Below, one piece after another: positions 1-64,000 of a stretch of 64,000 nucleotides of DNA (position 1 is the first letter of the stretch; the number at the start of each line of letters is the position of its first letter). This DNA comes from Elusimicrobiota bacterium (lineage in GTDB: Bacteria > Elusimicrobiota > Elusimicrobia > UBA1565 > UBA9628), in contig JACPFR010000019.1 in the NCBI GenBank assembly GCA_016182905.1, positions 1 to 64,000 of the forward strand. Reading direction: 5' to 3'. The notes below the pieces were generated by a model. That model did no database searches and had not been told where the DNA came from. It worked only from the letters and a program-made list of their open reading frames with translations. The translations under genes and the position numbers were made by a program.

Positions 1-708
1 GGCCTATGGGCCGCGCGGCGGCGCGCCGCGCTGCGCGCCCCGGCCACGGCGGCCGCGGCCGCCGCGCTCCTGGCCTGCGCGGGGCTGACCGCGCGCGCTT
101 CCTCTTATTGGAGCTCCACCGAGGCGCTGTGGCGCCGCGCGCTGGCCGTCGACCCGGCCTCGGTCATGGCGCGCGTGAACCTCTCCGCCTACTACCGGCG
201 CGCGAACCTCGTCGACCAGGCGCTCCGCGAGGAGCGGGCCGCCGTCGCGCTCGACCCGACCTTGGCCGTCCAGCTCAACAACCTCGGCGCCGACGCGGTG
301 GGACGCAAGGACTACGCCGAGGCCGAAAGGCTGCTCCGGGCTTCCGTCGCCGCCGACCCCGGCGTCGCGGCCGCGCATCTCAATCTCGCCTCCGCGCTGA
401 CCGGTCTCGGACGCCGGGGCGAGGCCCTGAAGCGGCTCGAGCAGGCCGCCCGCCTCGACTTCTCCGACTACAAGATCCTGAACAACCTGGGCGTGGCGCT
501 GTCCGGGGCCGGGGAGCACGGGCGGGCCGAGGCGGCCCTGCGCCGGGCGACGGAGCTCGCGCCGACGTGGCCGATCGCGTTCTACAACCACGGCAACGCG
601 CTGGCGGCCCTGGGGCGCGGGCGGGAGGCGGCCGACGCTTACACCGAGGCCGTCCGCCTGGACCCGGGCTTCGCGCTCGCGCGCCGCAAGCTCGAAGAGA
701 CGCGCTGA
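1..708 (+). CDS. C-terminal part of a TMTC-like membrane protein with TPR repeats (5' truncated)
   Basis: The frame is open from the window edge to the TGA at 706-708, so the start lies outside. The first 35 or so residues contain an Ala/Leu-rich hydrophobic stretch, then the junction YWSSTEALWRRALAVDP, then about five degenerate TPR units (for example NNLGADAVGRKDYAEAERLL and NNLGVALSGAGEHGRAEAAL). The same membrane-to-TPR junction (HWSGPVTFWSRAVALDP) ends the complete protein at 13247-14518, so I infer the same family: polytopic GT-C-like proteins with a TPR tail, possibly protein O-glycosylation enzymes. The TPR tail is much longer here. Substrate and partner cannot be told from this fragment. 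Confidence 0.75.
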   Translation, partial: GLWAARRRAALRAPATAAAAAALLACAGLTARASSYWSSTEALWRRALAVDPASVMARVNLSAYYRRANLVDQALREERAAVALDPTLAVQLNNLGADAVGRKDYAEAERLLRASVAADPGVAAAHLNLASALTGLGRRGEALKRLEQAARLDFSDYKILNNLGVALSGAGEHGRAEAALRRATELAPTWPIAFYNHGNALAALGRGREAADAYTEAVRLDPGFALARRKLEETR

Positions 709-771
709 AGAGGCGTCATAGCTCGGCCGGGCGCGGCCTCGAGGCGGGCCTCCCCCGACGAGCCCCCGGGA

Positions 772-803
772 CTTATCCACAGGATATCCACCCTGTGGAT
801 AAG
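772..803. repeat. Inverted pair of perfect DnaA-box sequences
   Basis: CTTATCCACAGG (772-783) and CCTGTGGATAAG (792-803) form a perfect 12-bp inverted repeat with an 8-base spacer. Each arm contains the consensus DnaA box TTATCCACA. AT-rich DNA follows (804-880). There is no T-run, so it is not an obvious terminator. A DnaA-binding or titration site, or a regulatory site for the downstream subtilase, is possible; dnaA and dnaN are not nearby in this window. Confidence 0.6.
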
Positions 804-816
804 GTTACCCTAAAGA

Positions 817-832
817 CCTATATCAATATAGG
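817..832. promoter_or_regulatory. Short perfect palindrome upstream of the subtilase gene
   Basis: CCTATAT and ATATAGG flank a 2-base centre, making a compact operator-like palindrome inside the AT-rich 200-base intergenic region before the gene at 913. A regulator cannot be named. Confidence 0.35.
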
Positions 833-912
833 ACTTGCGGCCTAGAAATATGTTATATGGTTTTTGGTCGGGCGCCGCGAGGGGTCGCGGCGAGAACGTT
901 ACGGAGGTGTAT

Positions 913-2139
913 ATGGTTCGAGGCTTCAAACTGGCGGGACTCCTGGTCCTGTCGCTCCTGGGTCTTTCCTCATCCGCGTTCGCGGGCGAGCGCCGCATCG
1001 TCGTCTTCCAGCCGGGCACGAGCCCGGCTCAGCGCGTGGCGCTGGCCAAGGCCGCCGGCGGCACGGTCGTGCGCGAGCTGCGGCTGATCAACGCCGTCGT
1101 CATCGAGCACCCGACGCAGGTGAGCATCGCGGAGAGCAAGCTGCGCGCGCTGGCGGAGGTCAAGCGCGTGGACTTGGACCCGAGGATCGACTGGCTCAAG
1201 ATGGCCGACGCCCGCGGCGTCGACTTCGCCGTCCCGAGCGCGGCCGGCATCCTCAAGGGCATCGAGGGGCTCAAGGCCGTGAAGCAGCAGGCCGAGGAGC
1301 CGGCGCCGACCGCTCCCGGCGCGCAGGAGACGCCGTGGGGCATCGCCCGCGTCAAGGCGCCCGCCGCCTGGGGCACGACCCGGGGCAAGGGCGTCAAGGT
1401 GGTCGTCATCGACACCGGCGTCGACATGACGCACCCGGAGCTCTCGGGCATCCTCAAGGGCGGCTGGAACGCGATCTCGACCGCGGCGACCTTCAACGAC
1501 GACAACGGCCACGGCTCGCACGTCTCCGGCACGATCGCCGCGAAGGACGACTCGGCGGGCGTCGTCGGCGTGGCGCCGCAGGTCGACCTGTACGGCGTGA
1601 AGGTCCTCGATGAGAACGGCTCCGGGACCTTCGACGACGTCATCGCCGGCATGCTGTGGGCCGTCGAGAACAAGATGGAGGTCGCCAACATGAGTCTCGG
1701 GGCGAACTCGGGCAACCAGGCCCTCGCCGACGCCGTCGAGGCGATGCGCAAGGGCGGCGTGATCCTGATCGCGGCGGCCGGCAACTCCGGGGGCTCGGTG
1801 GGTTATCCCGCCGCGTATCCGGGCGCGATCGCGGTCGCGGCCTCGGACTCGAAGGACAAGCTCGCCTCGTTCTCGAGCCGCGGCCCATCGGTCGCGGTCA
1901 TCGCCCCCGGCGTCAACGTCAAGTCCACGTACATGGGCGGGGACTACGACACGCTGTCGGGCACCTCGATGGCCACGCCGCACGTGGCCGGCCTGACGGC
2001 GCTGTACGTCGCGACCCACAAGGGAGCGACGCCGGAGCAGGCGCGCGCGGCCCTGGCGGCCGCGTCGGTCAAGCTTCCGGGAGTGCCGGACATCGGCCAG
2101 GGCGCCGGCTTGCCCACGGCCGACAAGCTCGTCCGCTGA
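913..2139 (+). CDS. Secreted subtilisin-like serine protease (peptidase S8)
   Basis: A 408-residue extracellular or periplasmic endopeptidase. I chose the ATG at 913 because GGAGGT lies 5 bases upstream and the product then begins with a clean signal peptide (MVRGFKLAGLLVLSLLGL, cleavage near AFA|GE). An I9-like inhibitory prodomain covers about residues 23-100. The catalytic triad is complete: Asp167 in VVVIDTGVD, His200 in NGHGSHVSGT and Ser352 in SGTSMATPH. Length and domain order match the common prodomain-S8 form, with no C-terminal sorting domain. It stands alone between an AT-rich regulatory region and a strong terminator, so it is probably monocistronic. Substrates are unknown. Confidence 0.95.
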   Translation: MVRGFKLAGLLVLSLLGLSSSAFAGERRIVVFQPGTSPAQRVALAKAAGGTVVRELRLINAVVIEHPTQVSIAESKLRALAEVKRVDLDPRIDWLKMADARGVDFAVPSAAGILKGIEGLKAVKQQAEEPAPTAPGAQETPWGIARVKAPAAWGTTRGKGVKVVVIDTGVDMTHPELSGILKGGWNAISTAATFNDDNGHGSHVSGTIAAKDDSAGVVGVAPQVDLYGVKVLDENGSGTFDDVIAGMLWAVENKMEVANMSLGANSGNQALADAVEAMRKGGVILIAAAGNSGGSVGYPAAYPGAIAVAASDSKDKLASFSSRGPSVAVIAPGVNVKSTYMGGDYDTLSGTSMATPHVAGLTALYVATHKGATPEQARAALAAASVKLPGVPDIGQGAGLPTADKLVR

Positions 2140-2153
2140 TCGTCCGTTCCGAG

Positions 2154-2189
2154 AAAGCCCCCTTCGCCCTCGCGGCGAAGGGGGCTTTT
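2154..2189 (+). terminator. Rho-independent terminator of the subtilase gene
   Basis: A 15-base stem (AAAGCCCCCTTCGCC pairing with GGCGAAGGGGGCTTT) with a 5-base loop is followed by TTTAATTT, 14 bases after the subtilase stop codon. Confidence 0.9.
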
Positions 2190-2196
2190 AATTTCC

Positions 2197-2202
2197 TATG
2201 AT
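2197..2202 (+). promoter_or_regulatory. Candidate -10 element of the dsbA-like gene
   Basis: TATGAT ends 10 bases before the ATG at 2213; there is no Shine-Dalgarno sequence. A very short leader is predicted. Confidence 0.4.
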
Positions 2203-2212
2203 GCCTCCAGCC

Positions 2213-2836
2213 ATGGACCGATTGACCCGCCGGATCGCCGCCGCCGCGCTCGTGCTCGCCGCCAGCGCGGGCTCCTTCTTCGTCGCGCGCGGGCGCGTCA
2301 AGCCCTACTCGCCCGCCGCGCCCGACTACCGCACCCTCGGCCCCGCCGGCGCGAAGGTGACCATCGTCGAGTTCTCCGACTTCGAGTGCCCGGCCTGCCG
2401 CGTCGCCGAGCCGCCGATGCGCGGCCTCCTGAAGCTCTACGACGGCAAGGTCCGCCTCGTCTTCAAGCATTTCCCGCTCGAGCGCATGCACAAGTTCGCC
2501 CGCCCCGCGGCGATCGCCTCCGAGTGCGCCGGCCGGCAGGGCAAGTTCTGGGAGTTCCACCACGACCTGTACGACCGCCAGTCGGAATGGCCGGCCGAGA
2601 AGTTCGAGGAGCGCATGGCCGCCTACGCGAAGAACGCGAAGCTCGACCTGGCCGCCTGGAGCGCCTGCCGCCGGGATCCCTCGGTCGACGCCGCCGTGAG
2701 CGCGGACGCCAAGGACGGCGACAACGCCTGGGTCGGCTCGACGCCGACCTTCTTCATCAACGGCAAGCGGTTCGTCGGCGCGCGGCAGCTCGCCGAGATG
2801 GGGACGCCCTGGGTCGAGAAGGAGCTGAAGAAATGA
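2213..2836 (+). CDS. DsbA-like thiol:disulfide oxidoreductase, membrane-anchored or secreted
   Basis: A 207-residue protein with an N-terminal hydrophobic segment (RIAAAALVLAASAGSFFVA) that exports or anchors it, then a thioredoxin fold with an insert of the DsbA type. The active-site CPAC is at residues 59-62 in FSDFECPACR, and the cis-Pro loop is in VGSTPTFFING. This is the DSBA-like family that oxidises or isomerises periplasmic thiols. The ATG at 2198 is also in frame, but it lies inside a -10-like hexamer, so the ATG at 2213 is preferred. The stop overlaps the start of the next gene (ATGA), so both are translated together. Confidence 0.88.
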   Translation: MDRLTRRIAAAALVLAASAGSFFVARGRVKPYSPAAPDYRTLGPAGAKVTIVEFSDFECPACRVAEPPMRGLLKLYDGKVRLVFKHFPLERMHKFARPAAIASECAGRQGKFWEFHHDLYDRQSEWPAEKFEERMAAYAKNAKLDLAAWSACRRDPSVDAAVSADAKDGDNAWVGSTPTFFINGKRFVGARQLAEMGTPWVEKELKK

Positions 2837-3315
2837 GCGTGAATATCCCCCCCGCCCTGGGCCTCGCCGCGCGCGTGATCGTCGGCGCGGTCCTCGTCTA
2901 CGCCGGCGCCGCCAAGGCGGCCGGCCCGGCCGAGGAGTTCGCGGTCGTGATCGGCTCCTACGACGTGCTCCCCCGGGACATGGTCCTCACCGCCGCGACC
3001 TTCCTGCCCTGGGTCGAGATCGTCGTCGGCTGGTCCCTGATCCTCGGCCTGAGGCTCCGCGCCGCCGCCGCCGCCGCCGGCGCCCTGTTCGCGGCCTTCC
3101 TGTTCGCGCTCCTGACGGTGAAGGCGAAAGGCATCGAGCTCCCCAACTGCGGCTGCTTCGGCGACGGGGTCCACCTGACCTTGACCCAAGGCTTGATCTT
3201 CGACACGGCGCTGGCCGGCCTGTGCTGGCTCGCGTGGAGCGCCGGTCCCTCGCGCCTGAGCCTGGACAGCTGGGCGGAAGGCGGCTATACTGGACGCGAT
3301 CATGACAAACGCTAA
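2833..3315 (+). CDS. MauE/DoxX-like redox-associated membrane protein
   Basis: A 160-residue, four-span membrane protein. It has the NCGCFGDG cysteine motif after the third hydrophobic segment, typical of MauE/DoxX-family proteins associated with disulfide metabolism. It overlaps the DsbA-like gene by four bases. I infer that the two work as a pair, with the membrane protein passing electrons from the periplasmic thioredoxin-fold protein, a job done by DsbB or VKOR elsewhere. Its last 14 bases overlap the next gene, a receiver domain with its own -10 inside this gene's 3' end. Confidence 0.8.
   Translation: MSVNIPPALGLAARVIVGAVLVYAGAAKAAGPAEEFAVVIGSYDVLPRDMVLTAATFLPWVEIVVGWSLILGLRLRAAAAAAGALFAAFLFALLTVKAKGIELPNCGCFGDGVHLTLTQGLIFDTALAGLCWLAWSAGPSRLSLDSWAEGGYTGRDHDKR
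3286..3291 (+). promoter_or_regulatory. Candidate -10 element of the receiver gene at 3302
   Basis: TATACT lies inside the end of the MauE-like gene, 10 bases before the ATG at 3302. Confidence 0.4.
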
Positions 3316-3703
3316 GAAGCGCGTCCTCGCCGTCGACGACGACGCCTCCATCTGCGAGTTCTACGACCAGGCCCTGCGCCTCGGCGGCTTCGACGTGGAG
3401 TGCGCGCCCAGCGCGGCCAAGGCCCGCGAGGCCCTGACCAAGCGCCGCCCCGACCTCATCCTCATGGACATCATGATGCCCGACCAGGACGGCATCAGCT
3501 TCACGCGCGAGCTGCGCGCCGACGCCAAGACCTCGGACATACCGATCATCGTTGTCTCGGGCCTCGCCGACGCCGGCACCCTCAACGACGCCCTCCTGTT
3601 CGGCGCGGTGGACTACCTGGTCAAGCCCGTCGAGATCGACGCGCTCAAGGCCAAGATCGAGCGCACCTTCGCCGCCCTCGAGCGCCGCAAGAAGACCCCC
3701 TAG
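3302..3703 (+). CDS. Stand-alone response-regulator receiver domain (CheY-like)
   Basis: A 133-residue single REC domain with no output domain. It has the acidic cluster VDDD (residues 11-14), the phospho-acceptor Asp56 in LILMDIMMP, Ser86 at the switch position and Lys108 in YLVKPVE. Such proteins act by protein-protein contact or phosphorelay. There is no adjacent histidine kinase. The next gene, a diguanylate cyclase, begins 114 bases downstream with its own -10, so a functional link is possible but not shown. Confidence 0.92.
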   Translation: MTNAKKRVLAVDDDASICEFYDQALRLGGFDVECAPSAAKAREALTKRRPDLILMDIMMPDQDGISFTRELRADAKTSDIPIIVVSGLADAGTLNDALLFGAVDYLVKPVEIDALKAKIERTFAALERRKKTP

Positions 3704-3805
3704 ACGGCGGGCCTTTTTTATTGGTAACTGTTGTTATTATGCCTGGGCCCTTTGACCCCCCGCCCGTCGGGACCTACGCCCCTGTCGACGGTCCGGTAAT
3801 CCGGC

Positions 3806-3811
3806 TAAATT
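3806..3811 (+). promoter_or_regulatory. -10 element, leaderless spacing, diguanylate cyclase gene
   Basis: GC-TAAATT ends exactly 6 bases before the ATG at 3818, and no Shine-Dalgarno sequence is present. Confidence 0.6.
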
Positions 3812-3817
3812 AGCGAT

Positions 3818-4786
3818 ATGCCTCCCAATCACCAGCGGACCCGCGGGCCGCTGATCGCGCTCTCGACCGACTTCATCCGCGTCAAGGAGTACTTCGAGGC
3901 CATCGTGGCCTCCTCCGGCGACCTCATCTGCACGACGGACATCACCGGCCGGATCATCTACTTCTCGCCGGGCGCCGAGGCGATGCTCGGCCTCACCGCG
4001 GAGCAGGCCGCGGGCCGCCCCGCCCACGACTTCTACACCGACGGCCGCGCCGGCGCGGAGAACCTCATGAAGCTCCTGCGCGCCAGCCCCGACGGGCGCC
4101 TGCACAACCACGAGATGCGCGTGAAGGCCTCGGGCGACCGGATCCTCCACGTCAGCATGTCCCTCTCCTTCCTGAAGGACGCCCGCGGCCGGGTGATCGG
4201 CACGCTCGGCATCGCCAAGGACATCAGCGACCGCGTCGAGCTCGAGCGCCGGCTGCGCGAGATGACCCGCACCGACGACCTGACCGGGCTCTACAACCAG
4301 CGCCACTTCCACGACCGCCTGCGCGAGGAGGCCGCCCGCTCCCGCCGCCAGGGAGACCCGCTCGCGATGGTCGTCTTCGACCTCGACGGCTTCAAGCAGG
4401 TCAACGACAAGCGCGGCCACCTCGAGGGCGACCGCATCCTCCAGGCCTTCGCGGGCGCCGTGACGGAGAGCGTGCGCCGCGAGGTGGACCTCTGCTTCCG
4501 CTACGGCGGCGACGAGTTCGTCCTCCTCCTCCCGGGCACGACCGCCCTCAAGGGCGCGCGCGTCGCGCGCCGCATCGTCAAGACCGCGGAGCCGCTGGCC
4601 AAGGAGGGCGTCACCGCGAGCTGGGGCGTGGCCCAGCTCCCCCCCTCGGGCGACGCCTCCGAGTTCGTCCGCGCGGCCGACTCCGCGATGTACAAGATGA
4701 AGGCCGGCAAGTCCGGCGTCCGCCGCCGCGGCACCGACCTCGCCCGCGCCTACTCCGCCGAAGGCCGCGGCTCGCGCCGCGTCTGA
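3818..4786 (+). CDS. PAS-GGDEF diguanylate cyclase
   Basis: A 322-residue cytoplasmic protein with no membrane segment. A PAS domain covers about residues 25-145 (SGDLICTTDITGRIIYFSPG) and ends in the usual IAKDISDRVELERRL linker helix. A GGDEF domain covers about 150-305, with FDLDGFKQVND and the active-site YGGDEF at 229-234. The inhibitory I-site RxxD is present at 221-224 (R-E-V-D), so product feedback by cyclic di-GMP is expected. The protein should make c-di-GMP from GTP in response to an unknown PAS ligand or redox signal. The C-terminal 20 residues are Arg-rich and look unstructured. Confidence 0.95.
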   Translation: MPPNHQRTRGPLIALSTDFIRVKEYFEAIVASSGDLICTTDITGRIIYFSPGAEAMLGLTAEQAAGRPAHDFYTDGRAGAENLMKLLRASPDGRLHNHEMRVKASGDRILHVSMSLSFLKDARGRVIGTLGIAKDISDRVELERRLREMTRTDDLTGLYNQRHFHDRLREEAARSRRQGDPLAMVVFDLDGFKQVNDKRGHLEGDRILQAFAGAVTESVRREVDLCFRYGGDEFVLLLPGTTALKGARVARRIVKTAEPLAKEGVTASWGVAQLPPSGDASEFVRAADSAMYKMKAGKSGVRRRGTDLARAYSAEGRGSRRV

Positions 4787-4801
4787 CGCCGCGATAAAGT
4801 C

Positions 4802-4807
4802 TATAAT
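4802..4807 (+). promoter_or_regulatory. -10 element, leaderless spacing, gene at 4814
   Basis: A perfect TATAAT ends 6 bases before the ATG at 4814. Confidence 0.7.
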
Positions 4808-4813
4808 GCGCGC

Positions 4814-5212
4814 ATGCGCGACTTTCGCCGGAAGCTCCTCCCCTTTTTCCTGCTCTTCCTCGCCGCCTTCACCGCGTTCAAAGCGCTCTCGATCCTGCTG
4901 TGGAGGGAGCAGACGACCGCGCAGGTGGTGAACTTCGACCTCCAGCGATACCGGACGAGCTGGGGCCCCGGGATCAACGGCCCCTGGATCACGTTCACCT
5001 ATTCGGCCGGCGGCAAGACCTTCACCGACACGGCGCTCACCGTCTCGCGGTTCAAGACCGGCCCCATCACGCTGGACTACTGCCGCTGGAAGCCCGACTG
5101 GAACAGCCCCTCCGGGGAGGAGTGGTTCGATCTGTTCGGGGTCGCCTGCCTGCTCCTCGCCGCGCTCGTGACCTGGCCTTCGCCGCGTCCGTACCCGAAG
5201 CTCGAAGGATAG
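4814..5212 (+). CDS. DUF3592-like small membrane protein
   Basis: A 132-residue protein with an N-terminal membrane segment (LLPFFLLFLAAFTAFKALSILL), a compact central domain (ITFTYSAGGKTFTDTALTVSRFKTG) and a second hydrophobic segment near the C terminus (FDLFGVACLLLAALVTW). The layout and the pattern 'F.Y...G..F....' resemble DUF3592, whose function is unknown. It ends 5 bases before the convergent lipoprotein gene. I do not assign a role. Confidence 0.7.
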   Translation: MRDFRRKLLPFFLLFLAAFTAFKALSILLWREQTTAQVVNFDLQRYRTSWGPGINGPWITFTYSAGGKTFTDTALTVSRFKTGPITLDYCRWKPDWNSPSGEEWFDLFGVACLLLAALVTWPSPRPYPKLEG

Positions 5213-5217
5213 CCGGG

Positions 5218-6063
5218 CTAGCGCGCCGCCGGGCTCAGCAGGATGCGCCGGGGCTTCGAGAACGGGTGATGGAAGCCGAGCAGGTCCACCAGCCCGTAGC
5301 GGAGCCAGTAGCGGCCGGACTTGACCTCCATCGTCAGCAGGTCCTTGCGCAGGTCGATGTCGGCCATGAACGGGTACTCCTTGTCGAAAAGGATCCCGCC
5401 GAACGAGGGGCTCGAGGAGACCTGGACGTGGTAGGAGCCCAGTTCCTCCGGGTCGACCACGACGCTGTCCGGCACCGCGTCGTCGAGCGCCGCGGTCCGC
5501 TGCGGCGGGAACGCCGCCGGCTCGGCCGAGACGTCGATCTCGGAGTCCGCGTCGGCGGCCGCGGCGTCGCCCAGAGGCTGGTCGCCGATGCGCAGCGGCG
5601 TCAGCACCTTCTTGAGCGGAGCGGGCGAGGCGTAGCGCTGAGGCCGCTCCGTCGGCAGGGGCGTGAGCTCGTCGGGCCGCCGGACCTCGGGCTCGCCCTG
5701 GACGCCGCCCGCGCCCGGGCGCGGCCCGGCCGGGCCGGGCGGCCGCCCGGCGGACGCCTCCTGGCCCAGGGCCTCGCCGCCGGCGGGCCCGGCCGGTGAT
5801 TCGGGCGCGCGCGGCGGGGGCGGCGCCGCCTTCATCTTGTCGCGGGACGCGTCCGCGGCGGGGGCGCGGGGGACGGCGACGGGCTCGACGGGAGGGTCAC
5901 GGCCCTCGACGGGCGGCAGCGGCGACTTGCGTCCGACGAGCGCCACGGGGGGCTCCGACAAGCCGCCCCGCTCCTCGGAGACGATCACCGCCTTCGTCCG
6001 GCCGCACCCGGCGGCGAGACAGACCACGGCCATGAGGGCGCCGGCTCGGCCCGCGCGTGTCAC
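5218..6063 (-). CDS. Proline-rich lipoprotein with a C-terminal fibronectin-like domain, function unknown
   Basis: A 281-residue protein. The signal peptide ends in a lipobox (VVCLAAGC, Cys20). Residues 40-190 are low-complexity Pro/Ala/Gly and probably form a flexible spacer. The last 70 residues (YHVQVSSSPSFGGILFDKEY ... GRYWLRYGLVDLLGFHHPFSKPR) resemble the Fn3-like module found after FecR domains in envelope proteins. The GTG start at 6063 is supported by a -10-like TACACT ending 6 bases upstream. No partner gene is adjacent; the downstream neighbour is convergent. Confidence 0.75.
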   Translation of the reverse strand: MTRAGRAGALMAVVCLAAGCGRTKAVIVSEERGGLSEPPVALVGRKSPLPPVEGRDPPVEPVAVPRAPAADASRDKMKAAPPPPRAPESPAGPAGGEALGQEASAGRPPGPAGPRPGAGGVQGEPEVRRPDELTPLPTERPQRYASPAPLKKVLTPLRIGDQPLGDAAAADADSEIDVSAEPAAFPPQRTAALDDAVPDSVVVDPEELGSYHVQVSSSPSFGGILFDKEYPFMADIDLRKDLLTMEVKSGRYWLRYGLVDLLGFHHPFSKPRRILLSPAAR

Positions 6064-6069
6064 TTCCTT

Positions 6070-6075
6070 AGTGTA
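6070..6075 (-). promoter_or_regulatory. -10 element, leaderless spacing, lipoprotein gene
   Basis: On the minus strand GC-TACACT ends 6 bases before the GTG at 6063, and supports that non-ATG start. Confidence 0.6.
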
Positions 6076-6123
6076 GCCCCGGAACGGCCGGCGTCAAGAC
6101 TCGTCTGCGCCCCGAAAATCCGC

Positions 6124-6129
6124 TATCAT
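6124..6129 (+). promoter_or_regulatory. -10 element, leaderless spacing, receiver gene at 6137
   Basis: GC-TATCAT ends 7 bases before the ATG at 6137. It contains the other in-frame ATG (6128), which argues for the later start. Confidence 0.6.
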
Positions 6130-6136
6130 GAGGTCC

Positions 6137-6517
6137 ATGGCCCGGGTCCTCATCATCGACGACGACTTCGAGATCGTCTCCATCCTGACCGAGATCCTCA
6201 AGCACGAGGGCCACGAGGTCTCCTCCGCCGGGGAGCCCGTCGAGGGCATGCAGATGGCCCGCAAGGTCAAGCCCGACCTGATCATCCTCGACTACCACAT
6301 GCCGGGCAACACAGGCTCCCACCTTTTCGAGTCCTTCCGCCGCAACAACGCCACGAAGAGCACCCCGATCCTCTTCATGAGCGGTGAGGCCGACCCCGAG
6401 CACATCATGAGCGAGGTGTCGGACTCCGCCGGGGCCCGCTTCCTGCCGAAGCCGGTCAGGCTCGAGGAATTCCGCCGCACGATCCGCGAGATGCTCGCGG
6501 GACCTAAGGAGGCCTGA
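6137..6517 (+). CDS. Stand-alone response-regulator receiver domain (CheY-like)
   Basis: A 126-residue REC domain: acidic residues IIDDD (6-10), phospho-acceptor Asp52 in LIILDYHMPG, Ser82 and Lys105 in FLPKPVR. No effector domain follows. The stop is 1 base before the gpmA start and an AAGGAGG site sits in its last codons, so the two are co-transcribed. A link between a receiver and glycolysis is not known to me and may be only positional. Confidence 0.9.
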   Translation: MARVLIIDDDFEIVSILTEILKHEGHEVSSAGEPVEGMQMARKVKPDLIILDYHMPGNTGSHLFESFRRNNATKSTPILFMSGEADPEHIMSEVSDSAGARFLPKPVRLEEFRRTIREMLAGPKEA

Positions 6518-6518
6518 C

Positions 6519-7133
6519 ATGGGCAAACTCGTTCTCGTCCGCCACGGACAGTCTCAGTGGAACCTGGAGAACCGCTTCACCGGCTGGGTGGACGTTCCGA
6601 TCACCGCGCTCGGGGAGAACGAGGCGCGCCGCGCCGGCCAGGAGCTCAAGGGCATCAAGTTCGACGTCGCCTTCACCTCGGAGCTCAAGCGCGCCCAGCA
6701 GACCTTGGGCATCATCTTGGAGGAGATCGGCCAGCAGGACCTCCCGGTCAAGAAGGACAAGGCGCTCAACGAGCGGCATTACGGCGACCTCCAGGGCCTC
6801 GACAAGGCCGAGACGGCGAAGAAGTACGGCGACGCGCAGGTCCACATCTGGCGGCGGTCGTTCGACGTGCAGCCGCCGAACGGCGAGAGCCTCAAGGACA
6901 CGGCCGCGCGGACCTTGCCCTACTTCGACGCCCACATCCTCCCCGAGGTGAAGGCCGGCAAGAACGTCCTGGTCTCGGCGCACGGGAACTCCCTGCGCGC
7001 CATCCTGATGGAGCTCGAGAAGCTGACGCCCGAGCAGATCATGCAGGTCAACATCGGCACCTGCCTGCCCATCTACTACGACATCGGCCCCAAGGGCGAG
7101 GTGCTCAAGAAGACCGCCTCGACCGCGTCCTGA
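6519..7133 (+). CDS. gpmA: 2,3-bisphosphoglycerate-dependent phosphoglycerate mutase
   Basis: A 204-residue cytoplasmic glycolytic enzyme interconverting 3- and 2-phosphoglycerate. It has the phosphohistidine motif LVRHGQSQWN (His9), the NERHYGDLQG block (Glu85) and the second histidine in SAHGNSLRA (His155). NRFTGWVDVPIT is characteristic of the dPGM branch rather than general phosphatases. At 204 residues it lacks the C-terminal extension of the roughly 250-residue E. coli enzyme, as in other short bacterial forms. The start has a strong AAGGAGG site overlapping the upstream receiver gene. Confidence 0.95.
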   Translation: MGKLVLVRHGQSQWNLENRFTGWVDVPITALGENEARRAGQELKGIKFDVAFTSELKRAQQTLGIILEEIGQQDLPVKKDKALNERHYGDLQGLDKAETAKKYGDAQVHIWRRSFDVQPPNGESLKDTAARTLPYFDAHILPEVKAGKNVLVSAHGNSLRAILMELEKLTPEQIMQVNIGTCLPIYYDIGPKGEVLKKTASTAS

Positions 7134-7155
7134 GCGAGCCCCATTTCGTTTGTTG

Positions 7156-7161
7156 TATGAT
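7156..7161 (+). promoter_or_regulatory. -10 element, leaderless spacing, pal operon
   Basis: TATGAT ends 6 bases before the ATG at 7168, the lipoprotein start of pal. Confidence 0.6.
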
Positions 7162-7167
7162 AGGCCC

Positions 7168-7716
7168 ATGAAGAAACTACTCTCTTTCGCGCTCGCCGCG
7201 GCCTTCCTCGCCGCGTGCACCTCCCCCGCCAAGAAGACGGCCGCGGGCAAGAACGGGAAGGCCGGCGCCGCCGCCGCCGGCGAAAGCACCGAGGCCGCCC
7301 CTCTTCCGCCGGGCGCCGAGGTCGTCGAGGCCAGCCTGCGCGGCTCCGGCTTCGAGGCCGACGCGGACATCAAGACCGTCCGCTTCGACTACGACAGCGC
7401 CCAGCTCTCGGGAGAGACGCTCGACATCCTCAAGGCCAACGCCGCCGTCATGAAGGAGCGCAAGGGGACCGAGTTCCTCGTCGCCGGGCACTGCGACGAC
7501 CGCGGCACCGTGGCCTATAACCTGGCCCTCGGCCAGAAGCGCGCCAAGGAGGTCCGGGACTACTACATCCGCCTCGGCGTCGACGGCCGCAAGATCGCGA
7601 CGATCTCCTTCGGCAAGGAGCAGGGCGAATGCTCCGAGCAGACCGAGGAGTGCTGGTCGAAGAACCGCCGCGCCGTCACCGGCGTGCGCGCCAAGGCCGG
7701 CGCGTCGGCGCAGTGA
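7168..7716 (+). CDS. pal: Peptidoglycan-associated lipoprotein Pal (OmpA-like)
   Basis: A 182-residue outer-membrane lipoprotein with signal peptide and lipobox LAAC (MKKLLSFALAAAFLAAC), a 40-residue spacer, and an OmpA-like peptidoglycan-binding domain (about 65-175): VRFDYDSAQLSGETLDIL, AGHCDDRGTVAYNLALGQKRA and SFGKEQGECSEQTEECWSKN. The Asp and Arg of the diaminopimelate-binding motif are present (CDDRGT). It tethers the outer membrane to peptidoglycan together with TolB. It is the first gene of pal-cpoB-tolB and overlaps cpoB by GTGA. The ATG at 7168 is chosen over an in-frame upstream ATG (7150) because it begins the signal peptide. Confidence 0.95.
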   Translation: MKKLLSFALAAAFLAACTSPAKKTAAGKNGKAGAAAAGESTEAAPLPPGAEVVEASLRGSGFEADADIKTVRFDYDSAQLSGETLDILKANAAVMKERKGTEFLVAGHCDDRGTVAYNLALGQKRAKEVRDYYIRLGVDGRKIATISFGKEQGECSEQTEECWSKNRRAVTGVRAKAGASAQ

Positions 7717-8486
7717 ACGCGGGCCGTTCCGCCGTCCTCGCGGCGGCCGCGCTGATGCTGTCCTCCTGCATCGCCACGCAGAAGGACGTGCTCGACCTCT
7801 CCCAGCAGTCCGACGAGCTCAAGGAGCAGGTCGAGGAGCTCAAGAAGACCGTCGGCTCCCTGCAGGCCAACCAGGCCGACCTGTCCGTCTCGATCAAGCA
7901 GCTGCGCGAGGAGCTGACCGCCTACACCGAGACCGTGAAGGCGTCGCAGGGCGACATGAGCAAGCTCTCGGTCAAGCTCGACGACCTCGGCGCGCAGCTC
8001 TCGGGCAAGGTGGCCGCGCTCGGCCAGACCATCACCCAAGCGCAGACCAAGGGGCTCGAGGACCAGAAGGCGGCGCTCGCCGAGGCCAAGCGGGAGAGCG
8101 GCGCGACCGACGTGTTCTACACCGCCGAGAAGCGCCTCCAGGCCAAGGACTACGGGCAGGCCGCGAAGGGCTTCGAGGCGTACCTGCGCGATTTCCCGAA
8201 GGGCGAGCTCCTCGACGTCGCGACCTACGACCTGGGCCTGGCCTACTACGGCCTTAAGCAGTGGGAAAAGGCCGGACGCCAGTTCGCCATCGTCCTGGAT
8301 AAATACCCGAAGAGCGGCCAGACCCCGGGAGCGCGCCTGCACTACGCGCTGTCTTTGATCAACCTGAAGAAGGCCGGCGACGAGGCCCGCGCCTATCTCG
8401 AGAGCGTGCAGGCCGACTTCCCGAAGAGTCCCGAGGCCAAGGAAGCCGCCGCCGTGCTCAAGCGCCTGGCCAAGCCCAAGAAATGA
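7713..8486 (+). CDS. cpoB: CpoB/YbgF-like Tol-Pal coordination lipoprotein
   Basis: A 257-residue periplasmic protein starting at a GTG that overlaps the pal stop (GTGA). It has a lipobox near residue 18 (LMLSSC), a long coiled coil (about 30-125, heptads such as LSQQSDELKEQVEELKKTVG), and three TPR units at the C terminus (FYTAEKRLQAKDYGQAAKGF, YDLGLAYYGLKQWEKAGRQF and YALSLINLKKAGDEARAYL). This coiled-coil plus TPR layout is that of CpoB, which links Tol-Pal to peptidoglycan synthesis at division. Here it is predicted to be lipidated, unlike the soluble E. coli protein. Confidence 0.9.
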   Translation: MNAGRSAVLAAAALMLSSCIATQKDVLDLSQQSDELKEQVEELKKTVGSLQANQADLSVSIKQLREELTAYTETVKASQGDMSKLSVKLDDLGAQLSGKVAALGQTITQAQTKGLEDQKAALAEAKRESGATDVFYTAEKRLQAKDYGQAAKGFEAYLRDFPKGELLDVATYDLGLAYYGLKQWEKAGRQFAIVLDKYPKSGQTPGARLHYALSLINLKKAGDEARAYLESVQADFPKSPEAKEAAAVLKRLAKPKK

Positions 8487-9742
8487 CCTCCCGCGCGCTG
8501 CTCGCCGTCCTGCTGCTCGCCGCCTCCGCCTCGGCCCAGACCGAGGTCAAGCTCGCCCTGACGGGCACGGCCGGCCAGCCGAACCCCGGGCTGGCCCTGC
8601 CCCCGTTCGAGGCCGAGGACCCCAAGGTCGCCGCCGACGCGCTGCTCGCCAAGGAGCTGCGCGAGGTCGTGCGCCAGGACCTGATGCTCTCCCGCCGCTT
8701 CGAGGTGACCGACGAGGACGTCGCCGCGGAGCCCGTGAAAGGCGCGACCTGGCGCCTGACCGCCAAGGCGTCGAAGAGCGCCGACAAGGTCTCCGTCCGC
8801 GTGAAGCTCGCCAACGCCGAGGGCGGCGAGACGGTGTTCGAGCGCTACTACCGCCAGGACGCGGCCTGGATGCGCGCGCTGGCCCACCGCATCGCCGACG
8901 ACATCGTCAAGGCCGCGACGGGGCGCGACGGGATCGCGCGCACGCGCATCGCCTTCGCCAACAACAAGTCCGGCCACAAGGAGATCTGGGTCATGGACTA
9001 CGACGGCGACTCGGTCAAGCGCCTGACCGACAACCGCTCGATCTCGCTGCTGCCGCGCTTCTCCCCCGACGGGCGCCGCCTGGCCTACACCAGCTACAAG
9101 GACGGCAACCCGGACCTCTGGTTCCTCGACCTCGAGACCGGCCACTCTAAGGTCTTCTCCAGCGAGCAGGGCCTCAACATCGCCGGCGGGTTCTCGCCCG
9201 ACGGGACGAAGATCCTGATGACGCTGTCGAAAGGCAAGAGCCCCAACCTCTATTTAAAGGAGGTCGCGGGCGGGGCGGCCGAACGGCTGACCTCGCACTT
9301 CGGCGCCGACAGCACGCCGACCTTCTCCCCCGACGCGCGGCAGGTGGCGTTCATCTCCGACCGCTCCGGCAACCCTCAGATACACGTCCTCGACATCCCG
9401 ACGAAGAAAGTCACGCGCCTGACGAGCCTCAACTGGTGCGACGCCCCGGCCTGGTCCCCGACGGGCGAGTGGATCGCCTTCGCGGGCCGCGCCCACAACA
9501 AGGACAAGATGGACATCTTCCTCGTGGACATCACCGGCGGGCAGCTGCGCCAGCTCACTCACGGGGAGGGCTCCAACGAGGACCCGGCCTGGTCGCCAGA
9601 CGGCCGCTTCCTGGCGTTCTCCTCGACGCGGGGCAAGCGCGCGCAGGTCTGGGTGATGGACGCCGACGGCTCCGCGCCCCGTCTGATGGCCGACGTGCCG
9701 GGCTCCAGCGTCACGCCCCACTGGTCCCCCGTCGGCCGATAA
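8483..9742 (+). CDS. tolB: Tol-Pal system beta-propeller protein TolB
   Basis: A 419-residue periplasmic protein overlapping cpoB by ATGA. It has a signal peptide (LLAVLLLAASASAQ), an N-terminal TolB domain (about 20-140, with YYRQDAAWMRALAHRIADDI) and then PD40/WD40-like blades, for example VMDYDGDSVKRLTDNRSISL and PRFSPDGRRLAYTS. It binds Pal and completes the outer-membrane part of the Tol system. The gene order pal-cpoB-tolB differs from the common tolQRAB-pal-cpoB; tolQ, tolR and tolA are not in this window. Confidence 0.95.
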   Translation: MTSRALLAVLLLAASASAQTEVKLALTGTAGQPNPGLALPPFEAEDPKVAADALLAKELREVVRQDLMLSRRFEVTDEDVAAEPVKGATWRLTAKASKSADKVSVRVKLANAEGGETVFERYYRQDAAWMRALAHRIADDIVKAATGRDGIARTRIAFANNKSGHKEIWVMDYDGDSVKRLTDNRSISLLPRFSPDGRRLAYTSYKDGNPDLWFLDLETGHSKVFSSEQGLNIAGGFSPDGTKILMTLSKGKSPNLYLKEVAGGAAERLTSHFGADSTPTFSPDARQVAFISDRSGNPQIHVLDIPTKKVTRLTSLNWCDAPAWSPTGEWIAFAGRAHNKDKMDIFLVDITGGQLRQLTHGEGSNEDPAWSPDGRFLAFSSTRGKRAQVWVMDADGSAPRLMADVPGSSVTPHWSPVGR

Positions 9743-9754
9743 CGGCGACGGCGA

Positions 9755-9857
9755 TTCACCACAAAGACACAAAGAACGGCAACGGATAAAGAGTTAACGG
9801 CAACGCCTATGCCGTTACCATTCTTCCCGTTGCCGTTCTTTGTGTCTTTGTGGTGAA
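9755..9857. repeat. Long palindrome: 31-bp perfect inverted repeat with a nested hairpin
   Basis: Left arm 9755-9785 begins TTCACCACAAAGACACAAAG and is repeated exactly, inverted, at 9827-9857. Within the 41-base centre there is a second perfect 8-bp inverted repeat (TAACGGCA 9795-9802, TGCCGTTA 9810-9817). It fills the gap between the convergent tolB and histidine-kinase genes, so it can terminate both. Its length and inner structure look more like a miniature repeat element than an ordinary terminator. The ACCACAAAGACACAAAG-type sequence recalls dispersed palindromes I associate with environmental bacterial genomes; this was not searched. Confidence 0.85.
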
Positions 9858-9866
9858 AATCCCGTT

Positions 9867-11057
9867 TTAGGCGGCGGGAAGGACCAACGTGAAGGTCGCG
9901 CCGCGGCCGGCGCCGGCGCTGTCGACCTCGACCGTGCCGCCGTGCTTCTGCGCGATGCGCAGCGCGGCCGACAGGCCGAGGCCGGACCCGTCCTTCTTCG
10001 TCGTGAAGAAGGGCTGGAAGATCTTCTCGAGGTCGCCGCGCTCCACGCCCGCGCCGTCGTCTTCGACGCTCAGCCGGTGGCGGCCGCCGAGGGTCCGGGC
10101 CGATACCCGGACGCGCCCGTTGCGCGAGGAGGCTTCGACGGCGTTCTGCAGGAGCGCGTGCAGCGCCTCCTGGACGAGCGACTCGTCGCCCCGCGTCTTC
10201 ATCGGCCGCTCGAGCCCCGAGGTCTCGAGCTTGAGCCGGCGGTCGGCGGCCTGAGGACCGATCAACTTCAGGGCCCGCTCCACGGGCACGCGCAGGTCGA
10301 GGGACTCGATGTCCATCTCCTCGATGCGCCCGAGGTCGAGCAGGTTCTTGAGGATCTCCTTGCAGCGCTGGACCTCCTCGGCGATCTGGGCCAGCTCCTT
10401 GAGCGTCTTCGGGTCGTCCCCGTGGCGGTGCGCGGCCACCTCGGCGTTGACGGCGATGGTGGTCAGCGGCCCCTTGATGCGGTGCGCGACCTCGGCGGCG
10501 ACGCGCCCGAGCGTCGCCAGGCGCTCGACTTGGATCAGGCGCTCGTCGTAGCGCCGCTTGTCCTCCTCCTGCGCCACCTGGGAGTCGCGGGCGAGGATGG
10601 CCAGGACCGCCGCGGAGACCACCAGGAAGAGGGCCCGCAGCCAGAACACGGGGCTTTGGGGGACCCAGGCGCCGGGCTGCCACCAGTGGATGAAGTACAG
10701 GGCGATGGTCACCGCCGCCACGACGAGGCTTTGGCGCGCGCTCCGCGTCAGCGCCGAGCCGAAGACGATCAAGGTGTAGATGAGGAACAGCTCCGTGCGC
10801 GGCTGGATCCACCTCAGGATCACGGTCGCGAGCACGGCGTCCGAGAGGAAAAGACCGGCCTGGAACCAGCCGCGCGCGAGCGTCGAGTCCGGGACGACGC
10901 GGATCAAGGTCATCGAGGACGCGAGATAGGCGAGCAGGACGAACAGCCGGGACACCCAGCCCTCGTGCCCGGGCCCCTGATAAAGGAAGAGCAGGAGGAC
11001 GACCGACATCAGGAGACCCTGGAAGGCGAAGTAGACGGCCCGGCGTTCAGGGCGCAA
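9867..11057 (-). CDS. Membrane sensor histidine kinase
   Basis: About 396 residues. Roughly five to six hydrophobic segments (residues 10-170) form a membrane sensor without a recognisable ligand domain. A HisKA-type dimerisation helix (LATLGRVAAEVAHRIKGPL, phospho-accepting His) and a HATPase domain follow, with N box LLQNAVEASSRNG, G1 VEDDGAGV and G2 GSGLGLSAAL. The start is uncertain: a TTG at 11057 keeps the first membrane span whole and overlaps the upstream regulator by 11 bases; ATG 11009 is the alternative. It is co-transcribed with the OmpR-type regulator at 11047-11727 and should phosphorylate it. It ends 9 bases from the long palindrome. Confidence 0.88.
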   Translation of the reverse strand: MRPERRAVYFAFQGLLMSVVLLLFLYQGPGHEGWVSRLFVLLAYLASSMTLIRVVPDSTLARGWFQAGLFLSDAVLATVILRWIQPRTELFLIYTLIVFGSALTRSARQSLVVAAVTIALYFIHWWQPGAWVPQSPVFWLRALFLVVSAAVLAILARDSQVAQEEDKRRYDERLIQVERLATLGRVAAEVAHRIKGPLTTIAVNAEVAAHRHGDDPKTLKELAQIAEEVQRCKEILKNLLDLGRIEEMDIESLDLRVPVERALKLIGPQAADRRLKLETSGLERPMKTRGDESLVQEALHALLQNAVEASSRNGRVRVSARTLGGRHRLSVEDDGAGVERGDLEKIFQPFFTTKKDGSGLGLSAALRIAQKHGGTVEVDSAGAGRGATFTLVLPAA

Positions 11058-11727
11058 GGCGATAGCCGACTTTGGGGACGGTTTGAAGGAGCGACTCCCG
11101 CTTGCCGAGCTTCTTGCGCAGGTTCTTGATGTGCGTGTCGAGGCTGCGGGTCTCGACGGCCTCACCGTACGCGGAGGTGTTCTCGATGAGGAACTGGCGC
11201 GAGAGAACCTTGCCCGCGTGGCAGAGAAGGAGGAAAAGCACCTCGAACTCGCGGGCCTGGAGCTTGAGCGGCTTGCCGTCGATCTCGGCGAGGCGGGACT
11301 CGGCGTCCATGCGCAGGCCGCCGGCCGCCGCCGAGCGGCCGGAGACGGGTCCCGGACCCGCGCGCCGGAGCACCGCCTGGACGCGGGCGAGGAGCTCCAT
11401 CGCGCCGAACGGCTTGACGACGTAGTCGTCGGCGCCGAGGTTCAGGGCCAGGACCTTGTCGCCCTCGCTCGACATGCCGGTCAGCATGATGACGGGGATC
11501 GAACTCGTCGCGGCGTTGGACTTCAAGGACTTGAGCACCACGCGCCCGTCGCCTCCCGGCAGGCGAACGTCGAGCAGGATCAGGTCGGGCTTGGAGTCGA
11601 TGGCCTCGCCCAGGGCCTTCCCCGGCTCGGAGACCCAGCGCGTGGTGAAGCCGGAGGCCATGGAGAAGGTCTTCTCGATGGCTTCGACGATCTTGGGGTC
11701 ATCCTCGATGACCAAGACGCGGGGCAT
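11047..11727 (-). CDS. OmpR/PhoB-family response regulator
   Basis: A 226-residue transcription factor. A receiver domain covers 1-120 (IEDD at 7-10, Asp53 in LILLDVRLPG, Thr83, Lys105 in YVVKPFG) and a winged-helix DNA-binding domain about 130-225 (LQAREFEVLFLLLCHAGKVLSR, TRSLDTHIKNLRKKLGK, VPKVGYRLAP). It is the first gene of a two-gene operon with the kinase downstream. A -10-like TATGAT ends 5 bases before the ATG. The divergent neighbour is the pilin cluster, 108 bases away, making it a candidate regulatory target. Confidence 0.95.
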   Translation of the reverse strand: MPRVLVIEDDPKIVEAIEKTFSMASGFTTRWVSEPGKALGEAIDSKPDLILLDVRLPGGDGRVVLKSLKSNAATSSIPVIMLTGMSSEGDKVLALNLGADDYVVKPFGAMELLARVQAVLRRAGPGPVSGRSAAAGGLRMDAESRLAEIDGKPLKLQAREFEVLFLLLCHAGKVLSRQFLIENTSAYGEAVETRSLDTHIKNLRKKLGKRESLLQTVPKVGYRLAP

Positions 11728-11732
11728 GCGCC

Positions 11733-11738
11733 ATCATA
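11733..11738 (-). promoter_or_regulatory. -10 element, leaderless spacing, response-regulator operon
   Basis: GC-TATGAT on the minus strand ends 5 bases before the ATG at 11727. Confidence 0.55.
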
Positions 11739-11835
11739 GCGAATTCACATTTCAACCACAATTCGCACAGGCGCCCCGCCGGGCGAACTGCTACTCTCGG
11801 GACAGCGGTTCGGTCGTTTTCCGCGGGAGAAAAGA

Positions 11836-12197
11836 ATGAAACTCAAAACGTGGCGCGCGCTGAAGCGGCCCCAGGCCGGCTTCACGCTCATCGAGCTGCT
11901 CGTCGTCGTCCTCATCATCGGCATCCTGGCCGCGATCGCCGTTCCCCAGTACTTCAAGGTCGTCGAGAAGGGCCGCTTCTCCGAGGCGACGTCCTGCTTC
12001 TCCACGCTCAAGGGCGCCCAGGAGCGCGCAAGGCCTTCGCGGCCCCGGCCCTGACCGGCGGCGCGACGTACTCGGCGACCTTGCTGCGCAGCCCCGCGGC
12101 CCCGGCCCCGTACGGCGCCTACACCGTGACCTACGTCGGACCCGCCGGCACGCTGAGCTGCAGCCAGACGAACTGCACCACGGACCTGCTGCCCTAA
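11836..12197 (+). pseudogene. Type IV pilin-like gene, frameshifted by a 64-base internal deletion
   Basis: Starts [29 protein letters not shown], with the prepilin cleavage site, Glu5 and hydrophobic helix intact. Aligned base by base with the intact copy at 12317-12739, it lacks 64 bases immediately after the GAGCGC encoding ...QER. The frame shifts and stops at 12054, although the homologous tail ([16 protein letters not shown] ... TTDLLP) remains in another frame to 12197. A GGGAGA site precedes the ATG and a strong terminator follows. Unless the deletion is an assembly artefact, only a 72-residue truncated product can be made. Confidence 0.85.
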
Positions 12198-12210
12198 CGG
12201 CCCGGTCGAG

Positions 12211-12254
12211 AAAACCCCCCCGGGGCGGCTCGCGCCGCTCCGGGGGTTTTTTTT
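12211..12254 (+). terminator. Rho-independent terminator after the first pilin copy
   Basis: A GC-rich stem (CCCCCGGGGCGGC pairing with GCCGCTCCGGGGG, one G:U pair) is followed by eight T. It separates the first and second pilin copies into different transcripts. Confidence 0.9.
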
Positions 12255-12316
12255 GCGGTTTCGCGTCGAAATTGTGTTAGACTCCGGCTTGTAGGATATG
12301 TCGTCTAGGGGGAGCT

Positions 12317-12739
12317 ATGAGGATGGACATCCACCTTGGAAAACGCGCCCGCTCCGGCTTCACGCTCATCGAGCTGCTCGTCGTCGTCCTCATCATCGGC
12401 ATCCTGGCCGCGATCGCGGTCCCCCAGTACTTCAAGGTCGTCGAGAAGGGCCGCTTCGCCGAGGCCACCTCCTGCTTCTCCACGCTCAAGGGCGCGCAGG
12501 AGCGCTACTACCTGAAGAACAACTCCTACGCGGGCACCCTCGCCGCCCTCGACACCGCCTGCGCCGCGGGCAAGAACTTCGCGGTCCCGGCCCTGACCGG
12601 CGGCGCGACCTACTCGGCGACCTTGCTGCGCAGCCCCGCGGCGCCGGCCCCGTACGGCGCCTACACCGTGACCTTCGTCGGGCCGTCCGGCGTGATGACC
12701 TGCAGCCAGACCGACTGCGCCACGGACCTCCTGCCTTAA
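12317..12739 (+). CDS. Type IV pilin-like protein (intact copy)
   Basis: A 140-residue prepilin: short basic leader MRMDIHLGKRARSG, then [20 protein letters not shown] (cleavage G|F, Glu5 present, N-methylation and polymerisation helix), then a small globular domain. The latter contains YYLKNNSYAGTLAALDTACA and TYSATLLRSPAAPAPYGAYT, with a C-terminal Cys pair (MTCSQTDCATDLLP) likely to form a disulfide. A GGGGGAG site is 2-8 bases upstream of the ATG. It could be a major pilin or type II secretion pseudopilin; no assembly genes are in the window. This is the only full-length member of the three-copy cluster. Confidence 0.93.
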   Translation: MRMDIHLGKRARSGFTLIELLVVVLIIGILAAIAVPQYFKVVEKGRFAEATSCFSTLKGAQERYYLKNNSYAGTLAALDTACAAGKNFAVPALTGGATYSATLLRSPAAPAPYGAYTVTFVGPSGVMTCSQTDCATDLLP

Positions 12740-12890
12740 AGCTCCCCCGCTCCCCGGGAGCCGAGGCGAGACTCGGATATGCATTCCGCCAGCGGCATAT
12801 GAGAATATTTACTTAACAGCCGGCGCGAATTTGTGTATCATGTCGCGCGCTTCTGCTAAAATATTTCATCTGACGCACCGGGAGAGAACA

Positions 12891-13206
12891 ATGAAACGGA
12901 ACATCAAGCGGTCCACGGCGGGCTTCACCCTCATCGAGCTGCTCGTCGTCGTCCTCATCATCGGCATCCTGGCCGCGATCGCCGTTCCCCAGTACTTCAA
13001 GGTCGTCGAGAAGGGCCGCTTCTCCGAGGCGACGTCCTGCTTCTCCACGCTCAAGGGCGCCCAGGAGCGCCGCCACGTACTCGGCGACCTTGCTGCGCAG
13101 CCCCGCGGCCCCGGCCCCGTACGGCGCCTACACCGTGACCTACGTCGGACCCGCCGGCACGCTGAGCTGCAGCCAGACGAACTGCACCACGGACCTGCTG
13201 CCTTAA
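12891..13206 (+). pseudogene. Type IV pilin-like gene, frameshifted by a 98-base internal deletion
   Basis: Starts [21 protein letters not shown] after a GGGAGAG site. After the same GAGCGC as in the first copy, about 98 bases present in the intact copy are missing. The reading frame leaves the pilin sequence and would run to 13481, antisense through the next gene, while the true pilin tail continues out of frame to the TAA at 13204-13206. Outside the deletions it is almost identical to the first copy (one base difference in the shared helix-coding region) and less similar to the intact one. Confidence 0.85.
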
Positions 13207-13230
13207 TAGAGCGCGTTCGAGACGGGAGAA

Positions 13231-13266
13231 AAGCCGCGCGGGTCGCCTACCGCGCGGCTTCTTCTT
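13231..13266. terminator. Bidirectional terminator with the convergent gene's stop codon in its loop
   Basis: AAGCCGCGCGG (13231-13241) pairs with CCGCGCGGCTT (13250-13260), with T-rich tracts on both strands (CTTCTTT on plus, TTTTCTCCC on minus). The stop codon of the minus-strand gene (13247-13249) lies in the 8-base loop. Confidence 0.85.
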
Positions 13267-14518
13267 TGAGCAGGGCCTCGCGGAGCTGGCCGCGGGCGGG
13301 AGCGAAGCCGGGGTCGAGGGCGACCGCGCGGCTCCAGAAGGTCACGGGGCCGCTCCAATGCCGGACCTCGCGCCTCGAGCCCGCGATCAAGGCCAGCCCC
13401 AGCGCGCAGGCGACGGCCAGCGCGCGGCCGCCGCGGACCGCGGACCCGGCGAGCACGAAGAAGGCGATGCAGCCCAGGTAGCCGTAGGCCAGGTAGACGT
13501 AGACCATCCCGTCCTGCGCGCCGAGCGCCGGCGGCAGCACCGCCGCCGCGTAGAAGACCCCCGCGAGCGGCAGCGCGGGCCGGCGGCGGCGCTGGAGCCA
13601 CAGGGCGGCCGCGGCGGCGGCGGTCAGGCCGAGGACGGCCCAGGCGGGCGGCCACGGCCGGCTCCAGCCGCCCTGAAGGCCGTAGACCGCGAGATAGTCC
13701 CGAGGCCACAGCAAGGCCCGGGGATACAGCCAGAGGGCGCGCGCGGCCGCGACCGGGGCGAAGGACGGCTCGTAGAGCTCGCGGCTCTTGGCCAGCTGCG
13801 TGATCGAGGCCGCCGCCACGGCGAGGAGGACGAACGGGACCTTCTCGGCCCATACGCCGACGCGCGCGCGGTCGAACATATCCCCGGGCCTCGCCCGCAG
13901 CCGCCCGAGCGGCCAATAATCCAGCGCGACGAGCACGAGAGGAAGGCTGAGGCTCCGCCAGCGGAAGAGCAAGGAGACCGCGTAAAGGCCGAACACGGCC
14001 GCGAGGCGGGCTCGGCCGGTCCCGCCCAGATAGACGGTCACGGCGATCAGGAAGCACGCGGTCGAGAGCATGTCCGGGAGCTCGATGGCCCAGGCGACCG
14101 TGTTGACCTGGATGGGATGCACGCAGAACAAGAGGGCCGCGGCGAACGCCGGGACGTCCGGCTTCGGGTCCCCCGCCGCGCGGAACAGGCGCCGGGAGGC
14201 CGCGAACAGCGCGACGCCGGCGAGCCAGTGCGCGGCGATGTTCGCCGCGTGAAAGGCCGCCGGGTCGAGCCCGGCGAGGGAGAACACCGAGGCGAACGCC
14301 GCCCAGCCCAGCGGCATGTAGGTGGTCAGGTGGGTGGAGAGGAACATCCAGCGCAGGCGCGCGGCGTCGAGGCCGCGGATGCCGGCGTTCTCGACGATCA
14401 GCGCGAAGTCGTCGAAGACGAAGCCGTGCCCGAGGATGGGCCAGAACGCCGCGAGGACCGCCAGGAGGAGCACCGCCGCGACCGAGACGTCGAGGAGCCG
14501 GCCGCGCGGGAGCTTCAT
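13247..14518 (-). CDS. TMTC-like polytopic membrane protein (GT-C fold, short TPR-like tail)
   Basis: A 423-residue protein with about 10 hydrophobic segments. The first periplasmic loop carries the acidic pair typical of GT-C enzymes (GHGFVFDDFALI). HPIQVNTVAWAIELPDMLS matches the second conserved loop of TMTC-type proteins. The C terminus ends with HWSGPVTFWSRAVALDPGFAPA, the start of a TPR. TMTC proteins are O-mannosyltransferases in eukaryotes; in bacteria the substrate is unknown. The protein looks short because its TPR array is nearly absent, unlike the related fragment at 1-708. Start supported by a -10-like hexamer 7 bases upstream. Confidence 0.8.
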   Translation of the reverse strand: MKLPRGRLLDVSVAAVLLLAVLAAFWPILGHGFVFDDFALIVENAGIRGLDAARLRWMFLSTHLTTYMPLGWAAFASVFSLAGLDPAAFHAANIAAHWLAGVALFAASRRLFRAAGDPKPDVPAFAAALLFCVHPIQVNTVAWAIELPDMLSTACFLIAVTVYLGGTGRARLAAVFGLYAVSLLFRWRSLSLPLVLVALDYWPLGRLRARPGDMFDRARVGVWAEKVPFVLLAVAAASITQLAKSRELYEPSFAPVAAARALWLYPRALLWPRDYLAVYGLQGGWSRPWPPAWAVLGLTAAAAAALWLQRRRRPALPLAGVFYAAAVLPPALGAQDGMVYVYLAYGYLGCIAFFVLAGSAVRGGRALAVACALGLALIAGSRREVRHWSGPVTFWSRAVALDPGFAPARGQLREALLKEEAAR

Positions 14519-14525
14519 GCGAAAA

Positions 14526-14531
14526 AATCTA
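14526..14531 (-). promoter_or_regulatory. -10 element, leaderless spacing, TMTC-like gene
   Basis: TAGATT on the minus strand ends 7 bases before the ATG at 14518. Confidence 0.5.
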
Positions 14532-14604
14532 CCATTTCGCGGCTAGGCCCATTGTCCCGATAATAAAGGGACCAAGGACCCTTCATGCCCGGCGCGCGCT
14601 TTCG

Positions 14605-14610
14605 TAATAT
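14605..14610 (+). promoter_or_regulatory. -10 element, leaderless spacing, 969-residue protein
   Basis: TAATAT ends 6 bases before the ATG at 14617. Confidence 0.55.
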
Positions 14611-14616
14611 CGGGGC

Positions 14617-17526
14617 ATGAGCCAACTCCCTCTTCGCCGAGCCGTCGCCGCCGCCCTCTCCCTTTCCCTCGTCTCCACCTGCCCCGGGCTGGCCCCTTAC
14701 GCCGCCGCGCAGTCCATCCGCACCGCGCCCGCCGCGACCGCGACGAGCGCCGCCCCGGCGATGTCCCCCGTCTCCGCCCTCGGCGGAGCCTCGTTCTCGG
14801 TTCCTTCCTTAATGCCCTCCGCGCTGGGCCTCACCGCGAGCCTCGGGGCCCCCGCCGCCGCCCCCGCTCCCGCCGTCCTCGCGCCCGCGGCCGCCGCCAA
14901 GGCCCTCGCGGTCCCCTCCGCCCTGACCGCCGCGGCCGCTCCCGTCGCGGCGCCCGCGGTCACGCGTCCCGCCGCCCTCGCCAGGACCGTCTCCGCCGCC
15001 GCGAAGGAGACCGTGACCGCGCTCGAGGAGGCCGGCCCGATCGCGAACGCCTCCCCCGCCTCCGCCAGCGGCGTCGGCCAAAAGCTCGAGGACATCCTGA
15101 CGGGCGCGCCGGCCCTGCGCCGCGGCTCGGACGTCTCCGCCCCCGCCGTCGGCGAGCGCGTGGGCCTCGGCGACTCGGGCCTGCTCGCGCGTCCCGCGGG
15201 CGACTCGATCCGCGCCGCCGTCGCCGCGTCCGTCCAGGAGTCCGACATCCCGACGCCGCCCGCGGGCAAGGCTCCCGCCCCGCGCGCGCCCAAGGGCCCG
15301 TTCTGGCCGCGCCTGCTCTCCGCCGGTCTCGCGCTCGCCCCCGCCGTCTTCCTCGGCCTGCCCCTGCTCGCCGCGTCGGCCTACCTCGTCGGCGGCCTCG
15401 TGATCGCGACGAGCGTGGCACTCGCCGTCATGCCTTTCTTGAGCGAGGCCTCTCCGAAGGCCCTGCGCGCCGCGCCCGGCCTGGCGCTCTCCGCCCTCGG
15501 CGTCGCCTCCGCCGGCGTGGCTCTCTCCTTGTCTTTCGGCCTCGGCGTAGCCGTCGCCCCCGCCTTGATCTGGACCGGCGCGCTCGCGATCATAGGCGGC
15601 TGGGGCCTGACCCGCTACGGCCTCGGCAAGACCGAGGGCCGCTACGGCTCCTACGGCTCGGTCGAGACGCTCTCCGCCTTCTTCGGCGGCCTCGCCGCGA
15701 TGACGGGCGTAGCGCTCGCCGCGTCCACCCCGCTCGGCTGGACCGCGACCGCCGTCCTCTGGGTCTCCTACCCGCTGGCGACCTTGCTCTGGTTCCACCT
15801 GCCGGGCTGGGTGGGCAAGGGCATGACCGCCGCCGTCGAAGGCCTGTGGCACGGCATCCTCGGCATGACGCGCGTGCTCACCGCGATCCACCGCGACACC
15901 GTCCTCTTCGACCGCCTGTCGAAGTTCAGCGAGCGGCATTGGAACGCGTCCAAGTGGAATGGAGTCTGGCTCGCCGTGATGTGGACGCCGATCATGCTCG
16001 CCGAGGCCGTGATGTACGCGCTGTCCGGCGTCGCCGGCCTGGCGGTCGGCCTGGTCGCCGCGCCCGTCAATTTCCTGTGGGGCGCCTCCGCGAAGCTGCG
16101 GCCCGGCTCCAAGACGAACGTCTACTTCGCGGAGTCAGCCCGCCTCGTCTTCGACAACGTGCAGAACGGCAAGGTCGCGCGCTTCAACCCGCTCGAGGCC
16201 AAGCTGATCCCGCTCGCCAACTCGCCCAAGTTCTTCGTGAGCGCCGCCGGCTCGCTGGGCATCCGCGCGCTGCAGTTGGGCTGGCTCGTCTACGCCGCGG
16301 TCGCGACCCCGCTCCTCTCCGTCGCGGGCTTGATCCTCGCCTTCGGCCGCGCCGGGACCTACGACGAGAAGCGCCACGACCGCCGCTCGCTGCGCGTCGA
16401 CAAGGACGACTCGCCCTCGGAGAAGCCGACCGAGCCCACGGACCCCGAGCCAGGGAACCCGTCGAAGGCGACGATCGTCCCCAAGCTGATCGCCGTCGCC
16501 CTCGCCCTCGTCCCGGCGTACTTCTTCGGCCTGCCGGTCCTCGCGGGCGCGTCCTTCATCCAGATCCCGCTGTACTTCGCGCTCGTCCTGCCGCTGGCCG
16601 CGATGCCCTTCCTCGGCAAGGCCCCGCTGTGGGCCAAGTCCTTCGCGGGCCGCGCCCTGTTCTACAACGGCCTCGTCCTGCTGCTCAACGGCTCGGCGAT
16701 CTGGGTCGGACTGATCGCTTTGCTCGGCGGCTGGGGCTTCGACCGCTGGGTGAAGAAGACCCAGGAGAAGGGCGGAACCTTCGACGAGGCCGAGATCGGC
16801 GCGTTCTTCGGCGTGCTCGGCTCCGCGGCCGCCGTCGGCGCGGCCTGGGCCGGCTTCCTCGGCGGCTGGATCGGCTGGGGCACGCTCGCCCTCGCCGCGG
16901 CCACGAGCCCTTTCCTCCTGATGCACCTGCCGTCGTGGGTCTGGGAAGGCCTGCGCGGCGCGGTCAAGTCCGTCTGGCGCTCGATGGAGGCCTTCCACGA
17001 CGTCCTCGGCTTCTGGCACGAGGACACCCGCTTCCGCTCCAACCTCAAGCGCCACGCCCGCCATTGGCTCGGCAAGACCTACTGGAACGGCGTGTGGCTC
17101 TCCGCGATCTGGGTGCCGACCGGCCTGGTCCAGGCGGCCGAGTTCATCCTCTCCGTCGCCCTCGGCGCCGTCGCCGGCCTGCTCCGCGCGCCGTTCGCCT
17201 TCGCGGCGGCCGCGTTCCGCGACGCCAAATCCGGCTCCAAGGCCGCGCTGTTCGCCACAGGCCTCGTCGACGCCTGGCGGGATTCATCCGACGGCAATAA
17301 GCGGCTCTTCGACCGCCTCGTCTCGGGCCTGACGCCCGCGATGGACGAGGCGACCGCGGAGACCGGCCGGCCCACGGCGAAGGCCGCGGGCGCGTTCCTG
17401 CTCGCGCGCTTCGTCCAGCTCGCCTGGCTCATCGGCGCCGTCGCGATGAACCTGTCGGGCATCGCCTTCCTGATCGGCCTGTACCGCGGCGTCCGCGCCG
17501 CGCTCGCGCCGCCCGAATCCCGCTGA
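14617..17526 (+). CDS. Large internally duplicated membrane protein, function unknown
   Basis: 969 residues. A signal peptide (cleavage near YAAAQS, residue 32) is followed by about 190 residues of Ala/Pro-rich low-complexity sequence, then two homologous membrane halves. Half one begins near residue 229 (FWPRLLSAGLALAPAVFLGL), half two near 619 (VPKLIAVALALVPAYFFGLP). Each carries a matching WNGVWL block (residues 447 and 823) followed by M/IWxP and a hydrophobic stretch. Half one also has RHWNASKWNGVW and half two RHWLGKTYWNGVW. The halves are joined by a charged linker (about 585-615). I do not recognise a family; it resembles no transporter motif I know. It stands alone, with its own -10 element. 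Confidence 0.8.
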   Translation: MSQLPLRRAVAAALSLSLVSTCPGLAPYAAAQSIRTAPAATATSAAPAMSPVSALGGASFSVPSLMPSALGLTASLGAPAAAPAPAVLAPAAAAKALAVPSALTAAAAPVAAPAVTRPAALARTVSAAAKETVTALEEAGPIANASPASASGVGQKLEDILTGAPALRRGSDVSAPAVGERVGLGDSGLLARPAGDSIRAAVAASVQESDIPTPPAGKAPAPRAPKGPFWPRLLSAGLALAPAVFLGLPLLAASAYLVGGLVIATSVALAVMPFLSEASPKALRAAPGLALSALGVASAGVALSLSFGLGVAVAPALIWTGALAIIGGWGLTRYGLGKTEGRYGSYGSVETLSAFFGGLAAMTGVALAASTPLGWTATAVLWVSYPLATLLWFHLPGWVGKGMTAAVEGLWHGILGMTRVLTAIHRDTVLFDRLSKFSERHWNASKWNGVWLAVMWTPIMLAEAVMYALSGVAGLAVGLVAAPVNFLWGASAKLRPGSKTNVYFAESARLVFDNVQNGKVARFNPLEAKLIPLANSPKFFVSAAGSLGIRALQLGWLVYAAVATPLLSVAGLILAFGRAGTYDEKRHDRRSLRVDKDDSPSEKPTEPTDPEPGNPSKATIVPKLIAVALALVPAYFFGLPVLAGASFIQIPLYFALVLPLAAMPFLGKAPLWAKSFAGRALFYNGLVLLLNGSAIWVGLIALLGGWGFDRWVKKTQEKGGTFDEAEIGAFFGVLGSAAAVGAAWAGFLGGWIGWGTLALAAATSPFLLMHLPSWVWEGLRGAVKSVWRSMEAFHDVLGFWHEDTRFRSNLKRHARHWLGKTYWNGVWLSAIWVPTGLVQAAEFILSVALGAVAGLLRAPFAFAAAAFRDAKSGSKAALFATGLVDAWRDSSDGNKRLFDRLVSGLTPAMDEATAETGRPTAKAAGAFLLARFVQLAWLIGAVAMNLSGIAFLIGLYRGVRAALAPPESR

Positions 17527-17545
17527 CTCATTCCTCGGATTTAGC

Positions 17546-17551
17546 TACACT
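17546..17551 (+). promoter_or_regulatory. -10 element, leaderless spacing, receiver gene at 17558
   Basis: GC-TACACT ends 6 bases before the ATG at 17558. Confidence 0.6.
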
Positions 17552-17557
17552 GTCGCC

Positions 17558-17932
17558 ATGCCGCGCATACTCAGCGTCGAGGACGACGTCGACCTTCAGC
17601 AGGTCATCACTTATGCCCTGGCGAAAAAAGGGTGGGACGTCGTTTACGCCTATGACGGCGCGGACGGCCTCGCGCAGGCCCGGAAGTTCAAGCCCGACCT
17701 TATCCTCCTCGACATGATGCTCCCGGGCCTCAACGGCCTCGAGGTCATCAAGGCGCTCAAGGAGAACGAGGCGACCCGCGCGATACCCGTCGTCGTCATG
17801 ACGGCCTACCCCTCCGACGCCCAATTCCTGAAGAGCGCCGTCATCGCGATGGGCGCCGTCGAATACCTCGCCAAGCCCGTCCACATCGAGGAGCTCGTCA
17901 AGACGATCGAGCGCCTGATCCCGCAGAACTAG
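17558..17932 (+). CDS. Stand-alone response-regulator receiver domain (CheY-like)
   Basis: A 124-residue REC domain without output: VEDD (7-10), Asp52 in LILLDMMLPG, Thr82 and Lys106 in YLAKPVH. It is flanked by unrelated genes, each with its own -10 element. As with the other orphan receivers here, the cognate kinase cannot be told from context. Confidence 0.92.
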   Translation: MPRILSVEDDVDLQQVITYALAKKGWDVVYAYDGADGLAQARKFKPDLILLDMMLPGLNGLEVIKALKENEATRAIPVVVMTAYPSDAQFLKSAVIAMGAVEYLAKPVHIEELVKTIERLIPQN

Positions 17933-17965
17933 GCGCGCCGGATGCGGACAGGCGCGGGCGAGTGC

Positions 17966-17971
17966 TAAAAT
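17966..17971 (+). promoter_or_regulatory. -10 element, leaderless spacing, saccharopine-dehydrogenase-family gene
   Basis: GC-TAAAAT ends 6 bases before the ATG at 17978. Confidence 0.65.
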
Positions 17972-17977
17972 AGCCGC

Positions 17978-19171
17978 ATGAGATTCCTGATCCTCGGCTC
18001 CGGCTTCCAGGGGCGCGCCTGCGCCTACGACATGCTCCGCAACCCCGCGGTCACGGAGGTCGCGCTGTGCGACATGTCCGCGGCCAACCTCGCCTCGGCG
18101 AAGGATTTCCTCGCGAAAGTGTCCGGCGGCCGCGCCAAGTTCAAGCGCCTCGACGCCGGAGACCCGGCCGCGGTCAAGAAGGCGCTCAAGGGCTACAGCG
18201 CCCTCGTGTCCTGCGTCCCCTATTTCCTGAACCTTCCCCTCGCCAAGGCCGCGATCGCCGCGCGCGTCCATTACGTCGACCTCGGCGGCAACACCGACAT
18301 AGTCAAGAAAGAGATCGCCCTGCACCCTCTCGCCGTGAAGGCGGGCGTCTGCGTCCTGCCCGACAACGGGCTGGGACCGGGCATGATCTCGACTCTCGCC
18401 GTTCACGCGATGTCGATGCTCGACCGCGCCGACGAGGTCCTCATTCGCGACGGCGGCCTGCCGCAGAAGCCCGTGCCGCCGATGAACTACATGCTGACGT
18501 TCTCGGAGCACGGCCTCATCAACGAGTACGTCGCCCCGGCCACGGCCCTGCGCGACGGCAAGCTCGTGAAGCTCCCCGGGCTCTCGGAGACCGAGATCAT
18601 CGACCTGCCCGCCCCGCTCGGGCGCTGCGAGGCCGCGCACGCGGCCGGCGGCCTCTCCACCATGGCCGAGACCTACGCCGGCAAGGTCAAGACGATGGAC
18701 AACAAGCTCATCCGCTATCCGGGCCATATCGCGGTGATCAACGCGATGGCCGCCATGGGCTTTTTCGATGATGCCCCGATGGAAGTGCGCAAGGGCGTCA
18801 AGGTCGCCCCGCGCGAGATCGCCGCCAAGCTCTTCCGCCGCCACTTCCACCGCCCGGGCGACGAGGACATGGTCGTCATCAACAACATCGTGCGCGGCGT
18901 GAAGGACGGGCGGCCCGCCGAGATCGTGCACCGCCTCGTGGACCGCGGCGACAAGGCCAACGGCATGACCGCGATGATGCGCACCACGGGCTGGCCCGCC
19001 TCGATCGTCGCGCAGATGGCCGCCGACGGGCGCGGGCGCATCAAGCCCGGCGCCTATCCCGTCGAGCTCGGCGTTCCCGCCGAGTCCTTCATCGACGAGG
19101 CCCGCAAGCGCGGCTTCGACCTGACCTGGAAGTTCCGCTGGCTCGACGCTCCCGCCGCCGTCGCCGCTTAA
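17978..19171 (+). CDS. Saccharopine dehydrogenase-family oxidoreductase (lysine dehydrogenase-like)
   Basis: A 397-residue cytoplasmic NAD(P)-dependent enzyme. The N-terminal Rossmann motif is LILGSGFQGRACAYDM (GxGxxG variant at 7-12). Conserved blocks follow: CVPYFLNLPLAKAAI, VHYVDLGGN and CVLPDNGLGPGM. Length and blocks best resemble L-lysine 6-dehydrogenase or related saccharopine-reductase-family enzymes; carboxynorspermidine-type or other opine reductases are alternatives. A permease, aldehyde dehydrogenase and aminotransferase lie 3-6 kb downstream, which would suit a lysine or diamine degradative route, but intervening genes show they are not one operon. Confidence 0.8.
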   Translation: MRFLILGSGFQGRACAYDMLRNPAVTEVALCDMSAANLASAKDFLAKVSGGRAKFKRLDAGDPAAVKKALKGYSALVSCVPYFLNLPLAKAAIAARVHYVDLGGNTDIVKKEIALHPLAVKAGVCVLPDNGLGPGMISTLAVHAMSMLDRADEVLIRDGGLPQKPVPPMNYMLTFSEHGLINEYVAPATALRDGKLVKLPGLSETEIIDLPAPLGRCEAAHAAGGLSTMAETYAGKVKTMDNKLIRYPGHIAVINAMAAMGFFDDAPMEVRKGVKVAPREIAAKLFRRHFHRPGDEDMVVINNIVRGVKDGRPAEIVHRLVDRGDKANGMTAMMRTTGWPASIVAQMAADGRGRIKPGAYPVELGVPAESFIDEARKRGFDLTWKFRWLDAPAAVAA

Positions 19172-19228
19172 CCGGGAGTTTCCGCCGATTTAGGGTTTGT
19201 TTGGGTGAAGGCCGGGGCTCTCCCCGGC

Positions 19229-19234
19229 TACACT
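19229..19234 (+). promoter_or_regulatory. -10 element, leaderless spacing, gene at 19241
   Basis: GC-TACACT ends 6 bases before the ATG at 19241 and supports that start over an in-frame GTG at 19205. Confidence 0.6.
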
Positions 19235-19240
19235 CTGGGC

Positions 19241-19951
19241 ATGAAGGCCGCTTTCACCGCCGTCCTCGCCGCGACCCTGGCCGTCCCGGCTTCGGCTCAG
19301 TCCGAGGCCGGCCGCCCCGTCTACCGGCTCGCGGAGAGCGTCTCCGACGGGGTCTACGGCCTGATGCGCGGGCACCTGTTCTCCGCCCTTCTCCCCCGCC
19401 GGCTCGTCGGGCGCATGGCCAAGGCCCCGGACCGCGACTCCTACGGCGTCTTCCGCGCCCGGCTCGCCAAGACCCACGCCCGCGCCGCGCGGCGCGCGAT
19501 GGAGGCGCGGCCGACCGGGTCGGCCGCCACGCCCTCCGCCCAGGCGCAGTGGCGGGACCTCGTCCGCGACGAGGAGCAGGACGCGGTCGCCGACGCCTTC
19601 GCCTCGACCTTGGTCGACCGCTATCAGCTGGAGCGCTTCGGCGAGGATTCCGGCGCCTACGCGCTCGATCCGGGGAACTGGGAGCCGGGGTTCCTGGCCT
19701 CGGCCTCCGTCCTCGGCGGCGCCTACCTGTGGGCGGCGGGCGTGGACGCCGACTGGGACGCGGGACACGTGCGCGTCGGCGTGCGCCTGGCGCCGGGCTG
19801 GCGCTGGCGGATGGCCGCCGAGGGCGGCGGGCGGCGGCTGGCCGGACTCGAGCTCTCGCGGCGCGGCTCGCCGCTGAGCCTGCGGGCGGAGTGGGGCGCG
19901 TCCGGGCCGGCGGCGGAAAAGACGAGCCTGGTCTGGGAACGCCGGTTCTAG
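19241..19951 (+). CDS. Secreted protein of unknown function, possibly outer-membrane-associated
   Basis: 236 residues with a signal peptide (MKAAFTAVLAATLAVPASAQ). The middle is helical and charged (residues 50-140). The last 80 residues alternate hydrophobic and polar positions (VRVGVRLAPGWRWRMAAEGG, LRAEWGAS) and end in ERRF with a terminal Phe, which could be a few outer-membrane beta strands. No family recognised. It is convergent with the small membrane protein at 19948, overlapping it by 4 bases. Confidence 0.65.
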   Translation: MKAAFTAVLAATLAVPASAQSEAGRPVYRLAESVSDGVYGLMRGHLFSALLPRRLVGRMAKAPDRDSYGVFRARLAKTHARAARRAMEARPTGSAATPSAQAQWRDLVRDEEQDAVADAFASTLVDRYQLERFGEDSGAYALDPGNWEPGFLASASVLGGAYLWAAGVDADWDAGHVRVGVRLAPGWRWRMAAEGGGRRLAGLELSRRGSPLSLRAEWGASGPAAEKTSLVWERRF

Positions 19952-20274
19952 CGCCCCGGCAGCTTGAGCCCCGACAGCGCGAGGATCAGCCCGCCGACGA
20001 CGGTGCCGGTGACCGGGAAGGGCACGCCCGCCGCCAGCGCGCCGAGGAAGGCCTTGCCGTGCGCGCGGCGCGCGTCGTCTCCCCCGAGGCGGGTCTGGAC
20101 CTTCCAGACGACGGCGTAGGTCACGGCGAACGCCGCGACGCTCATCACCGCCGTGGACAGGGGACCCAGCTGCCATTCGAGGCCGAAGCAGAGCCAGTCC
20201 ACGGACAGGATCGCCGCGCCGCTGGCGCGCTGGAAGAACGCCTTCCGGGGAGGCTCGAAGGACGGTTCGTTCAC
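19948..20274 (-). CDS. Small two-span membrane protein, function unknown
   Basis: A 108-residue protein starting at a GTG that overlaps the upstream stop (GTGA). Two or three hydrophobic segments (LSTAVMSVAAFAVTYAVVWK and FPVTGTVVGGLILALSGLKL) are separated by a charged loop (RLGGDDARRAHGK). It resembles small 'phage holin/YvrJ-like' or DUF-type proteins only in layout; I do not name a family. Translational coupling to the sensor-like protein upstream suggests a joint role. Confidence 0.65.
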   Translation of the reverse strand: MNEPSFEPPRKAFFQRASGAAILSVDWLCFGLEWQLGPLSTAVMSVAAFAVTYAVVWKVQTRLGGDDARRAHGKAFLGALAAGVPFPVTGTVVGGLILALSGLKLPGR

Positions 20275-21047
20275 TCGGCGGGGGTCCGGGGCTTCGGAGC
20301 CTCGACTTCGAGGCGCTCCTTCTCGTGGGCGAGCTGGTTGAGAGCCTCCCTCGCCGCCTCGCGCAGCTCCTCGTTCTGCTTGACGACGCGCTCGAGCGCG
20401 CGCGCGAGGTTGTCCATCACCGAGTTCACCGCCTTCACCGAGCGGGCGACCTCGGGATCGATGTCGTCCTCGAAGCGGATGCCCCAGCCGCCGTTGGCCA
20501 GCTTCTCCAGGGCCAGGCGCATCTCCAGCTTCCGGATGCGCTCGTCCCGGTCGCGCGCGCGCGCGGCCGTCACCGCGCTGAAGAAGGCCGTCGCCTGGAA
20601 CAAGGCGAAGCGGAGGAGGAGGTTCGTCGCCGGGAGGTCCGCGGCGACCTTGCCCTCGGACCAGAGGCCGGCGTAGATCAAGGACGCGACGGCGGCGATG
20701 AGGAAGCTGTGCCAGACCTTCGTCATCAAGGCCGACATGAACAGGATCAGGAAGAACATGAGGTACAACTCGGAGTCGAAGCCTTCGCTGAAGTACATGA
20801 CGCCGGCCACGGCCCCGATGTCCCACAGGAAGGCGGCCGCCTGGGCGAACGGGGCGCCCAGGGCGCGCTTCGACGCTTTCCACAATCCCAGGCTCGTCAG
20901 CAGATAGGCGGCGGCGAGGACGAAGGGGGCCGGCTCGAAGACGTGCGCCTGGTGCCGGCTATGGACCAGCATCAGGACCATGGAGAGGAAGAGGACGCCG
21001 CGGAAGGCGAGGACGGTCGCGCGGTCGTCAAGGGCGAGTCCCTTCAC
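20271..21047 (-). CDS. Sensor-like membrane protein with a coiled-coil tail but no kinase domain
   Basis: 258 residues. Five or six membrane segments in the first 170 residues (GVLFLSMVLMLVH, FVLAAAYLLTSLGLWK, LYLMFFLILFMSALM) resemble the membrane sensor of histidine kinases such as the one at 9867-11057. They are followed by a cytoplasmic coiled coil (about 175-250; RDERIRKLEMRLALEKLANGG and ALERVVKQNEELREAAREAL). No HisKA, HATPase or GGDEF domain follows. The GTG at 21047 is preferred because a -10-like TATCCT ends 6 bases upstream; a longer GTG at 21089 is possible. Confidence 0.7.
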   Translation of the reverse strand: MKGLALDDRATVLAFRGVLFLSMVLMLVHSRHQAHVFEPAPFVLAAAYLLTSLGLWKASKRALGAPFAQAAAFLWDIGAVAGVMYFSEGFDSELYLMFFLILFMSALMTKVWHSFLIAAVASLIYAGLWSEGKVAADLPATNLLLRFALFQATAFFSAVTAARARDRDERIRKLEMRLALEKLANGGWGIRFEDDIDPEVARSVKAVNSVMDNLARALERVVKQNEELREAAREALNQLAHEKERLEVEAPKPRTPAE

Positions 21048-21053
21048 GTCTGA

Positions 21054-21059
21054 AGGATA
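21054..21059 (-). promoter_or_regulatory. -10 element, leaderless spacing, sensor-like gene
   Basis: TATCCT on the minus strand ends 6 bases before the GTG at 21047. Confidence 0.5.
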
Positions 21060-21171
21060 ACAGCGCCGGGGCGTGAAGTAAAGACCCACGGCCCCTCTGT
21101 TAACCGTCTGTTTTCCGCTTGTTTTTCATCGGCAAATCGGGCTTGTCTGGAAATGACGCCGGACAATCTGT

Positions 21172-21177
21172 TAGACT
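21172..21177 (+). promoter_or_regulatory. -10 element, leaderless spacing, cyclophilin lipoprotein
   Basis: TAGACT ends 7 bases before the ATG at 21185. Confidence 0.55.
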
Positions 21178-21184
21178 CGGCCCC

Positions 21185-21901
21185 ATGGACAAGAACCAGC
21201 GCTTCGCGCTCCCGATACTCTCCCTGCTGACCGCCCTCTCCCTCGCCGCCTGCGACAAGAAGACCGAAGGCACCGAGGCCTCCGCCCCGGCCTCCGCTCC
21301 CGCCGCCGCCCCGGCCCAGACCATGCCGGTCGCCGCCGCGAACCCCGCCTTGCTCTCGCCCGAGAAGGCGACCGAGAAGGCCCCGGAGAAGTTCAAGGTC
21401 AAGATCGTCACCACGAAGGGCGATATGGTCATCGAGGTCAACCGCGCCTGGTCGCCCAACGGGGCGGACCGGTTCTACAACCTCGTCAAGATCGGCTACT
21501 ACGACGACACCGCCTTCTTCCGCATCGTCAACGGCTTCATGGCGCAGATCGGCATCCACGGCGACCCGGCGGTCAACGCGAAGTGGCGCCCCTCGACGAT
21601 CGCGGACGACCCCTCCGCCGGGCAGTCCAACAAGCCCGGCTACGTGACGTTCGCCAAGACCGGGATGCCGAACAGCCGCACCACCCAGTTCTTCTTCAAC
21701 TTCGGCGACAACGCCTTCCTCGACGGACAGGGCTTCACGCCGTTCGGCAAGGTCGTCGACGGCAGCCCCGTCCTGGGCGCGCTGAACCTCGAGTACGGCG
21801 AGGCCCCCGACCAGGGCGCCATCCAGAGCCAGGGCAACGCCTATCTCAAGGCGAACTTCCCCCGCCTCGACTACATCAAGACCGCCCGCATCATCCCCTA
21901 A
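21185..21901 (+). CDS. Cyclophilin-type peptidyl-prolyl isomerase, lipoprotein
   Basis: 238 residues. Signal peptide with lipobox (SLLTALSLAAC), an Ala/Pro-rich spacer, then a cyclophilin domain from about residue 70. The catalytic region is FFRIVNGFMAQIGIHGDP (Arg and Phe of the active site), then SRTTQFFFNFGDNAFLDGQG and TPFGKVVDG. It should act on proline bonds of exported proteins in the periplasm, complementing the cytoplasmic cyclophilin at 31258-31761. It is monocistronic, with its own -10 and a strong terminator. Confidence 0.93.
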   Translation: MDKNQRFALPILSLLTALSLAACDKKTEGTEASAPASAPAAAPAQTMPVAAANPALLSPEKATEKAPEKFKVKIVTTKGDMVIEVNRAWSPNGADRFYNLVKIGYYDDTAFFRIVNGFMAQIGIHGDPAVNAKWRPSTIADDPSAGQSNKPGYVTFAKTGMPNSRTTQFFFNFGDNAFLDGQGFTPFGKVVDGSPVLGALNLEYGEAPDQGAIQSQGNAYLKANFPRLDYIKTARIIP

Positions 21902-21924
21902 CAAGCGTCCAAAAAGGACGGACC

Positions 21925-21956
21925 AGGCCCCGCCGGGAGAGATCCCGGCGGGGCCT
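21925..21956 (+). terminator. Rho-independent terminator of the cyclophilin gene
   Basis: AGGCCCCGCCGGGA pairs with TCCCGGCGGGGCCT around a 4-base loop, followed by TCTCATCT. Confidence 0.85.
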
Positions 21957-21966
21957 TCTCATCTGC

Positions 21967-21972
21967 TAAAAT
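21967..21972 (+). promoter_or_regulatory. -10 element, leaderless spacing, APC permease operon
   Basis: GC-TAAAAT ends 7 bases before the GTG at 21980. The in-frame ATG at 21971 lies inside the hexamer, so GTG is the more likely start. Confidence 0.55.
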
Positions 21973-21979
21973 GACGAGA

Positions 21980-23392
21980 GTGACAAGCCAACACGACCAG
22001 GACGCGAAGGACCTCCGGAAGATGGGCTACGCGCAGGAGCTCCTGCGCGACATGGGCGGCTTCTCCAATTTCGCCATCAGCTTCTCGGTCATCTCGATCC
22101 TGACCGGGGCGACCCAGCTCTTCGGCTACGGCCTCCAGCACGGCGGCCCGCTGCAGATGAGCGCCGGCTGGCTGATCGTCTCCTTCTTCACGATGACGGT
22201 AGCCCTATCGATGGCCGAGCTAGCCTCGGCCTATCCGACCGCCGGCGCGCTGTACCACTGGTCGAGCTTCCTCGGCGGCCGCGCGCTGGGCTGGTTCACG
22301 GCCTGCTTCAACACGATGGGGCAGTTCGCGATCCTCGCGGGCATCGACTGGGGGCTGGCCAACTTCGTGATCGGCCTCCTGGGCTGGACCGCGCGGCCGT
22401 CGACGACCGTCGCGGTGTACGCGGCGCTCCTCTTCTCCCACGCCCTTCTCAATCACCTGGGCATCAAGGTCGTCGCCTGGCTCAACGATTTCTCGGCCTT
22501 GTATCACATCGCGGTCGTCTTCCTGATCCTGATCGTGCTCGGGCTCAAGGGTTTCGCGCAGCCCGTCGGCTTCCTCTTCCAGTTCAGCGCGACCGACGGC
22601 TTCAAGCCGTCCTACAGCTTCATCGTCGGCCTTCTGCTGGCGCAGTGGACCTTGACCGGCTACGACGCCTCGGCGCACGTGACCGAGGAGACGCACGACC
22701 CCCGGCGCAACGCCCCTTGGGGCATCTTCATCGCGGTCGCGGTCTCCATCGTCTTCGGCTTCCTGATGCTCGCCGCGATCACGCTCTCGATCCCGGACCT
22801 GGCCCAGGCGACGGCGTTCGGGGACAACGCGCTCATCGAGGTGATGAAGCTGCGGCTCGGTCCCGCGATGGGCTCCCTGCTCGTGTGGCTCGTCTGCGGC
22901 GCGATGTGGCTGTGCGGCCTGGGCGCCATGACCTCGGCCTCGCGCATGGTCTTCGCCTTCTCGCGCGACGGCGGCCTGCCGGGCCACGCGCTCTGGGCCC
23001 AGGTGCACAAGAAGTACCACACGCCGGTCAACGCGATCTGGGGACTGTTCGCCTGCGCGATGCTGATCGCCCTCTCGGTCAAGGCCTACAGCGCGGTGCT
23101 CTCGATCGCCGTGCTCTCGCTGTACCTCTCCTACGGCCTGCCCGTCGCGGCCCGCCTGTACGCGCGCGCGACGGGTCGCGGCGGGGAGATAGGCCCGTGG
23201 CACCTCGGCCGCTTCAGCACCGCGATCGCCGTCGTCGCTTTGCTCTGGATCGCCTTCATCACCGTCGTGTTCGTCCTACCCCCCAACGAGGGCGCCGGCA
23301 AGGCGATGTCCGGCCTGCTCGTCGTTCTTCTCGCCATCTGGTTCTTCTGGTCCCGGGCCCGCTTCCAGGGCCCAAAATACCACGCCGATTAG
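21980..23392 (+). CDS. APC-superfamily amino acid permease
   Basis: About 470 residues and 12 hydrophobic segments. The N-terminal signature GYAQELLRDMGGFSNFAISFS with SVISILTGA is that of the amino acid/choline transporter branch of the APC superfamily (GABA- and choline-permease-like). The loop DASAHVTEETHDPRRNAPWG between spans 5 and 6 is the family hallmark. Substrate is inferred to be GABA or a related omega-amino acid because the two genes downstream are an aldehyde dehydrogenase and a class III aminotransferase. The GTG at 21980 is chosen on -10 spacing; ATG 21971 adds three residues. Confidence 0.9.
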   Translation: MTSQHDQDAKDLRKMGYAQELLRDMGGFSNFAISFSVISILTGATQLFGYGLQHGGPLQMSAGWLIVSFFTMTVALSMAELASAYPTAGALYHWSSFLGGRALGWFTACFNTMGQFAILAGIDWGLANFVIGLLGWTARPSTTVAVYAALLFSHALLNHLGIKVVAWLNDFSALYHIAVVFLILIVLGLKGFAQPVGFLFQFSATDGFKPSYSFIVGLLLAQWTLTGYDASAHVTEETHDPRRNAPWGIFIAVAVSIVFGFLMLAAITLSIPDLAQATAFGDNALIEVMKLRLGPAMGSLLVWLVCGAMWLCGLGAMTSASRMVFAFSRDGGLPGHALWAQVHKKYHTPVNAIWGLFACAMLIALSVKAYSAVLSIAVLSLYLSYGLPVAARLYARATGRGGEIGPWHLGRFSTAIAVVALLWIAFITVVFVLPPNEGAGKAMSGLLVVLLAIWFFWSRARFQGPKYHAD

Positions 23393-23402
23393 GAGACAGC
23401 CC

Positions 23403-24893
23403 ATGAAAACCGCGGTCAAGACCGCCGTCAAGACGTACGAGATGCTCATCAACGGCAAGTTCGTGAAGGCGAAGAACGGCGGCCTGCGCGACATCGTCGA
23501 CCCCGCCAGCGGCGAGCTCCTCGCCGTCGTGCCCGAGGCCGGCCGCGCCGACGTCAAGCTCGCGATCGAGGCCGCGCGCAAGGCCTTCGACGAGGGCCCC
23601 TGGCGCAAGACCTCCGCGCAGGACCGCGGCAAGTTCCTGTTCAAGATCGGCGACCTGATCCGCGCCAACGCGAAGTCCCTGGCCGAGCTCGAGGTCCGCA
23701 ACATGGGCAAGCCGCTCGCCGAGGCGGAGTACGACGTCGCCGACGCGGCCAACTGCTTCGAGTTCTACGGCGGCCTGGCGACCAAGATCCACGGCGAGAC
23801 GATGTCGGTGCCCGCGAACTCGATGAGCATCGTCGTGCGGGAGCCGGTCGGCGTGTGCGGGCAGATCATCCCCTGGAACTACCCCCTCCTGATGTCCGCG
23901 TGGAAGATCGCCCCCGCGCTCGCCGCGGGCTGCACCGTGATCCTCAAGCCCTCGGAGATGACGCCGCTGACCGCGCTGGTCCTGGCGCGCCTGACCGTCG
24001 AGGCGGGCCTGCCCCCGGGCGTCGTCAACGTCGTCTCCGGCCCCGGCGCGGGCGCCGGCGAGGAATTGGCCGAGAGCCCCCTCGTCGACAAGCTCGCCTT
24101 CACCGGCGGCACCGTCACCGGCCGCAAGATCGCGACCGCGGCCACCGGCAACCTCAAGAAGCTCACGCTCGAGCTCGGCGGCAAGAACCCGAACATCGTG
24201 TTCGCCGACGCCGATTTCGACTCCGCCGTGGACGGCGCGCTGTTCGCCGCCTTCGCCAACCAGGGCGAGGTCTGCTCCGCCGGCTCGCGCCTGCTCGTCG
24301 AGAAGTCCATCCACAAGAAGTTCGTGGAGGCGATGGTCAAGAAGATCCACCGCGTCAAGCTCGGCCACGGCCTCGGCGCCGGGGTCAAGATGGGCCCACT
24401 CGTCTCCGCCGCCCACCGCGACAAGGTCGAGGGCTACATCAAGGTCGGCCTCCACGAGGGCGCCAAGCTCGTCTGCGGCGGCGGCCGCCCCAAGGGCGCG
24501 GAGTTCGCCAAGGGGAATTTCGTCGAGCCCACCATCTTCGACGAGGTCAAGCCGACCATGCGCATCGCCCGCGAGGAGATCTTCGGGCCGGTGCTGTCCG
24601 TCATCGAGTTCAAGGACGAGGCGGAGGCGATCCGGCTCGCCAACGACACCGAGTACGGCCTCGCCGCCGGCGTGTGGACGCTCAACGTCAACAAGGGCAT
24701 CCGCGTGCTCAAGGAGCTGCGCGCCGGCATCACCTGGCTGAACACCTACCATCCGACGTTCAACGAGATGCCCTGGGGCGGGTATAAGCAAAGCGGCCAC
24801 GGCCGCGAGCTCGGGCTTTACGGCATAGAGGCCTATCTCGAGACCAAGCAGATCAACATCAACCTCGACGAGACTCCTCTTGGCTGGTACTAA
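23403..24893 (+). CDS. NAD(P)+-dependent aldehyde dehydrogenase (betaine/gamma-aminobutyraldehyde type)
   Basis: A 496-residue cytoplasmic enzyme with the full ALDH fold: PWNYPLLMSAWKIAPALAAG, the general base Glu257 in LTLELGGKNPN and the nucleophile Cys291 in NQGEVCSAGSRL. NMGKPLAEAEYDV and NTYHPTFNEMPWGGYKQSG resemble betaine-aldehyde and gamma-aminobutyraldehyde dehydrogenases rather than succinate-semialdehyde enzymes. It begins 10 bases after the permease with a GGAGA site and overlaps the aminotransferase by 14 bases, so the three genes form one uptake-and-oxidation operon. Confidence 0.92.
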   Translation: MKTAVKTAVKTYEMLINGKFVKAKNGGLRDIVDPASGELLAVVPEAGRADVKLAIEAARKAFDEGPWRKTSAQDRGKFLFKIGDLIRANAKSLAELEVRNMGKPLAEAEYDVADAANCFEFYGGLATKIHGETMSVPANSMSIVVREPVGVCGQIIPWNYPLLMSAWKIAPALAAGCTVILKPSEMTPLTALVLARLTVEAGLPPGVVNVVSGPGAGAGEELAESPLVDKLAFTGGTVTGRKIATAATGNLKKLTLELGGKNPNIVFADADFDSAVDGALFAAFANQGEVCSAGSRLLVEKSIHKKFVEAMVKKIHRVKLGHGLGAGVKMGPLVSAAHRDKVEGYIKVGLHEGAKLVCGGGRPKGAEFAKGNFVEPTIFDEVKPTMRIAREEIFGPVLSVIEFKDEAEAIRLANDTEYGLAAGVWTLNVNKGIRVLKELRAGITWLNTYHPTFNEMPWGGYKQSGHGRELGLYGIEAYLETKQININLDETPLGWY

Positions 24894-26205
24894 AGTCAGG
24901 AGCATCGTCCTCAAGACCGCGGTCCCCGGCCCCAAGAGCCTGGCGCTCATGGCCCGGCGCAGGGCCGCCGTCGCGCGGGGACCGTTCCACGGGACCCCCG
25001 TCTTCGTCGACCACGCGCACGGCGCCTTGATCACGGACGTGGACGGCAACGTGCTGATCGACCTCGCGGCGGGCATCGGCGTGGTGAATAGCGGCCACAC
25101 GCCGGAGGCCCTCGTCGAAGCGATCGGCGACCAGGCTGGGAAGCTGATCCACGGGAGCTTCAACGTCACGCCGTACGAGGGGTACGTCGCGCTGTGCGAG
25201 AAGCTCAACGGCCTCGCTCCGGGGAGGTTCGCGAAGAAGTCCTTTTTGGCGAACAGCGGAGCGGAAGCGGTGGAGAACGCGATAAAGATCGCTCGGGCTC
25301 ATACGGGCCGACCGTCCGTCATCGCCTTTGAACATGCGTTTCACGGAAGAACGTACATGGCGATGACGTTGACGGCGAAAGAGAAGCCCTATAAAACCGG
25401 CTTTGCGCCTTTTAACGGCAACGTCTTGAGGGCTCCTTATCCCTACCCTTATCACGACGTCACGGCGGAGACGGCTTTTAAGGCATTTACCGACCTCGTG
25501 GAGAAGGAGAAAGCCTCGAACGCGGCGGCCGTCATCATAGAACCCGTCCTCGGCGAAGGAGGATTCATACCGGCGCCGAAGGAATTTCTGGCGAATCTTT
25601 CCTCGTTCTGCGCCCAAAACGGCATCGTATTGATCGCCGACGAGATCCAATGCGGCTTCGGCCGCACCGGAACCTTATTCGCGTCCGAGCAGCTCGATTT
25701 CGCCCCCGATCTCATCCTGACCGCCAAGGGTCTCGGCGGCGGCATGCCGGTCTCGGCGGTGACGGGACGCGCCGAGATCATGGACGCCCCGATCGAGGGC
25801 GGCATCGGCGGCACGTTCGGCGGCAACCCCGTGGCGGTCGCCTCGGCGCTCGCCGTGATCGGCCTGATGGAGGACCCGGCGTTCCTGCCCCGCGTCCAGG
25901 CGCTCGGCCGGTCCGTGCTCGAGACCTTGTCCTCCTGGAAGGAGGAATATCCCGTCGTCGGCGACGTGCGCGGCCTCGGGCCGATGCTCGCCTTCGAGCT
26001 CGTCAAGAACCGCTCCGCCAAGGAGCCCTTCGCCGACGGGGCGAAGGCCCTCGTCAAGCGCTGCTACGAGCGCGGCGTCGTGATCATGACGGCGGGCTCC
26101 TACGGCAACTGCGTGCGCCTGCTCTTCCCGCTCGTGATCACCGACGAGCAGCTGGCCGAGGCGTTCGAGGTCCTCGAAGAAGGCCTGAAGGGCCTCGAGC
26201 CTTAA
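24880..26205 (+). CDS. gabT: Class III aminotransferase (4-aminobutyrate aminotransferase-like)
   Basis: 441 residues, PLP enzyme. The PLP lysine is Lys283 in ILTAKGLGGGMP; NSGAEAVENAIKIAR, HGRTYMAMTLTAKEKPYK and IADEIQCGFGRTGTLFA match 4-aminobutyrate/5-aminovalerate aminotransferases. It starts at a TTG inside the end of the dehydrogenase gene; the first in-frame ATG (24949) would cut the conserved N-terminal arm. It moves the omega-amino group to 2-oxoglutarate, giving a semialdehyde that the upstream dehydrogenase could oxidise. Bases about 25230-25680 are clearly less GC-rich than the rest of the gene. Confidence 0.9.
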   Translation: MAGTKVRSIVLKTAVPGPKSLALMARRRAAVARGPFHGTPVFVDHAHGALITDVDGNVLIDLAAGIGVVNSGHTPEALVEAIGDQAGKLIHGSFNVTPYEGYVALCEKLNGLAPGRFAKKSFLANSGAEAVENAIKIARAHTGRPSVIAFEHAFHGRTYMAMTLTAKEKPYKTGFAPFNGNVLRAPYPYPYHDVTAETAFKAFTDLVEKEKASNAAAVIIEPVLGEGGFIPAPKEFLANLSSFCAQNGIVLIADEIQCGFGRTGTLFASEQLDFAPDLILTAKGLGGGMPVSAVTGRAEIMDAPIEGGIGGTFGGNPVAVASALAVIGLMEDPAFLPRVQALGRSVLETLSSWKEEYPVVGDVRGLGPMLAFELVKNRSAKEPFADGAKALVKRCYERGVVIMTAGSYGNCVRLLFPLVITDEQLAEAFEVLEEGLKGLEP

Positions 26206-26312
26206 GCGCGCGGAGCGGAAAGACCGTCGCGGCACGGTCAGTATAAGATTTATAATATTAATTTGCCCGGGCGTCATGTCAGGTACGCTCACGATTGAGT
26301 TATACCTTGCTC

Positions 26313-28502
26313 ATGAAGCCAGCCCGGCCCCCCCGCCGCCTCGATCTCGCCGCGCTCCTGCTGGCGGCGCTCGCCCGGGCGGCCCCCGGCGAGGAGATCC
26401 AGAGCCTCAAGCGGCTCAGTCTCGAGGAGCTTCTCGACGTCCCGATCACGGTCGCCTCGGGATTATCCGAGCGGCCCTCCGGCGCGCCATGGAGCGCGCA
26501 CGTCGTGACGGAGGAGACGATCCGCGCCCGCGGCTACGCCACGCTGCTCGACCTGCTCGAGGACGTGCCTCAGTTCGAGATCCAGCACAAGGACTCGGAG
26601 ACCCGCCGGAACATCGTCAGCGTCCGCGGCCTCTTCGGCAACGAGCGCCTGCTCATCCTCTACGACGGCGTCCGCGTCACGCCCCCGTCCGGGGACATCT
26701 ACGCGCTGAGCACGCAGTTCTCCCTGCGCAGCGCCAAGCGCGTGGAGATCGTCGTGGGCCCGATGTCGGCGCTTTACGGCCCCGATGCCTTCAGCGGCGC
26801 GATCAACATCGTCACGAAGAAGGGCGGAGAGCTCGAAGGGGCCCGCCTCTCGGGCGGGGGCGGATCCTACGGGACGTCGGACGTCTCGGCGTCGGGGGGG
26901 ATCTCGTTCCTGCGCGGCGCGGAGTTCTCCGCGGCCGCCCACCGCTACGCGTCGGACGAGCCGTTCCTGCCGAGCCGCTACCCCGGCGATTTCGCCGCGG
27001 CGCCGCCGATCCCCGCGCGCCCCTACGAGGCAGGCACCGGCTCCCTGTTCTTCCACGGCCGTCTCAATCTGGGCCTCCTCGAGACGGGCTACCTGCGCAT
27101 GGACGAGTCGCATTCATCGGCCACGGGCGTCAAGCCCGAGTTCTCGCTTTATGACAAGGACGCCCGGTTCCTGACCGTCTACGACACCTTCTACGCCAAG
27201 CACTCCTTTCTCACCGACGACGAAAGTTGGAAGCTCGACACCCACGCCGCCTTCCACTCCTACGAGATCGACCCCAAGAGCCGTTTCATCAACTCCTTTT
27301 CGAATTTTCGGGACGCCTACAAGTACGCCTACGACCGGACGTTCGAGTTCCGGGAGCAGGTCGCCTACCGGCTCGCGGCCGAATCTTCCCTGGTCGCGGG
27401 GATCAGCTACGAGGATCATTCGTCCCTCGCCTATTCGTCCGACCTCGATCGCCCCTTCGACACCGGCCGAAGCGCGCCATCCCAGGGTTTCCTCTATCCC
27501 GGCTCCGACGTCGTAGACCTCAACGGGAAGCCCTTGGGAATCCCGGTGGATTTCCATTATCTCCAATATCAGAACATAGGCGCCTTCGTCCAGCTGGGGC
27601 TCAAGCAGGAGCGCGCGAGCGTCACGCTCGGGGCGCGCTTCGACCACAACACGCGCTACGGCGACGCCGCCAATCCGCGCATCGGCGCCGTCTTCGAGCC
27701 CGTCGAGAGGCTCACGCTCAAGGCCAACTACGGCGAGGCCTTCGTGGCCCCCTCCCCTTTCCGTACGCACGGCCACTTCGGATCCTTCACGCCGACGACC
27801 AACGGCCTCGGCCAGATCACCGGCCTGCAGAGCTTCTTCTTCACCTTGCCCAACCCCGGCCTGCGGCCCGAGAAGCTGAGGGAATGGGACGCCGGCGTTT
27901 CGTACCGCTTCACCGAGGCGGTCTGGGGAAATCTCAACGGATACTACACGGAGGTCACGCACCTGATCCAGGACGACGTCGTCTCGGGACCCGGCGTCTT
28001 CAAGGGCTGGCCCGTCGCCGCGATCGCGAACTCCGTCAACCGCGGCTTCTCGCGGACCTACGGAGGGACGGCACGCATCGACGCGCTGGCGCACGCGGGC
28101 GCCTGGTCCTTCAAGCCCAACGCGGCCTACACCTGCTCAGCGGGCAGCGTGGACGGAGGCGTCCTGGCCTACAGCGCCAGACACTCGGTTCAGGCGGGCC
28201 TCGAGGCGGGGCGCGGCAAGCTGACCATGTACCCCCGCGTGATCTATCGCAGCCGCACCTACAGCGCGACAAAAGATCCCCAGGGCGGCCTGCAGAGCGC
28301 CGCCCCCTACGCGCTCGTCAACGTCCACGTCCGATACAAGGATATCGTCACGACGCCGTTCCGCCTGTCCTCGTACATCGGCGTCACCAACCTCTTCGAC
28401 CTGCGCTACCGCAACGCCGCATTCACCGCCGGCTCGGTGGGCTTCCCCGCGGTCCCGCAGGACCCTCTCCGCGTCGCCGGCGGCCTGGAGCTGGAGTTCT
28501 GA
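26313..28502 (+). CDS. TonB-dependent outer-membrane receptor
   Basis: 729 residues. The signal peptide is (LDLAALLLAALARAAPG); SLEELLDVPITVASG is the usual pre-plug segment. A plug domain follows (about 60-165: LLDLLEDVPQF, VSVRGLFGNERLLILYDGVR, RVEIVVGPMSALYGPDAFSG and INIVTKKGG), then a beta-barrel with terminal LELEF. There is no obvious TonB box of classical type. It is the first gene of an operon with a YfiR-like protein, a histidine kinase and a receiver, joined by 1- to 4-base overlaps, which points to a sensing or regulated-uptake role rather than simple siderophore import. An AT-rich stretch (26245-26262, TTTATAATATTAATTT) may hold the promoter. Confidence 0.93.
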   Translation: MKPARPPRRLDLAALLLAALARAAPGEEIQSLKRLSLEELLDVPITVASGLSERPSGAPWSAHVVTEETIRARGYATLLDLLEDVPQFEIQHKDSETRRNIVSVRGLFGNERLLILYDGVRVTPPSGDIYALSTQFSLRSAKRVEIVVGPMSALYGPDAFSGAINIVTKKGGELEGARLSGGGGSYGTSDVSASGGISFLRGAEFSAAAHRYASDEPFLPSRYPGDFAAAPPIPARPYEAGTGSLFFHGRLNLGLLETGYLRMDESHSSATGVKPEFSLYDKDARFLTVYDTFYAKHSFLTDDESWKLDTHAAFHSYEIDPKSRFINSFSNFRDAYKYAYDRTFEFREQVAYRLAAESSLVAGISYEDHSSLAYSSDLDRPFDTGRSAPSQGFLYPGSDVVDLNGKPLGIPVDFHYLQYQNIGAFVQLGLKQERASVTLGARFDHNTRYGDAANPRIGAVFEPVERLTLKANYGEAFVAPSPFRTHGHFGSFTPTTNGLGQITGLQSFFFTLPNPGLRPEKLREWDAGVSYRFTEAVWGNLNGYYTEVTHLIQDDVVSGPGVFKGWPVAAIANSVNRGFSRTYGGTARIDALAHAGAWSFKPNAAYTCSAGSVDGGVLAYSARHSVQAGLEAGRGKLTMYPRVIYRSRTYSATKDPQGGLQSAAPYALVNVHVRYKDIVTTPFRLSSYIGVTNLFDLRYRNAAFTAGSVGFPAVPQDPLRVAGGLELEF

Positions 28503-29035
28503 TGGCTCCGCGCCTTCTGCTGACGGTGATCCTGGCGCTGCCCGCCGCGGCCGCGGCCCCGCCGATCGCGGCGGCCGAGGTGAAGGCGGTCTTCCTTTAC
28601 AATTTCACGAAGTTCGTCGAATGGCCGCCCGAGTCCTTCCCGTCTCCGCGGTCGCCCATCGTCATCGGCGTGCTGGGCTCCGACCCTTTCGGCGCCGTCC
28701 TGGACCAAACCGTCGCCGGCGAAACCGTCAACGGCCGGCCCATCGAGATCCGGCGCTTCGCGCGTTTCGCGGACCTGCTGCCGTGCCACATCCTCTTCAT
28801 CTCGGCTTCCCAGGAAGAGCGCGTGCCGGTGATCCTCAGCCGCCTGCGCCGAACGGCGACTTTGACCGTCGCGGACATGGATGGATTCGCGACGCGCGGC
28901 GGGGCCATCGAGCTCCGGGTCGAGGGCGGCCGGATGCGCTTTGAGATCAGCCGGGAGGCGGTGGACGACGCCGGCCTCAGGGTGAGCGCACGCCTCCTCA
29001 ACCTGGCCAGCGCCGTCCGCCCGAGGCGCTCATGA
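28502..29035 (+). CDS. YfiR/DUF4154-family periplasmic protein
   Basis: 177 residues: signal peptide (LLLTVILALPAAAAA), then the DUF4154 core beginning EVKAVFLYNFTKFVEWPPESF, with LVIGVLG-like strand (IVIGVLGSDPFGAVLD), HILFISASQEERVPVIL and the C-terminal VSARLLNLASAVR. YfiR of Pseudomonas is a periplasmic repressor of a membrane cyclase, and family members often sit beside TonB receptors and sensor kinases. Start overlaps the receptor stop by one base (TGATG); stop overlaps the kinase start (ATGA). I infer that it couples receptor state to the kinase. Confidence 0.9.
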   Translation: MAPRLLLTVILALPAAAAAPPIAAAEVKAVFLYNFTKFVEWPPESFPSPRSPIVIGVLGSDPFGAVLDQTVAGETVNGRPIEIRRFARFADLLPCHILFISASQEERVPVILSRLRRTATLTVADMDGFATRGGAIELRVEGGRMRFEISREAVDDAGLRVSARLLNLASAVRPRRS

Positions 29036-30858
29036 GACGGCGCTTCGCGGGCCTGAAGCTCGGAACGAAGCTTCTGATGGTCATCACCGGCACCAGCGTG
29101 CTCGCCCTGTCGCTGGCCTGCGCGGGCTTCATCGCCTACGAGATCTCCGCCTTCCGCGCCCGCGCCGGACGGGACATGGACCTGCGGGCGGCGATGCTCG
29201 GCGCCGGCGGCGCTCCCGCCCTGGCCTTCTCGGACGAGAAGGACGCGATGGAAACGCTCGCCATTCTTCGGGCCGATCCGTACGCGGCCGCGGCCCAGTT
29301 CTACGCGAGCGACGGGAGCCTTTTCGCCTCCTACGTCCGCGAGGACGGGCGCGGGGGTCCGCCTCCGCGGCCGGCGAGCGACGGCCACGTTTTCTCATGG
29401 GAGCGCCAGACGACCGCCTCGGGAGTCTACCTGGCGGGCCGGCGCATCGGGACGGTGGTCTTGACGAGAGACCTCGGCGAGATGCGTCGCAGCCTGGCCG
29501 CCGTCCTCAGCATCTCGCTCGTGCTGCTCCTCGGCTCCTCGCTCACCGCGCTGGCGCTCGCGGCCCGGCTGCAGCGCGTGATATCGGAGCCGATCCTCGA
29601 CCTGACGCGCGCGGCCGAGGCGATCGCCGAGCAGGGCGACTATTCGTCCCGCGTGGCGGCGCGCGGAGGCGACGAACTCGGCGTCCTCGTCGCCGCCTTC
29701 AACGAGATGCTCACCCAGATCCAACGGCGAGACGCGGCCCTGCGCGATTCGCGGCAGCGGCTGGCCCTCCTGGTCGAGTCGACGCCTCTCGGCGTCATCG
29801 TGTGGGACCCCGACTTCCGCGTCCTCGAATGGAACCCGGCCGCCGAGAGGATCTTCGGCTACCCGCCCGGGGAAGCGAGTGGAAAAGAGGGCACGTTCAT
29901 CTTGAGCGAGCGCACGTGGACCACTCAGGTCAAGGCCGTTTGGGAGGATCTGCTGGCGCGGCGCGGCGGCTCGCGATTCACCAACGAAAACGTCGCCAAG
30001 GACGGACGGACCATCATCTGCGACTGGTACAACACGCCCTTGGTGGGCGCCGGGGACAAGGTGATCGCCGTCGCCTCCATGGTCGACGACGTCACCGAGC
30101 GCAAGCGAGCCCAGGACGAGCTCCGCAGCCTCACCGACCAGCTGGAGCGGCGGGTCGCGGAACGCACGGCCGAGCTTCTCGCCCTCAACAAGGAGCTCGA
30201 GACGTTCTGTTATTCCGTCTCTCACGACCTGCGCGCGCCCCTGCGCGCGATCAACGGCTTCAGCAGCCTGCTGCTCGCCAATTACTCGGGCCGGCTCGAT
30301 GCCGAAGGAAAAGACCACCTCGCGCGCACCGCCGCGGCCGCCCGCCGCATGTCGGAGATCATCGACGACCTGCTCGATCTCTCTCGCGTCACGCGCACCG
30401 CGATGAGGCCGGTCCCCGTCGACCTCGGCGCGCTCGCCCGCGACATCGCGGGCCAGCTGCAGGCGCGCGAGCCCGAGAGGCGGGTGGACGTCGTCATCGA
30501 CGCGGGCGCGCCGGCCTTGGGCGACCCGAGCCTGCTGCGCCTGCTGCTCGAGAATCTGCTGTCCAACGCGTGGAAATTCACCTCGCGAACGGCCGCGCCC
30601 CGCGTCGAAGTGCGCGCCCGGCGGGAGGGCGGGCGCACGGTCTACTCGGTGCGCGACAACGGCGCGGGCTTCGACCCGGCCTACGCCGACAAGCTCTTCA
30701 AGCCCTTCTCGCGCCTCCATACCGAGGGCGAATTCGCCGGAACGGGCGTCGGCCTGGCCACCGCCGCGCGCATCATCGAGCGCCACGGGGGCCGGATCTG
30801 GGCGGAAGGCGCGGTCGGCCTCGGCGCCGCGTTCCATTTCATCCTGCCGGAAACCTGA
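29032..30858 (+). CDS. Membrane histidine kinase with CHASE8-like, HAMP and PAS domains
   Basis: 608 residues in order: membrane span (about 15-37), periplasmic CHASE8-like domain (40-150; LAFSDEKDAMETLAILRADP is typical), second span (155-180), HAMP (185-240), PAS (245-365; VIVWDPDFRVLEWNPAAERI), and a phytochrome-type HisKA with His398 in CYSVSHDLRAPLRAINGFSS. The HATPase domain has LLSNAWKFTS, DNGAGFD and GTGVGLA. CHASE8 kinases are frequently paired with YfiR-type proteins, as here. The downstream Rcp1-like receiver is the expected phospho-acceptor. Confidence 0.95.
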   Translation: MRRRFAGLKLGTKLLMVITGTSVLALSLACAGFIAYEISAFRARAGRDMDLRAAMLGAGGAPALAFSDEKDAMETLAILRADPYAAAAQFYASDGSLFASYVREDGRGGPPPRPASDGHVFSWERQTTASGVYLAGRRIGTVVLTRDLGEMRRSLAAVLSISLVLLLGSSLTALALAARLQRVISEPILDLTRAAEAIAEQGDYSSRVAARGGDELGVLVAAFNEMLTQIQRRDAALRDSRQRLALLVESTPLGVIVWDPDFRVLEWNPAAERIFGYPPGEASGKEGTFILSERTWTTQVKAVWEDLLARRGGSRFTNENVAKDGRTIICDWYNTPLVGAGDKVIAVASMVDDVTERKRAQDELRSLTDQLERRVAERTAELLALNKELETFCYSVSHDLRAPLRAINGFSSLLLANYSGRLDAEGKDHLARTAAAARRMSEIIDDLLDLSRVTRTAMRPVPVDLGALARDIAGQLQAREPERRVDVVIDAGAPALGDPSLLRLLLENLLSNAWKFTSRTAAPRVEVRARREGGRTVYSVRDNGAGFDPAYADKLFKPFSRLHTEGEFAGTGVGLATAARIIERHGGRIWAEGAVGLGAAFHFILPET

Positions 30859-30866
30859 GGGATCCC

Positions 30867-31289
30867 ATGCTCGAAAAGACGATACTGCTGATCGAGGACA
30901 ATCCGGACGACGCGCACCTGACCTTGGAGGCATTCAAGGCGGCCGGAGTCCGCGCGCGCTTCGCCGTCGCGACGAACGGCTCCGAGGCGCTGAACTACCT
31001 GCGCGACGCGGAGGAACCGCCGGCGTTCATCCTGCTGGATCTGAATCTGCCCAAGCTCAGCGGCCACGAGATCCTCGAACGCATCCGCGCGGGTCACGGG
31101 ACGAAGTCGGTCCCGGTCATCATACTGACTTCCTCGATCGAGACCGCCGATCTGGTCCGCTGCTACGCGCTGGGCGCCAACAGCTTCGTGCGCAAGCCCG
31201 TGGACTTCGGGCAATTCCTCGACATCGCCCGGCTGCTGGGGCGCTACTGGCTCGAGATCAACGTGGCTTTGCCGGCTGGACGAGCTTGA
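30867..31289 (+). CDS. Rcp1-like response-regulator receiver domain
   Basis: 140 residues, no output domain: IEDNPDDAHLTLEAF, Asp58 in FILLDLNLPKLSG, Thr88/Ser89 and Lys110 in SFVRKPVDF. The EDNPDD start and DLNLPKxxG block are those of receivers paired with phytochrome-type kinases (Rcp1 class), matching the kinase just upstream (8-base gap). Its final 32 bases overlap the 3' end of the convergent cyclophilin gene. Confidence 0.93.
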   Translation: MLEKTILLIEDNPDDAHLTLEAFKAAGVRARFAVATNGSEALNYLRDAEEPPAFILLDLNLPKLSGHEILERIRAGHGTKSVPVIILTSSIETADLVRCYALGANSFVRKPVDFGQFLDIARLLGRYWLEINVALPAGRA

Positions 31290-31761
31290 CCTTCTCCATC
31301 TTGACGGGCGTCTTCGGCCGGTCGGAGCCGTCGCGCGGGGAATCCCCGATCTTGACGACGACGTCCTGGCCCTCGATCACCTGGCCGAAGATCGCGTGGC
31401 GGTTGTCGAGGTGCGGCGTCGCGGCCAAGGTGATGAAGAACTGGGAGCCGCCGGTGTCGGGGCCCGCGTTCGCCATGGACAGGACGCCCGCCTTGCTGTG
31501 CTTGAGCTTGGGATGGAACTCGTCGAGGATGGTCCAGCCGGGACCGCCGCGGCCGGTGCCCGTCGGGTCGCCGGTCTGCACCATGAACTTGGGGATCACG
31601 CGGTGGAACAGCACGCCGTCGTAATAGCCCTTCTCCACGAGCTTCAGGAAGTTCGCGACCGTATCGGGCGCTTCCTTCGGGAACAGCTCCACGGCGATCT
31701 TGCCGAGGGTGCTCGCGATCTCGACGACGGGATTGTCGGTCTTATAGGGGCGGTCGGCCAT
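31258..31761 (-). CDS. ppiB: Cytoplasmic cyclophilin-type peptidyl-prolyl isomerase
   Basis: 167 residues with no signal peptide. Active-site blocks: FHRVIPKFMVQTGDPTGTGRGG, SMANAGPDTGGSQFFIT and HLDNRHAIFGQVIEGQDVV. These match bacterial PpiB closely. The ATG at 31761 has a GGAGAT site 5 bases upstream. It follows tdk after 23 bases on the same strand and is likely the last gene of the tdk-rfbB-epimerase transcript. Confidence 0.94.
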   Translation of the reverse strand: MADRPYKTDNPVVEIASTLGKIAVELFPKEAPDTVANFLKLVEKGYYDGVLFHRVIPKFMVQTGDPTGTGRGGPGWTILDEFHPKLKHSKAGVLSMANAGPDTGGSQFFITLAATPHLDNRHAIFGQVIEGQDVVVKIGDSPRDGSDRPKTPVKMEKVKLVQPAKPR

Positions 31762-31784
31762 GTTGATCTCCTCTTTTAGCGCTC

Positions 31785-32384
31785 TTAGCGTTTGAAACAG
31801 CGGCGGCAGCGGGCTTCGTATTTGTCGGCGGCGCCGACCTCGACGACCTTGCGGCCGCCGGAGAGGCGCTGGGAACGGTTGGCGGGGTTGCCGCACAGCA
31901 TGCAGATGGCCAGGTTCTTCGTGACGAACTCGGACAGGGCCATCAGGCGCGCGGTCGTCTCGAAGGGCTCGCCGCGGAAGTCCTGGTCGAGGCCGGCCAC
32001 GATGACGCGCCGGCCCTCGCCGGCGAGCCTCTCGCAGACCCCGATGATGTCGGCGTCGAAGAACTGGACCTCGTCGATGCCGACGACCTGGGTCTCCGGG
32101 TCGATCCGGGTCAGGATGTCCTTCGCCTTGGCCACCGCGATCGAGGGCGTCTTGACCAGGTCGTGGGAGACGATGTGGTCCTTCGCGTAGCGCACGTCGA
32201 GGGCGGAGTTGAACACCTGGACCTTCTGGCGCGCGATCTGGGCCAGGCGCAGGCGCCGGATCAGCTCCTGGGTCTTGCCGGAGAACATCGAGCCGACGAC
32301 GATCTCCATCCAGCCGCCGTGGCTCCAGGACATCGGGGCCGCGGGGCGGTGGCCGTTGACGAGGGTCTTCTTCTTCCTGCTCAT
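31785..32384 (-). CDS. tdk: Thymidine kinase
   Basis: 199 residues. P-loop GSMFSGKTQELIRRL (about 30-44), Asp-Glu motif VVGIDEVQFFD, lasso region FETTARLMALSEFV, and a zinc site formed by CMLCGN and CRRCFKR. This is the type II (bacterial/cytosolic) enzyme that salvages thymidine to dTMP. A Lys/Arg-rich N-terminal extension of about 25 residues precedes the P-loop. The ATG overlaps the stop of the dehydratase gene (ATGA). Confidence 0.95.
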   Translation of the reverse strand: MSRKKKTLVNGHRPAAPMSWSHGGWMEIVVGSMFSGKTQELIRRLRLAQIARQKVQVFNSALDVRYAKDHIVSHDLVKTPSIAVAKAKDILTRIDPETQVVGIDEVQFFDADIIGVCERLAGEGRRVIVAGLDQDFRGEPFETTARLMALSEFVTKNLAICMLCGNPANRSQRLSGGRKVVEVGAADKYEARCRRCFKR

Positions 32385-33367
32385 CTCTTGTAGGCCTTCT
32401 GGACGTAGGCGCGGTAGCCGCCGGCGACCTTCAGCGGCCGCCACCAGGCCTCGTTGTTCATGTACCAGGAGATGGTCTGCGCCAGGCCGCGCTCGAAATC
32501 GTACTCGTGCTTGAAGCCGAGGCGCTTGAGCTTGGAGCAGTCGAGGGCGTAGCGCCGGTCGTGGCCTTTCCGGTCCTCGACGCGCGTCACCAACCCGCTC
32601 GGCTTCTTCATGAGCCGCAGGACCTTCTCGATGAGCTCCCGGTTCTGGCACGTGTACGAGCCCCCGATGTTGTACACCTCGCCGAGCGTTCCCTTCTCGA
32701 GGACCGTCAAGATCGCGCGCGCGTGATCCCGGACGTGCAGCCAGTCGCGCACCTGCCTGCCGTCGCCGTACTGCGGGAAGGGCTTGTCCTCCATGAAGTT
32801 GGTGATCATGAGGGGCAGGGCCTTCTCCGGATACTGGTACGGGCCGTAGTTGTTCGACGCGCGCGTGGTCAGCACCGGCGCCTTGTGGGTCACGAAATAG
32901 GAGCGGACCAGCAGGTCCGAGGCGGCCTTGGAGGCGGCGTACGGGCTGTTCGGCTCCAGGTGGTCGCCCTCCTTCGAATATCCCTTGGGGATCGAGCCGT
33001 AGACCTCGTCGGTGGAGACGTGAAGGAAGCGCTTCACCTTGTGCCGCAGGGCCGCGTCGAGCAGGACCTGCGTGCCGATGACGTTCGTCTTCAGGAACGC
33101 GCCCGCGTCGAGGATCGAGCGGTCGACGTGCGTCTCCGCCGCGAAGTGGACGACGTGATCGCAGCCCTTCATGGCGGCGTCCGCCGCCTTGGCGTCGCAG
33201 ATGTCCTTTTTGACCGTCTCGACCTCGAGGCCCTTCAGGTTCTCGGGGTTGCCGGCGTAGGTCTGCTTGTCCAGATTTACAATCTTCCAGTCAGGGCGTT
33301 GTGTCTTAAGAAAGCGAATGAAATTCGCGCCGATGAAGCCGAGGCCGCCGGTGACGAGGACCTTCAT
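32381..33367 (-). CDS. rfbB: dTDP-glucose 4,6-dehydratase-like NDP-sugar dehydratase
   Basis: 328 residues, extended SDR. GGLGFIGANFIRFL binds NAD; HVSTDEVYGSIP contains the catalytic Thr-Asp-Glu; YAASKAASDLLVRSY has the Tyr-x3-Lys. ASNNYGPYQYPEKALPLMI is typical of dTDP-glucose 4,6-dehydratases. It converts dTDP-glucose to the 4-keto-6-deoxy sugar for surface glycans. It overlaps both neighbours by ATGA, with the epimerase upstream and tdk downstream. No rfbA, rfbC or rfbD is adjacent; a methyltransferase and cupin at 55.8-57.4 kb could use the same sugar. Confidence 0.92.
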   Translation of the reverse strand: MKVLVTGGLGFIGANFIRFLKTQRPDWKIVNLDKQTYAGNPENLKGLEVETVKKDICDAKAADAAMKGCDHVVHFAAETHVDRSILDAGAFLKTNVIGTQVLLDAALRHKVKRFLHVSTDEVYGSIPKGYSKEGDHLEPNSPYAASKAASDLLVRSYFVTHKAPVLTTRASNNYGPYQYPEKALPLMITNFMEDKPFPQYGDGRQVRDWLHVRDHARAILTVLEKGTLGEVYNIGGSYTCQNRELIEKVLRLMKKPSGLVTRVEDRKGHDRRYALDCSKLKRLGFKHEYDFERGLAQTISWYMNNEAWWRPLKVAGGYRAYVQKAYKR

Positions 33368-34335
33368 TTCCTCTTACCGTGCTTCTTGGGGAAGTACTCG
33401 TTCACGAAGTAGTTCCAGGTGTCGCGCAGGCCCTCGTCGAAGCCGACCAGGGGCTCGTAGCCGAGCTGCTTGCGGATCTTGCGGTTGTCGGCCCAGGTGC
33501 GGCGGACGTCGCCGCCGCGCATCGGGTGGTGGCGCCGCTTCAGCTTGAGGCCGATGATCGCCTCGATGCCCTCGACCACGTCGAGGAGGCTGTAGGTCTC
33601 GGAGTTGGCCACGTTGTAGACCTCGCCGGAGGTCGACTTCGGCCCCTTCGCGGCGAGGAGGTTGGCGCGCACCACGTTGGCGACGAAGGTGAAGTCTCGG
33701 GACTGCCTGCCGTCCCAGTGCACGTCGAGGGGCACGCCGAGGTAGGCCTGCTCCATGAACTTCGGGATCACGGCCGAGTACAGCGACTCGGGGTCCTGGC
33801 GCGGGCCGAACACGTTGAAGTAGCGCAGGGAGACGGTCTCCAGGCCGAAGGACTTGGCGAACACGATCGCGTAGTGCTCGCCGGCGAGCTTGGAGACGGC
33901 GTAGGGAGACATCGGCTGGGGCCGCATGTCCTCGCGCTGCGGGAACACCTTGCAGGCGCCGTAGGCGGAGCTCGACGAGGCGTACACGAAGCGCTTGACC
34001 TTCGCGTCGCGCGCGGCGACGAGCATGTTCAGCGTGCCGGTGACGTTCGCCTCGTTCGACGGCTGCGGCCGGTCCATGGACTTCGGCACCGAGCGGATCG
34101 CGGCCTCGTGCAGGACGTAGGTCGCGCCCTTGCAGGCCTTCGCGCAGTCCGCCGGGCGCGTGATGTCGCCCTTCAGGAAGTCGATCCTCGAGCGGACCGC
34201 GGCGAGCTTGTCCAAGGAGCCGGTGGAGAGGTTGTCGATGACGCGGACGCGCTCCCCGCGGCGCGCGAGCTCCGCGACGAGGTGGGAGCCGATGAAGCCG
34301 GCGCCGCCGGTGACGAGCCAGAGTGGTTTGGACAT
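33364..34335 (-). CDS. NAD-dependent nucleotide-sugar epimerase (UDP-glucose 4-epimerase/WbpP-like)
   Basis: About 323 residues, extended SDR: TGGAGFIGSHLV, VLHEAAIRSVPKSMDRP, SSSSAYGACKVFP (catalytic Ser) and YAVSKLAGEHYA (Tyr-x3-Lys). LRYFNVFGPRQDPES and IPKFMEQAYLGVPLDVHWDG resemble the WbpP/GalE-like C4 epimerases acting on UDP-N-acetylated sugars. It heads the operon epimerase-rfbB-tdk-ppiB. The ATG at 34335 is chosen because a -10-like TAATAT ends 10 bases upstream; ATG 34347 would overlap that element. Confidence 0.88.
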   Translation of the reverse strand: MSKPLWLVTGGAGFIGSHLVAELARRGERVRVIDNLSTGSLDKLAAVRSRIDFLKGDITRPADCAKACKGATYVLHEAAIRSVPKSMDRPQPSNEANVTGTLNMLVAARDAKVKRFVYASSSSAYGACKVFPQREDMRPQPMSPYAVSKLAGEHYAIVFAKSFGLETVSLRYFNVFGPRQDPESLYSAVIPKFMEQAYLGVPLDVHWDGRQSRDFTFVANVVRANLLAAKGPKSTSGEVYNVANSETYSLLDVVEGIEAIIGLKLKRRHHPMRGGDVRRTWADNRKIRKQLGYEPLVGFDEGLRDTWNYFVNEYFPKKHGKRK

Positions 34336-34345
34336 GGTGAACGCC

Positions 34346-34351
34346 ATATTA
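34346..34351 (-). promoter_or_regulatory. Candidate -10 element of the epimerase operon
   Basis: GC-TAATAT on the minus strand ends 10 bases before the ATG at 34335. Confidence 0.4.
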
Positions 34352-34474
34352 GCATTTCGAAGTTTGGCGGATGTTTGGTTGTCCGATCCGCGTCCGCCTG
34401 CTACCCTGATCACGACGGAAACAGGAGGACACGCTATAGAAAGAGCCCGACGTTCGGACTTGGCGCGTTTCACG

Positions 34475-34504
34475 GAGCTCCCCGTGCTCGGACGGGGAGC
34501 TCCT
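34475..34504 (-). terminator. Hairpin after lptD
   Basis: A perfect 12-bp stem (GGAGCTCCCCGT pairing with ACGGGGAGCTCC, 6-base loop) begins 5 bases after the lptD stop. No U-tract follows, so its terminator strength is uncertain; it may protect the 3' end. Confidence 0.6.
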
Positions 34505-34509
34505 CCGTT

Positions 34510-36588
34510 CTAGGGGCGGAGGTCGTCCTGGACGGCGCGCTCGGGGAAGAGCTCGGTCTCCCAGTCGCGGCGCGGGGCCTGCTTGGGGTCGAAGGTGCCG
34601 AACTTGAAGTCGACGCGGACCGACGCCTCGCCGACGCCGCCGGGGCGGAAGCGGCCGGCGACCTTGGTGTAGAAGTCGTGCCAGCGCTTCGTCCAAGAGA
34701 ACTCCTTCTCGAAGACGCGCCAGCCGTGCAGGCCGCCGACGCCGCGGGAGCTCTCGGCCTGGCCGCGGATGCCGAACGCCAGGCGCCAGGTCGGGCTCGA
34801 CGGCGCGATCGCGAAATCGAGGCTGCCGACGTACTTGCGCGAATCGAGCGCGTTCCAGGAGAAGCCGCCGCCGATCGCCGCTCCCTCGTCGTCGCCCCAG
34901 CGGGCGTCCACGATCGCCGCCTGGTTGCCGTCGTCGAGCGCGTAGGTGTCGCGCACGGTGAGGTTCAGGCGCGAGGTCGGCGCCCAGCTCGCGTCGGCGG
35001 TGATGGGCTGGACGCGCCGGCGAAAGCCGATGGTCCGGTCCCGGAAGGTGCGGAAGTCGTAGCCGGAGGAAAGCCGCGCGTACATGCGCGGCGCCGGGAT
35101 GAACACGTCGGTGAGCGTGAGCAGGTTCTCCTCGACGCCCTTGTCGACGGCGCCGCGGTCCTGGCGGAACTCCCCCGCGCGGAGCCGCTCGCGGTACGAC
35201 TGCGTCAGGTCGACGCCGCCGACCGGCGTGTCGAAGCGCAGAGTGCCGGACGCCGACGGGCGGCCGATCACGGCGTCGAACGCGGCGACCGTCGAGCCCG
35301 AGACGGCCGCCTGCTCGAAGCGGTTGTAGTAGGTCTCCTGGTAGCCGAGCTTCGGCGTGAGGCTCACGCCGCGCATGAGCGCGAAGGTCCGCGTCCCCTC
35401 CCAGCCGGCGCCGACCGTCTTCTCGATGTAGGACCGGCCCCGGGCGAAGGTGTTGTCGGCGAAGCCGTTCAGGGTGTTCAGCCAGGGCAGGCGGCCGAAG
35501 CGCAGGGGCTGGCTGATGACGTCGAGGCGAGGGTAGCTCTCGCTGGTCTTCAGGAAGCGGACGCGGCTCTCGTCGGCGGTGTCGACGCGCGAGTACGAGA
35601 GGCGCGCGGTGGCCTGCGCGAAGCGATGGGTGAAAGCGCCGCCGTTGACGAGCTCGGAGGTGACGCGGAAGGAGTTGCCGCGGGAGTAGTTGTTGTTGAA
35701 GTCCGAGTCGGACTGCACCTGCAGCCGCCCCTGGAAGGAGGTCGAGGAGAACAGCGCCTGGTACTGCTGGCCGAGCACCGCCCAGCGGCGGTCGCCGGTC
35801 GAGGTCTCCTTGATCGTGTAGCCGAACAGCGCGCCGCGGGAGTCCTCGCCTTCCCGGCGATGCAGCTCGCCGCCGAAGCCGCCTCCCTGCTTCAGGTAGT
35901 AGTCGGCGTAGAGCTTGCTGTACATCGTGTCGCCGTGGTCGGTCGTCAGGGTGTTCTTGAGGAACGGCCCGTTGCGCTGGTCGTAGCCGGGCTGGCTCTT
36001 CCAGCGCAGGTAGTGCCTCTGGGACAGGGACTTGTACAAGAACGGGAGATAGAAGACCGGGACCTCGCCCAGGTAGAACAGGACGTTGCGCGCGATCATG
36101 TGCTTCTTCGGCTTGACCGTGATGGTCGAGGCGCGGAAGTGGTAGTGCGGCGGCTTATTGCCGCAGCTCGTGAACTCTCCGCCCAGGTAGTCGAGGCGCC
36201 GGTTCTCGCCGACCTTCGCCTCCTTGGCGCGGATGCGCCAGTCGGCGTGGCCCGCGCTCGTCCGCTGGAGGCGGCCCGTGTGCCTGGCGAAGTCGAACTC
36301 GCCGGACTCGCCGTACACGGCGGAGATGCCGTCCTCGACGAGGAGCGGGCCCTCGGAGCGGCCGCGGCGGCGCTCGGTGTCGATCCACAGCTCCTGGCCC
36401 TTCACGGTCCAGGTGGACTCGTTGAGCACCACGTGGCCCTGGAGGTGGAGCTGCTGGCGGTCGGCGTCGAACTCGACCTCGTCGGCGGCGTAGTCCAGGC
36501 GCGGGCCGGGAGGCGGCTCGGGGAGGGCGTATTCCTCGGCGCGCGCGGCGCCGCCGAGGAGCAGGAACAGCAGGGCCGCTCGGATCAC
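34510..36588 (-). CDS. lptD: LPS-assembly outer-membrane protein LptD-like (OstA domain plus beta-barrel)
   Basis: 692 residues starting at a GTG that overlaps the ROK kinase stop (GTGA). Signal peptide (IRAALLFLLLGGAARA) and an OstA/LptA-like beta-jellyroll (about 30-165: LDYAADEVEFDADRQQLHLQ, WTVKGQELWIDTERR, FTSCGNKPPHYHFRA). Then LARNVLFYLGEVPVFYLPFL-type LptD junction (IARNVLFYLGEVPVFYLPFL) and a long barrel ending FKFGTFD. It should insert LPS or a comparable glycolipid into the outer leaflet. The family marker is the PxxYLPF block. It is the last gene of murA-folC-ROK-lptD. Confidence 0.9.
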   Translation of the reverse strand: MIRAALLFLLLGGAARAEEYALPEPPPGPRLDYAADEVEFDADRQQLHLQGHVVLNESTWTVKGQELWIDTERRRGRSEGPLLVEDGISAVYGESGEFDFARHTGRLQRTSAGHADWRIRAKEAKVGENRRLDYLGGEFTSCGNKPPHYHFRASTITVKPKKHMIARNVLFYLGEVPVFYLPFLYKSLSQRHYLRWKSQPGYDQRNGPFLKNTLTTDHGDTMYSKLYADYYLKQGGGFGGELHRREGEDSRGALFGYTIKETSTGDRRWAVLGQQYQALFSSTSFQGRLQVQSDSDFNNNYSRGNSFRVTSELVNGGAFTHRFAQATARLSYSRVDTADESRVRFLKTSESYPRLDVISQPLRFGRLPWLNTLNGFADNTFARGRSYIEKTVGAGWEGTRTFALMRGVSLTPKLGYQETYYNRFEQAAVSGSTVAAFDAVIGRPSASGTLRFDTPVGGVDLTQSYRERLRAGEFRQDRGAVDKGVEENLLTLTDVFIPAPRMYARLSSGYDFRTFRDRTIGFRRRVQPITADASWAPTSRLNLTVRDTYALDDGNQAAIVDARWGDDEGAAIGGGFSWNALDSRKYVGSLDFAIAPSSPTWRLAFGIRGQAESSRGVGGLHGWRVFEKEFSWTKRWHDFYTKVAGRFRPGGVGEASVRVDFKFGTFDPKQAPRRDWETELFPERAVQDDLRP

Positions 36589-37484
36589 CCCCGCTTCTCC
36601 CGGGACAGGAGCGCGGCGCCCACCACGCCCCAGTCGCGCTCCGCCGGGGACGACAGGACGACCTTCCGGAAAGGCTCGCGGAACGGCTGGGCGGCGAACA
36701 CGCGGCGGACCGGGTCGAGCACGAGGCGGCCCGCGCGCGCCACGCCGCCGAGCAGGAGGACGGCGTCGGGGTTGAGGACGAGGATCAGGCCGGCGAGGCC
36801 CTGGCCGAGGCGGGTGCCGACCTCGTCCCAGACCCGGAGCGCGCCGCGGTCCCCGGCGAGGGCGGCATCGGCGACGGCCTTCGGCGTCAGCGGGGACGGG
36901 ACGCGGCGCATGTGCGCCTTGGCCGAGCGCAGGATGCCGTAGGTCCCCGCGTAGGCCTCGAGGCAGCCGCGGCGGCCGCAGTGGCACGGGGGCCCGTCCA
37001 GCTCGAGGGTGAGATGGCCGATCTCGCCGGCGGAGCCGGTGGCGCCGCGGTGGAGGCGGCCGTCGATGATCAGGCCGCCGCCGACGCCGGTGCCGAGGGT
37101 GACGCCGATGACGGTGCGAGGGACGCCCTTCAAAGCGACTTTGTAGCCGCCCCAGACGGCGGCGTTGGCGTCGTTCTCCACGTGCACGGGAACGCCTAAC
37201 GACTTCGAGAACTCCTTCTTGAACGGATAACCCGTCCAGCCCTTCAAATTAGGAACGAAGAGAAGAGAACCGGTCTTTGCATCCACGCCCCCCGCCAAGC
37301 CTAACCCGACGGATCCAAAGGTCCATGCTTTCACGATCGCCGCTGCGCGGCGTTTGAAATCGGCGGGGCCTTTGGATGGCTCGGTGGGGATTTGGAGGGA
37401 CTCCACGATAGAACCCGACGGAGTCACCAAACCGATCTTCGTGTAGGTGCCGCCGACGTCGATACCGACGGAAAATTTCTTCAT
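36585..37484 (-). CDS. ROK-family sugar kinase (glucokinase-like)
   Basis: 299 residues. The ATP-binding motif is GIDVGGTYTKIGLV; HVENDANAAVWGGY has the catalytic Asp; LGTGVGGGLIIDG and the zinc-binding GEIGHLTLELDGPPCHCGRRGC with LEAYAG mark the ROK family. The likely substrate is glucose or N-acetyl-hexosamine; context with murA slightly favours amino-sugar metabolism. Overlaps folC by ATGA. Bases 37190-37440 (N-terminal coding part) have noticeably lower GC than the rest. Confidence 0.93.
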   Translation of the reverse strand: MKKFSVGIDVGGTYTKIGLVTPSGSIVESLQIPTEPSKGPADFKRRAAAIVKAWTFGSVGLGLAGGVDAKTGSLLFVPNLKGWTGYPFKKEFSKSLGVPVHVENDANAAVWGGYKVALKGVPRTVIGVTLGTGVGGGLIIDGRLHRGATGSAGEIGHLTLELDGPPCHCGRRGCLEAYAGTYGILRSAKAHMRRVPSPLTPKAVADAALAGDRGALRVWDEVGTRLGQGLAGLILVLNPDAVLLLGGVARAGRLVLDPVRRVFAAQPFREPFRKVVLSSPAERDWGVVGAALLSREKRG

Positions 37485-38728
37485 TTGTATTTCACGGCCT
37501 TCAGGGCGGCGCCGGCGAGGTACAAGGAACCCGCGCAGACGGCGACCTGAGGGGCCCTCTTGTCTTTTCGCCACGCGGCGATCGCGGTCGCGGGATCGCG
37601 CTCGATGGTCACGTGCGCCTTCGGCGCGGCGCGGCGGACGTGCCCGGCGAAGTCGAGAGGCTCGAGCGCGCGCGGGCTCGGGGGCCGGACGAGCACGGCC
37701 TCCTTGATGAACGGCGCCAAGGGCGAGAGGACGCCGCGCGCGTCCTTGTCCTTCATGATGCCCATGATCCAGCGCGCCGGCTTCCTCGAGAGCGGCGACG
37801 ACCTCCAGGTCGCGGCCAACGCGCGGGCGGCCTCGGGGTTGTGGCCGCCGTCGACGATGAGGGTCTTCTTGCCGAGCCTGATCGCCTGGAAGCGTCCCGG
37901 CCACGCCACCTTCGCAAGGCCCGTGGTCCAGGCAGACTCGGAGACCTCGAGGCCCGAGGCCTCGACGGCGGCGCGGGCCAAAGCCGCGTTATGGCCCTGA
38001 CGCGAGCCGAGAAGGGACAGCTCGTAGGAACGGCCGGACGGCGCGCGCAAAGTCTGGGAGCCCTTCCTCCAGTCGGCGCGAACGGCCTTCCACGGCTTGC
38101 GCACGACGACCGGCGTGCCGCGCAGCGCGGCGCGGCGCAGGACCGGGAGGTCCGGGCGCACGGCGGGGCGGCCGGCCTTGAAGATGCCGGTCTTCTGGCG
38201 CGCGATCGCGGCCAAGGTCTCCCCCAGGTACGCCTGATGGTCGTAGTCGACCGAGGTCACGACCGCGGCGAGCGGCGCGGGAACGACGTTCGTCGCGTCG
38301 AGGCGCCCGCCGAGCCCGGTCTCGAGCACCATCACGTCGCATCGCTTCGCGGCGAAGTGCTGGAAGGCGATCGAGGTCAGCAGCTCGAAGTAGGTCAGGC
38401 GCTTCTTCCCGTCGGCCCGCAGCGCGCGCGCCAGCAGGCGGGAGAACCCGGCCTCGGAGATCTTCCGCCCGTCGACGGTGATCCGCTCGCGGACGTCGAG
38501 CAGATGCGGCGAGATGAAGAGCCCGGTGCGGCGGCCGGAGGCGGTCAGGACCGAGGCGAGCATCGCGCAGGTCGAGCCCTTGCCGTTCGTCCCGGCGACG
38601 TGGAACGCGGGCACGGTCAGATGCGGGTCGCCGAGCGCGGCGAGGTGCGCGCGCACGCGGTCCAGGCCCAGCACGATCTTCGTCTCCTGGCGCTCCTCGA
38701 GGACCGCGAGGGCGGCGGCGAAGGTCAT
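37481..38728 (-). CDS. folC: Bifunctional folylpolyglutamate synthase/dihydrofolate synthase
   Basis: 415 residues, Mur-ligase superfamily: P-loop HVAGTNGKGSTCAML, FISPHLLDVRERI, LETGLGGRLDATNVV and VDGGHNPEAARALA. It adds glutamate to dihydropteroate and folates. ATGA overlap with murA upstream and the ROK kinase downstream indicates coupled translation. It is sited among envelope genes, as often happens with mur-superfamily genes. Confidence 0.94.
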   Translation of the reverse strand: MTFAAALAVLEERQETKIVLGLDRVRAHLAALGDPHLTVPAFHVAGTNGKGSTCAMLASVLTASGRRTGLFISPHLLDVRERITVDGRKISEAGFSRLLARALRADGKKRLTYFELLTSIAFQHFAAKRCDVMVLETGLGGRLDATNVVPAPLAAVVTSVDYDHQAYLGETLAAIARQKTGIFKAGRPAVRPDLPVLRRAALRGTPVVVRKPWKAVRADWRKGSQTLRAPSGRSYELSLLGSRQGHNAALARAAVEASGLEVSESAWTTGLAKVAWPGRFQAIRLGKKTLIVDGGHNPEAARALAATWRSSPLSRKPARWIMGIMKDKDARGVLSPLAPFIKEAVLVRPPSPRALEPLDFAGHVRRAAPKAHVTIERDPATAIAAWRKDKRAPQVAVCAGSLYLAGAALKAVKYK

Positions 38729-39978
38729 TTCTGCCGCTCGAGGCGGGCGCCCGCTCCGGAGAGCTTCTGCTCCACCGCCTCGTAGCCGCGGTCGATGTGG
38801 TAGACGCGCGCGATGGTGGTCCTGCCCTTGGCCGCCAGCCCGGCGACGAGCAAAGCCGCGCCTGCGCGGATGTCGGAGGCCATGATCGGCGCGCCCGACA
38901 GGCGCTCCTGGCCGGCGACCACGGCGGTGCGCCCCGACACGGCGATCTGGGCGCCCATGCGGCCGAGCTCGGCGGCGTGCAGGAATCTATTCTCGAAAAC
39001 CGTCTCCGTCACTTTGGCGAAGCCGCTGCAGAGGGTCATCAAGCTCATCCACGGAGCTTGAAGGTCCGTCGGGAAGCCGGGATGAGGCTTGGTCACGACG
39101 GTCACCGCCTTGGGCCGCCGGTCCATCGAGATCTCGATCCACGCCTTGCCGGTCTTGACCTTCGCCCCCGCCTTCTTGAGCGCCGAGAGGACCGCGGTCA
39201 GGTGCGACGCGTCGGCGCCCAAAAGCTTCACGCGCCCGCGCGTCTCGGCGCAGGCGAGCAAGAACGTCCCGGCCTCGATGCGGTCCGGTATGACGCGGTG
39301 CCGCGCGCCGTGCAGTTTCGTCTTTCCGACGACGGTCACCGTCGCCGTCCCGGCGCCGTGGACCAAGGCCCCGAGGCTTTGCAGGAACCGCCCGAGGTCC
39401 TCCATCTCCGGCTCGCGCGCCGCGTTCTTGATCACCGTCTTCCCCTCGGTGGCCGCGGCGGCCATCATCAGGTTCTGCGTGGCGCCGACGCTCGGGAAGC
39501 GGAGCTTGATCGCCGTCGCGTCGAGCCTCGGCGCGGACATGATGATGTCGCCCTGGTCGGCGATGCGGCGCGCGCCCATGGCCTCGAAGCCCTTCAGGTG
39601 GATGTCGATCGGCCGCAGGCCGATGGCGCAGCCGCCGGGGATCGGCACGCGCACCAGCCCGAAGCGGGCCAGCAGCGGGCCGGCGGCGAGCACCGAGGCG
39701 CGCATCTGCTTGACGATCTCATAGGGCGCCTGAGTCTTCAATGACCCGGTGGACAGGACCTTCACGGTCGAGCCCTCGACGACGACCTTCTTGCCGAGGC
39801 TCTCGAGCAGGCGGAACGTGGTGCGCAGGTCGCGCAGGGTCGAGGGGACGTTCTCGATCACGCACGGCTCGTCGGTGAGAAGGGTCGCGATCAGGATCGG
39901 GAGGGCCGCGTTCTTGGCGCCGCTGACCTTGATCGTTCCGTTGAGGGGTATTCCGCCTTCGATGACGAGCTTATCCAT
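38725..39978 (-). CDS. murA: UDP-N-acetylglucosamine 1-carboxyvinyltransferase
   Basis: 417 residues, EPSP-synthase fold. KVSGAKNAALPILIATLLTD (Lys-Asn of the active site), PGGCAIGLRPIDIHLKGFEA with the catalytic, fosfomycin-sensitive Cys retained, and PHPGFPTDLQAPWMSLM. It catalyses the first committed step of peptidoglycan synthesis. It is the first gene of the murA-folC-ROK-lptD operon. A -10-like TAAATT ends 9 bases before the ATG. Confidence 0.96.
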   Translation of the reverse strand: MDKLVIEGGIPLNGTIKVSGAKNAALPILIATLLTDEPCVIENVPSTLRDLRTTFRLLESLGKKVVVEGSTVKVLSTGSLKTQAPYEIVKQMRASVLAAGPLLARFGLVRVPIPGGCAIGLRPIDIHLKGFEAMGARRIADQGDIIMSAPRLDATAIKLRFPSVGATQNLMMAAAATEGKTVIKNAAREPEMEDLGRFLQSLGALVHGAGTATVTVVGKTKLHGARHRVIPDRIEAGTFLLACAETRGRVKLLGADASHLTAVLSALKKAGAKVKTGKAWIEISMDRRPKAVTVVTKPHPGFPTDLQAPWMSLMTLCSGFAKVTETVFENRFLHAAELGRMGAQIAVSGRTAVVAGQERLSGAPIMASDIRAGAALLVAGLAAKGRTTIARVYHIDRGYEAVEQKLSGAGARLERQK

Positions 39979-39987
39979 GGGAAAGCC

Positions 39988-39993
39988 AATTTA
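39988..39993 (-). promoter_or_regulatory. Candidate -10 element of murA
   Basis: TAAATT on the minus strand ends 9 bases before the ATG at 39978. Confidence 0.4.
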
Positions 39994-40061
39994 CCATTTC
40001 TGCATGCTCTGAGGATTTCCACAATTGCATGCGCGTCGGGGGGCCGGAGGACGCGGGGAGG

Positions 40062-40919
40062 TCAGTTCGGCAGCGCGCCGATCGCGAAGCGCTCGAGGCC
40101 CTGGGCGTCCTTCTTGATGACGATGCTCTTGAGCCCCGCGGCGGCGAACAGCTTGGTCACGGCCGGCCCCTGCTTGGCGCCGATCTCCATGGCCAGCACT
40201 CCGCCCGGCTTGAGCATCTTCGGCGCCATCGCGGTGATGGCGCGGATCGCGTCGAGGCCGTCCTTGCCGCCGTCGAGCGCCATGCGCGGCTCCTTGAGGA
40301 CCTCGGGCTCGAGGCCGTCGAGGTCCTTGGTCGGGATGTAGGGAGGGTTGGAGACCATCAGGTCGGCCCAGCCTCTCAGTCCCTGCTTGTCCGAAAACAG
40401 GTCTTCACGGACGAACCGGATGCGGTTGCCGACGTGATGGGCGATGGCGTTTTTCAGGGCGAGGTCGAGGGCCTGCTTCGAGAGGTCGGTCGCGAAGATG
40501 GTCGCCGACGGGAGGAGCTGGGCCAACGCGATGGCGATGCAGCCCGTGCCGGTGCCGATCTCGAGTATCTTCGGCGAGGCGGCGCCCGACGCCTTGACCA
40601 GGCGCTCGCACTCGATGACGAGCTCCTCGGTCTCGGGACGGGGCACGAGCGAGTCGCGCGTGACCTCGATCTTGATGCCGAGGAAGGGCTGATGTCCCAG
40701 TATGTAGGCGATCGGGATGCGCTTGCCGCGCCACTTGAGCCAGTCGAGGAACTGATGGCCTTCCTTGGCCGTCAGCTCGCGCGTGCCCTGGGCGACCGCG
40801 GTGAGGCGGCCGACGCCGAGCATCTCGGCCATCAGGAACTCGGCGTTGGCCCTCGGCTCGGGGACGCCGCGGTCGACGAGATAGGTCTCGCCCTTCCTCA
40901 GGGCCTCGGCGACGTTCAC
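40062..40919 (-). CDS. prmC: Release factor glutamine methyltransferase
   Basis: 285 residues. N-terminal helical domain (about 1-75), then a class I methyltransferase domain: SAM motif ILEIGTGTGCIAIALA and the catalytic NPPY in MVSNPPYIPTKDL. It N5-methylates the glutamine of the GGQ motif in release factors, so placement after prfA is functional. The start is a GTG (40919) whose last bases are the stop of a 14-codon micro-ORF (GTGA); there is no ATG within the first conserved helix. Translation of prmC is therefore likely coupled to that micro-ORF. Confidence 0.93.
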   Translation of the reverse strand: MNVAEALRKGETYLVDRGVPEPRANAEFLMAEMLGVGRLTAVAQGTRELTAKEGHQFLDWLKWRGKRIPIAYILGHQPFLGIKIEVTRDSLVPRPETEELVIECERLVKASGAASPKILEIGTGTGCIAIALAQLLPSATIFATDLSKQALDLALKNAIAHHVGNRIRFVREDLFSDKQGLRGWADLMVSNPPYIPTKDLDGLEPEVLKEPRMALDGGKDGLDAIRAITAMAPKMLKPGGVLAMEIGAKQGPAVTKLFAAAGLKSIVIKKDAQGLERFAIGALPN

Positions 40920-40960
40920 TTGGATGCCGCGGCAACGGCGCCGCGGGTCTCGGTGCTCAT
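40916..40960 (-). CDS. 14-codon micro-ORF upstream of and overlapping prmC
   Basis: Encodes MSTETRGAVAAASK. AAGG precedes the ATG by 4-7 bases, and its TGA overlaps the prmC GTG (GTGA). It is a near copy of the micro-ORF at 40969-41013; four of the five base differences between the two reading frames are synonymous. It may be a leader peptide that controls prmC, or only a means of ribosome delivery. No family is known to me. Confidence 0.5.
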   Translation of the reverse strand: MSTETRGAVAAASK

Positions 40961-41031
40961 GTCGGCCTTCATTTCGACGCCGCGGCAACGGCACCGCGGG
41001 TCTCGGCGCTCATGTCGGTCCTCATTTCGAC
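40926..41031 (-). repeat. Tandem 53-bp duplication between prfA and prmC
   Basis: Units 40926-40978 and 40979-41031 match at 49 of 53 positions. Each unit carries the end of one reading frame (TCGAAATGA), an 8-base spacer with a purine-rich ribosome site, and the beginning of a 14-codon micro-ORF (ATGAGC...). The first unit to be transcribed includes the last codons of prfA. Confidence 0.9.
40969..41013 (-). CDS. 14-codon micro-ORF directly downstream of prfA
   Basis: Encodes MSAETRGAVAAASK and starts 8 bases after the prfA stop (GAGG in the spacer). It ends TCG AAA TGA, exactly as prfA ends, followed by 8 bases and the ATG of the second micro-ORF. Spacing makes re-initiation from prfA through both micro-ORFs into prmC plausible. 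Confidence 0.5.
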   Translation of the reverse strand: MSAETRGAVAAASK

Positions 41032-42074
41032 TCAGCCATCAGGAGCCGGCGCTGCTCGTCGCGCAGGGCCTCGAAGACCTGGCCCATGTCGCCTTCCATG
41101 ATCCCGGCGAGGTTGTGCCAGGAGCGCTCGAGGCGGTGGTCGGTCACGCGCGACTGCGGGAAGTTGTAGGTGCGGATCTTCTCCGAGCGGTCGCCGGTCC
41201 CGACCTGGGACTTGCGCTGGGAGGCGTTGGCCGCGGCGGCCTTGATGCGCTCGGCGTCGGCGAGCATCGCGTACAGGCGCTTCATCGCCTTCTCGCGGTT
41301 GCGGCCCTGCGAGCGCTCCTCCTGGCACTCGACGATGAAGCCGGTAGGGAGATGGGTGATGCGCACCGCGGTCTCGACCTTGTTGACGTTCTGGCCGCCG
41401 GCGCCGCCGGCGCGGTAGGTGTCGACCTTCAGCTCGTCGGGGCGGATGACGATCTCGGCCGACTCCTCGACCTCGGGCATCACGGCGACGGTCACGGTGG
41501 AGGTGTGGATGCGCCCCGCGGCCTCGGTGGCGGGCACGCGCTGGACGCGGTGCACGCCGCCCTCGTAGCGCAGCCAGGAATAAACGTCCTTGCCGGACAC
41601 GAAAATGACGGCCCCTTTGACGCCTTTGCCGTTCGTGCTGAGCTCCTGGGTCTCCACGCCCCAGCGCTTGGTCTCGCAGAAGCGCATGTAGGCGCGCAGC
41701 AGCTCGCCGGCGAAAAGCCCGGCCTCGTCGCCGCCCGCGCCCGCGCGGATCTCGAGATAGCAGCTCTTCGAGTCGTTGGGATCCTTGGGGAGAAGATCCG
41801 CCGCGATGTCGCTCGACAGCGCGTTCCAGCGCTCCTCGAGCTTCGGCCTCTCCTCGTCGGCCATGGCCTTCATGTCCGGGTCGGCCTCCATCGCCTTGAG
41901 CCCCTCGAGTTCGCCCTCGACGCGCAGCAACTCGCGCACCTTGGCCATCATCGGCGCCAGCTGGGAGTGGCGCACGGCCAGCTCCTTCATCTCGGCGGCC
42001 GACAGCGCTCCCGACGCGAGCTTTCCTTCGAGCTCGCGGTAGTCGTTGTCCAGCTTGGCGATCTTGGGATCCAT
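41022..42074 (-). CDS. prfA: Peptide chain release factor 1
   Basis: 350 residues. The peptidyl-hydrolysis motif is [20 protein letters not shown] (GGQ), preceded by SYAR-type helical domain residues and followed by [37 protein letters not shown] is the conserved RF1/RF2 block. Length agrees with RF1 (UAA/UAG). It is the substrate of PrmC, encoded downstream in the same transcript with two micro-ORFs between. It starts 27 bases after the terminator hairpin of rpmE. Confidence 0.95.
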
Positions 42075-42100
42075 GGTTTAAGGGGTGAGGCGGGGGCCGT

Positions 42101-42137
42101 CAAAAGAAGCAGGCCCCGGCCATTTCTGGCCGGGGCC
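42101..42137 (-). terminator. Rho-independent terminator after rpmE
   Basis: A perfect 10-bp stem (GGCCCCGGCC / GGCCGGGGCC, 6-base loop at 42122-42127), followed on the minus strand by TGCTTCTTTT. It lies between rpmE and prfA. Confidence 0.85.
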
Positions 42138-42155
42138 CGTTTCGGAGCGAGACCG

Positions 42156-42566
42156 CTAGTCCTTCTTCGCGGGCTTGTCCTTCTTCGGAGCGGCCTTCTT
42201 CGCGTCCTTGTCTTCCTTCTTCACGGCGGTGGAGAGAACCTTTTCGCGCTTCGCGGTATGGCCCACGTGGACGAGGCGCTTGGCCTGCGTCTTCGCGACC
42301 TTGCGATCCACGGTCTTGCCCTCGGACGAGACGAAGCGCTTCTTGAAGCGGTCGATGCGGCCGGCGGTGTCCATGACCTTCTGCTGGCCCGTGTAGAACG
42401 GGTGGGAGAGAGCGGAGATGTCGAGCTTGACCATCGGGTAGGTCTTGCCGTCCTCCCAGACGACGGTGTCCTTGGCGATGACGGCCGAGCGGGTCAGGAA
42501 GCCCTTGTTGGCCGAGACGTCCTGGAACACGACGGTGCGATAGAGGGGGTGCAGGTTCTTCTTCAT
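42156..42566 (-). CDS. rpmE2: 50S ribosomal protein L31 type B with a Lys/Ala-rich C-terminal extension
   Basis: 136 residues. The first 85 or so are L31: MKKNLHPLYRTVVFQDVSAN, TVVWEDGKTYPMVKLDISAL and SHPFYTGQQKVMDTAGRIDR, with no zinc-binding CxxC, hence the type B (zinc-free) form. The remaining 50 residues are Lys/Ala rich (VKKEDKDAKKAAPKKDKPAK), far longer than the usual 80-90-residue protein, and probably contact rRNA. A -10-like TATACT ends 9 bases before the ATG. Confidence 0.93.
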   Translation of the reverse strand: MKKNLHPLYRTVVFQDVSANKGFLTRSAVIAKDTVVWEDGKTYPMVKLDISALSHPFYTGQQKVMDTAGRIDRFKKRFVSSEGKTVDRKVAKTQAKRLVHVGHTAKREKVLSTAVKKEDKDAKKAAPKKDKPAKKD

Positions 42567-42575
42567 AATAACGTC

Positions 42576-42581
42576 AGTATA
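42576..42581 (-). promoter_or_regulatory. Candidate -10 element of rpmE2
   Basis: GC-TATACT on the minus strand ends 9 bases before the ATG at 42566. Confidence 0.45.
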
Positions 42582-42586
42582 GCAAA

Positions 42587-42979
42587 TTAATCGCGCCCGA
42601 CGGAGAATTTTCCAGGCCCCTGGCAGGCGATGAAGAGGAACACGAAGCAGTAGACGACCGCCAGTTCGCCCTGGTTGACGGCCGGGAAGAACCCGGAATT
42701 GAACTGAAATTTCCAGTGGAATTGAGAATAGGCGACGGCCATGGTGCCGCTGGAGATAAAGGCCGCCCAGCGGGTCTGGAAGCCGACGGCTATCATCAGG
42801 CCGCCGAGGAACTCGATGATCCCGCCGAACCACATCTGCGAGCCGATGGTCAGCGGAGGCATCTGCGCGGGCGCCAAAACGCCGAACAGCTTCTGCGCGC
42901 CGTGGAAGGCGAACATCCAGCCCGACATGAAGCGCAGCGCGGCGTAGGCGTGCTCGGAATACGGGGCGAGTTTTTTCAT
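42587..42979 (-). CDS. DoxX-family membrane protein
   Basis: 130 residues and four hydrophobic segments. The DoxX pattern is clear: ALRFMSGWMFAFHGAQKLFG in span 1 (R...F..HG..KL), GGIIEFLGGLMIAVGFQTRW in span 2 and YCFVFLFIACQGPGKFSVGR at the end. DoxX proteins associate with thiosulfate, quinone or thiol redox; the substrate here is unknown. A perfect TATAAT ends 6 bases before the ATG. It lacks the Cys pair of the MauE-like protein at 2833-3315. Confidence 0.92.
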   Translation of the reverse strand: MKKLAPYSEHAYAALRFMSGWMFAFHGAQKLFGVLAPAQMPPLTIGSQMWFGGIIEFLGGLMIAVGFQTRWAAFISSGTMAVAYSQFHWKFQFNSGFFPAVNQGELAVVYCFVFLFIACQGPGKFSVGRD

Positions 42980-42985
42980 ACACGT

Positions 42986-42991
42986 ATTATA
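42986..42991 (-). promoter_or_regulatory. -10 element, leaderless spacing, DoxX gene
   Basis: TATAAT on the minus strand ends 6 bases before the ATG at 42979. Confidence 0.7.
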
Positions 42992-43017
42992 AATCATCGG
43001 GCGCGCGCGATTGTCGG

Positions 43018-43102
43018 CATAACGCAGACGATCTGCTGCCGCCGCTATCCAAAGTCCATCCCCATCCGAGGCGGCGGTCAGCAGAATCGAATCTGGTTAT
43101 GC
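43018..43102. repeat. Imperfect inverted repeat between the DoxX and yoeB genes
   Basis: GCATAACGCAGACGATCTGC... (from 43018) is partly mirrored by the run ending TTCTG...GGTTATGC at 43102, with CCGCC/GGCGG inner arms. Several mismatches and a loop of about 25 bases remain. It could be a yoeB terminator or a small mobile palindrome; no T-run is present. Confidence 0.4.
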
Positions 43103-43112
43103 GCAGACGACA

Positions 43113-43379
43113 TCATTCGTAGTGGGTCCAAAGCCGGATGACTTTAACCGTTTTTTCTTCCGTTAAAACCTGATAGACCAATCGGTGCTGGATATTGATC
43201 CGTCGGGAGTAAGCGCCCGCAAGATCCCCAACCAGTTTTTCATATGGGGGCGGGTTCTGGAACGGGTTCTTCCGCAGGACTTCAAGCAGTGCTTCCGCCT
43301 TCGGTCTTAGTCCCGCGGAAGACAGCTTCTTCGCGTCCTTTTGTGCCTGCTTGGTGAAGACGAGTTGCCAACTCACCAA
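43113..43379 (-). CDS. yoeB: YoeB-family mRNA-interferase toxin
   Basis: 88 residues of the RelE/ParE fold. It shows WQLVFTKQAQKDAKKLSSAG, PYEKLVGDLAGAYSRRINIQ, HRLVYQVLTEEKTVKVIRLW and the terminal THYE. The conserved Glu, Arg and His of the ribonuclease site (SRRI..HRLVY, THYE) are present. It cleaves mRNA at the ribosome when freed from YefM. It overlaps yefM by 7 bases in the usual antitoxin-first order, and appears intact. Confidence 0.95.
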   Translation of the reverse strand: MVSWQLVFTKQAQKDAKKLSSAGLRPKAEALLEVLRKNPFQNPPPYEKLVGDLAGAYSRRINIQHRLVYQVLTEEKTVKVIRLWTHYE

Positions 43380-43615
43380 GCGAGCTTTTTGGACAGCTTG
43401 CTGACGGGCGCCTTGAGGCCGGCGCGGATGGACTCACGCATCCCAGGGATGGAAAGCAAGTGGAGGGTTTCCTGGATCGAGCGCCAATCCTCTTCGGAGA
43501 CGAGAACAGCGCTCGAGCGCTTCCCCGTGATTTGAACAGGCTCATGCGAGGCAGCCGTTTGGTCGAGGAGCTTGTAGAGCTTGGCTCTGGCAGTGCTGGC
43601 GGTTAGAGTGGTCAT
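43373..43615 (-). CDS. yefM: YefM-family antitoxin
   Basis: 80 residues: Phd/YefM fold with TASTARAKLYKLLDQTAASH (DNA-binding and dimerisation) and VLVSEEDWRSIQETLHLLSI, followed by a toxin-neutralising tail. AGGGAG precedes the ATG. A palindromic operator overlaps its promoter, as expected for autorepression. Codon use is less GC-biased than in surrounding core genes. Confidence 0.95.
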   Translation of the reverse strand: MTTLTASTARAKLYKLLDQTAASHEPVQITGKRSSAVLVSEEDWRSIQETLHLLSIPGMRESIRAGLKAPVSKLSKKLAW

Positions 43616-43631
43616 TTTTGGTCTCCCTTAG

Positions 43632-43661
43632 AAGCGTACCGGAAATCGTACGCTTTGTCAA
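43632..43661 (-). promoter_or_regulatory. yefM-yoeB promoter with overlapping palindromic operator
   Basis: On the minus strand TTGACA (43661-43656), a 17-base spacer and TACGCT (43638-43633) form a sigma70-type promoter. A perfect 8-bp inverted repeat AAGCGTAC/GTACGCTT (43632-43639, 43648-43655) covers the spacer and -10. The -35 overlaps the stop codon of the upstream antitoxin gene. Confidence 0.8.
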
Positions 43662-43894
43662 GGGCCCAGGTGCCCCGCGGCGTAGGCGTCGATGAGGCGG
43701 CGCATGATGGTCTGGTAGGGCGTGTGGTACTTCTGCGCCACCTTCTTGAAGTAGTCCACGCTGGATTTGCTCAGGGCGATGGTGACCTTGATCCGCACCG
43801 GGCTGTGCGCGAGGACCTCGGGGGGAGGAAGGAAATCCTTGATGACGCGCAGCTTCCCGGAAGGCTCATCCGTGTAAACGATTCGCTTTCTCAT
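43658..43894 (-). CDS. BrnA-like (ribbon-helix-helix) antitoxin
   Basis: 78 residues: MRKRIVYTDEPSGKLRVIKD, then the CopG/BrnA-type RHH core VRIKVTIALSKSSVDYFKKV and AQKYHTPYQTIMRRLIDAYA. GGAGGA is 6-11 bases upstream of the ATG. Its start overlaps the remnant toxin frame (43866-44012), which is the normal brnT-brnA arrangement. It may persist as an orphan repressor or as protection against related toxins. Confidence 0.85.
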   Translation of the reverse strand: MRKRIVYTDEPSGKLRVIKDFLPPPEVLAHSPVRIKVTIALSKSSVDYFKKVAQKYHTPYQTIMRRLIDAYAAGHLGP

Positions 43895-44012
43895 AAAGGG
43901 TCCTCCACTTCCGCCAATATCCGGCGCCGATGATCCGGATGCGGTCGCCGCGATACGTGAAGCGAACGGACCGCGCATGGACAGCATGCCAGCGGTATGT
44001 ATATATCGCCAT
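43866..44012 (-). pseudogene. Remnant of a BrnT-like toxin (C-terminal part only)
   Basis: A 48-codon frame from ATG 44012: it ends RSVRFTYRGDRIRIIGAGYW RKWRTLYEKANRLHG (split at a space), matching the C-terminal pattern of BrnT toxins (R.R.I.A...(R/K)xR..YE). An in-frame TAA three codons upstream of the ATG and the lack of the N-terminal half (WD..K...N..KH) show it is truncated; the usual length is 90-100 residues. It overlaps the antitoxin start by 29 bases. Confidence 0.6.
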
Positions 44013-44040
44013 ACTTAATTATGGCTTCGAAAATGGAGCT

Positions 44041-44077
44041 CATCCCTCCATACGATCGAGAGTGCCGAATTGTTCCC
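44041..44077 (-). repeat. 37-bp repeat copy 1 beside a toxin-antitoxin unit
   Basis: Matches 44630-44666 at 32 of 37 positions. On the minus strand it reads GGGAAC-N9-CTCTCGATCGTA and lies just after the stop of the antitoxin at 44081 and just before the remnant toxin. Confidence 0.75.
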
Positions 44078-44080
44078 ACG

Positions 44081-44332
44081 CTATTGCATGGCGTAGTGGT
44101 GGATCAGTTCCGATATCAGCCGCTGATACGGCACGCCTTGGGCTTTCGCCTTATCCTTGATGCGAGCCAGGTCGTTGCTGTTGAGACGCAGGCTGATGGC
44201 GACGTCCTTGCGCGCGCGCTTCAACAGGGCGACGAAGGAATCGAATTCCTCCCTGGAGACGGGCTTCCATTCACCACGCTCGATCTCGCGCTCGAGCTGC
44301 CGTTCGTATTTCGATAATTTGACCGGCTTCAT
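44081..44332 (-). CDS. CopG/RHH-type antitoxin
   Basis: 83 residues: a Lys/Glu-rich N-terminal part (KLSKYERQLEREIERGEWKP) then the RHH core DVAISLRLNSNDLARIKDKA and AQGVPYQRLISELIHHYA. This is the antitoxin type usually encoded immediately after a BrnT-like toxin. Its ATG overlaps the stop of the frameshifted toxin (ATGA). It appears intact. Confidence 0.85.
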   Translation of the reverse strand: MKPVKLSKYERQLEREIERGEWKPVSREEFDSFVALLKRARKDVAISLRLNSNDLARIKDKAKAQGVPYQRLISELIHHYAMQ

Positions 44333-44611
44333 GACGTCCTCCTGCGTCTCCACTCCCTCGTATAGAGCCTGTTCGGATATGCCGTCTTGAAGAAGATCAC
44401 GTTTTCCCCATGAACGAAAGGGAGAACCCAAACGTACTCTCGAAACCAGACGAGCGAGTCGCTGATGGGGCCTCGCGGCATTGTCGCGAAGTTCGAGCGT
44501 CGGAGCCCGCAACAGCTCCGGGAACGATGCGTCGCGTAGTCGGATCAGCTCGAGGTTTTTCTCCTCGGACCAGGCGATCTTCGATTCATTGTAATACAAC
44601 TGTATATACAT
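44329..44611 (-). pseudogene. BrnT-like toxin gene broken by a single-base frameshift
   Basis: The 5' part reads ESKIAWSEEKNLELIRLRDA ... LRDNAARPHQR. The 3' part, in the next frame, reads VWFREYVWVLPFVHGENVIF and FKTAYPNRLYTREWRRRRTS before a TGA that overlaps the antitoxin ATG. Removing one base near 44451-44458 gives a continuous toxin of about 93 residues with HQRLLVWFREYVWVLPFV, the VPFV...FLKT.xPSRK-type signature. As written, the frame instead fuses into the antitoxin. A sequencing error would also explain it. Confidence 0.75.
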
Positions 44612-44629
44612 TTCAAGGGAACGGTTATC

Positions 44630-44666
44630 CATCCTCTCATACGATCGAGGGGGCCGAATTGTTCCC
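44630..44666 (-). repeat. 37-bp repeat copy 2 beside a toxin-antitoxin unit
   Basis: On the minus strand GGGAAC-N9-CCCTCGATCGTA begins directly after the stop codon of the hydrolase gene (44667) and ends just before the broken toxin gene. Paired with copy 1 at 44041-44077. Confidence 0.75.
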
Positions 44667-45404
44667 TTAGAGGCGGTTCAGGAAGGAGAGCAGGCGCTCG
44701 TTGAAGGCGGCGGGGTTTTCGGCGCTGGTGAAGTGGCCGGCGTCGGGGATGAGGTGCAGCTCCGCGCCGGGGATGCGGGAGCGCATGGCTTCCGAGAGCG
44801 GCAGGGGCGTGATCTTGTCCTGGGAGCCGACGAGCACCGCGGTCGGGGCGGTGATCTTGGACAGGCCGGGGACGGCGTCCGGGCGGGCGGCGAGGGCGGC
44901 CAGGGCGGCCATCACCGCCTCGGGCGAGGATTTGGCGGCCACGCCGTGCAGGAAAGACGACGCCTGGAGGTTCGCGATCGCGTCCTTGAGGAACGGGCCG
45001 AGGAAGGGCTCCACCCCGTTCTTGCGCACGAAGTCGATGGCGGCGGCGCGCTTGGCCTTGTTCTCGTTGGCGTCGGGCTCGGCGCGGGTGTCGCACAGGA
45101 CCAGGCCGGCGACGCGCTCCGGCGCCGCGGCGGCGATCTGCAGGGCGACATAACCGCCCATGGAGAGGCCCACGAACACGGCCTTGCCGTCGAACGACTC
45201 CAGGACGTCGGCGGCGGCGTGCTCGATCAGCCAGGGTGCGGCGAGCGGGGTCCCCCCGAAGCCGCGCAGGTCCGGGATCAGGACGCGGAAGCGCTTGAGC
45301 GCGGAGATCTGGGGCTCCCACATCGCGCCGGACATGGGGAAGGCGTGGAGCAGGACGACCGCGGGGCCGTTCGGATCGCCCCACTCGCGGACGGAGAGCC
45401 TCAT
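44667..45404 (-). CDS. Alpha/beta-hydrolase
   Basis: 245 residues. Oxyanion HG-type segment LLHAFPMSGAMW, nucleophile Ser in VGLSMGGYVAL (about residue 99), acid Asp in VGSQDKITP and His in PDAGHFTSAENP. The closest general types are 3-oxoadipate enol-lactonase-like or MhpC-like esterases; the substrate cannot be told. Start overlaps the M23 peptidase stop by ATGA, so it is the last gene of the polA-rho-M23 run. Confidence 0.9.
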   Translation of the reverse strand: MRLSVREWGDPNGPAVVLLHAFPMSGAMWEPQISALKRFRVLIPDLRGFGGTPLAAPWLIEHAAADVLESFDGKAVFVGLSMGGYVALQIAAAAPERVAGLVLCDTRAEPDANENKAKRAAAIDFVRKNGVEPFLGPFLKDAIANLQASSFLHGVAAKSSPEAVMAALAALAARPDAVPGLSKITAPTAVLVGSQDKITPLPLSEAMRSRIPGAELHLIPDAGHFTSAENPAAFNERLLSFLNRL

Positions 45405-46324
45405 CGCTTGCCGATCTTCGAGGTGGGGTTGACGGCCTTGCCGTTGCGGTCGCGCACCTCGAAGTGGAGGTGCGGGCCGGTGGAGATGCCGGTCGAGCCG
45501 ACGCGGCCGATCATCGTCTTGCCGCGCTGGACCATATCGCCGACTTTCACCATCGTCTTCGACATGTGGCCGTAGCGCGTGGACTCGCCGTTGTTGTGCT
45601 TGATGACGACGACCTGGCCGTAGCCGTCGTTCCAGGTGGCCTCGATGACGCGGCCGGAGCGGGCGGGGTAGATGGGCGTGCCGTAGGGCTTGGGGATGTC
45701 GAGGCCGTCGTGGTTGCGGCGGCGCTTGAGCACCGGATGGTAGCGCGAGCCGAAGCGGGAGGAGATGCGCGGCGGGGCCTGGGACTCGAACGGGAAGCGG
45801 TAGGTGTCGAAGTTGACGCGGATGCCGGGGAGGAGGACGCGCTCGCCGCGCTCGAACTCCATGGGCTCGAGCAGGGCGATGCCGGGGAAGTTGTTCGCCT
45901 TGATGACGTCTTCCTTGAACTTCCGGCGCTCCGCGGTCCCGGACTTGAACCGCGCGACGATGGTGTCGAGCGTCTCCGAGGAGCGGCGCACCTCGTAGAG
46001 CAGGCCGTCGCCGTTGAAGACGGTCATGCGCATGCCGGGGTACATCAGCACGAACTCGTTGTTGTTGGTGGCCTGGAAGGCCGCCAGGTTCGAGCCGTAG
46101 TTCTTCGCCAGGTTGCCGATCCAGCCCTCGCCCTTCCTCACGCGGTGCTCGGCGTGGAGCAGGCGCCGGGACTTCGCCAGGATCTCGGGGCGGGGCTCGT
46201 CGGGGCCGGGCGGCGTGAGGACGGAGAAGCGCTGGAACGCGGCGGCGCCCGGATCCCCGGACGCGATGACCGCGGACCGGACCGGAAGGACGAGGAGCGC
46301 CAGCGAAATGACGGCTTTGATCAT
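45401..46324 (-). CDS. LysM-containing M23 (LytM) metallopeptidase
   Basis: 307 residues: signal peptide (ISLALLVLPVRSA), two LysM-like segments (about 65-110 HRVRKGEGWIGNLAKNYGSN and 110-160 YEVRRSSETLDTIVARFKSG), and an M23 domain (about 190-305). Zinc ligands: RNHDGLDIPKPYGTPI (H-x3-D) and GPHLHFEVRD (HxH). It should cut or, if degenerate, help activate peptidoglycan hydrolysis at division. All zinc ligands are present, so an active endopeptidase is likely. Its ATG overlaps the rho stop (TGATG). Confidence 0.94.
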   Translation of the reverse strand: MIKAVISLALLVLPVRSAVIASGDPGAAAFQRFSVLTPPGPDEPRPEILAKSRRLLHAEHRVRKGEGWIGNLAKNYGSNLAAFQATNNNEFVLMYPGMRMTVFNGDGLLYEVRRSSETLDTIVARFKSGTAERRKFKEDVIKANNFPGIALLEPMEFERGERVLLPGIRVNFDTYRFPFESQAPPRISSRFGSRYHPVLKRRRNHDGLDIPKPYGTPIYPARSGRVIEATWNDGYGQVVVIKHNNGESTRYGHMSKTMVKVGDMVQRGKTMIGRVGSTGISTGPHLHFEVRDRNGKAVNPTSKIGKR

Positions 46325-47673
46325 CAACCGACCATGTTGGAGAGTTCCATTGATTTTAGGAATTCTTTGTTCGACTTGGTGCCCAGGATCTTCTCGCGGA
46401 GGAGGTCCATGGCCTCGACGGACGACAGCGGCGCCAGGACCTTGCGCAGGATCCAGATCTTGTTGAGCTCGTCCTCGGTCATCAGCAGCTCTTCCTTGCG
46501 CGTGCCGGTGCGGTTGATCTCGATGGCCGGGAACATGCGGCGGTCGGCGAGCTTGCGGTCGAGGTAGGCCTCGGAGTTGCCGGTGCCCTTGAACTCCTCG
46601 AAGATGACCTCGTCCATGCGCGAGCCGGTATCGATGAGCGCGGTGGCCAAGATGGTGAGGGAGCCGCCTTCCTCGACGTTGCGGGCCGCCCCCAGGAAGC
46701 GCTTCGGGCGCTGCAGCGAGGTCGCCTCGAGGCCGCCGGACAGCACGCGCCCGGAGGACGGCGTGCAGGTGTTGTAGGCGCGCGCCAGGCGCGTGATCGA
46801 GTCGAGCAGGATGACGACGTCCTTGCCCAGCTCGACCATGCGCTTGGCCTTCTCGAGGACCATCTCGGAGACCTGGACGTGGCGCTCGGCGGGCTCGTCG
46901 AAGGTGGAGGCGATGACCTCGCCCTTGATCGTGCGCTTGCACTCGGTGACCTCCTCGGGCCGCTCGTCGATGAGCAGGACGAGGATGACCGTCCCGGGAT
47001 GGTTCTTGGCGATCGCGTTGGCGATCTTGCCCAGGATGATGGTCTTGCCGGTCTTGGGCGGGGCGACGATGAGGCCGCGCTGGCCCTTGCCGATCGGGCA
47101 GATCAGGTCGAGCAGGCGTCCGATGACCTCCTCGCGCGTCGTCTCGAGCGTGTACTTCGCGTTCGGGTGCAGCGGCGTGAGGTTGTCGAACAGCGGGCGG
47201 TCCTTGATCGTCTCGGCGTCGATGCCGTTGATCTTCTTGACCTGCAGCAAGGCGAAGAAGCGCTCGCCGTCCTTGGGCGGGCGCACGAAGCCGGCGACGG
47301 TGTCGCAGCGCCGGAGGCCGAACTTCTTGATCTGGGACGGCGACATGTAGATGTCGTCCGGGCCGGGGAGATAGGAGTAGTCGGGCGAGCGCAGGAAGCC
47401 GAACCCGTCGGGCAGGATCTCGAGGACGCCCTCGTCGTAGATCATGCCGTTGGCCTTGAGCTGGCCCTCGACGATCTTCGCGATCAGCTCCTGCTTCTTC
47501 AGGCCGCTGAGGCCCTCGAGCTTGAGCTCCCTGGCGATCGCGTTGAGCTCGGCCATGGTCTTCTTGGCCATCTCGGCCGTCTCCAGCGGCTTGAGCGCGG
47601 CGGCCGCCGCCGCGGTCGGGACCGGCGCCGGGATCTTGGGAGTTTCGGTCATAGGTTTAGTCGTGGTTTCCAT
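46324..47673 (-). CDS. rho: Transcription termination factor Rho
   Basis: 449 residues. Rho N-terminal domain (about 35-75: [20 protein letters not shown]), RNA-binding cold-shock domain ([20 protein letters not shown]), and RecA-like ATPase with P-loop [16 protein letters not shown]-loop and RNA-binding [20 protein letters not shown]. The ATG at 47673 is chosen for its GGAGGA site; TTG 47688 is in frame. It overlaps the coaE end by 17 bases. The Ala/Pro-rich insert seen in some high-GC Rho proteins is only about 25 residues here, at the N terminus. Confidence 0.97.
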
Positions 47674-48283
47674 GGGGGAGTCCTCCAAGAAGGAGCGTCA
47701 AGCCTTCGTGGTAAGAATTGATTTCTGTGTTCAAATCCTCGATGTTTTTGTCGTTACGTATCGTGACATCGGCCAATTTCCGTTTCTGATCCAAGGGTGA
47801 TTGGGCTTTGATTCGCAGCCGTGCTTCCTTCGAGCTCAAGCCATCCCGCTTGATGATCCGCTGGAGCTGTTTTTGAGGCTTGCACGAGATGAGCATCGTC
47901 GCGTCGAAGTCCTTCTGAAGGTTCTTTTCAAAGAGGAGCGGAGCATCCACGACGACGAGTCCTTCCAACTTACCGATGAGCCGTCTCATTTCTTTCAAGA
48001 TCGACGGATGAGTCGCTCGTTCCAGGCCCGCTTTCGCGCGCTTGTCGCTGAAGATCACGCGCCCCAGGAGCGCGCGGTTGATCGACTTGTCGTCGTTCAG
48101 GATGCACGGCCCGAACGCCTTCACGATGGCCCTGTAGCCTTCCCGTCCCGGCTTGGCCTGCTCCTTCGCTATCTGATCGAGACACACCGTCGCGGCCCCG
48201 AGCCGCTCGAACGCCTTCAACGCGGACGATTTTCCCGTCCCGATGCCGCCGGTGAGCCCCACGACGAAGCGCTTCGGCTTCAA
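47657..48283 (-). CDS. coaE: Dephospho-CoA kinase
   Basis: 208 residues: P-loop [36 protein letters not shown] and [19 protein letters not shown]. It phosphorylates dephospho-CoA in the last step of CoA synthesis. The start is a TTG (48283) overlapping the rhomboid stop (TTGA); no ATG or GTG lies before the P-loop in this frame. Base composition from about 47690 to 48050 is lower in GC than the flanking genes. Confidence 0.93.
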
Positions 48284-49110
48284 GAGAGCTTGTTCCGCTC
48301 CGAATAGCGATGCATGATCCCGCGTTCCTCGTCGGTGAGCGACTCCAGCCCGTCGGACAAGATCTTGTCGAGGATGCGATCCACCTCGGCCATGTCCGCG
48401 TCCGGCGAGGCGGCCTTCGGCTTGGCCGCGCGGCGCGGGACGGGGCGCGGGGCGGGGTCGTCCTCGGGCTCGGCGCTCCGCGCGCGGCGCCAGAGGGCCT
48501 TGAGCTGGATCTTGGCGACCCACCACCAGCGGATGTAGAGGTAGCCGGTGAGCATGCCGCCGAGGTGGGCGAAGCGCGCGACGCCGGGGGTGGAGCCGGT
48601 GGCGCCGGCGAAGAACTCGATGGCGCCGAACAGGAGCGCCATGTGCGCGGCCTTGATCGGGATCAGGAAGTAGAGGTAGACGACCGCGTCCGGGTACAGC
48701 ATCGCGAAGGCCACGAGCAGGCCGTACACGGAGCCCGAGGCGCCGATGACCGGGATGCCGGAATGCGGGGACATCGCGAGGTGCGCGGCGGCCGCCCCGA
48801 GCCCGCACAGGAAGTAATACTTGAGGAAGTCCCGCTCCCCCCACTGGGCCTCGACGGGCATGCCGAACATCCAGAGCGCGAACAGGTTGAAGACCAGGTG
48901 CCAGAGGTTGCCGTGGAGGAAGAGGTAGGTGAGCGGCTGCCAGATCCAGCGGTGGAAGAGGACCTGCTGGGGCACCAGGCCGAACAGGTTGTGCAGGTCG
49001 GGCACCACGAGGCCGGCGACGAAGCCGACGACGTTGGCGATCATCAGGGCCCGGATCGCCGGAGGCAGGCTGCGGAAATCGACGGGATCGTGGCGGAATA
49101 TGCGCGTCAC
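48280..49110 (-). CDS. Rhomboid-family intramembrane serine protease
   Basis: 276 residues and six membrane spans. Catalytic Ser in GASGSVYGLLVAFA and His in FAHLGGMLTGYLY; HLVFNLFALWMFG is the conserved loop-1 region. The C-terminal 75 residues are cytoplasmic, with an acidic SPDADMAEVDRILDKILSDG segment typical of bacterial rhomboids of this size. Starts at GTG 49110 overlapping polA (GTGA). Substrates are unknown. Confidence 0.94.
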   Translation of the reverse strand: MTRIFRHDPVDFRSLPPAIRALMIANVVGFVAGLVVPDLHNLFGLVPQQVLFHRWIWQPLTYLFLHGNLWHLVFNLFALWMFGMPVEAQWGERDFLKYYFLCGLGAAAAHLAMSPHSGIPVIGASGSVYGLLVAFAMLYPDAVVYLYFLIPIKAAHMALLFGAIEFFAGATGSTPGVARFAHLGGMLTGYLYIRWWWVAKIQLKALWRRARSAEPEDDPAPRPVPRRAAKPKAASPDADMAEVDRILDKILSDGLESLTDEERGIMHRYSERNKLS

Positions 49111-51710
49111 TTGGCTTTCTCCATGTCCTGCCAGTTCGGCCCGATCTTGACCTCGGCGACGACGGGCACGCGCAGCGTGATCGCGGCCTCCATCACCTTC
49201 TTGACCCAGGCGCCGAACGCGGGAGCCTCGCTCTTCGCGCACTCGAAGACGAGCTCGTCGTGCACCTGCAGGAGCATGACCGCGTCCTTCTTGCCCTTCG
49301 CCAGCTCCTTGGCGATGTCGATCATCGCCAGCTTGATGATGTCGGCCGAGCCGCCCTGGATCGGCGTGTTGCGCGCGGCGCGCTCGGTGAACTGGCGCAC
49401 GGCGGCGTTCTTCGCGGCCAGCTCCGGCAGCCAGCGCACGCGGCCGAGCAAGGTGCGCACGCAGCCGTCGGCCTTGGCCTGCGCCAGGTTCTTCTCCACC
49501 CAGGCGGACACGCCCGGGTAGCGCACGAGGTAGTTCTTGATGTAGGTCGAGGCTTCCTGCTGGGAGATGCCGAGCTGGTTGGAGAGGCCGAAGGCGGTCT
49601 GGCCGTAGACGATGCCGAAGTTGATGGCCTTGGCGGCGCGGCGCTGGTCGGTCGTCACGGCCTTGGGATCGAGGTGGAAGATCTCCGCGGCGGTGCGCAG
49701 GTGGATGTCCTCGCCCTCGGCGAAGGACTTCATGAGGGTCGCGTCCTGGGACTCGTGGGCGAGCACGCGCAGGTCGATCTGGGAGTAGTCGGCGGAGACG
49801 AGGACCTTGCCCTTCGGGGCGATGAACGCGCGCCGGATGCGGCGGCCGGCCTCGGTGCGGATCGGGATGTTCTGGAGGTTCGGGTCGAGGCTCGAGAGGC
49901 GGCCGGTCACGCTGCCGGTCTGGTCGAAGGTCGTGTGCACGCGGCTCGTCTGCATGCGCATGCGCTCGAGCAGGCCGCGGACGTAGGTGGACTCGAGCTT
50001 GGCGATCTCGCGGTACTCGAGGATCTTGCCGGGCAAGGCGTGCTGGGCGGCGAGCGACTGCAGGGTCTCCTCGTCCGTCGACCGTCCGCCGCCGGCGGTC
50101 TTGCGCAGGACGGGGAGATTGAGCTTGTCGAACAGGACTTCGCCCAGCTGCTTGGGCGACTGGGCGTTGAGGGGCGCGCCCGCGAGAGCGTCGATCTCTT
50201 TTTGAAGCGCGGCCAGGGCGAGGAGGAACTCCTTGGAGAGGCCGCGCAGATAGTCCGCGTCGGTCAGGATGCCGGCGCGCTCCATGCCGAGGAGAATGGA
50301 AGAGAGGGGCATCTCGACGTTCTGAAAAAGATCGTAGACCTTCGTCTCCTTCATCTTCGCGACGACGGCGTCGCGGCCCGAGCATTGGGCGGCGCGCGCG
50401 AGCACGGCGGCCTCGGGGTCGCCGTTCTTGGGATCGCGGGCGGACGTCGGGTCGATGCAGTACGCGGCGAGTTTATAGTCGAAATCGGGGCCGTTCAGGT
50501 CGACTCCAACGACGTCCAGCGCACGGCGCGTCCCTTTGAGATCCCAGCCGACTTTTAATGCATTACCCGCGAGCGAAGCGAGCGCGGCTTTCTCCTTGAG
50601 CTGGTGCTCGTCCAGAACGGCGACCTTGCCGTTCTCGAGGCCGAGGCCCGCGCGCACGCGCGACACGGACAGGAGCTCGCCTTCGCCGGCGGAGTCGGGG
50701 ATGGCGATGGCGAGAACCGCCTTCGATTTGGCCAAATCCTTGGCGATCGACTTCAAATCGACTTTTTCAACGGCAATGGCAGGCGCGGATATCGGCCCCT
50801 TAACAGACGGCGCAGGCGAGGTCGGCATGCCTTCGGCGCGTGGCGGCAGGGGAGCGCCAAGATCCTTGGCCAAGGTTCGGAATTCGAATTTTTCGAGACC
50901 GGCGGCCAACGTTTTGGGGTCGGGATCTTTAACCTTGCAGTCTTCGACGCTCGCCTCGAGCGGCACTTTTTCATCCAAAGCGATCAAAGACAGCGCCAGA
51001 TCCGCCGTTTTCTCCCCATCGATGAGCGCCTGCGTCAATTTAGGCGTGAGGGCCTTATCCCCTTTCTTCGCGGCCTCGATCGCGCCTTTCAGGCTTCCAT
51101 ACGTCTTGATCAGCTTCACCGCTCCCACGGGCCCCACGCCCTTGAGCCCCGGCACGTTGTCCGACGAATCCCCGACGATCGCCAGGTAATCGCGCACCGA
51201 CTTGGCCATGATGCCGAATTTCTCCTCGATCTGGGCCTCGTCCATCCAGGCGTCCCTCGAGACGTTGAAGACCCTGATCCCCGGCCGCACGAGCTGCAGC
51301 GCGTCCTTATCTCCCGTCACCAGCACCGCGTCCCAACCCTCGGCGACGGCCTTGGCCGCCATGGTCGCCATGATGTCGTCGGCCTCATAGCCGACCTTCT
51401 CGATGCAGTGAAAACCCAGCGCCTCGGTGAGCGGCTTGGCCTGGCCGAGCTGGGTGATCAGGTCCCCGTCGATCTCCTTGCGCGTGGCCTTGTACAGCTC
51501 GTAGGCCTTGTGGCGGAAGGTGGCGCCCGGCGTGTCGAAGCAGACGGCGATGCCCTCGGGCTTGTCGCGCTTGAGGATCTGGATCAAGGTCCGCGCGAAG
51601 CCGTACAGCGCCCCCACCGGCTCGCCCTTGGAGTTCGTCAGGGGCGGCAAGGCGTGATAGGCCCTATGAAGGTAAGCGTGGGCGTCGATCAGGTAAAGAC
51701 GGGGTTTCAT
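49107..51710 (-). CDS. polA: DNA polymerase I, probably without proofreading activity
   Basis: 867 residues. 5'-nuclease domain (1-295: YLIDAHAYLHRAYHALPPLT, YEADDIMATMA, VGDSSDNVPGLKGVGP), a central domain (about 310-480) and a family A polymerase domain with motif A VSADYSQIDLRVLAHES, motif B RRAAKAINFGIVYGQTAFGL and motif C LLQVHDELVFE. In the central domain the DxE of the first exonuclease motif is replaced (VLAIAIPDSAGEG), so 3'-5' editing is probably lost, as in the Taq enzyme. Translation is coupled to the rhomboid gene by GTGA. The central domain is coded by less GC-rich DNA. Confidence 0.95.
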   Translation of the reverse strand: MKPRLYLIDAHAYLHRAYHALPPLTNSKGEPVGALYGFARTLIQILKRDKPEGIAVCFDTPGATFRHKAYELYKATRKEIDGDLITQLGQAKPLTEALGFHCIEKVGYEADDIMATMAAKAVAEGWDAVLVTGDKDALQLVRPGIRVFNVSRDAWMDEAQIEEKFGIMAKSVRDYLAIVGDSSDNVPGLKGVGPVGAVKLIKTYGSLKGAIEAAKKGDKALTPKLTQALIDGEKTADLALSLIALDEKVPLEASVEDCKVKDPDPKTLAAGLEKFEFRTLAKDLGAPLPPRAEGMPTSPAPSVKGPISAPAIAVEKVDLKSIAKDLAKSKAVLAIAIPDSAGEGELLSVSRVRAGLGLENGKVAVLDEHQLKEKAALASLAGNALKVGWDLKGTRRALDVVGVDLNGPDFDYKLAAYCIDPTSARDPKNGDPEAAVLARAAQCSGRDAVVAKMKETKVYDLFQNVEMPLSSILLGMERAGILTDADYLRGLSKEFLLALAALQKEIDALAGAPLNAQSPKQLGEVLFDKLNLPVLRKTAGGGRSTDEETLQSLAAQHALPGKILEYREIAKLESTYVRGLLERMRMQTSRVHTTFDQTGSVTGRLSSLDPNLQNIPIRTEAGRRIRRAFIAPKGKVLVSADYSQIDLRVLAHESQDATLMKSFAEGEDIHLRTAAEIFHLDPKAVTTDQRRAAKAINFGIVYGQTAFGLSNQLGISQQEASTYIKNYLVRYPGVSAWVEKNLAQAKADGCVRTLLGRVRWLPELAAKNAAVRQFTERAARNTPIQGGSADIIKLAMIDIAKELAKGKKDAVMLLQVHDELVFECAKSEAPAFGAWVKKVMEAAITLRVPVVAEVKIGPNWQDMEKAK

Positions 51711-51755
51711 CGACCGGAGGTCGGATAGAGGACGGCTGGAAGTCTTAAGGAACGG

Positions 51756-52082
51756 CTATGAAGCGAGAAGACCGTCGAGGAGCTTCTTGATGTCGGCCTT
51801 GGACTGCACGCCGACGCGCTGCTCGACCATCTTGCCGCCTTTGAAGAACAAAATCGTGGGGATGGCCGAGATGCGGAAGCGGCCGGGCGCGTTGGGATGC
51901 TCGTCGGTGTTGAGCTTGCCGACCTTGACCTTGCCCGCGTACTCCTTGGCGATCTCCTCGATGATGGGCGTCAGCATCCGGCACGGACCGCACCACGGAG
52001 CCCAGAAGTCGACCAGCACGGGCTGGGCGGACTCGAGAACTTCCTTGTCGAAGGTGTCGTCGGTGAGCTGGATTTCGGCCAT
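51756..52082 (-). CDS. trxA: Thioredoxin
   Basis: 108 residues with the classic active site FWAPWCGPC (Cys31, Cys34), Asp25-type buried acid in VLVDFW and the cis-Pro loop SAIPTILFF. No signal peptide, so cytoplasmic. A GGAG site precedes the ATG; a TATCAT hexamer some 47 bases upstream gives a normal leader, in contrast to the leaderless genes elsewhere in the window. Confidence 0.97.
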   Translation of the reverse strand: MAEIQLTDDTFDKEVLESAQPVLVDFWAPWCGPCRMLTPIIEEIAKEYAGKVKVGKLNTDEHPNAPGRFRISAIPTILFFKGGKMVEQRVGVQSKADIKKLLDGLLAS

Positions 52083-52146
52083 CTGAGGGGTCTCCTGGGA
52101 GGGAACGAGGACTGCCTTCTCATGATAGCAGGACGACGGAACGGAG

Positions 52147-53352
52147 TCAAGCGCGCCGTCGTCGTCGCCGCAGCAGCTCCTCGCACCCGGCTCCGGCGAG
52201 CATCAGGACGATGATCATCAGCGGCACGCGGTAGCGGATCGGGGCCTGGCTGATCGAGAAGGACAAGGTCACGGAGACGAGCATCGGCGCGAAGAACCAG
52301 CGCACCCAGGCGTCGCGGCGCTCGATCCAGAGGCCGAACAAGGCCAGCGGGATGAGCCAGCCGTCGGACGCGAGGGCCGTCAGCGCGACGACGAGGTAGG
52401 AGTGCGTGTAGGCGCGGGCGTGCGGGACCAGGCGCCAGAGCTTGACGCCGTGCTCGGCCATCGACGCGAGGAACTCGAACGGATGCGCGAGGAGGTAGGC
52501 CTTGGACGCGGCCATGAACGCCTTGTGCACGGGAATCTCCCCCTGGAGCGCGGCGATCCTCATGAAGGTCGCGTCGGACGTGAGGAGGCGGTTCTGCTCC
52601 TCGGTGCCGAGCGCCTCGTAGGGGACGGTCATGCCGATGTAGATCTCCGCGCCGACGTTGGAGGAGAACGGGATCACCTCGCGGAACACGAGCCAGTTGC
52701 GCCCGGCCCAGGCGCCGATCATGAGGACGAGGGGCAGAGCGAAGGCCGCGGCGCGCTTGAGCCTCAGTCCGGGCGTTCCCGTGACGAACAGGGCCAGGAC
52801 CGACCAGAAGCAGGCGACGGCCCAGGCGCCGTTGGCGAGACAAAGCCATCCCGCCAAAAACCCCGCCCCGAGAGCCGCCCAGGGGCCTTTCCAGCGGACG
52901 AGGACATAGAGGAGCAGGACGAGCAGGAACGCCAGGAAGTCCTCCCGGAAGAAATAGCCGGCGTAGTAGATGAAGTAGGGGTACAAGACGCAGGCCCAGA
53001 AGGAAAAGCGTCCGACGAACGGGGAGAACAGCCTCGCCGCGAGACCGTAGAGTATCCCCGCGGTCAGCGTCGACAGCAACACCTGGGCGAGGAAGACGTA
53101 CATCCGGTGCGTCGTGAAGATCTTGTAGATCAACGCGACGAAGAGGATGTACCCCGGCTCGCGCCGCGCGGTCGGCACGCCCCCGGGCGGGTCGCTGTAC
53201 ACGCCGGAGGCCAGCAGGCCGCGGGCGATCGGCTCGTACTCGTACTTGCCGGTCGGCGTCGGCTGGACGTCCTTATGATAGGCGTGGAGGGTGAAGCCCA
53301 GGCGCAGGACCAGCGCCAGCAGCAGGCCGATCGTCAGCTCGCGCCGGCTCAT
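52147..53352 (-). CDS. GT39-like (GT-C fold) membrane glycosyltransferase
   Basis: 401 residues with about 10 membrane spans. N-terminal loop YEYEPIARGLLASGVYS and EPGYILFVALIYKIF match the PMT_2/GT39 pattern in which acidic loop residues bind a lipid-phosphate sugar; PYFIYYAGYFFREDFLAFLL is the second conserved region. It should transfer a sugar from a polyprenyl-phosphate carrier on the outer face of the membrane. ATGA overlap with the next gene upstream, another GT-C-like protein. Confidence 0.85.
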   Translation of the reverse strand: MSRRELTIGLLLALVLRLGFTLHAYHKDVQPTPTGKYEYEPIARGLLASGVYSDPPGGVPTARREPGYILFVALIYKIFTTHRMYVFLAQVLLSTLTAGILYGLAARLFSPFVGRFSFWACVLYPYFIYYAGYFFREDFLAFLLVLLLYVLVRWKGPWAALGAGFLAGWLCLANGAWAVACFWSVLALFVTGTPGLRLKRAAAFALPLVLMIGAWAGRNWLVFREVIPFSSNVGAEIYIGMTVPYEALGTEEQNRLLTSDATFMRIAALQGEIPVHKAFMAASKAYLLAHPFEFLASMAEHGVKLWRLVPHARAYTHSYLVVALTALASDGWLIPLALFGLWIERRDAWVRWFFAPMLVSVTLSFSISQAPIRYRVPLMIIVLMLAGAGCEELLRRRRRRA

Positions 53353-55139
53353 GGGCCTTTCCCCTTCAGGGCGTAGATCTCGACGAGAGGGTTCGCCGTC
53401 GTCGAGCTCGGGTCGAGCGCGATCCACGGGAAGAGGCGGGCGCGCGGGAACACGGCGCGGCGCTCGTAGCGGCTCAGGACGGGGGCCAGGGCCGGGCGGT
53501 CGTCGTAATCGGGGACGGTCAAGGCCAGCCAGCGCGGCAGCTGGGCCTCGGGCAAGGACGCGGCGAGCCCGGGCTCGATGAACTTCAGCCGGTAGCGGTC
53601 GTAGCGGAAGAAGGGGCTGTTCGACGGCTGGGGATAGCGGAGGAGGCCGATCTGGGCGCCTTCCGGCACGTTCTTCTCGATCCACTCCCCGGAGAGGAAA
53701 TGATTGGAACGGGCGCCTTCGCCGAGGGAGAAATTGTACGCGTAGGAGAAGCCCTGGCACGCGAGGCCGGCCAGGACGATCGCCGCGGTCGCCGTGCCGA
53801 AGCGGCCCGCGGGGCCTTTCAGCGCGCGCAGCTCGGCCAGCAGGCGCCCCGCGAGCAGGGACCCGACCGCGAGCCACCCGATGAAGTAGCGCGCCTGGCG
53901 CGTCGCGAGCACGCCGCCGACGGTCGCCGTGGAGGCCAGCGCCAGCAGGAAGGCGAAGGCGCAAAGAAGGAGCACCGGCTCGCGGCGGCCCTTGAGCAAG
54001 GCCAGCGCGGCGCCGCCCAGCATCAAGGTCAGGACCGGAGCCGTGACCGAGCGGAGCAGAGCGTTCGTCGCGAACAGCCACACGTGGGAGGGGTTCATGG
54101 CGCTGAAGCCGCTGAGCACCTTCATCTCCGCCGTCGCCTCGCCGAGATTGGTCAGCCAGTACGGGCTGACGAGGAAGAACACGCCCACGGCGCACAGTCC
54201 CGCGGCGAGCAGGCCCGCGATCTCGCCGCGCGGCGGGCGCGGCCTCCCGTCCGGCGCGTGAAGGCCGGCCAGGCGCATCGCCCCCGCCGCCCCGACGACG
54301 AGGCAGGCGGGCCAGGCGCCGAGGAAGGACGCCGTCGCCAGGCCCGCGACGGTCCCCGCCGCCGCATAGTCCTTGAGGGACCCGCGCGCGAGCACCGCGG
54401 CGCAGCGGTCCACCGTCCACAGCGCGAGGAAGGCCCAGAAGGTGTGCGTCTTGAGGACGTGGGCCTGAACCACGGCCGCCGGCGTCATCAGGAAGAGCGC
54501 CGCGGCCAGGACTCCGGCCTCGCCGCCCCCGGCGTGGCGCCGGCCCAGGCGCAGGAGCATCAGGCCGCAGCCGACGAACGCCGCGACCGAGAGGAGGCGG
54601 CCGGCGAGGTACATCCCGCCCATGTCCGCGGGGTTGGCCAGGTAATGGAGCAGGGAGCTCTTCAGCGTGACCAGCCCCGTCGCCGCGCCGAGCGCCAGCG
54701 CCGCGCCCACCGAGTAGATGTGCAGGGCGCCGTAGGTGAACAGGTGCGGGTTGAACTGCAGCCGCCTCGGCTTCATGCGCGACAGGGCGAGCAGGATGGT
54801 CTGCTCGTCCTCGTGCTCGGAACGGAGGTAGAACGAGCGGTAGGAGTTCAGCAGCTCCTTGGGCGGGGTCTTCCACCCCGCGGGAGTCTCGACGATCCCG
54901 GTGAAGGTGCCGAACGACTTCGGGTTGACCATCAGGTTCTCGCCCAGGCTCGCGTGCATCGCGGACCACGAGCTCGCCAGCTCCTGATGGAAGGCGGGGC
55001 CGTCGAGCCCCGGCGGCAGCACGCGCCCCAGGCGCTCCGGGCCGGGCAGCCCCCAGCGGATGCCCCAGAGGCCGAGCGCCAGCCCCAGCAGGACGACGCC
55101 GGCGGCCGGCGCCTTGCGGCCTATTTGAACCGTCGCCAC
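53349..55139 (-). CDS. Large GT-C-like membrane glycosyltransferase
   Basis: 596 residues, about 12 spans and a C-terminal soluble segment (about 480-595). The first loop contains SEHEDEQTILLALSRMKPRR LQFNP (split), resembling the DE(P/Q)..(I/L)L.AL..M...(L/F)NP loop of GT39-like enzymes. It starts at GTG 55139, 19 bases inside the GT2 gene, and overlaps the next gene by ATGA. Together with the GT2 upstream, which would make a polyprenyl-phosphate sugar, it forms a donor-synthesis/transfer unit. Confidence 0.8.
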   Translation of the reverse strand: MATVQIGRKAPAAGVVLLGLALGLWGIRWGLPGPERLGRVLPPGLDGPAFHQELASSWSAMHASLGENLMVNPKSFGTFTGIVETPAGWKTPPKELLNSYRSFYLRSEHEDEQTILLALSRMKPRRLQFNPHLFTYGALHIYSVGAALALGAATGLVTLKSSLLHYLANPADMGGMYLAGRLLSVAAFVGCGLMLLRLGRRHAGGGEAGVLAAALFLMTPAAVVQAHVLKTHTFWAFLALWTVDRCAAVLARGSLKDYAAAGTVAGLATASFLGAWPACLVVGAAGAMRLAGLHAPDGRPRPPRGEIAGLLAAGLCAVGVFFLVSPYWLTNLGEATAEMKVLSGFSAMNPSHVWLFATNALLRSVTAPVLTLMLGGAALALLKGRREPVLLLCAFAFLLALASTATVGGVLATRQARYFIGWLAVGSLLAGRLLAELRALKGPAGRFGTATAAIVLAGLACQGFSYAYNFSLGEGARSNHFLSGEWIEKNVPEGAQIGLLRYPQPSNSPFFRYDRYRLKFIEPGLAASLPEAQLPRWLALTVPDYDDRPALAPVLSRYERRAVFPRARLFPWIALDPSSTTANPLVEIYALKGKGP

Positions 55140-55804
55140 AGCTTGTAGAGCGTCTCCAGGTAGCTCATGCCGAACTTGAAGATGCGGGCCTTCGACTCGC
55201 CCTGCTCGCGCGGGACGTACAGGTAGGGGATCTCCAGGACCTTCTTGCCGCTCCCCCACAGGAAGACGATGATCTCGGCGACGACGTCGTAATACGGGCC
55301 CTCGCTCTCGACCGCCTGGACGTCCGCGGCCTTGTAGAGGCGGAAGCCGCCGGAGATGTCGGTGAGCGGGCAGACGAGCACGGTGCGGTAGACCGCGTTG
55401 AGGATCCGGCTGAGCAGGCGCCGGCCCCACGGACGGGTGTCCCCCGCCCCGGGCAGGTAGCGGGAGCCCATGACCACGGAGTAGTCCTCGCGCTTCGCCC
55501 AGAAGGTCCCGAACAGGCTCTTGGGGTGGGAGGAGTCCGCGTCGAGGGCGAGGATGTACTTCCCCCGCGACAGGGCGATGCCCTCGCGGTAGGCGTTGCC
55601 GTAGCCGGGCTTGCTCTGGCGCACCACGCGCACGCCCGCCTTCTTCGCGATCTCGACCGTGCCGTCGGTGGAGCCGCCGTCGACGATGAGCACCTCGTAG
55701 TTCGGCTCGATGGGCTCGATCGCGGGCCCGAGCTGGCTCAGGAACTCGCCGAGCGCGCCCGACTCGTTGAGCGTCAACGTCAGGATCGTCAGCTCCGGAG
55801 TCAT
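55121..55804 (-). CDS. Family 2 glycosyltransferase (polyprenyl-phosphate sugar synthase type)
   Basis: 227 residues, GT-A fold: LTLNESGALGEFLSQLGP, VDGGSTDGTVEIAKKAGVRV, LALDADSSHPKSLFG (DxD), MGSRYLPGAG and ISGGFRLYKAADV. Length without C-terminal spans and the GGF(R) block match dolichol/polyprenyl-phosphate mannose synthase (Dpm1) types. It would charge the lipid carrier used by the two GT-C proteins downstream. Confidence 0.93.
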   Translation of the reverse strand: MTPELTILTLTLNESGALGEFLSQLGPAIEPIEPNYEVLIVDGGSTDGTVEIAKKAGVRVVRQSKPGYGNAYREGIALSRGKYILALDADSSHPKSLFGTFWAKREDYSVVMGSRYLPGAGDTRPWGRRLLSRILNAVYRTVLVCPLTDISGGFRLYKAADVQAVESEGPYYDVVAEIIVFLWGSGKKVLEIPYLYVPREQGESKARIFKFGMSYLETLYKLWRRFK

Positions 55805-56199
55805 TTCCGGGAGGCTTTCTTGGGCTCGATCAGCGGCTCGGCGAGACGGAAGGTGTCCTTCTCGTAGTCGCGGCCGTGGCGCAGGCCGTGCGCCAGCGCG
55901 AGGAAGGTCGCGTCGGTCAGCGCCTCGGTCGCGTGCGCCTCGTCGGGCGGGCTGACGGCCAGGTCGCCGGGCTTCAGGATCACCGTCGTCGTGCCGCCCT
56001 TCTTCCCGCGCGAGACGTACTTCACGCGGCCGGACAGCACGTAGGTGTACTGGATCGTCTTCTTGTGGAAGTGGTTCGCCCGGACCGCGCCTTTCTTGTT
56101 GGTGATGATCGTGACGGCGTTCAGCGGGACCCCGTCCAGGATGTCGGTGATCGCCCCGCGCGCATCGACGAAGGCCGGCTTGCGGCGGAAGAGCTTCAT
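55801..56199 (-). CDS. Cupin-domain protein (sugar isomerase/epimerase-like)
   Basis: 132 residues, a single cupin: DARGAITDILDGVPLNAVTI, RANHFHKKTIQYTYVLSGRV (metal-type His) and LKPGDLAVSPPDEAHATEAL. It resembles cupins found in sugar-nucleotide clusters (WxcM/FdtA-like or capsular polysaccharide cupins). It is four-base coupled to both neighbours, the methyltransferase and the GT2, so a sugar-modification step is likely. Confidence 0.8.
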   Translation of the reverse strand: MKLFRRKPAFVDARGAITDILDGVPLNAVTIITNKKGAVRANHFHKKTIQYTYVLSGRVKYVSRGKKGGTTTVILKPGDLAVSPPDEAHATEALTDATFLALAHGLRHGRDYEKDTFRLAEPLIEPKKASRK

Positions 56200-57422
56200 G
56201 GCTTGGTGATCCTCGGGCGCGGGATGGGGATGATGAAGCGGCCGCCTTTCTTCACGTACTCCTTCAGGTTGGCCATGATCTCGGGCGCGAAGTTCCAGGC
56301 GAGCAGCAAAGCGTAGTCTGGCTTGCGCCGGAGCAGCTCGGAGTCGGGCAGGATCGGGATGTGGGAGCCCGGCGTGAACCGGCCGATCTTGAGCGTCGAC
56401 TTCTCGGTGACGAAGTCGAGGGTCTCGGAGCCGATCTTGGAATAATTGAGGAGGGTCATGCCCTTCGCGGGCGCCGACACGGCGACGATGCTCTTCCCCT
56501 TGTGCTTGAGGTCGCGCAGCAGCCAGAGCAGGTCCGCCCGGTTCTTCTCCACGTCGGCGGCGAATTTGCGCAGGACCTTCTCGGAGTGCAGCCCGGCCTT
56601 GGCCTCGCCCTTCAGGGTCTGCCCGACGCGGGCCTCGACGCGGTGTTTGCCGGGGCGCCCGACGAACACCCGGAAGGAGCCGCCGTGGATGTTCTGCTTC
56701 TCGACGTCGAAGACCTCGAGGCCGTGCTTCTTGAAGAACGGGATCATCGGCTTCAGCGACAGGTACGAGAGGTGCTCGTGGTAGATCGTGTCGTACTCGA
56801 GGTTCTCGACCAAGGTCTGGAAGTGCGGCGCCTCCATGATGAAGACGCCCTCAGGCGTCAGGAGGACGTCGAGCGCCTTGACGAAATCGACGAGGTCGTT
56901 GACGTGCGCGAAGCAGTTCGACGCGGTGACCACCGACGCCTTGCCGTGCTCGCCGCGGATCTTGGCCGCGAGGTCGGCGCTGAACAGCTCGTTGAGGGTC
57001 GGGATGCCGTTCTTCTCGGCGATGCGGACGATGTTCGCCGCCGGGTCGATGCCGAGGATGCGCGTCCCGTTGGCCTTGAAGTTGCCGAGGAGCACGCCGA
57101 CGTTGCTGCCCACGTCGATGACGAGGTCCTTGCCGCCCAGGCCGAAGCGCCGGACGGTCTGCTCCGCGAACCGGGCGAAATGCTCCCGCCCGGTGCGCGT
57201 CGTGGACGCCTCATAGGGATAATCGTGGCGGTACAGGATCTCGGGGGAGACGACGTAGCCGAGCTGGCTCAGCCCGCAGGCCCGGCACATCCAGACGTCG
57301 AGCGGGTAATACGCCCGCGGGTAGCGCAGCTGCTCCTTGCGCAGGAATTCGTCGGCCGGGGGCATGAAGCCCAGATCGAGGAACTGGTACAGGTTCTCGC
57401 TGCGGCACATGCGGCAAATCAT
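56196..57422 (-). CDS. Sugar C-methyltransferase-like SAM enzyme
   Basis: 408 residues in three parts: an N-terminal zinc module (CRMCRSENLYQFLDLGFMPP ... CRACGLSQLGYV, four Cys), a central SAM-binding domain (VIDVGSNVGVLLGNFKANGT, NCFAHVNDL) and a C-terminal domain (VSAPAKGMTLLNYSKIGSET, PILPDSELLRRKPDYALLLA). This order is that of TDP-sugar C-methyltransferases such as TylCIII and NovU. Its sugar substrate could derive from the dehydratase at 32381-33367. Confidence 0.93.
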   Translation of the reverse strand: MICRMCRSENLYQFLDLGFMPPADEFLRKEQLRYPRAYYPLDVWMCRACGLSQLGYVVSPEILYRHDYPYEASTTRTGREHFARFAEQTVRRFGLGGKDLVIDVGSNVGVLLGNFKANGTRILGIDPAANIVRIAEKNGIPTLNELFSADLAAKIRGEHGKASVVTASNCFAHVNDLVDFVKALDVLLTPEGVFIMEAPHFQTLVENLEYDTIYHEHLSYLSLKPMIPFFKKHGLEVFDVEKQNIHGGSFRVFVGRPGKHRVEARVGQTLKGEAKAGLHSEKVLRKFAADVEKNRADLLWLLRDLKHKGKSIVAVSAPAKGMTLLNYSKIGSETLDFVTEKSTLKIGRFTPGSHIPILPDSELLRRKPDYALLLAWNFAPEIMANLKEYVKKGGRFIIPIPRPRITKP

Positions 57423-57500
57423 GGTGGATTAAAAATACCTTTTTTAGCGAAGCTTTTAGCGCCCCGCACTTACGTTAACGGAACGCTCCCGACAGCGACG

Positions 57501-57926
57501 TCATGGTTTTCCAGTGACCATCCGCACTTCAGGACCGTAGACATCAAAACTCAAGTCGATCCCATGATCCGCAAGGCGACGCATAATCAGCGATGGCAAG
57601 ACGTCTCCGCCATTGGCATCAAAGAACCAGCCGATGAAGAATTCGACGTTACCTCCATCCTGACGGATCTTGGCGACGGCACCGGCGATCGGATCGAACA
57701 ATCGAAGGCCCACTTCGATGGCGCCGCTCAGAGAATCGCCCTCGTAGTCCAAATCCTTACACCAATATGTATTAGGGTTTGTACCTTTGAGTTTTTGTCC
57801 TGTGGGGGTTTTGCGCTCCTCGCCGACCGTGCGGCTAATGTCAGGCTCGCAATTTAAAAGTTTTGTGATAGCCGCATGATCCCATTTCGGGTGTTTTATG
57901 CGAACGGAGATAACAACTCTATTCAT
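57501..57926 (-). CDS. DUF4279-family protein, possible immunity partner
   Basis: 141 residues from ATG 57926 (a longer ATG at 58004 would overlap the upstream gene). VVISVRIKHPKWDHAAITKL, EPDISRTVGE, WFFDANGGDVLPSLIMRRLA and DHGIDLSFDVYGPE fit DUF4279. No signal peptide, so cytoplasmic. It begins 16 bases after the stop of the large secreted protein upstream, and both are less GC-rich than neighbouring genes. That layout suits a toxin followed by its immunity protein. Function of DUF4279 is not established. Confidence 0.75.
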   Translation of the reverse strand: MNRVVISVRIKHPKWDHAAITKLLNCEPDISRTVGEERKTPTGQKLKGTNPNTYWCKDLDYEGDSLSGAIEVGLRLFDPIAGAVAKIRQDGGNVEFFIGWFFDANGGDVLPSLIMRRLADHGIDLSFDVYGPEVRMVTGKP

Positions 57927-57942
57927 TCGATTATGTCCATGG

Positions 57943-60471
57943 TCATTTACGATGATGCGTGAGGTTTTCCCAGGGCCCATGGTTGACCGCCTGCCCATCA
58001 CCATCGGTGCTTATTACTTCGCCCTCCGGTAAAATACCAACCCAATCCTTGGGTCCTGCTTCGATTCGTTTTTTGATTCCGTGAACTTGCGGGCGCGTTA
58101 AGCCGGCCCGGTCGATCGGCTTGGTGCCCGTAGGGGCGTCATCCGGCCGAGACTCAACCGCCGGTTTGCCGCGATCCTCATCAGGAGAATTGTCCTCAGA
58201 TTCGGGTGCCGGCACTTCGTCCTTGTTGGAGAAATTCTTAAGATCGGGTTTCCCGCCGGATTTGCTATCGCATCGATAGCGATTGCCAGACGATAGCGCC
58301 GTAGGAATCCCACCCTCGGGACAAGGCCGCTCAAGTACAACTATTGGGGTGCTATCTTTGAGGCCCTCAATCGAAGCCCCGAGAGTCACCCGATCTCCCT
58401 TGATCTCAAGTTCGGTTGTGTCCGCTTCTGGGAGAGTCCTGTCGATGCCGGGTGTGTCGCTGCCCGCGCTCCCGAGTTCGGGATGCTTTTCCTCCTCGCC
58501 GTCGAGCGCGGACATTTGATCCGCCTGCCTCTCTTTCAACATCCCGATCTTATCGCCCTTGGCCACTTTGCGCCGCACGCGCCCGGCCGTCTTCAGTCCG
58601 CGACGGCGCCGAATCTCATCCTCAAGAGAATCGAAAGTCGTTACGCGCGCGTCCTCGAGCGCCATGCAGGTGGCGCTCGCGACGCCAGAGCCGTCCGTCT
58701 TTGCGCCGGAGCATCTGATCTTTCCGCCGGGAGCGCCGGTAAACGACACGCCGCGCCCCGCGATACTGCCCTCCTTTCCTTTGAACGTGATCGTCGCGAC
58801 AGCTTGGAATTCTTCGCCTTGGGCCAAGGTCGATTTCAAAAGGCTTAGCTTTATTGAACTCGGCTTCAACGGGTCCGGCGGGGGCTTCGGCGCCGCTGGA
58901 ACGGGAGCAGGGTGCGCTTTGCGCCCGGTTGAGGGGCGATCGTCGATTAGCTTATGCTCTTTCTTCGGAGCGGACTGGAGAAGCTTTCCTAGCTTCCCAA
59001 GCATCGACCAAAGATTGGGACCGTCATAGGGAGCATTGCTGGAGGGACTGCTGTAACTCGGCGCCGCCCTGGGCAACTCGCATCCGCGCGGATCGGCGCA
59101 GACGCCCTTCGGAATTCGAACGTACATGGAGCTAAAGCTAGCTTCAATCGGACCATCGTTTTCCCTGGGGATGAAGGCGGCGGAGGCGGTCAGCAGGGAA
59201 CCGGTGCCTGACTCCGGAGCGACGGGAGCCTCGGGCAATTCCACAGTCTCGTTTTTGATCCAGTCTTTGATCGACGCGAGCCCGTAGGCCGAACCTTGGC
59301 CGCCGATGATCCCTGTCAATCGCCCAAGTCCATCGAAAAGAGGGCCGCCCGCCTGCGAGCCATCGACCACGGCGTCGGTGATGATCAGCGCGCCGTCCGG
59401 CCGGGCCAAGCCGCGCGTCACCGACCAAGGACCGCCCTGGATCGGATGACCGACGGCATAAGTGACGCGCTCCCCCTGTTCGAAGACCTCCGGAAGAACC
59501 AGAGGTGTCACGTCCGGCGAAGACTGAATGGACAGCAGCGAGAGAACGGGGCCGCGCCGGAGGTAGCCGGCGGATAGATGCTTGCCGGATTTCGTGATCA
59601 GGTCGGGAGCTTCGTAGGGATTCTCCGTGAACCGGCCGGAGACGAGCACGCCGGTCCGGCCTTCCACGAGCAGGACCGTGCCGGCGCCTTTCTCATTGCC
59701 CGAGACGACCTCGACGACCGCTTGCGTCTGCTCGGACAGGTCCGGACCATTCCACTTGAGCGCCGCTTGCGCCCCGGCCAGCTCGTCATAGATCTTGGCG
59801 CGGCGGCAAAACGCTTCGGCGCGCGGAGCTCCTAAAAAGGTTCGGTCGCCCAGCCGAAGCGACAAGGCCCGGGCCTCGGCCAATGTTTTGAGGTAGCCTA
59901 GGGCCGTCCATTCTCGGACGGAAGCGGCAATAAGTCCCCCCGGGGCCTCATTGGCCTTCGCGCGCTTGAGCTCGGCCTTCAGCCACAGGGCCAATTCCCC
60001 GGTTTGCGGGTCGGCGAAGAGGCCGTCGGATGCACGCAGCAAACCGAGACGATGCGCTCGGGCGCAGGCTTCACCCTCGGGATAGCGCAGCGCTTGCGTG
60101 TCGTCGAGAAGGGCGAGCGCGCGATAGACGCGATTGAGGGTTTGAGCGCGGTCGCCCGGATTGGGAATCAGTCCCTGGGGCGAGGTGTAATCGACGAGCA
60201 GCTTGGAGTCGCCGTCGTGATTCGCCGCGTCCCGGAATGACTCGTAGGCAAGGGCGATCGCCGCAAGCCGGGCGCCCAACTTGGATAGGTCGGCCGCGTC
60301 AAGTTCCCCCTCGGGAGCGGGTTCGCCCGCGGCCTCATGGGAATTCGAGGCGGCCGGGTCGGTGACCTCCGGAGCGGATTCCGCGTTCGCCAGGACCAAT
60401 CCGACCGGATTGGCGGCCGAAACATCGCTCGCAAGTACGCAAACGAGCGCCAATGCGAGGGAATACCTCAT
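57943..60471 (-). CDS. Large secreted protein with a degenerate trypsin-like domain and a toxin-like C terminus
   Basis: 842 residues. Signal peptide ([17 protein letters not shown]), a helical region (50-215), then a trypsin/DegP-like region (about 245-405) ending [20 protein letters not shown]. The residue aligned with the nucleophilic Ser of GNSGGPL is Ala and no catalytic His is visible, so it is probably a pseudoprotease. A Pro/Lys-rich linker (485-540), an Ig-like segment (545-620: [20 protein letters not shown]) and a variable charged part lead to [20 protein letters not shown] and [20 protein letters not shown], reminiscent of polymorphic-toxin tips. A DUF4279 gene follows 16 bases on. 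Confidence 0.7.
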
Positions 60472-60477
60472 CGCCGA

Positions 60478-60483
60478 AGGGTA
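60478..60483 (-). promoter_or_regulatory. -10 element, leaderless spacing, secreted toxin-like gene
   Basis: GC-TACCCT on the minus strand ends 6 bases before the ATG at 60471. Confidence 0.5.
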
Positions 60484-60526
60484 GCCCCTAACCCCGAATC
60501 GGTCAAGTGACCGGTGGGCCTCACCT

Positions 60527-61252
60527 TCATGGGCTGGACGGGCTCACCACGACGTGGGGTTTCGCGGCTTTTCGCGCTCTAAGGTAAATACTTCGGCCGA
60601 AGCTCCGACCAACCATAGGGTCCACAACGTAGGTGAACGGGAATATCACGTTGTCGTAAAAAGTCATCGATCCGGGCGTGATGTTCCCGTCGCCCCACTT
60701 GAGCAGCTTGTAGATGCCGAAGGCGATAAAACCGACTGCGTCGACGTTAAACACTTCCTCCACTTCGAATCCCGCCGTTCTGACCTTTTCTAAGAGGTCC
60801 GCGCGGTCATATCGCCGAAAGTGATGCACCAGCGCATCCAGGTGTCCGTATAAAATCTGCGCCGCAGGAAGGTAAAGGTTGAGTATGCCGCCGGGTTTCA
60901 ATTTCGCGTACAGGTCCCGCAAGGTTCCCCTGTCGTTCTCTATATGTTCAAGGACGTTCACGCTCACGATCCCGTCGTACTGGCCCGGGAGATCTTCCAG
61001 TTTCCCGGCCACCGTCCGGGCCAGAGGCTTCAAGGCGTCATAAAACTGCGGCTCGTTCTCGACGCAATCGATCAATTTCCCCTTCTGTTTGAACCTCTCC
61101 AGGAAGTCCCCGAGCCCGGGCCCGAACTCGAGCAGCTCCCCGTCCATCTTCAGCCCCCGGCAGATCAGGTTGAAAACATAGTTGTTGTACTTGACCAACG
61201 ACCGGGTCGCGATCAAGTGGCTGGTGCCCTTGTACTCCGCCTTCTCTAGCAC
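60527..61252 (-). CDS. Class I SAM-dependent methyltransferase
   Basis: 241 residues starting at GTG 61252, overlapping the SDR stop by 7 bases. Motif [16 protein letters not shown], acidic VENEP, motif post-[21 protein letters not shown] and [32 protein letters not shown] is typical of methyltransferases in glycan and lipid clusters. The C-terminal part has a hydrophobic stretch ([15 protein letters not shown]). Substrate unknown; co-transcribed with the SDR. Confidence 0.88.
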
Positions 61253-61980
61253 AGCATCTTCCCCGCGGGATCCAGCCGCAGGACCGCGCCGGTCGGCAGC
61301 GCGCAGTCGTCGAGCGCGAGCGTCACGAACGCCTGCGCCGCGACGGCCGGGCTCTTGATCGTCCTCGGGTCCTCGTCCGGCGCCGCCGCGGCCCGCATCG
61401 CCGTCGCCGTCGGCCCCGGGCTCAGCGTGTAGAACCGCAGCCCGAGCGCGCGCGTCTCGTCGGCCCACACCTGGGTCAGCCCCTCGAGCCCGAACTTGCT
61501 CGCGGCGTACGGACCCCAGCCGGCCGTCCCCTTGCGTCCCTGGCCCGACGACACGTTGATCACCACGCCGCGCTCCCGCTTGAGCATCGAGGCGCGCAGG
61601 ACCTCGCGCGTCATGAGGAACGGGCCGGTCAGGTTCGCCGCGATCGTCGCCCGCCAGTCGCCGGCGGAGACCTTCTCGAGCGCCCCCCGCGGGCCCAGGA
61701 GGCCGGCGTTGTTGACCAGGACGTCGATCCGCCCGAACTCCTTGACCACGGCCGCGATGAACTCCGCGACCTGCCCCTCGTCCGTCACGTCGCAGCTCTC
61801 CGCGACGACCTTGGCCCCGAGCGCCCGCAATTCGGCCGCGACGGCCCCCAGGTTCGCGGCGTTCCGGCCGCAGATCGCGACCTGGGCGCCTTCCTTGGCG
61901 AAGGCGATCGCGGCGGCCTTGCCGATGCCCTGGCCGCCGCCGGTGATGAGAACCGTCCTCTCGCGGAGGCGTCCGTTCAT
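61246..61980 (-). CDS. Short-chain dehydrogenase/reductase
   Basis: 244 residues, classical SDR: TGGGQGIGKAAAIAFAKEGA (TGxxxGxG), NNAGLLGPRG, catalytic Ser in VINVSSGQG and YAASK (Tyr-x3-Lys). FabG-like in length; a fatty-acyl or sugar substrate cannot be separated by sequence alone. First gene of a two-gene operon with a perfect TATAAT 6 bases before its ATG. Confidence 0.92.
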   Translation of the reverse strand: MNGRLRERTVLITGGGQGIGKAAAIAFAKEGAQVAICGRNAANLGAVAAELRALGAKVVAESCDVTDEGQVAEFIAAVVKEFGRIDVLVNNAGLLGPRGALEKVSAGDWRATIAANLTGPFLMTREVLRASMLKRERGVVINVSSGQGRKGTAGWGPYAASKFGLEGLTQVWADETRALGLRFYTLSPGPTATAMRAAAAPDEDPRTIKSPAVAAQAFVTLALDDCALPTGAVLRLDPAGKMLC

Positions 61981-61986
61981 GGCGGC

Positions 61987-61992
61987 ATTATA
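61987..61992 (-). promoter_or_regulatory. -10 element, leaderless spacing, SDR operon
   Basis: The palindromic ATTATAAT gives TATAAT on the minus strand ending 6 bases before the ATG at 61980. Confidence 0.7.
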
Positions 61993-62004
61993 ATAGATTT
62001 CTGA

Positions 62005-62010
62005 TACCAT
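62005..62010 (+). promoter_or_regulatory. Candidate -10 element of the gene at 62020
   Basis: TACCAT ends 9 bases before the ATG at 62020; divergent from the SDR promoter. Confidence 0.35.
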
Positions 62011-62019
62011 AGCCCCCGC

Positions 62020-63450
62020 ATGAAGAAGATGTCGTGGACCGACGGTCAGGCGACGGCGGCGGTGTTCTTCGCCGTCCTCTTCCTGAACCTGTCGATCCGG
62101 TCGCTGTTCTACAACTTCGACGGCGTCGCCTGCGCCATCGCCGTGGAATTGTCGGACTTCAAGCATCTCGTCCATGGCAACCACTTGGCGTACGGCGTCG
62201 TGGGCTGGTGCTTCGATCGCCTCTGGCGTTTTCTCGGGTATCAAGGCCAATCGGTGCTCGTTCTCCAGGTCCTCGACTCCGTTCTCGGCGCCGCAGGCGC
62301 CGCCGTCTTCTCGTCTCTTCTCCGCCGCATGGGGCGCGGCGAACGTGAATCCGTCCTCGCCGCCGCCGCGCTCGCCGTCTGCCACGCCTGGTGGTTCTGG
62401 AGCCTCGAAGCCCAGGTCTACATGCTGGGTTCGCTGTTCGCCGTCTTGGCGGCCCGAGAAGCGCTGTCCGATCATCCACGGCCGGGCCTGGTCGGCGTTT
62501 GGCACGCGGGCGCGATCCTGGGCCATGTCGGGCATGTGATGGCGCTGCCCGCGTTGTTGTTCGTCCTCGCGCGAAAAAAGGGCCCGCGCGAGGCGTTCCC
62601 TTATTTGAGTTCTCTCTTCGTTGCCGTAGCCGTTCCCTATATCTGCGCCGGCCTCTTTGCCGTAAAGCCGCAGAACATGAACGAATTGAGGCTCTGGCTC
62701 CTGGGAAGCGCCGCCCTCACGACGGACCGCTCGTTCCTGTGGCATTCCATACCTTTGTCCGCCGCGATCCCTTCCTGGCTCGGGATGTCCCTGCGCATCT
62801 TCACCGAGTTCGTCGGCCTCCAGGTCTTCGCTTGGTCCGCCGGCGTCGTCCTCGCCGTCCTTCCCGTCCTCGCCGCCGCGCGCGGCGCCGTCGACCGGTC
62901 CCGCGAGGCGCTGTTCTGGCTTCTGTGGCTGGCGGGCTACGCCGTTCTGTTCATCGCTTGGGAGCCGTACACCATCGTCTATCGCGTCAGCGACCTGATC
63001 GCGCTCTGGGCCCTGGCGACCCTCGGCCTGAAGGCGCTTCCCGCGCGGGCGCGCCTCGGCGCGCTGGCCGCCTGGACGGCCGCCGCCTTCGCCTTCAACC
63101 TCGCCTACGTCGTGCGCCCCGCCGCGGACCCCGCGAACAACCCCGACCTCGTCGAGGCCGAGTGGACGAGGACGAGCGCGCCGCCCGAGGCTTGGGTCCT
63201 GGCGAACGGCCGCGGCGCCGTGTACATCCCTTATTTCGCCGGCCGCCGCCCGGTGAACCTGCGCTACTTCACCGACGAGAAGGCCCTGCACGCGAAGCTC
63301 GACGAGCTGGCGAAGGCGGGGCAGGTCGTCTACGTCAGCGGCCGCACGCTCGAGGAGGAAGGCCTGCGCGCCAAGCTCGAGCGCTACGGCCTCGAGCCCG
63401 CCGCCGCGTCCGGGAACCTCACGATGCACCTCGTCCAACGCTTCAAGTAG
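62020..63450 (+). CDS. Polytopic GT-C-like membrane protein, function unknown
   Basis: 476 residues with about 9-10 spans and a C-terminal soluble domain (about 380-475: WVLANGRGAVYIPYFAGRRP and VVYVSGRTLEEEGLRAKLER). The first loop (FYNFDGVACAIAVELSDFKH) has an acidic residue where GT-C enzymes bind their donor, and SLEAQVYMLGSLFAVLAARE resembles DUF2723-type proteins. Probably an envelope glycosyltransferase, but no single family is certain. Codons in bases 62200-62750 are less GC-rich than at the ends. Confidence 0.7.
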   Translation: MKKMSWTDGQATAAVFFAVLFLNLSIRSLFYNFDGVACAIAVELSDFKHLVHGNHLAYGVVGWCFDRLWRFLGYQGQSVLVLQVLDSVLGAAGAAVFSSLLRRMGRGERESVLAAAALAVCHAWWFWSLEAQVYMLGSLFAVLAAREALSDHPRPGLVGVWHAGAILGHVGHVMALPALLFVLARKKGPREAFPYLSSLFVAVAVPYICAGLFAVKPQNMNELRLWLLGSAALTTDRSFLWHSIPLSAAIPSWLGMSLRIFTEFVGLQVFAWSAGVVLAVLPVLAAARGAVDRSREALFWLLWLAGYAVLFIAWEPYTIVYRVSDLIALWALATLGLKALPARARLGALAAWTAAAFAFNLAYVVRPAADPANNPDLVEAEWTRTSAPPEAWVLANGRGAVYIPYFAGRRPVNLRYFTDEKALHAKLDELAKAGQVVYVSGRTLEEEGLRAKLERYGLEPAAASGNLTMHLVQRFK

Positions 63451-63476
63451 GGAACTTTTCCCGCCTCTCGATCGTA
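63450..63476 (+). repeat. Related repeat element beside the third toxin-antitoxin unit
   Basis: GGGAAC-N9-CTCTCGATCGTA, with the same spacing as the two 44-kb copies and the same orientation relative to the following toxin-antitoxin genes. It begins at the last base of the preceding gene's stop codon. Confidence 0.6.
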
Positions 63477-63499
63477 AGATAGTATGGAGACATTAGGCC

Positions 63500-63537
63500 T
63501 TGACGGCGTCTATTTCTCATATTATACTAATATATGA
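63500..63537 (+). promoter_or_regulatory. Promoter and palindromic operator of the AbrB-type antitoxin operon
   Basis: TTGACG (63500-63505), a 17-base spacer and TATACT (63523-63528). The inverted repeat TCATAT (63517-63522) / ATATGA (63532-63537) straddles the -10, as expected for autorepression by the antitoxin. Confidence 0.75.
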
Positions 63538-63551
63538 ATATAGGAGATAAT

Positions 63552-63827
63552 ATGAGCAAACTTGTCGCAGTGTCCCCCATCGGGAAGAACGGGCAGACGG
63601 TGGTTCCCGCGAAGATCCGGCGTCTCTTCAAGCTTGAGCCCGGCAAGGGCATGGTCGGCTTCTACCTCAACGCCGGGCACATCGAGCTGGCTCCCATATC
63701 CGTGCTCCGCGAAACAAGCGAATACACGGAAGCCGAGCTGGATAAGGTCGAAAAGCTCGGCCGCGCGCGCGGGGGCAAAAGATTCAAGAGCGCCCGCTCC
63801 GCCGCCGCCCACCTGAAAACGTTGTAG
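63552..63827 (+). CDS. AbrB/MazE-type (SpoVT-AbrB) antitoxin
   Basis: 91 residues: swapped-hairpin domain VSPIGKNGQTVVPAKIRRLF and LEPGKGMVGFYLNAGHIELA, then a basic C-terminal tail (LGRARGGKRFKSARSAAAHL) for toxin binding. The ATG at 63552 has an AGGAG site 5-9 bases upstream; ATG 63534 overlaps the operator. The toxin gene begins 4 bases after its stop. Confidence 0.9.
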   Translation: MSKLVAVSPIGKNGQTVVPAKIRRLFKLEPGKGMVGFYLNAGHIELAPISVLRETSEYTEAELDKVEKLGRARGGKRFKSARSAAAHLKTL

Positions 63828-63831
63828 AACC

Positions 63832-64000
63832 ATGCGCGTCTCCTTCGCCCCGGCGTACTTGAAGCAGTTGAAGAAACTCGACCCCCAGGTGAAGGAAGAC
63901 GCAAAGGAGGCGACCGGGAAGGTCATGGACTTCTATGAATTCGGGAACAAGCCGCCGGGCCTCGGCGTCAAGCGCTTGCGCGGGGACATATGGGAAGCGC
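63832..64000 (+). CDS. RelE/ParE-like toxin (3' end cut by the window)
   Basis: 56 residues are visible: MRVSFAPAYLKQLKKLDPQV then KEDAKEATGKVMDFYEFGNK and GLGVKRLRGDIWEA. The start F.P.YLKQLKKL and the KRLRGDIWE strand are those of RelE/ParE-fold toxins. It follows the AbrB-type antitoxin by 4 bases. Catalytic residues near the C terminus lie outside the window, so activity cannot be judged. Confidence 0.85.
   Translation, partial: MRVSFAPAYLKQLKKLDPQVKEDAKEATGKVMDFYEFGNKPPGLGVKRLRGDIWEA

Follow-up and report, generated by a model that had tools for sequence, protein, structure and literature searches.

Two-repeat (pseudo-twofold) transporters contain two homologous halves in one chain. YSIRK/GXXS signal peptides and the extended signal peptides of autotransporters mark secreted surface proteins; the conserved elements of these leaders lie before or inside the signal peptide. 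According to the positive-inside rule, the positively charged flank of a transmembrane (TM) helix is expected on the cytoplasmic side. The protein analysed here can be compared with both kinds of system. Like the two-repeat transporters, it contains two homologous halves, which appear parallel as judged by charge. Different from them, it has no sequence-family or fold match, and in the model of its first unit a six-helix part is followed by very long helices of 47 and 40 residues. Like the YSIRK/GXXS and autotransporter leaders, its N-terminal arm is a conserved leader present on a set of otherwise different proteins; different from those leaders, ∼170 residues of the module follow the signal peptide, and the cargo includes polytopic and ATP-using proteins.

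The open reading frame (ORF) is located at 14617-17526 on the plus strand of a 64,000-nucleotide stretch of DNA from an uncultured Elusimicrobiota bacterium; this whole stretch is referred to as the window. It starts with ATG and encodes 969 residues. The features of the gene and of its upstream region are as follows.

14565..14582, plus strand: short palindromic element AAAGGGACCAAGGACCCT, upstream of the gene
14605..14610, plus strand: −10-like hexamer TAATAT, 6 nt before the ATG, giving a leaderless-type start
14617..14709, plus strand: signal-peptide-like segment by eye, residues 1-31, ending with YAAA before Q32
14710..15291, plus strand: Ala/Pro/Ser-rich arm, residues 32-225, no cysteine, shared module
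15292..16416, plus strand: first repeat unit, residues 226-600, eight TM-like segments called
15955..15990, plus strand: WNGVWLAVMWTP block of the first unit, beginning the 47-residue helix
16417..16455, plus strand: charged, Pro-rich linker between the units
16456..17511, plus strand: second repeat unit, residues 614-965, seven TM-like segments called
17083..17118, plus strand: WNGVWLSAIWVP block of the second unit

The choice of the ATG is supported by the −10-like TAATAT located 6 nt upstream. At the position of this hexamer, the five genus orthologues inspected have TAATAT (L031) or TAAGAT (L032, L033, L034 and L036). Genes and TM segments were called with simple scripts, not with trained predictors; the codon model was trained on genes including the 969-residue ORF itself, and it therefore provides no independent support for the frame. 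In five pairwise comparisons, dN/dS is 0.37-0.51 for the arm and 0.24-0.43 for the two-unit core, and both parts show coding-type evolution. The values for the signal-peptide part alone (0.38-0.94) are noisier; this part has only 32 codons, and the top value was reached in one of the five pairs.

The initial annotation described an internal duplication of ∼380 residues, and the alignments agree with it: residues 226-600 are homologous to residues 614-965. The two halves share 33.0% identity over ∼350 residues (BLAST E 1.3e-35, with composition correction) or 34% without the correction (E 8e-49). Their local alignment score of 407 is 36, 18 and 15 standard deviations above those of whole-sequence, 20-residue-window and 10-residue-window shuffles, the top scores of which are 94, 145 and 184, respectively (300 shuffles each). 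The quoted opening segments were located at residues 233-251 and 624-642. WNGVWL also lies at the same relative place in both halves, starting at residues 447 and 823, which are 221 and 209 residues into each half. Profile-profile comparison of 17 first and 17 second halves covered 343 columns with a probability of 100 and an E of 7e-67. In a FastTree tree of these 34 halves, first and second halves split with an SH-like support of 1.0, and the identity between first and second halves is similar within one protein (30.7%) and between proteins (30.3%). Because of this split and the equal divergence within and between proteins, we conclude that the duplication occurred once, before the sampled family radiated, and without later homogenisation.

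As the initial annotation had stated, the protein belongs to no recognised family: no Pfam or NCBIfam match was found above the cut-offs and none in PHROGs (E <= 0.1). A sequence search of the PDB returned nothing at E <= 0.001 and one match at E 1.2. No transporter family gave a clear match either; the sole candidate, TMEM144 (PF07857), which we take to be of the drug/metabolite-transporter (DMT) type, was rejected as sub-threshold. Like the core, the TMEM144 family is polytopic and hydrophobic; however, the similarity lies below the gathering cut-off (18.1 versus 26.2 bits; 17.6 bits for the core alone) and covers only 37 residues (305-341). Among 17 members of the family, the only Pfam matches at E <= 0.01 were TMEM144 (three members) and DUF6251 (one member, E 0.0037).

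The AlphaFold2 model of the first unit, built from 32 half sequences, is confident (pLDDT 89.5, pTM 0.79), while that of the full core is moderate (pLDDT 80.2, pTM 0.56). In the first-unit model, six helices of 19-28 residues are followed by one of 25 residues, two short ones and the 47-residue helix, which starts at the WN motif; two helices of 16-18 residues and one of 40 residues form the end. Foldseek found no match in the PDB at E <= 0.001, the best values being 0.17 for the half model and 1.2 for the core model. The best VIA-align Z of 9.9 is in a range that the tool deems uninformative for helical bundles, and only unit residues 4-171 were well tested. No fold is recognised for these models, which does not by itself establish that the predicted fold is new. 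The core constitutes a new family, at the level of the order, within a known class, the internally duplicated polytopic membrane proteins; since it lacks a recognised fold, its structure would be informative. A literature search, which had most subscription journals outside its scope, returned no report of the core family or of the arm.

The TM segments were called by a simple hydrophobicity scan, and Lys and Arg residues were counted before and after each helix. Eight segments were called in the first half; the second half gave seven, its third and fourth being apparently merged. For helices 1-6 of the first half, the Lys/Arg counts before and after are 4/0, 0/2, 2/0, 0/3, 2/0 and 0/1, an alternating pattern; the corresponding part of the second half has 2/0, 0/3, 2/4 (the merged segment), 1/0 and 0/2. 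This alternation breaks down at the last two helices of each half (0/2 and 1/5 in the first, 0/2 and 2/2 in the second). By the positive-inside rule, we infer that the end of the arm and the linker between the halves are cytoplasmic. With both units starting on the cytoplasmic side, the halves would be parallel, with an even number of crossings per unit. Each unit would have six clear crossings and probably two more; as the alternation is lost after helix 6, the total of eight is a guess. Columns conserved in at least 90% of the 34 halves contain mainly Gly, Pro, Ala, Leu and Trp, and they include the motifs GWG, HLPxW, DT and WNxxWLxxxWxP. Given the charge-based topology, these motifs would lie mostly at the cytoplasmic face of the membrane. 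Conserved charged residues are scarce within the TM helices, which argues against a classical ion-coupled carrier.

The core profile matched 24 of 340 Elusimicrobiota genomes, all of them listed under the same order or a closer group. With the half profile, there were 25 matching genomes, namely the same 24 and G123; the G123 match was considered as a single-half relative outside the family and taken as chance (E 0.0068, two stops in 65 residues). Both halves are visible in 20 of the 24 genomes. The copies of three (G001, G042 and G046) are cut by contig ends. In G006, which is 98% complete, the first half is absent, and a single open frame leads from the arm into the beginning of the second half; the remainder of the second half comes after a gap of 10 N, so that this one-half version may be either a true deletion or an assembly fault. 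The window's own genome has a single copy of the two-unit core. A scan of named genomes gave 17 relatives from 68 candidate stretches, 16 of them titled Elusimicrobia or Elusimicrobiota and one titled 'bacterium'; it relied on two peptide patterns, which remote relatives in other phyla could escape. As far as searched, the core is thus limited to one order, in line with the lineage-specific nature proposed for it initially. A phage origin was rejected, as none of the 17 pattern-matching viral_contigs stretches encodes a relative and PHROGs gave no match. A programmed split between arm and core was rejected as well: the break in L038 lies at a run of N, and in L035 (G011) the frame shifts at what looks like an indel within GC-rich sequence, so that assembly error explains both most simply.

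Within the genus, the gene order is largely kept (neighbour names were assigned by eye): pilin-like genes, a minus-strand membrane gene, this gene, a response regulator and a saccharopine-dehydrogenase-like gene. The minus-strand membrane gene could not be located in L034, nor could the response regulator beside the gene in L035 or L037. Loci from outside the genus have a different context. In three loci from two other families (L039, L043 and L047), the gene comes after FtsX/MacB-type permeases (Pfam-tested in L039 only), an ABC-type ATPase (identified by eye) and an exported, conserved protein that has no Pfam match; L039 has one extra ORF in between. A LolA-like gene is present in two of these loci, L039 and L043; the L047 locus begins within the cluster. 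Related TPR/kinase-like proteins, recognised by eye, lie downstream in L039, L041, L042 and L043. The permease/ATPase link was seen in three of the nine non-genus loci compared and is absent from the window's own genus. This neighbourhood is the only hint of function, and it points, with low confidence, to the handling of envelope lipids or lipoproteins.

We tentatively favour, at somewhat less than an even chance, the reading that this is an order-specific inner-membrane protein with two parallel multi-TM units and a lineage-module arm, perhaps part of an envelope lipid machinery. The two homologous units (∼350-390 residues) would stand parallel as a pseudo-dimer with cytoplasmic starts, and the neighbourhood weakly suggests that they might form equivalent sites handling a lipid or another hydrophobic envelope component. 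A single unit may work alone, perhaps as a homodimer; G006, with the arm and the second half only, suggests that a lone unit may function. The initial description as an envelope protein is plausible. The parallel homologous units would also suit a new inner-membrane carrier of small molecules with two repeats, the arm being an accessory, and the weak similarity of three of the 17 members to the DMT-type TMEM144 points the same way. However, that similarity reaches only 18.1 of the 26.2 bits over 37 residues, no transporter fold was found with Foldseek at E <= 0.001, and the conserved residues are mostly Gly, Pro, Trp and interfacial ones, with few charges in the TM helices; we regard such a carrier as unlikely, though worth keeping in mind. 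Less likely still is a structural or assembly scaffold of the envelope, which would organise partners through its cytoplasmic-face patch and transport nothing. The Trp, His and Asp motifs conserved near the membrane interface in each half and the restriction of the family to one order, without recognised enzyme domains, are consistent with a scaffold; however, no partner was identified, and the purifying selection on the core (dN/dS 0.24-0.43) fits an active protein equally well.

The Ala/Pro-rich N-terminal region noted initially is real. However, it is not an oddity of this protein: it is an N-terminal module common to many otherwise unrelated proteins. The signal-peptide-like start with the SPG...AxAQ pattern of the shared module is present in this gene; it was judged by eye from its n, h and c regions and its AxA-Q site. 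A profile of the N-terminal 50 residues gave 17 matches at E <= 0.0101 within the bacterium's own genome, this gene included; the E of 2e-19 for its own arm is so by construction, because both the gene and its orthologues contributed to the profile. For the arm set, L095 and two matches (E 1.6 and 2.9) were dropped and L063 was added from a separate search; L095 and L099 are cut by contig ends. By these comparisons, the arm is a module of ∼200 residues on at least 17 proteins of the own genome, most of them large. The phylum is reportedly rich in proteins of >5000 residues (PMC11573180).

The cargo recognised by Pfam, for which L099 contributed only its visible part, is diverse. It includes M50 with S8 peptidase domains; FtsH (AAA with M41); a uridine-kinase-like domain with adenylate kinase; PspA; Rce1/CPBP; three VWA domains, TPRs and DUF58 in one protein of 3220 residues; S8, HEAT, GH77 and a debranching enzyme in one protein of 2688 residues; L-amino-acid-ligase ATP-grasp domains; prolyl oligopeptidase; and M48 with MFS. 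Weaker matches are a borderline WD40 and a PepSY with a sub-threshold MFS, and L063, a further arm protein, has an MFS match just below threshold. No Pfam match at E <= 1e-4 was obtained for L089, L091 or L093; by eye, L089 resembles a multi-TM protein with repeats, L091 and the front part of L092 look MFS-like, and L093 looks HAD-like.

Beyond the signal peptide, the arms share an L-x-L-x-x-SLSAPS-like block, and an LFDGS-like motif occurs in 13 of 17 arms by a broad regular expression that was designed once the alignment had been inspected. In a leave-one-out comparison with the first 34 residues removed, 14 of the 17 arms beat all 300 local-composition shuffles, and the other three were equalled by 1, 3 and 6 of 300. 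The arm of this gene, when left out of the model, scored 76.1, compared to 49.9 ± 5.5 for its 300 shuffles, none of which was as high. The similarity of the arms thus extends past the signal peptide and past local composition. At E <= 1e-6, the module is present in at least 39 of the 340 phylum genomes, 36 of them in the same order; only nine candidates were scored per genome, and the counts are therefore lower bounds.

The initial annotation called the arm exported. It does look like a Sec-exported segment, with its signal-peptide-like start and AxA-Q site; however, the charge pattern contradicts this. In this gene, four Lys/Arg residues precede the first TM helix and none follows it, the reverse of what an outside N-terminus should show. 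More positive residues lie before than after this helix in 16 of the 17 family members, the exception being a mis-called helix; in L047, the helix called as the first is actually the second. Among the arm proteins with a later TM helix, 13 of 15 have more Lys/Arg before it, one shows the reverse and one is tied, a test made without a control set on cases that share a homologous leader. The reverse case is L101, whose called first helix falls inside the arm. In L093 the first helix was called 559 residues in; in L063 the script took a later helix, and the earlier candidate has four positive residues before and three after. In the armed FtsH, the first TM helix is preceded by three lysines and the second is followed by two Lys/Arg, charges that fit a cytoplasmic ATPase domain; two Lys/Arg also precede the second helix. 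With two TM helices and the arm outside, a cytoplasmic FtsH ATPase is impossible. The own genome also contains three other M41 genes and one other adenylate-kinase gene, so the armed FtsH and adenylate kinase are spare copies.

A cleaved Sec signal peptide followed by a long tail, which the arm resembles, should put it outside, the opposite orientation, a point against our main reading of the core.

The conflict could be settled by an unusual leader that does not export, by proteins that break the positive-inside rule or by a separate membrane system. Most likely, the arm is a lineage-specific presequence for membrane targeting or processing that is used by many proteins. A truly exported and cleaved arm, with the multi-TM domain inserting its N-terminus outside against the positive-inside rule, would account for the signal-peptide-like start and AxA-Q site; we consider it improbable, because 13 of the 15 arm proteins carry more positive charges before than after the first helix, and because FtsH and adenylate kinase, with ATP-binding motifs that look intact by eye, would then lie on the outer side, remote from ATP. 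A bipartite presequence, in which the signal peptide and the Ala/Pro/Ser-rich part of ∼170 residues target a second, ATP-containing membrane system, is very improbable in our view. Its cargo would include the spare FtsH and adenylate kinase, the glycogen-debranching and MFS-bearing fusions and the two-unit protein; by this route, the membrane domains after the arm would retain their normal orientation, and in principle the arrangement would parallel, in bacteria, the bipartite presequences found in complex plastids. That a single leader module is carried by at least 17 otherwise unrelated proteins of one genome, in conflict with the positive-inside rule, makes a clean and testable puzzle of protein targeting, and this topology conflict of the arm is more interesting and unusual than the core.

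The core was also compared with the three-repeat arm proteins of the same order (L089, L066 and L110-L119), which contain repeated multi-TM units of ∼365 residues. L089 and L066 carry the same kind of arm, and both are without a Pfam family. BLAST between the core and these proteins was not significant, and profile comparison gave probabilities of 18 and 26 in local mode and 80 in forced global mode, with 0.3 for the reversed control in local mode. The evidence for homology of the core to this family is suggestive only.

A leaderless start was rejected as a hallmark of the arm genes. Such starts occur in 8 of 16 arm genes and in 10 of 25 other genes of the window, counted without a shuffle control, and they are therefore not specific to arm genes. 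The pattern of the palindromic element AAAGGGACCAAGGACCCT, derived from the same site, has two matches in the window, compared to 0.07 expected, and a similar sequence is also present in several genus orthologues.

The two-half organization of the membrane protein core may not be constant among its relatives, and one relative, as assembled, carries a single half:

Genome G006, contig C7 26923–30714 (locus L020): one-half version of the two-half membrane protein, with the arm (the N-terminal module) joined to the second half.

In this version the second half directly follows the arm, and a gap of 10 N comes next. In genome G011, which is a complete chromosome, the core lies in another frame than the arm (7483–8200 of locus L035); this frame difference is probably an indel error. 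Arm and core occupy separate open frames in genome G004.

Several large proteins of the window's own genome, G000, also carry the arm:

C38 13300–17536 (L089; further examples in the order are L066 and L110–L119): three-repeat arm protein with multi-TM repeats.
C26 9469 onward (L096:270–8333): arm protein of 2688 residues.
C42 45421 downward (L090:163–9822): arm protein of 3220 residues.

The three-repeat type is ∼1400 residues in length, its three multi-TM repeats are ∼365 residues each, and it is present in 12 of the 53 searched genomes, G000 counted. It is possibly a distant relative of the two-half core. The 2688-residue protein combines subtilase S8, HEAT repeats, 4-alpha-glucanotransferase and amylo-1,6-glucosidase in a single chain. 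Glycogen enzymes of the latter two kinds are cytosolic as a rule; here, these domains are preceded by a signal-like leader. The 3220-residue protein contains three VWA domains, TPRs and DUF58, a set that resembles a Bat-type operon fused into a single chain. Besides the armed copy, G000 has another adenylate-kinase match:

C60 11086–11631: adenylate-kinase match within an 811-codon open frame, perhaps a further fusion.

Two features lie 5′ of the present gene (14617–17526):

Window 11836–13481 (L031, an orthologue locus, 4430–6193): type-IV-pilin-like genes arranged in tandem, their N-termini almost identical.
Window 14565–14582: palindromic GGGACCAAGGACCC-like element.

At both loci, the pilin-like genes adjoin a two-component pair. 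Many GGCC/CCTAGG-type elements were observed upstream of other arm genes. Of the 25 window genes whose start is preceded by an upstream region of its own, 10 have a TANNNT hexamer ending 4–9 nt 5′ of the start codon, as do 8 of 16 arm genes at the same spacing (raw counts); leaderless transcripts may be common in G000. Near 32 kb (31000–33000 region) the GC skew of the window, mostly negative before this point, becomes mostly positive, and it reverts near 58 kb; these shifts perhaps represent a change in gene direction.
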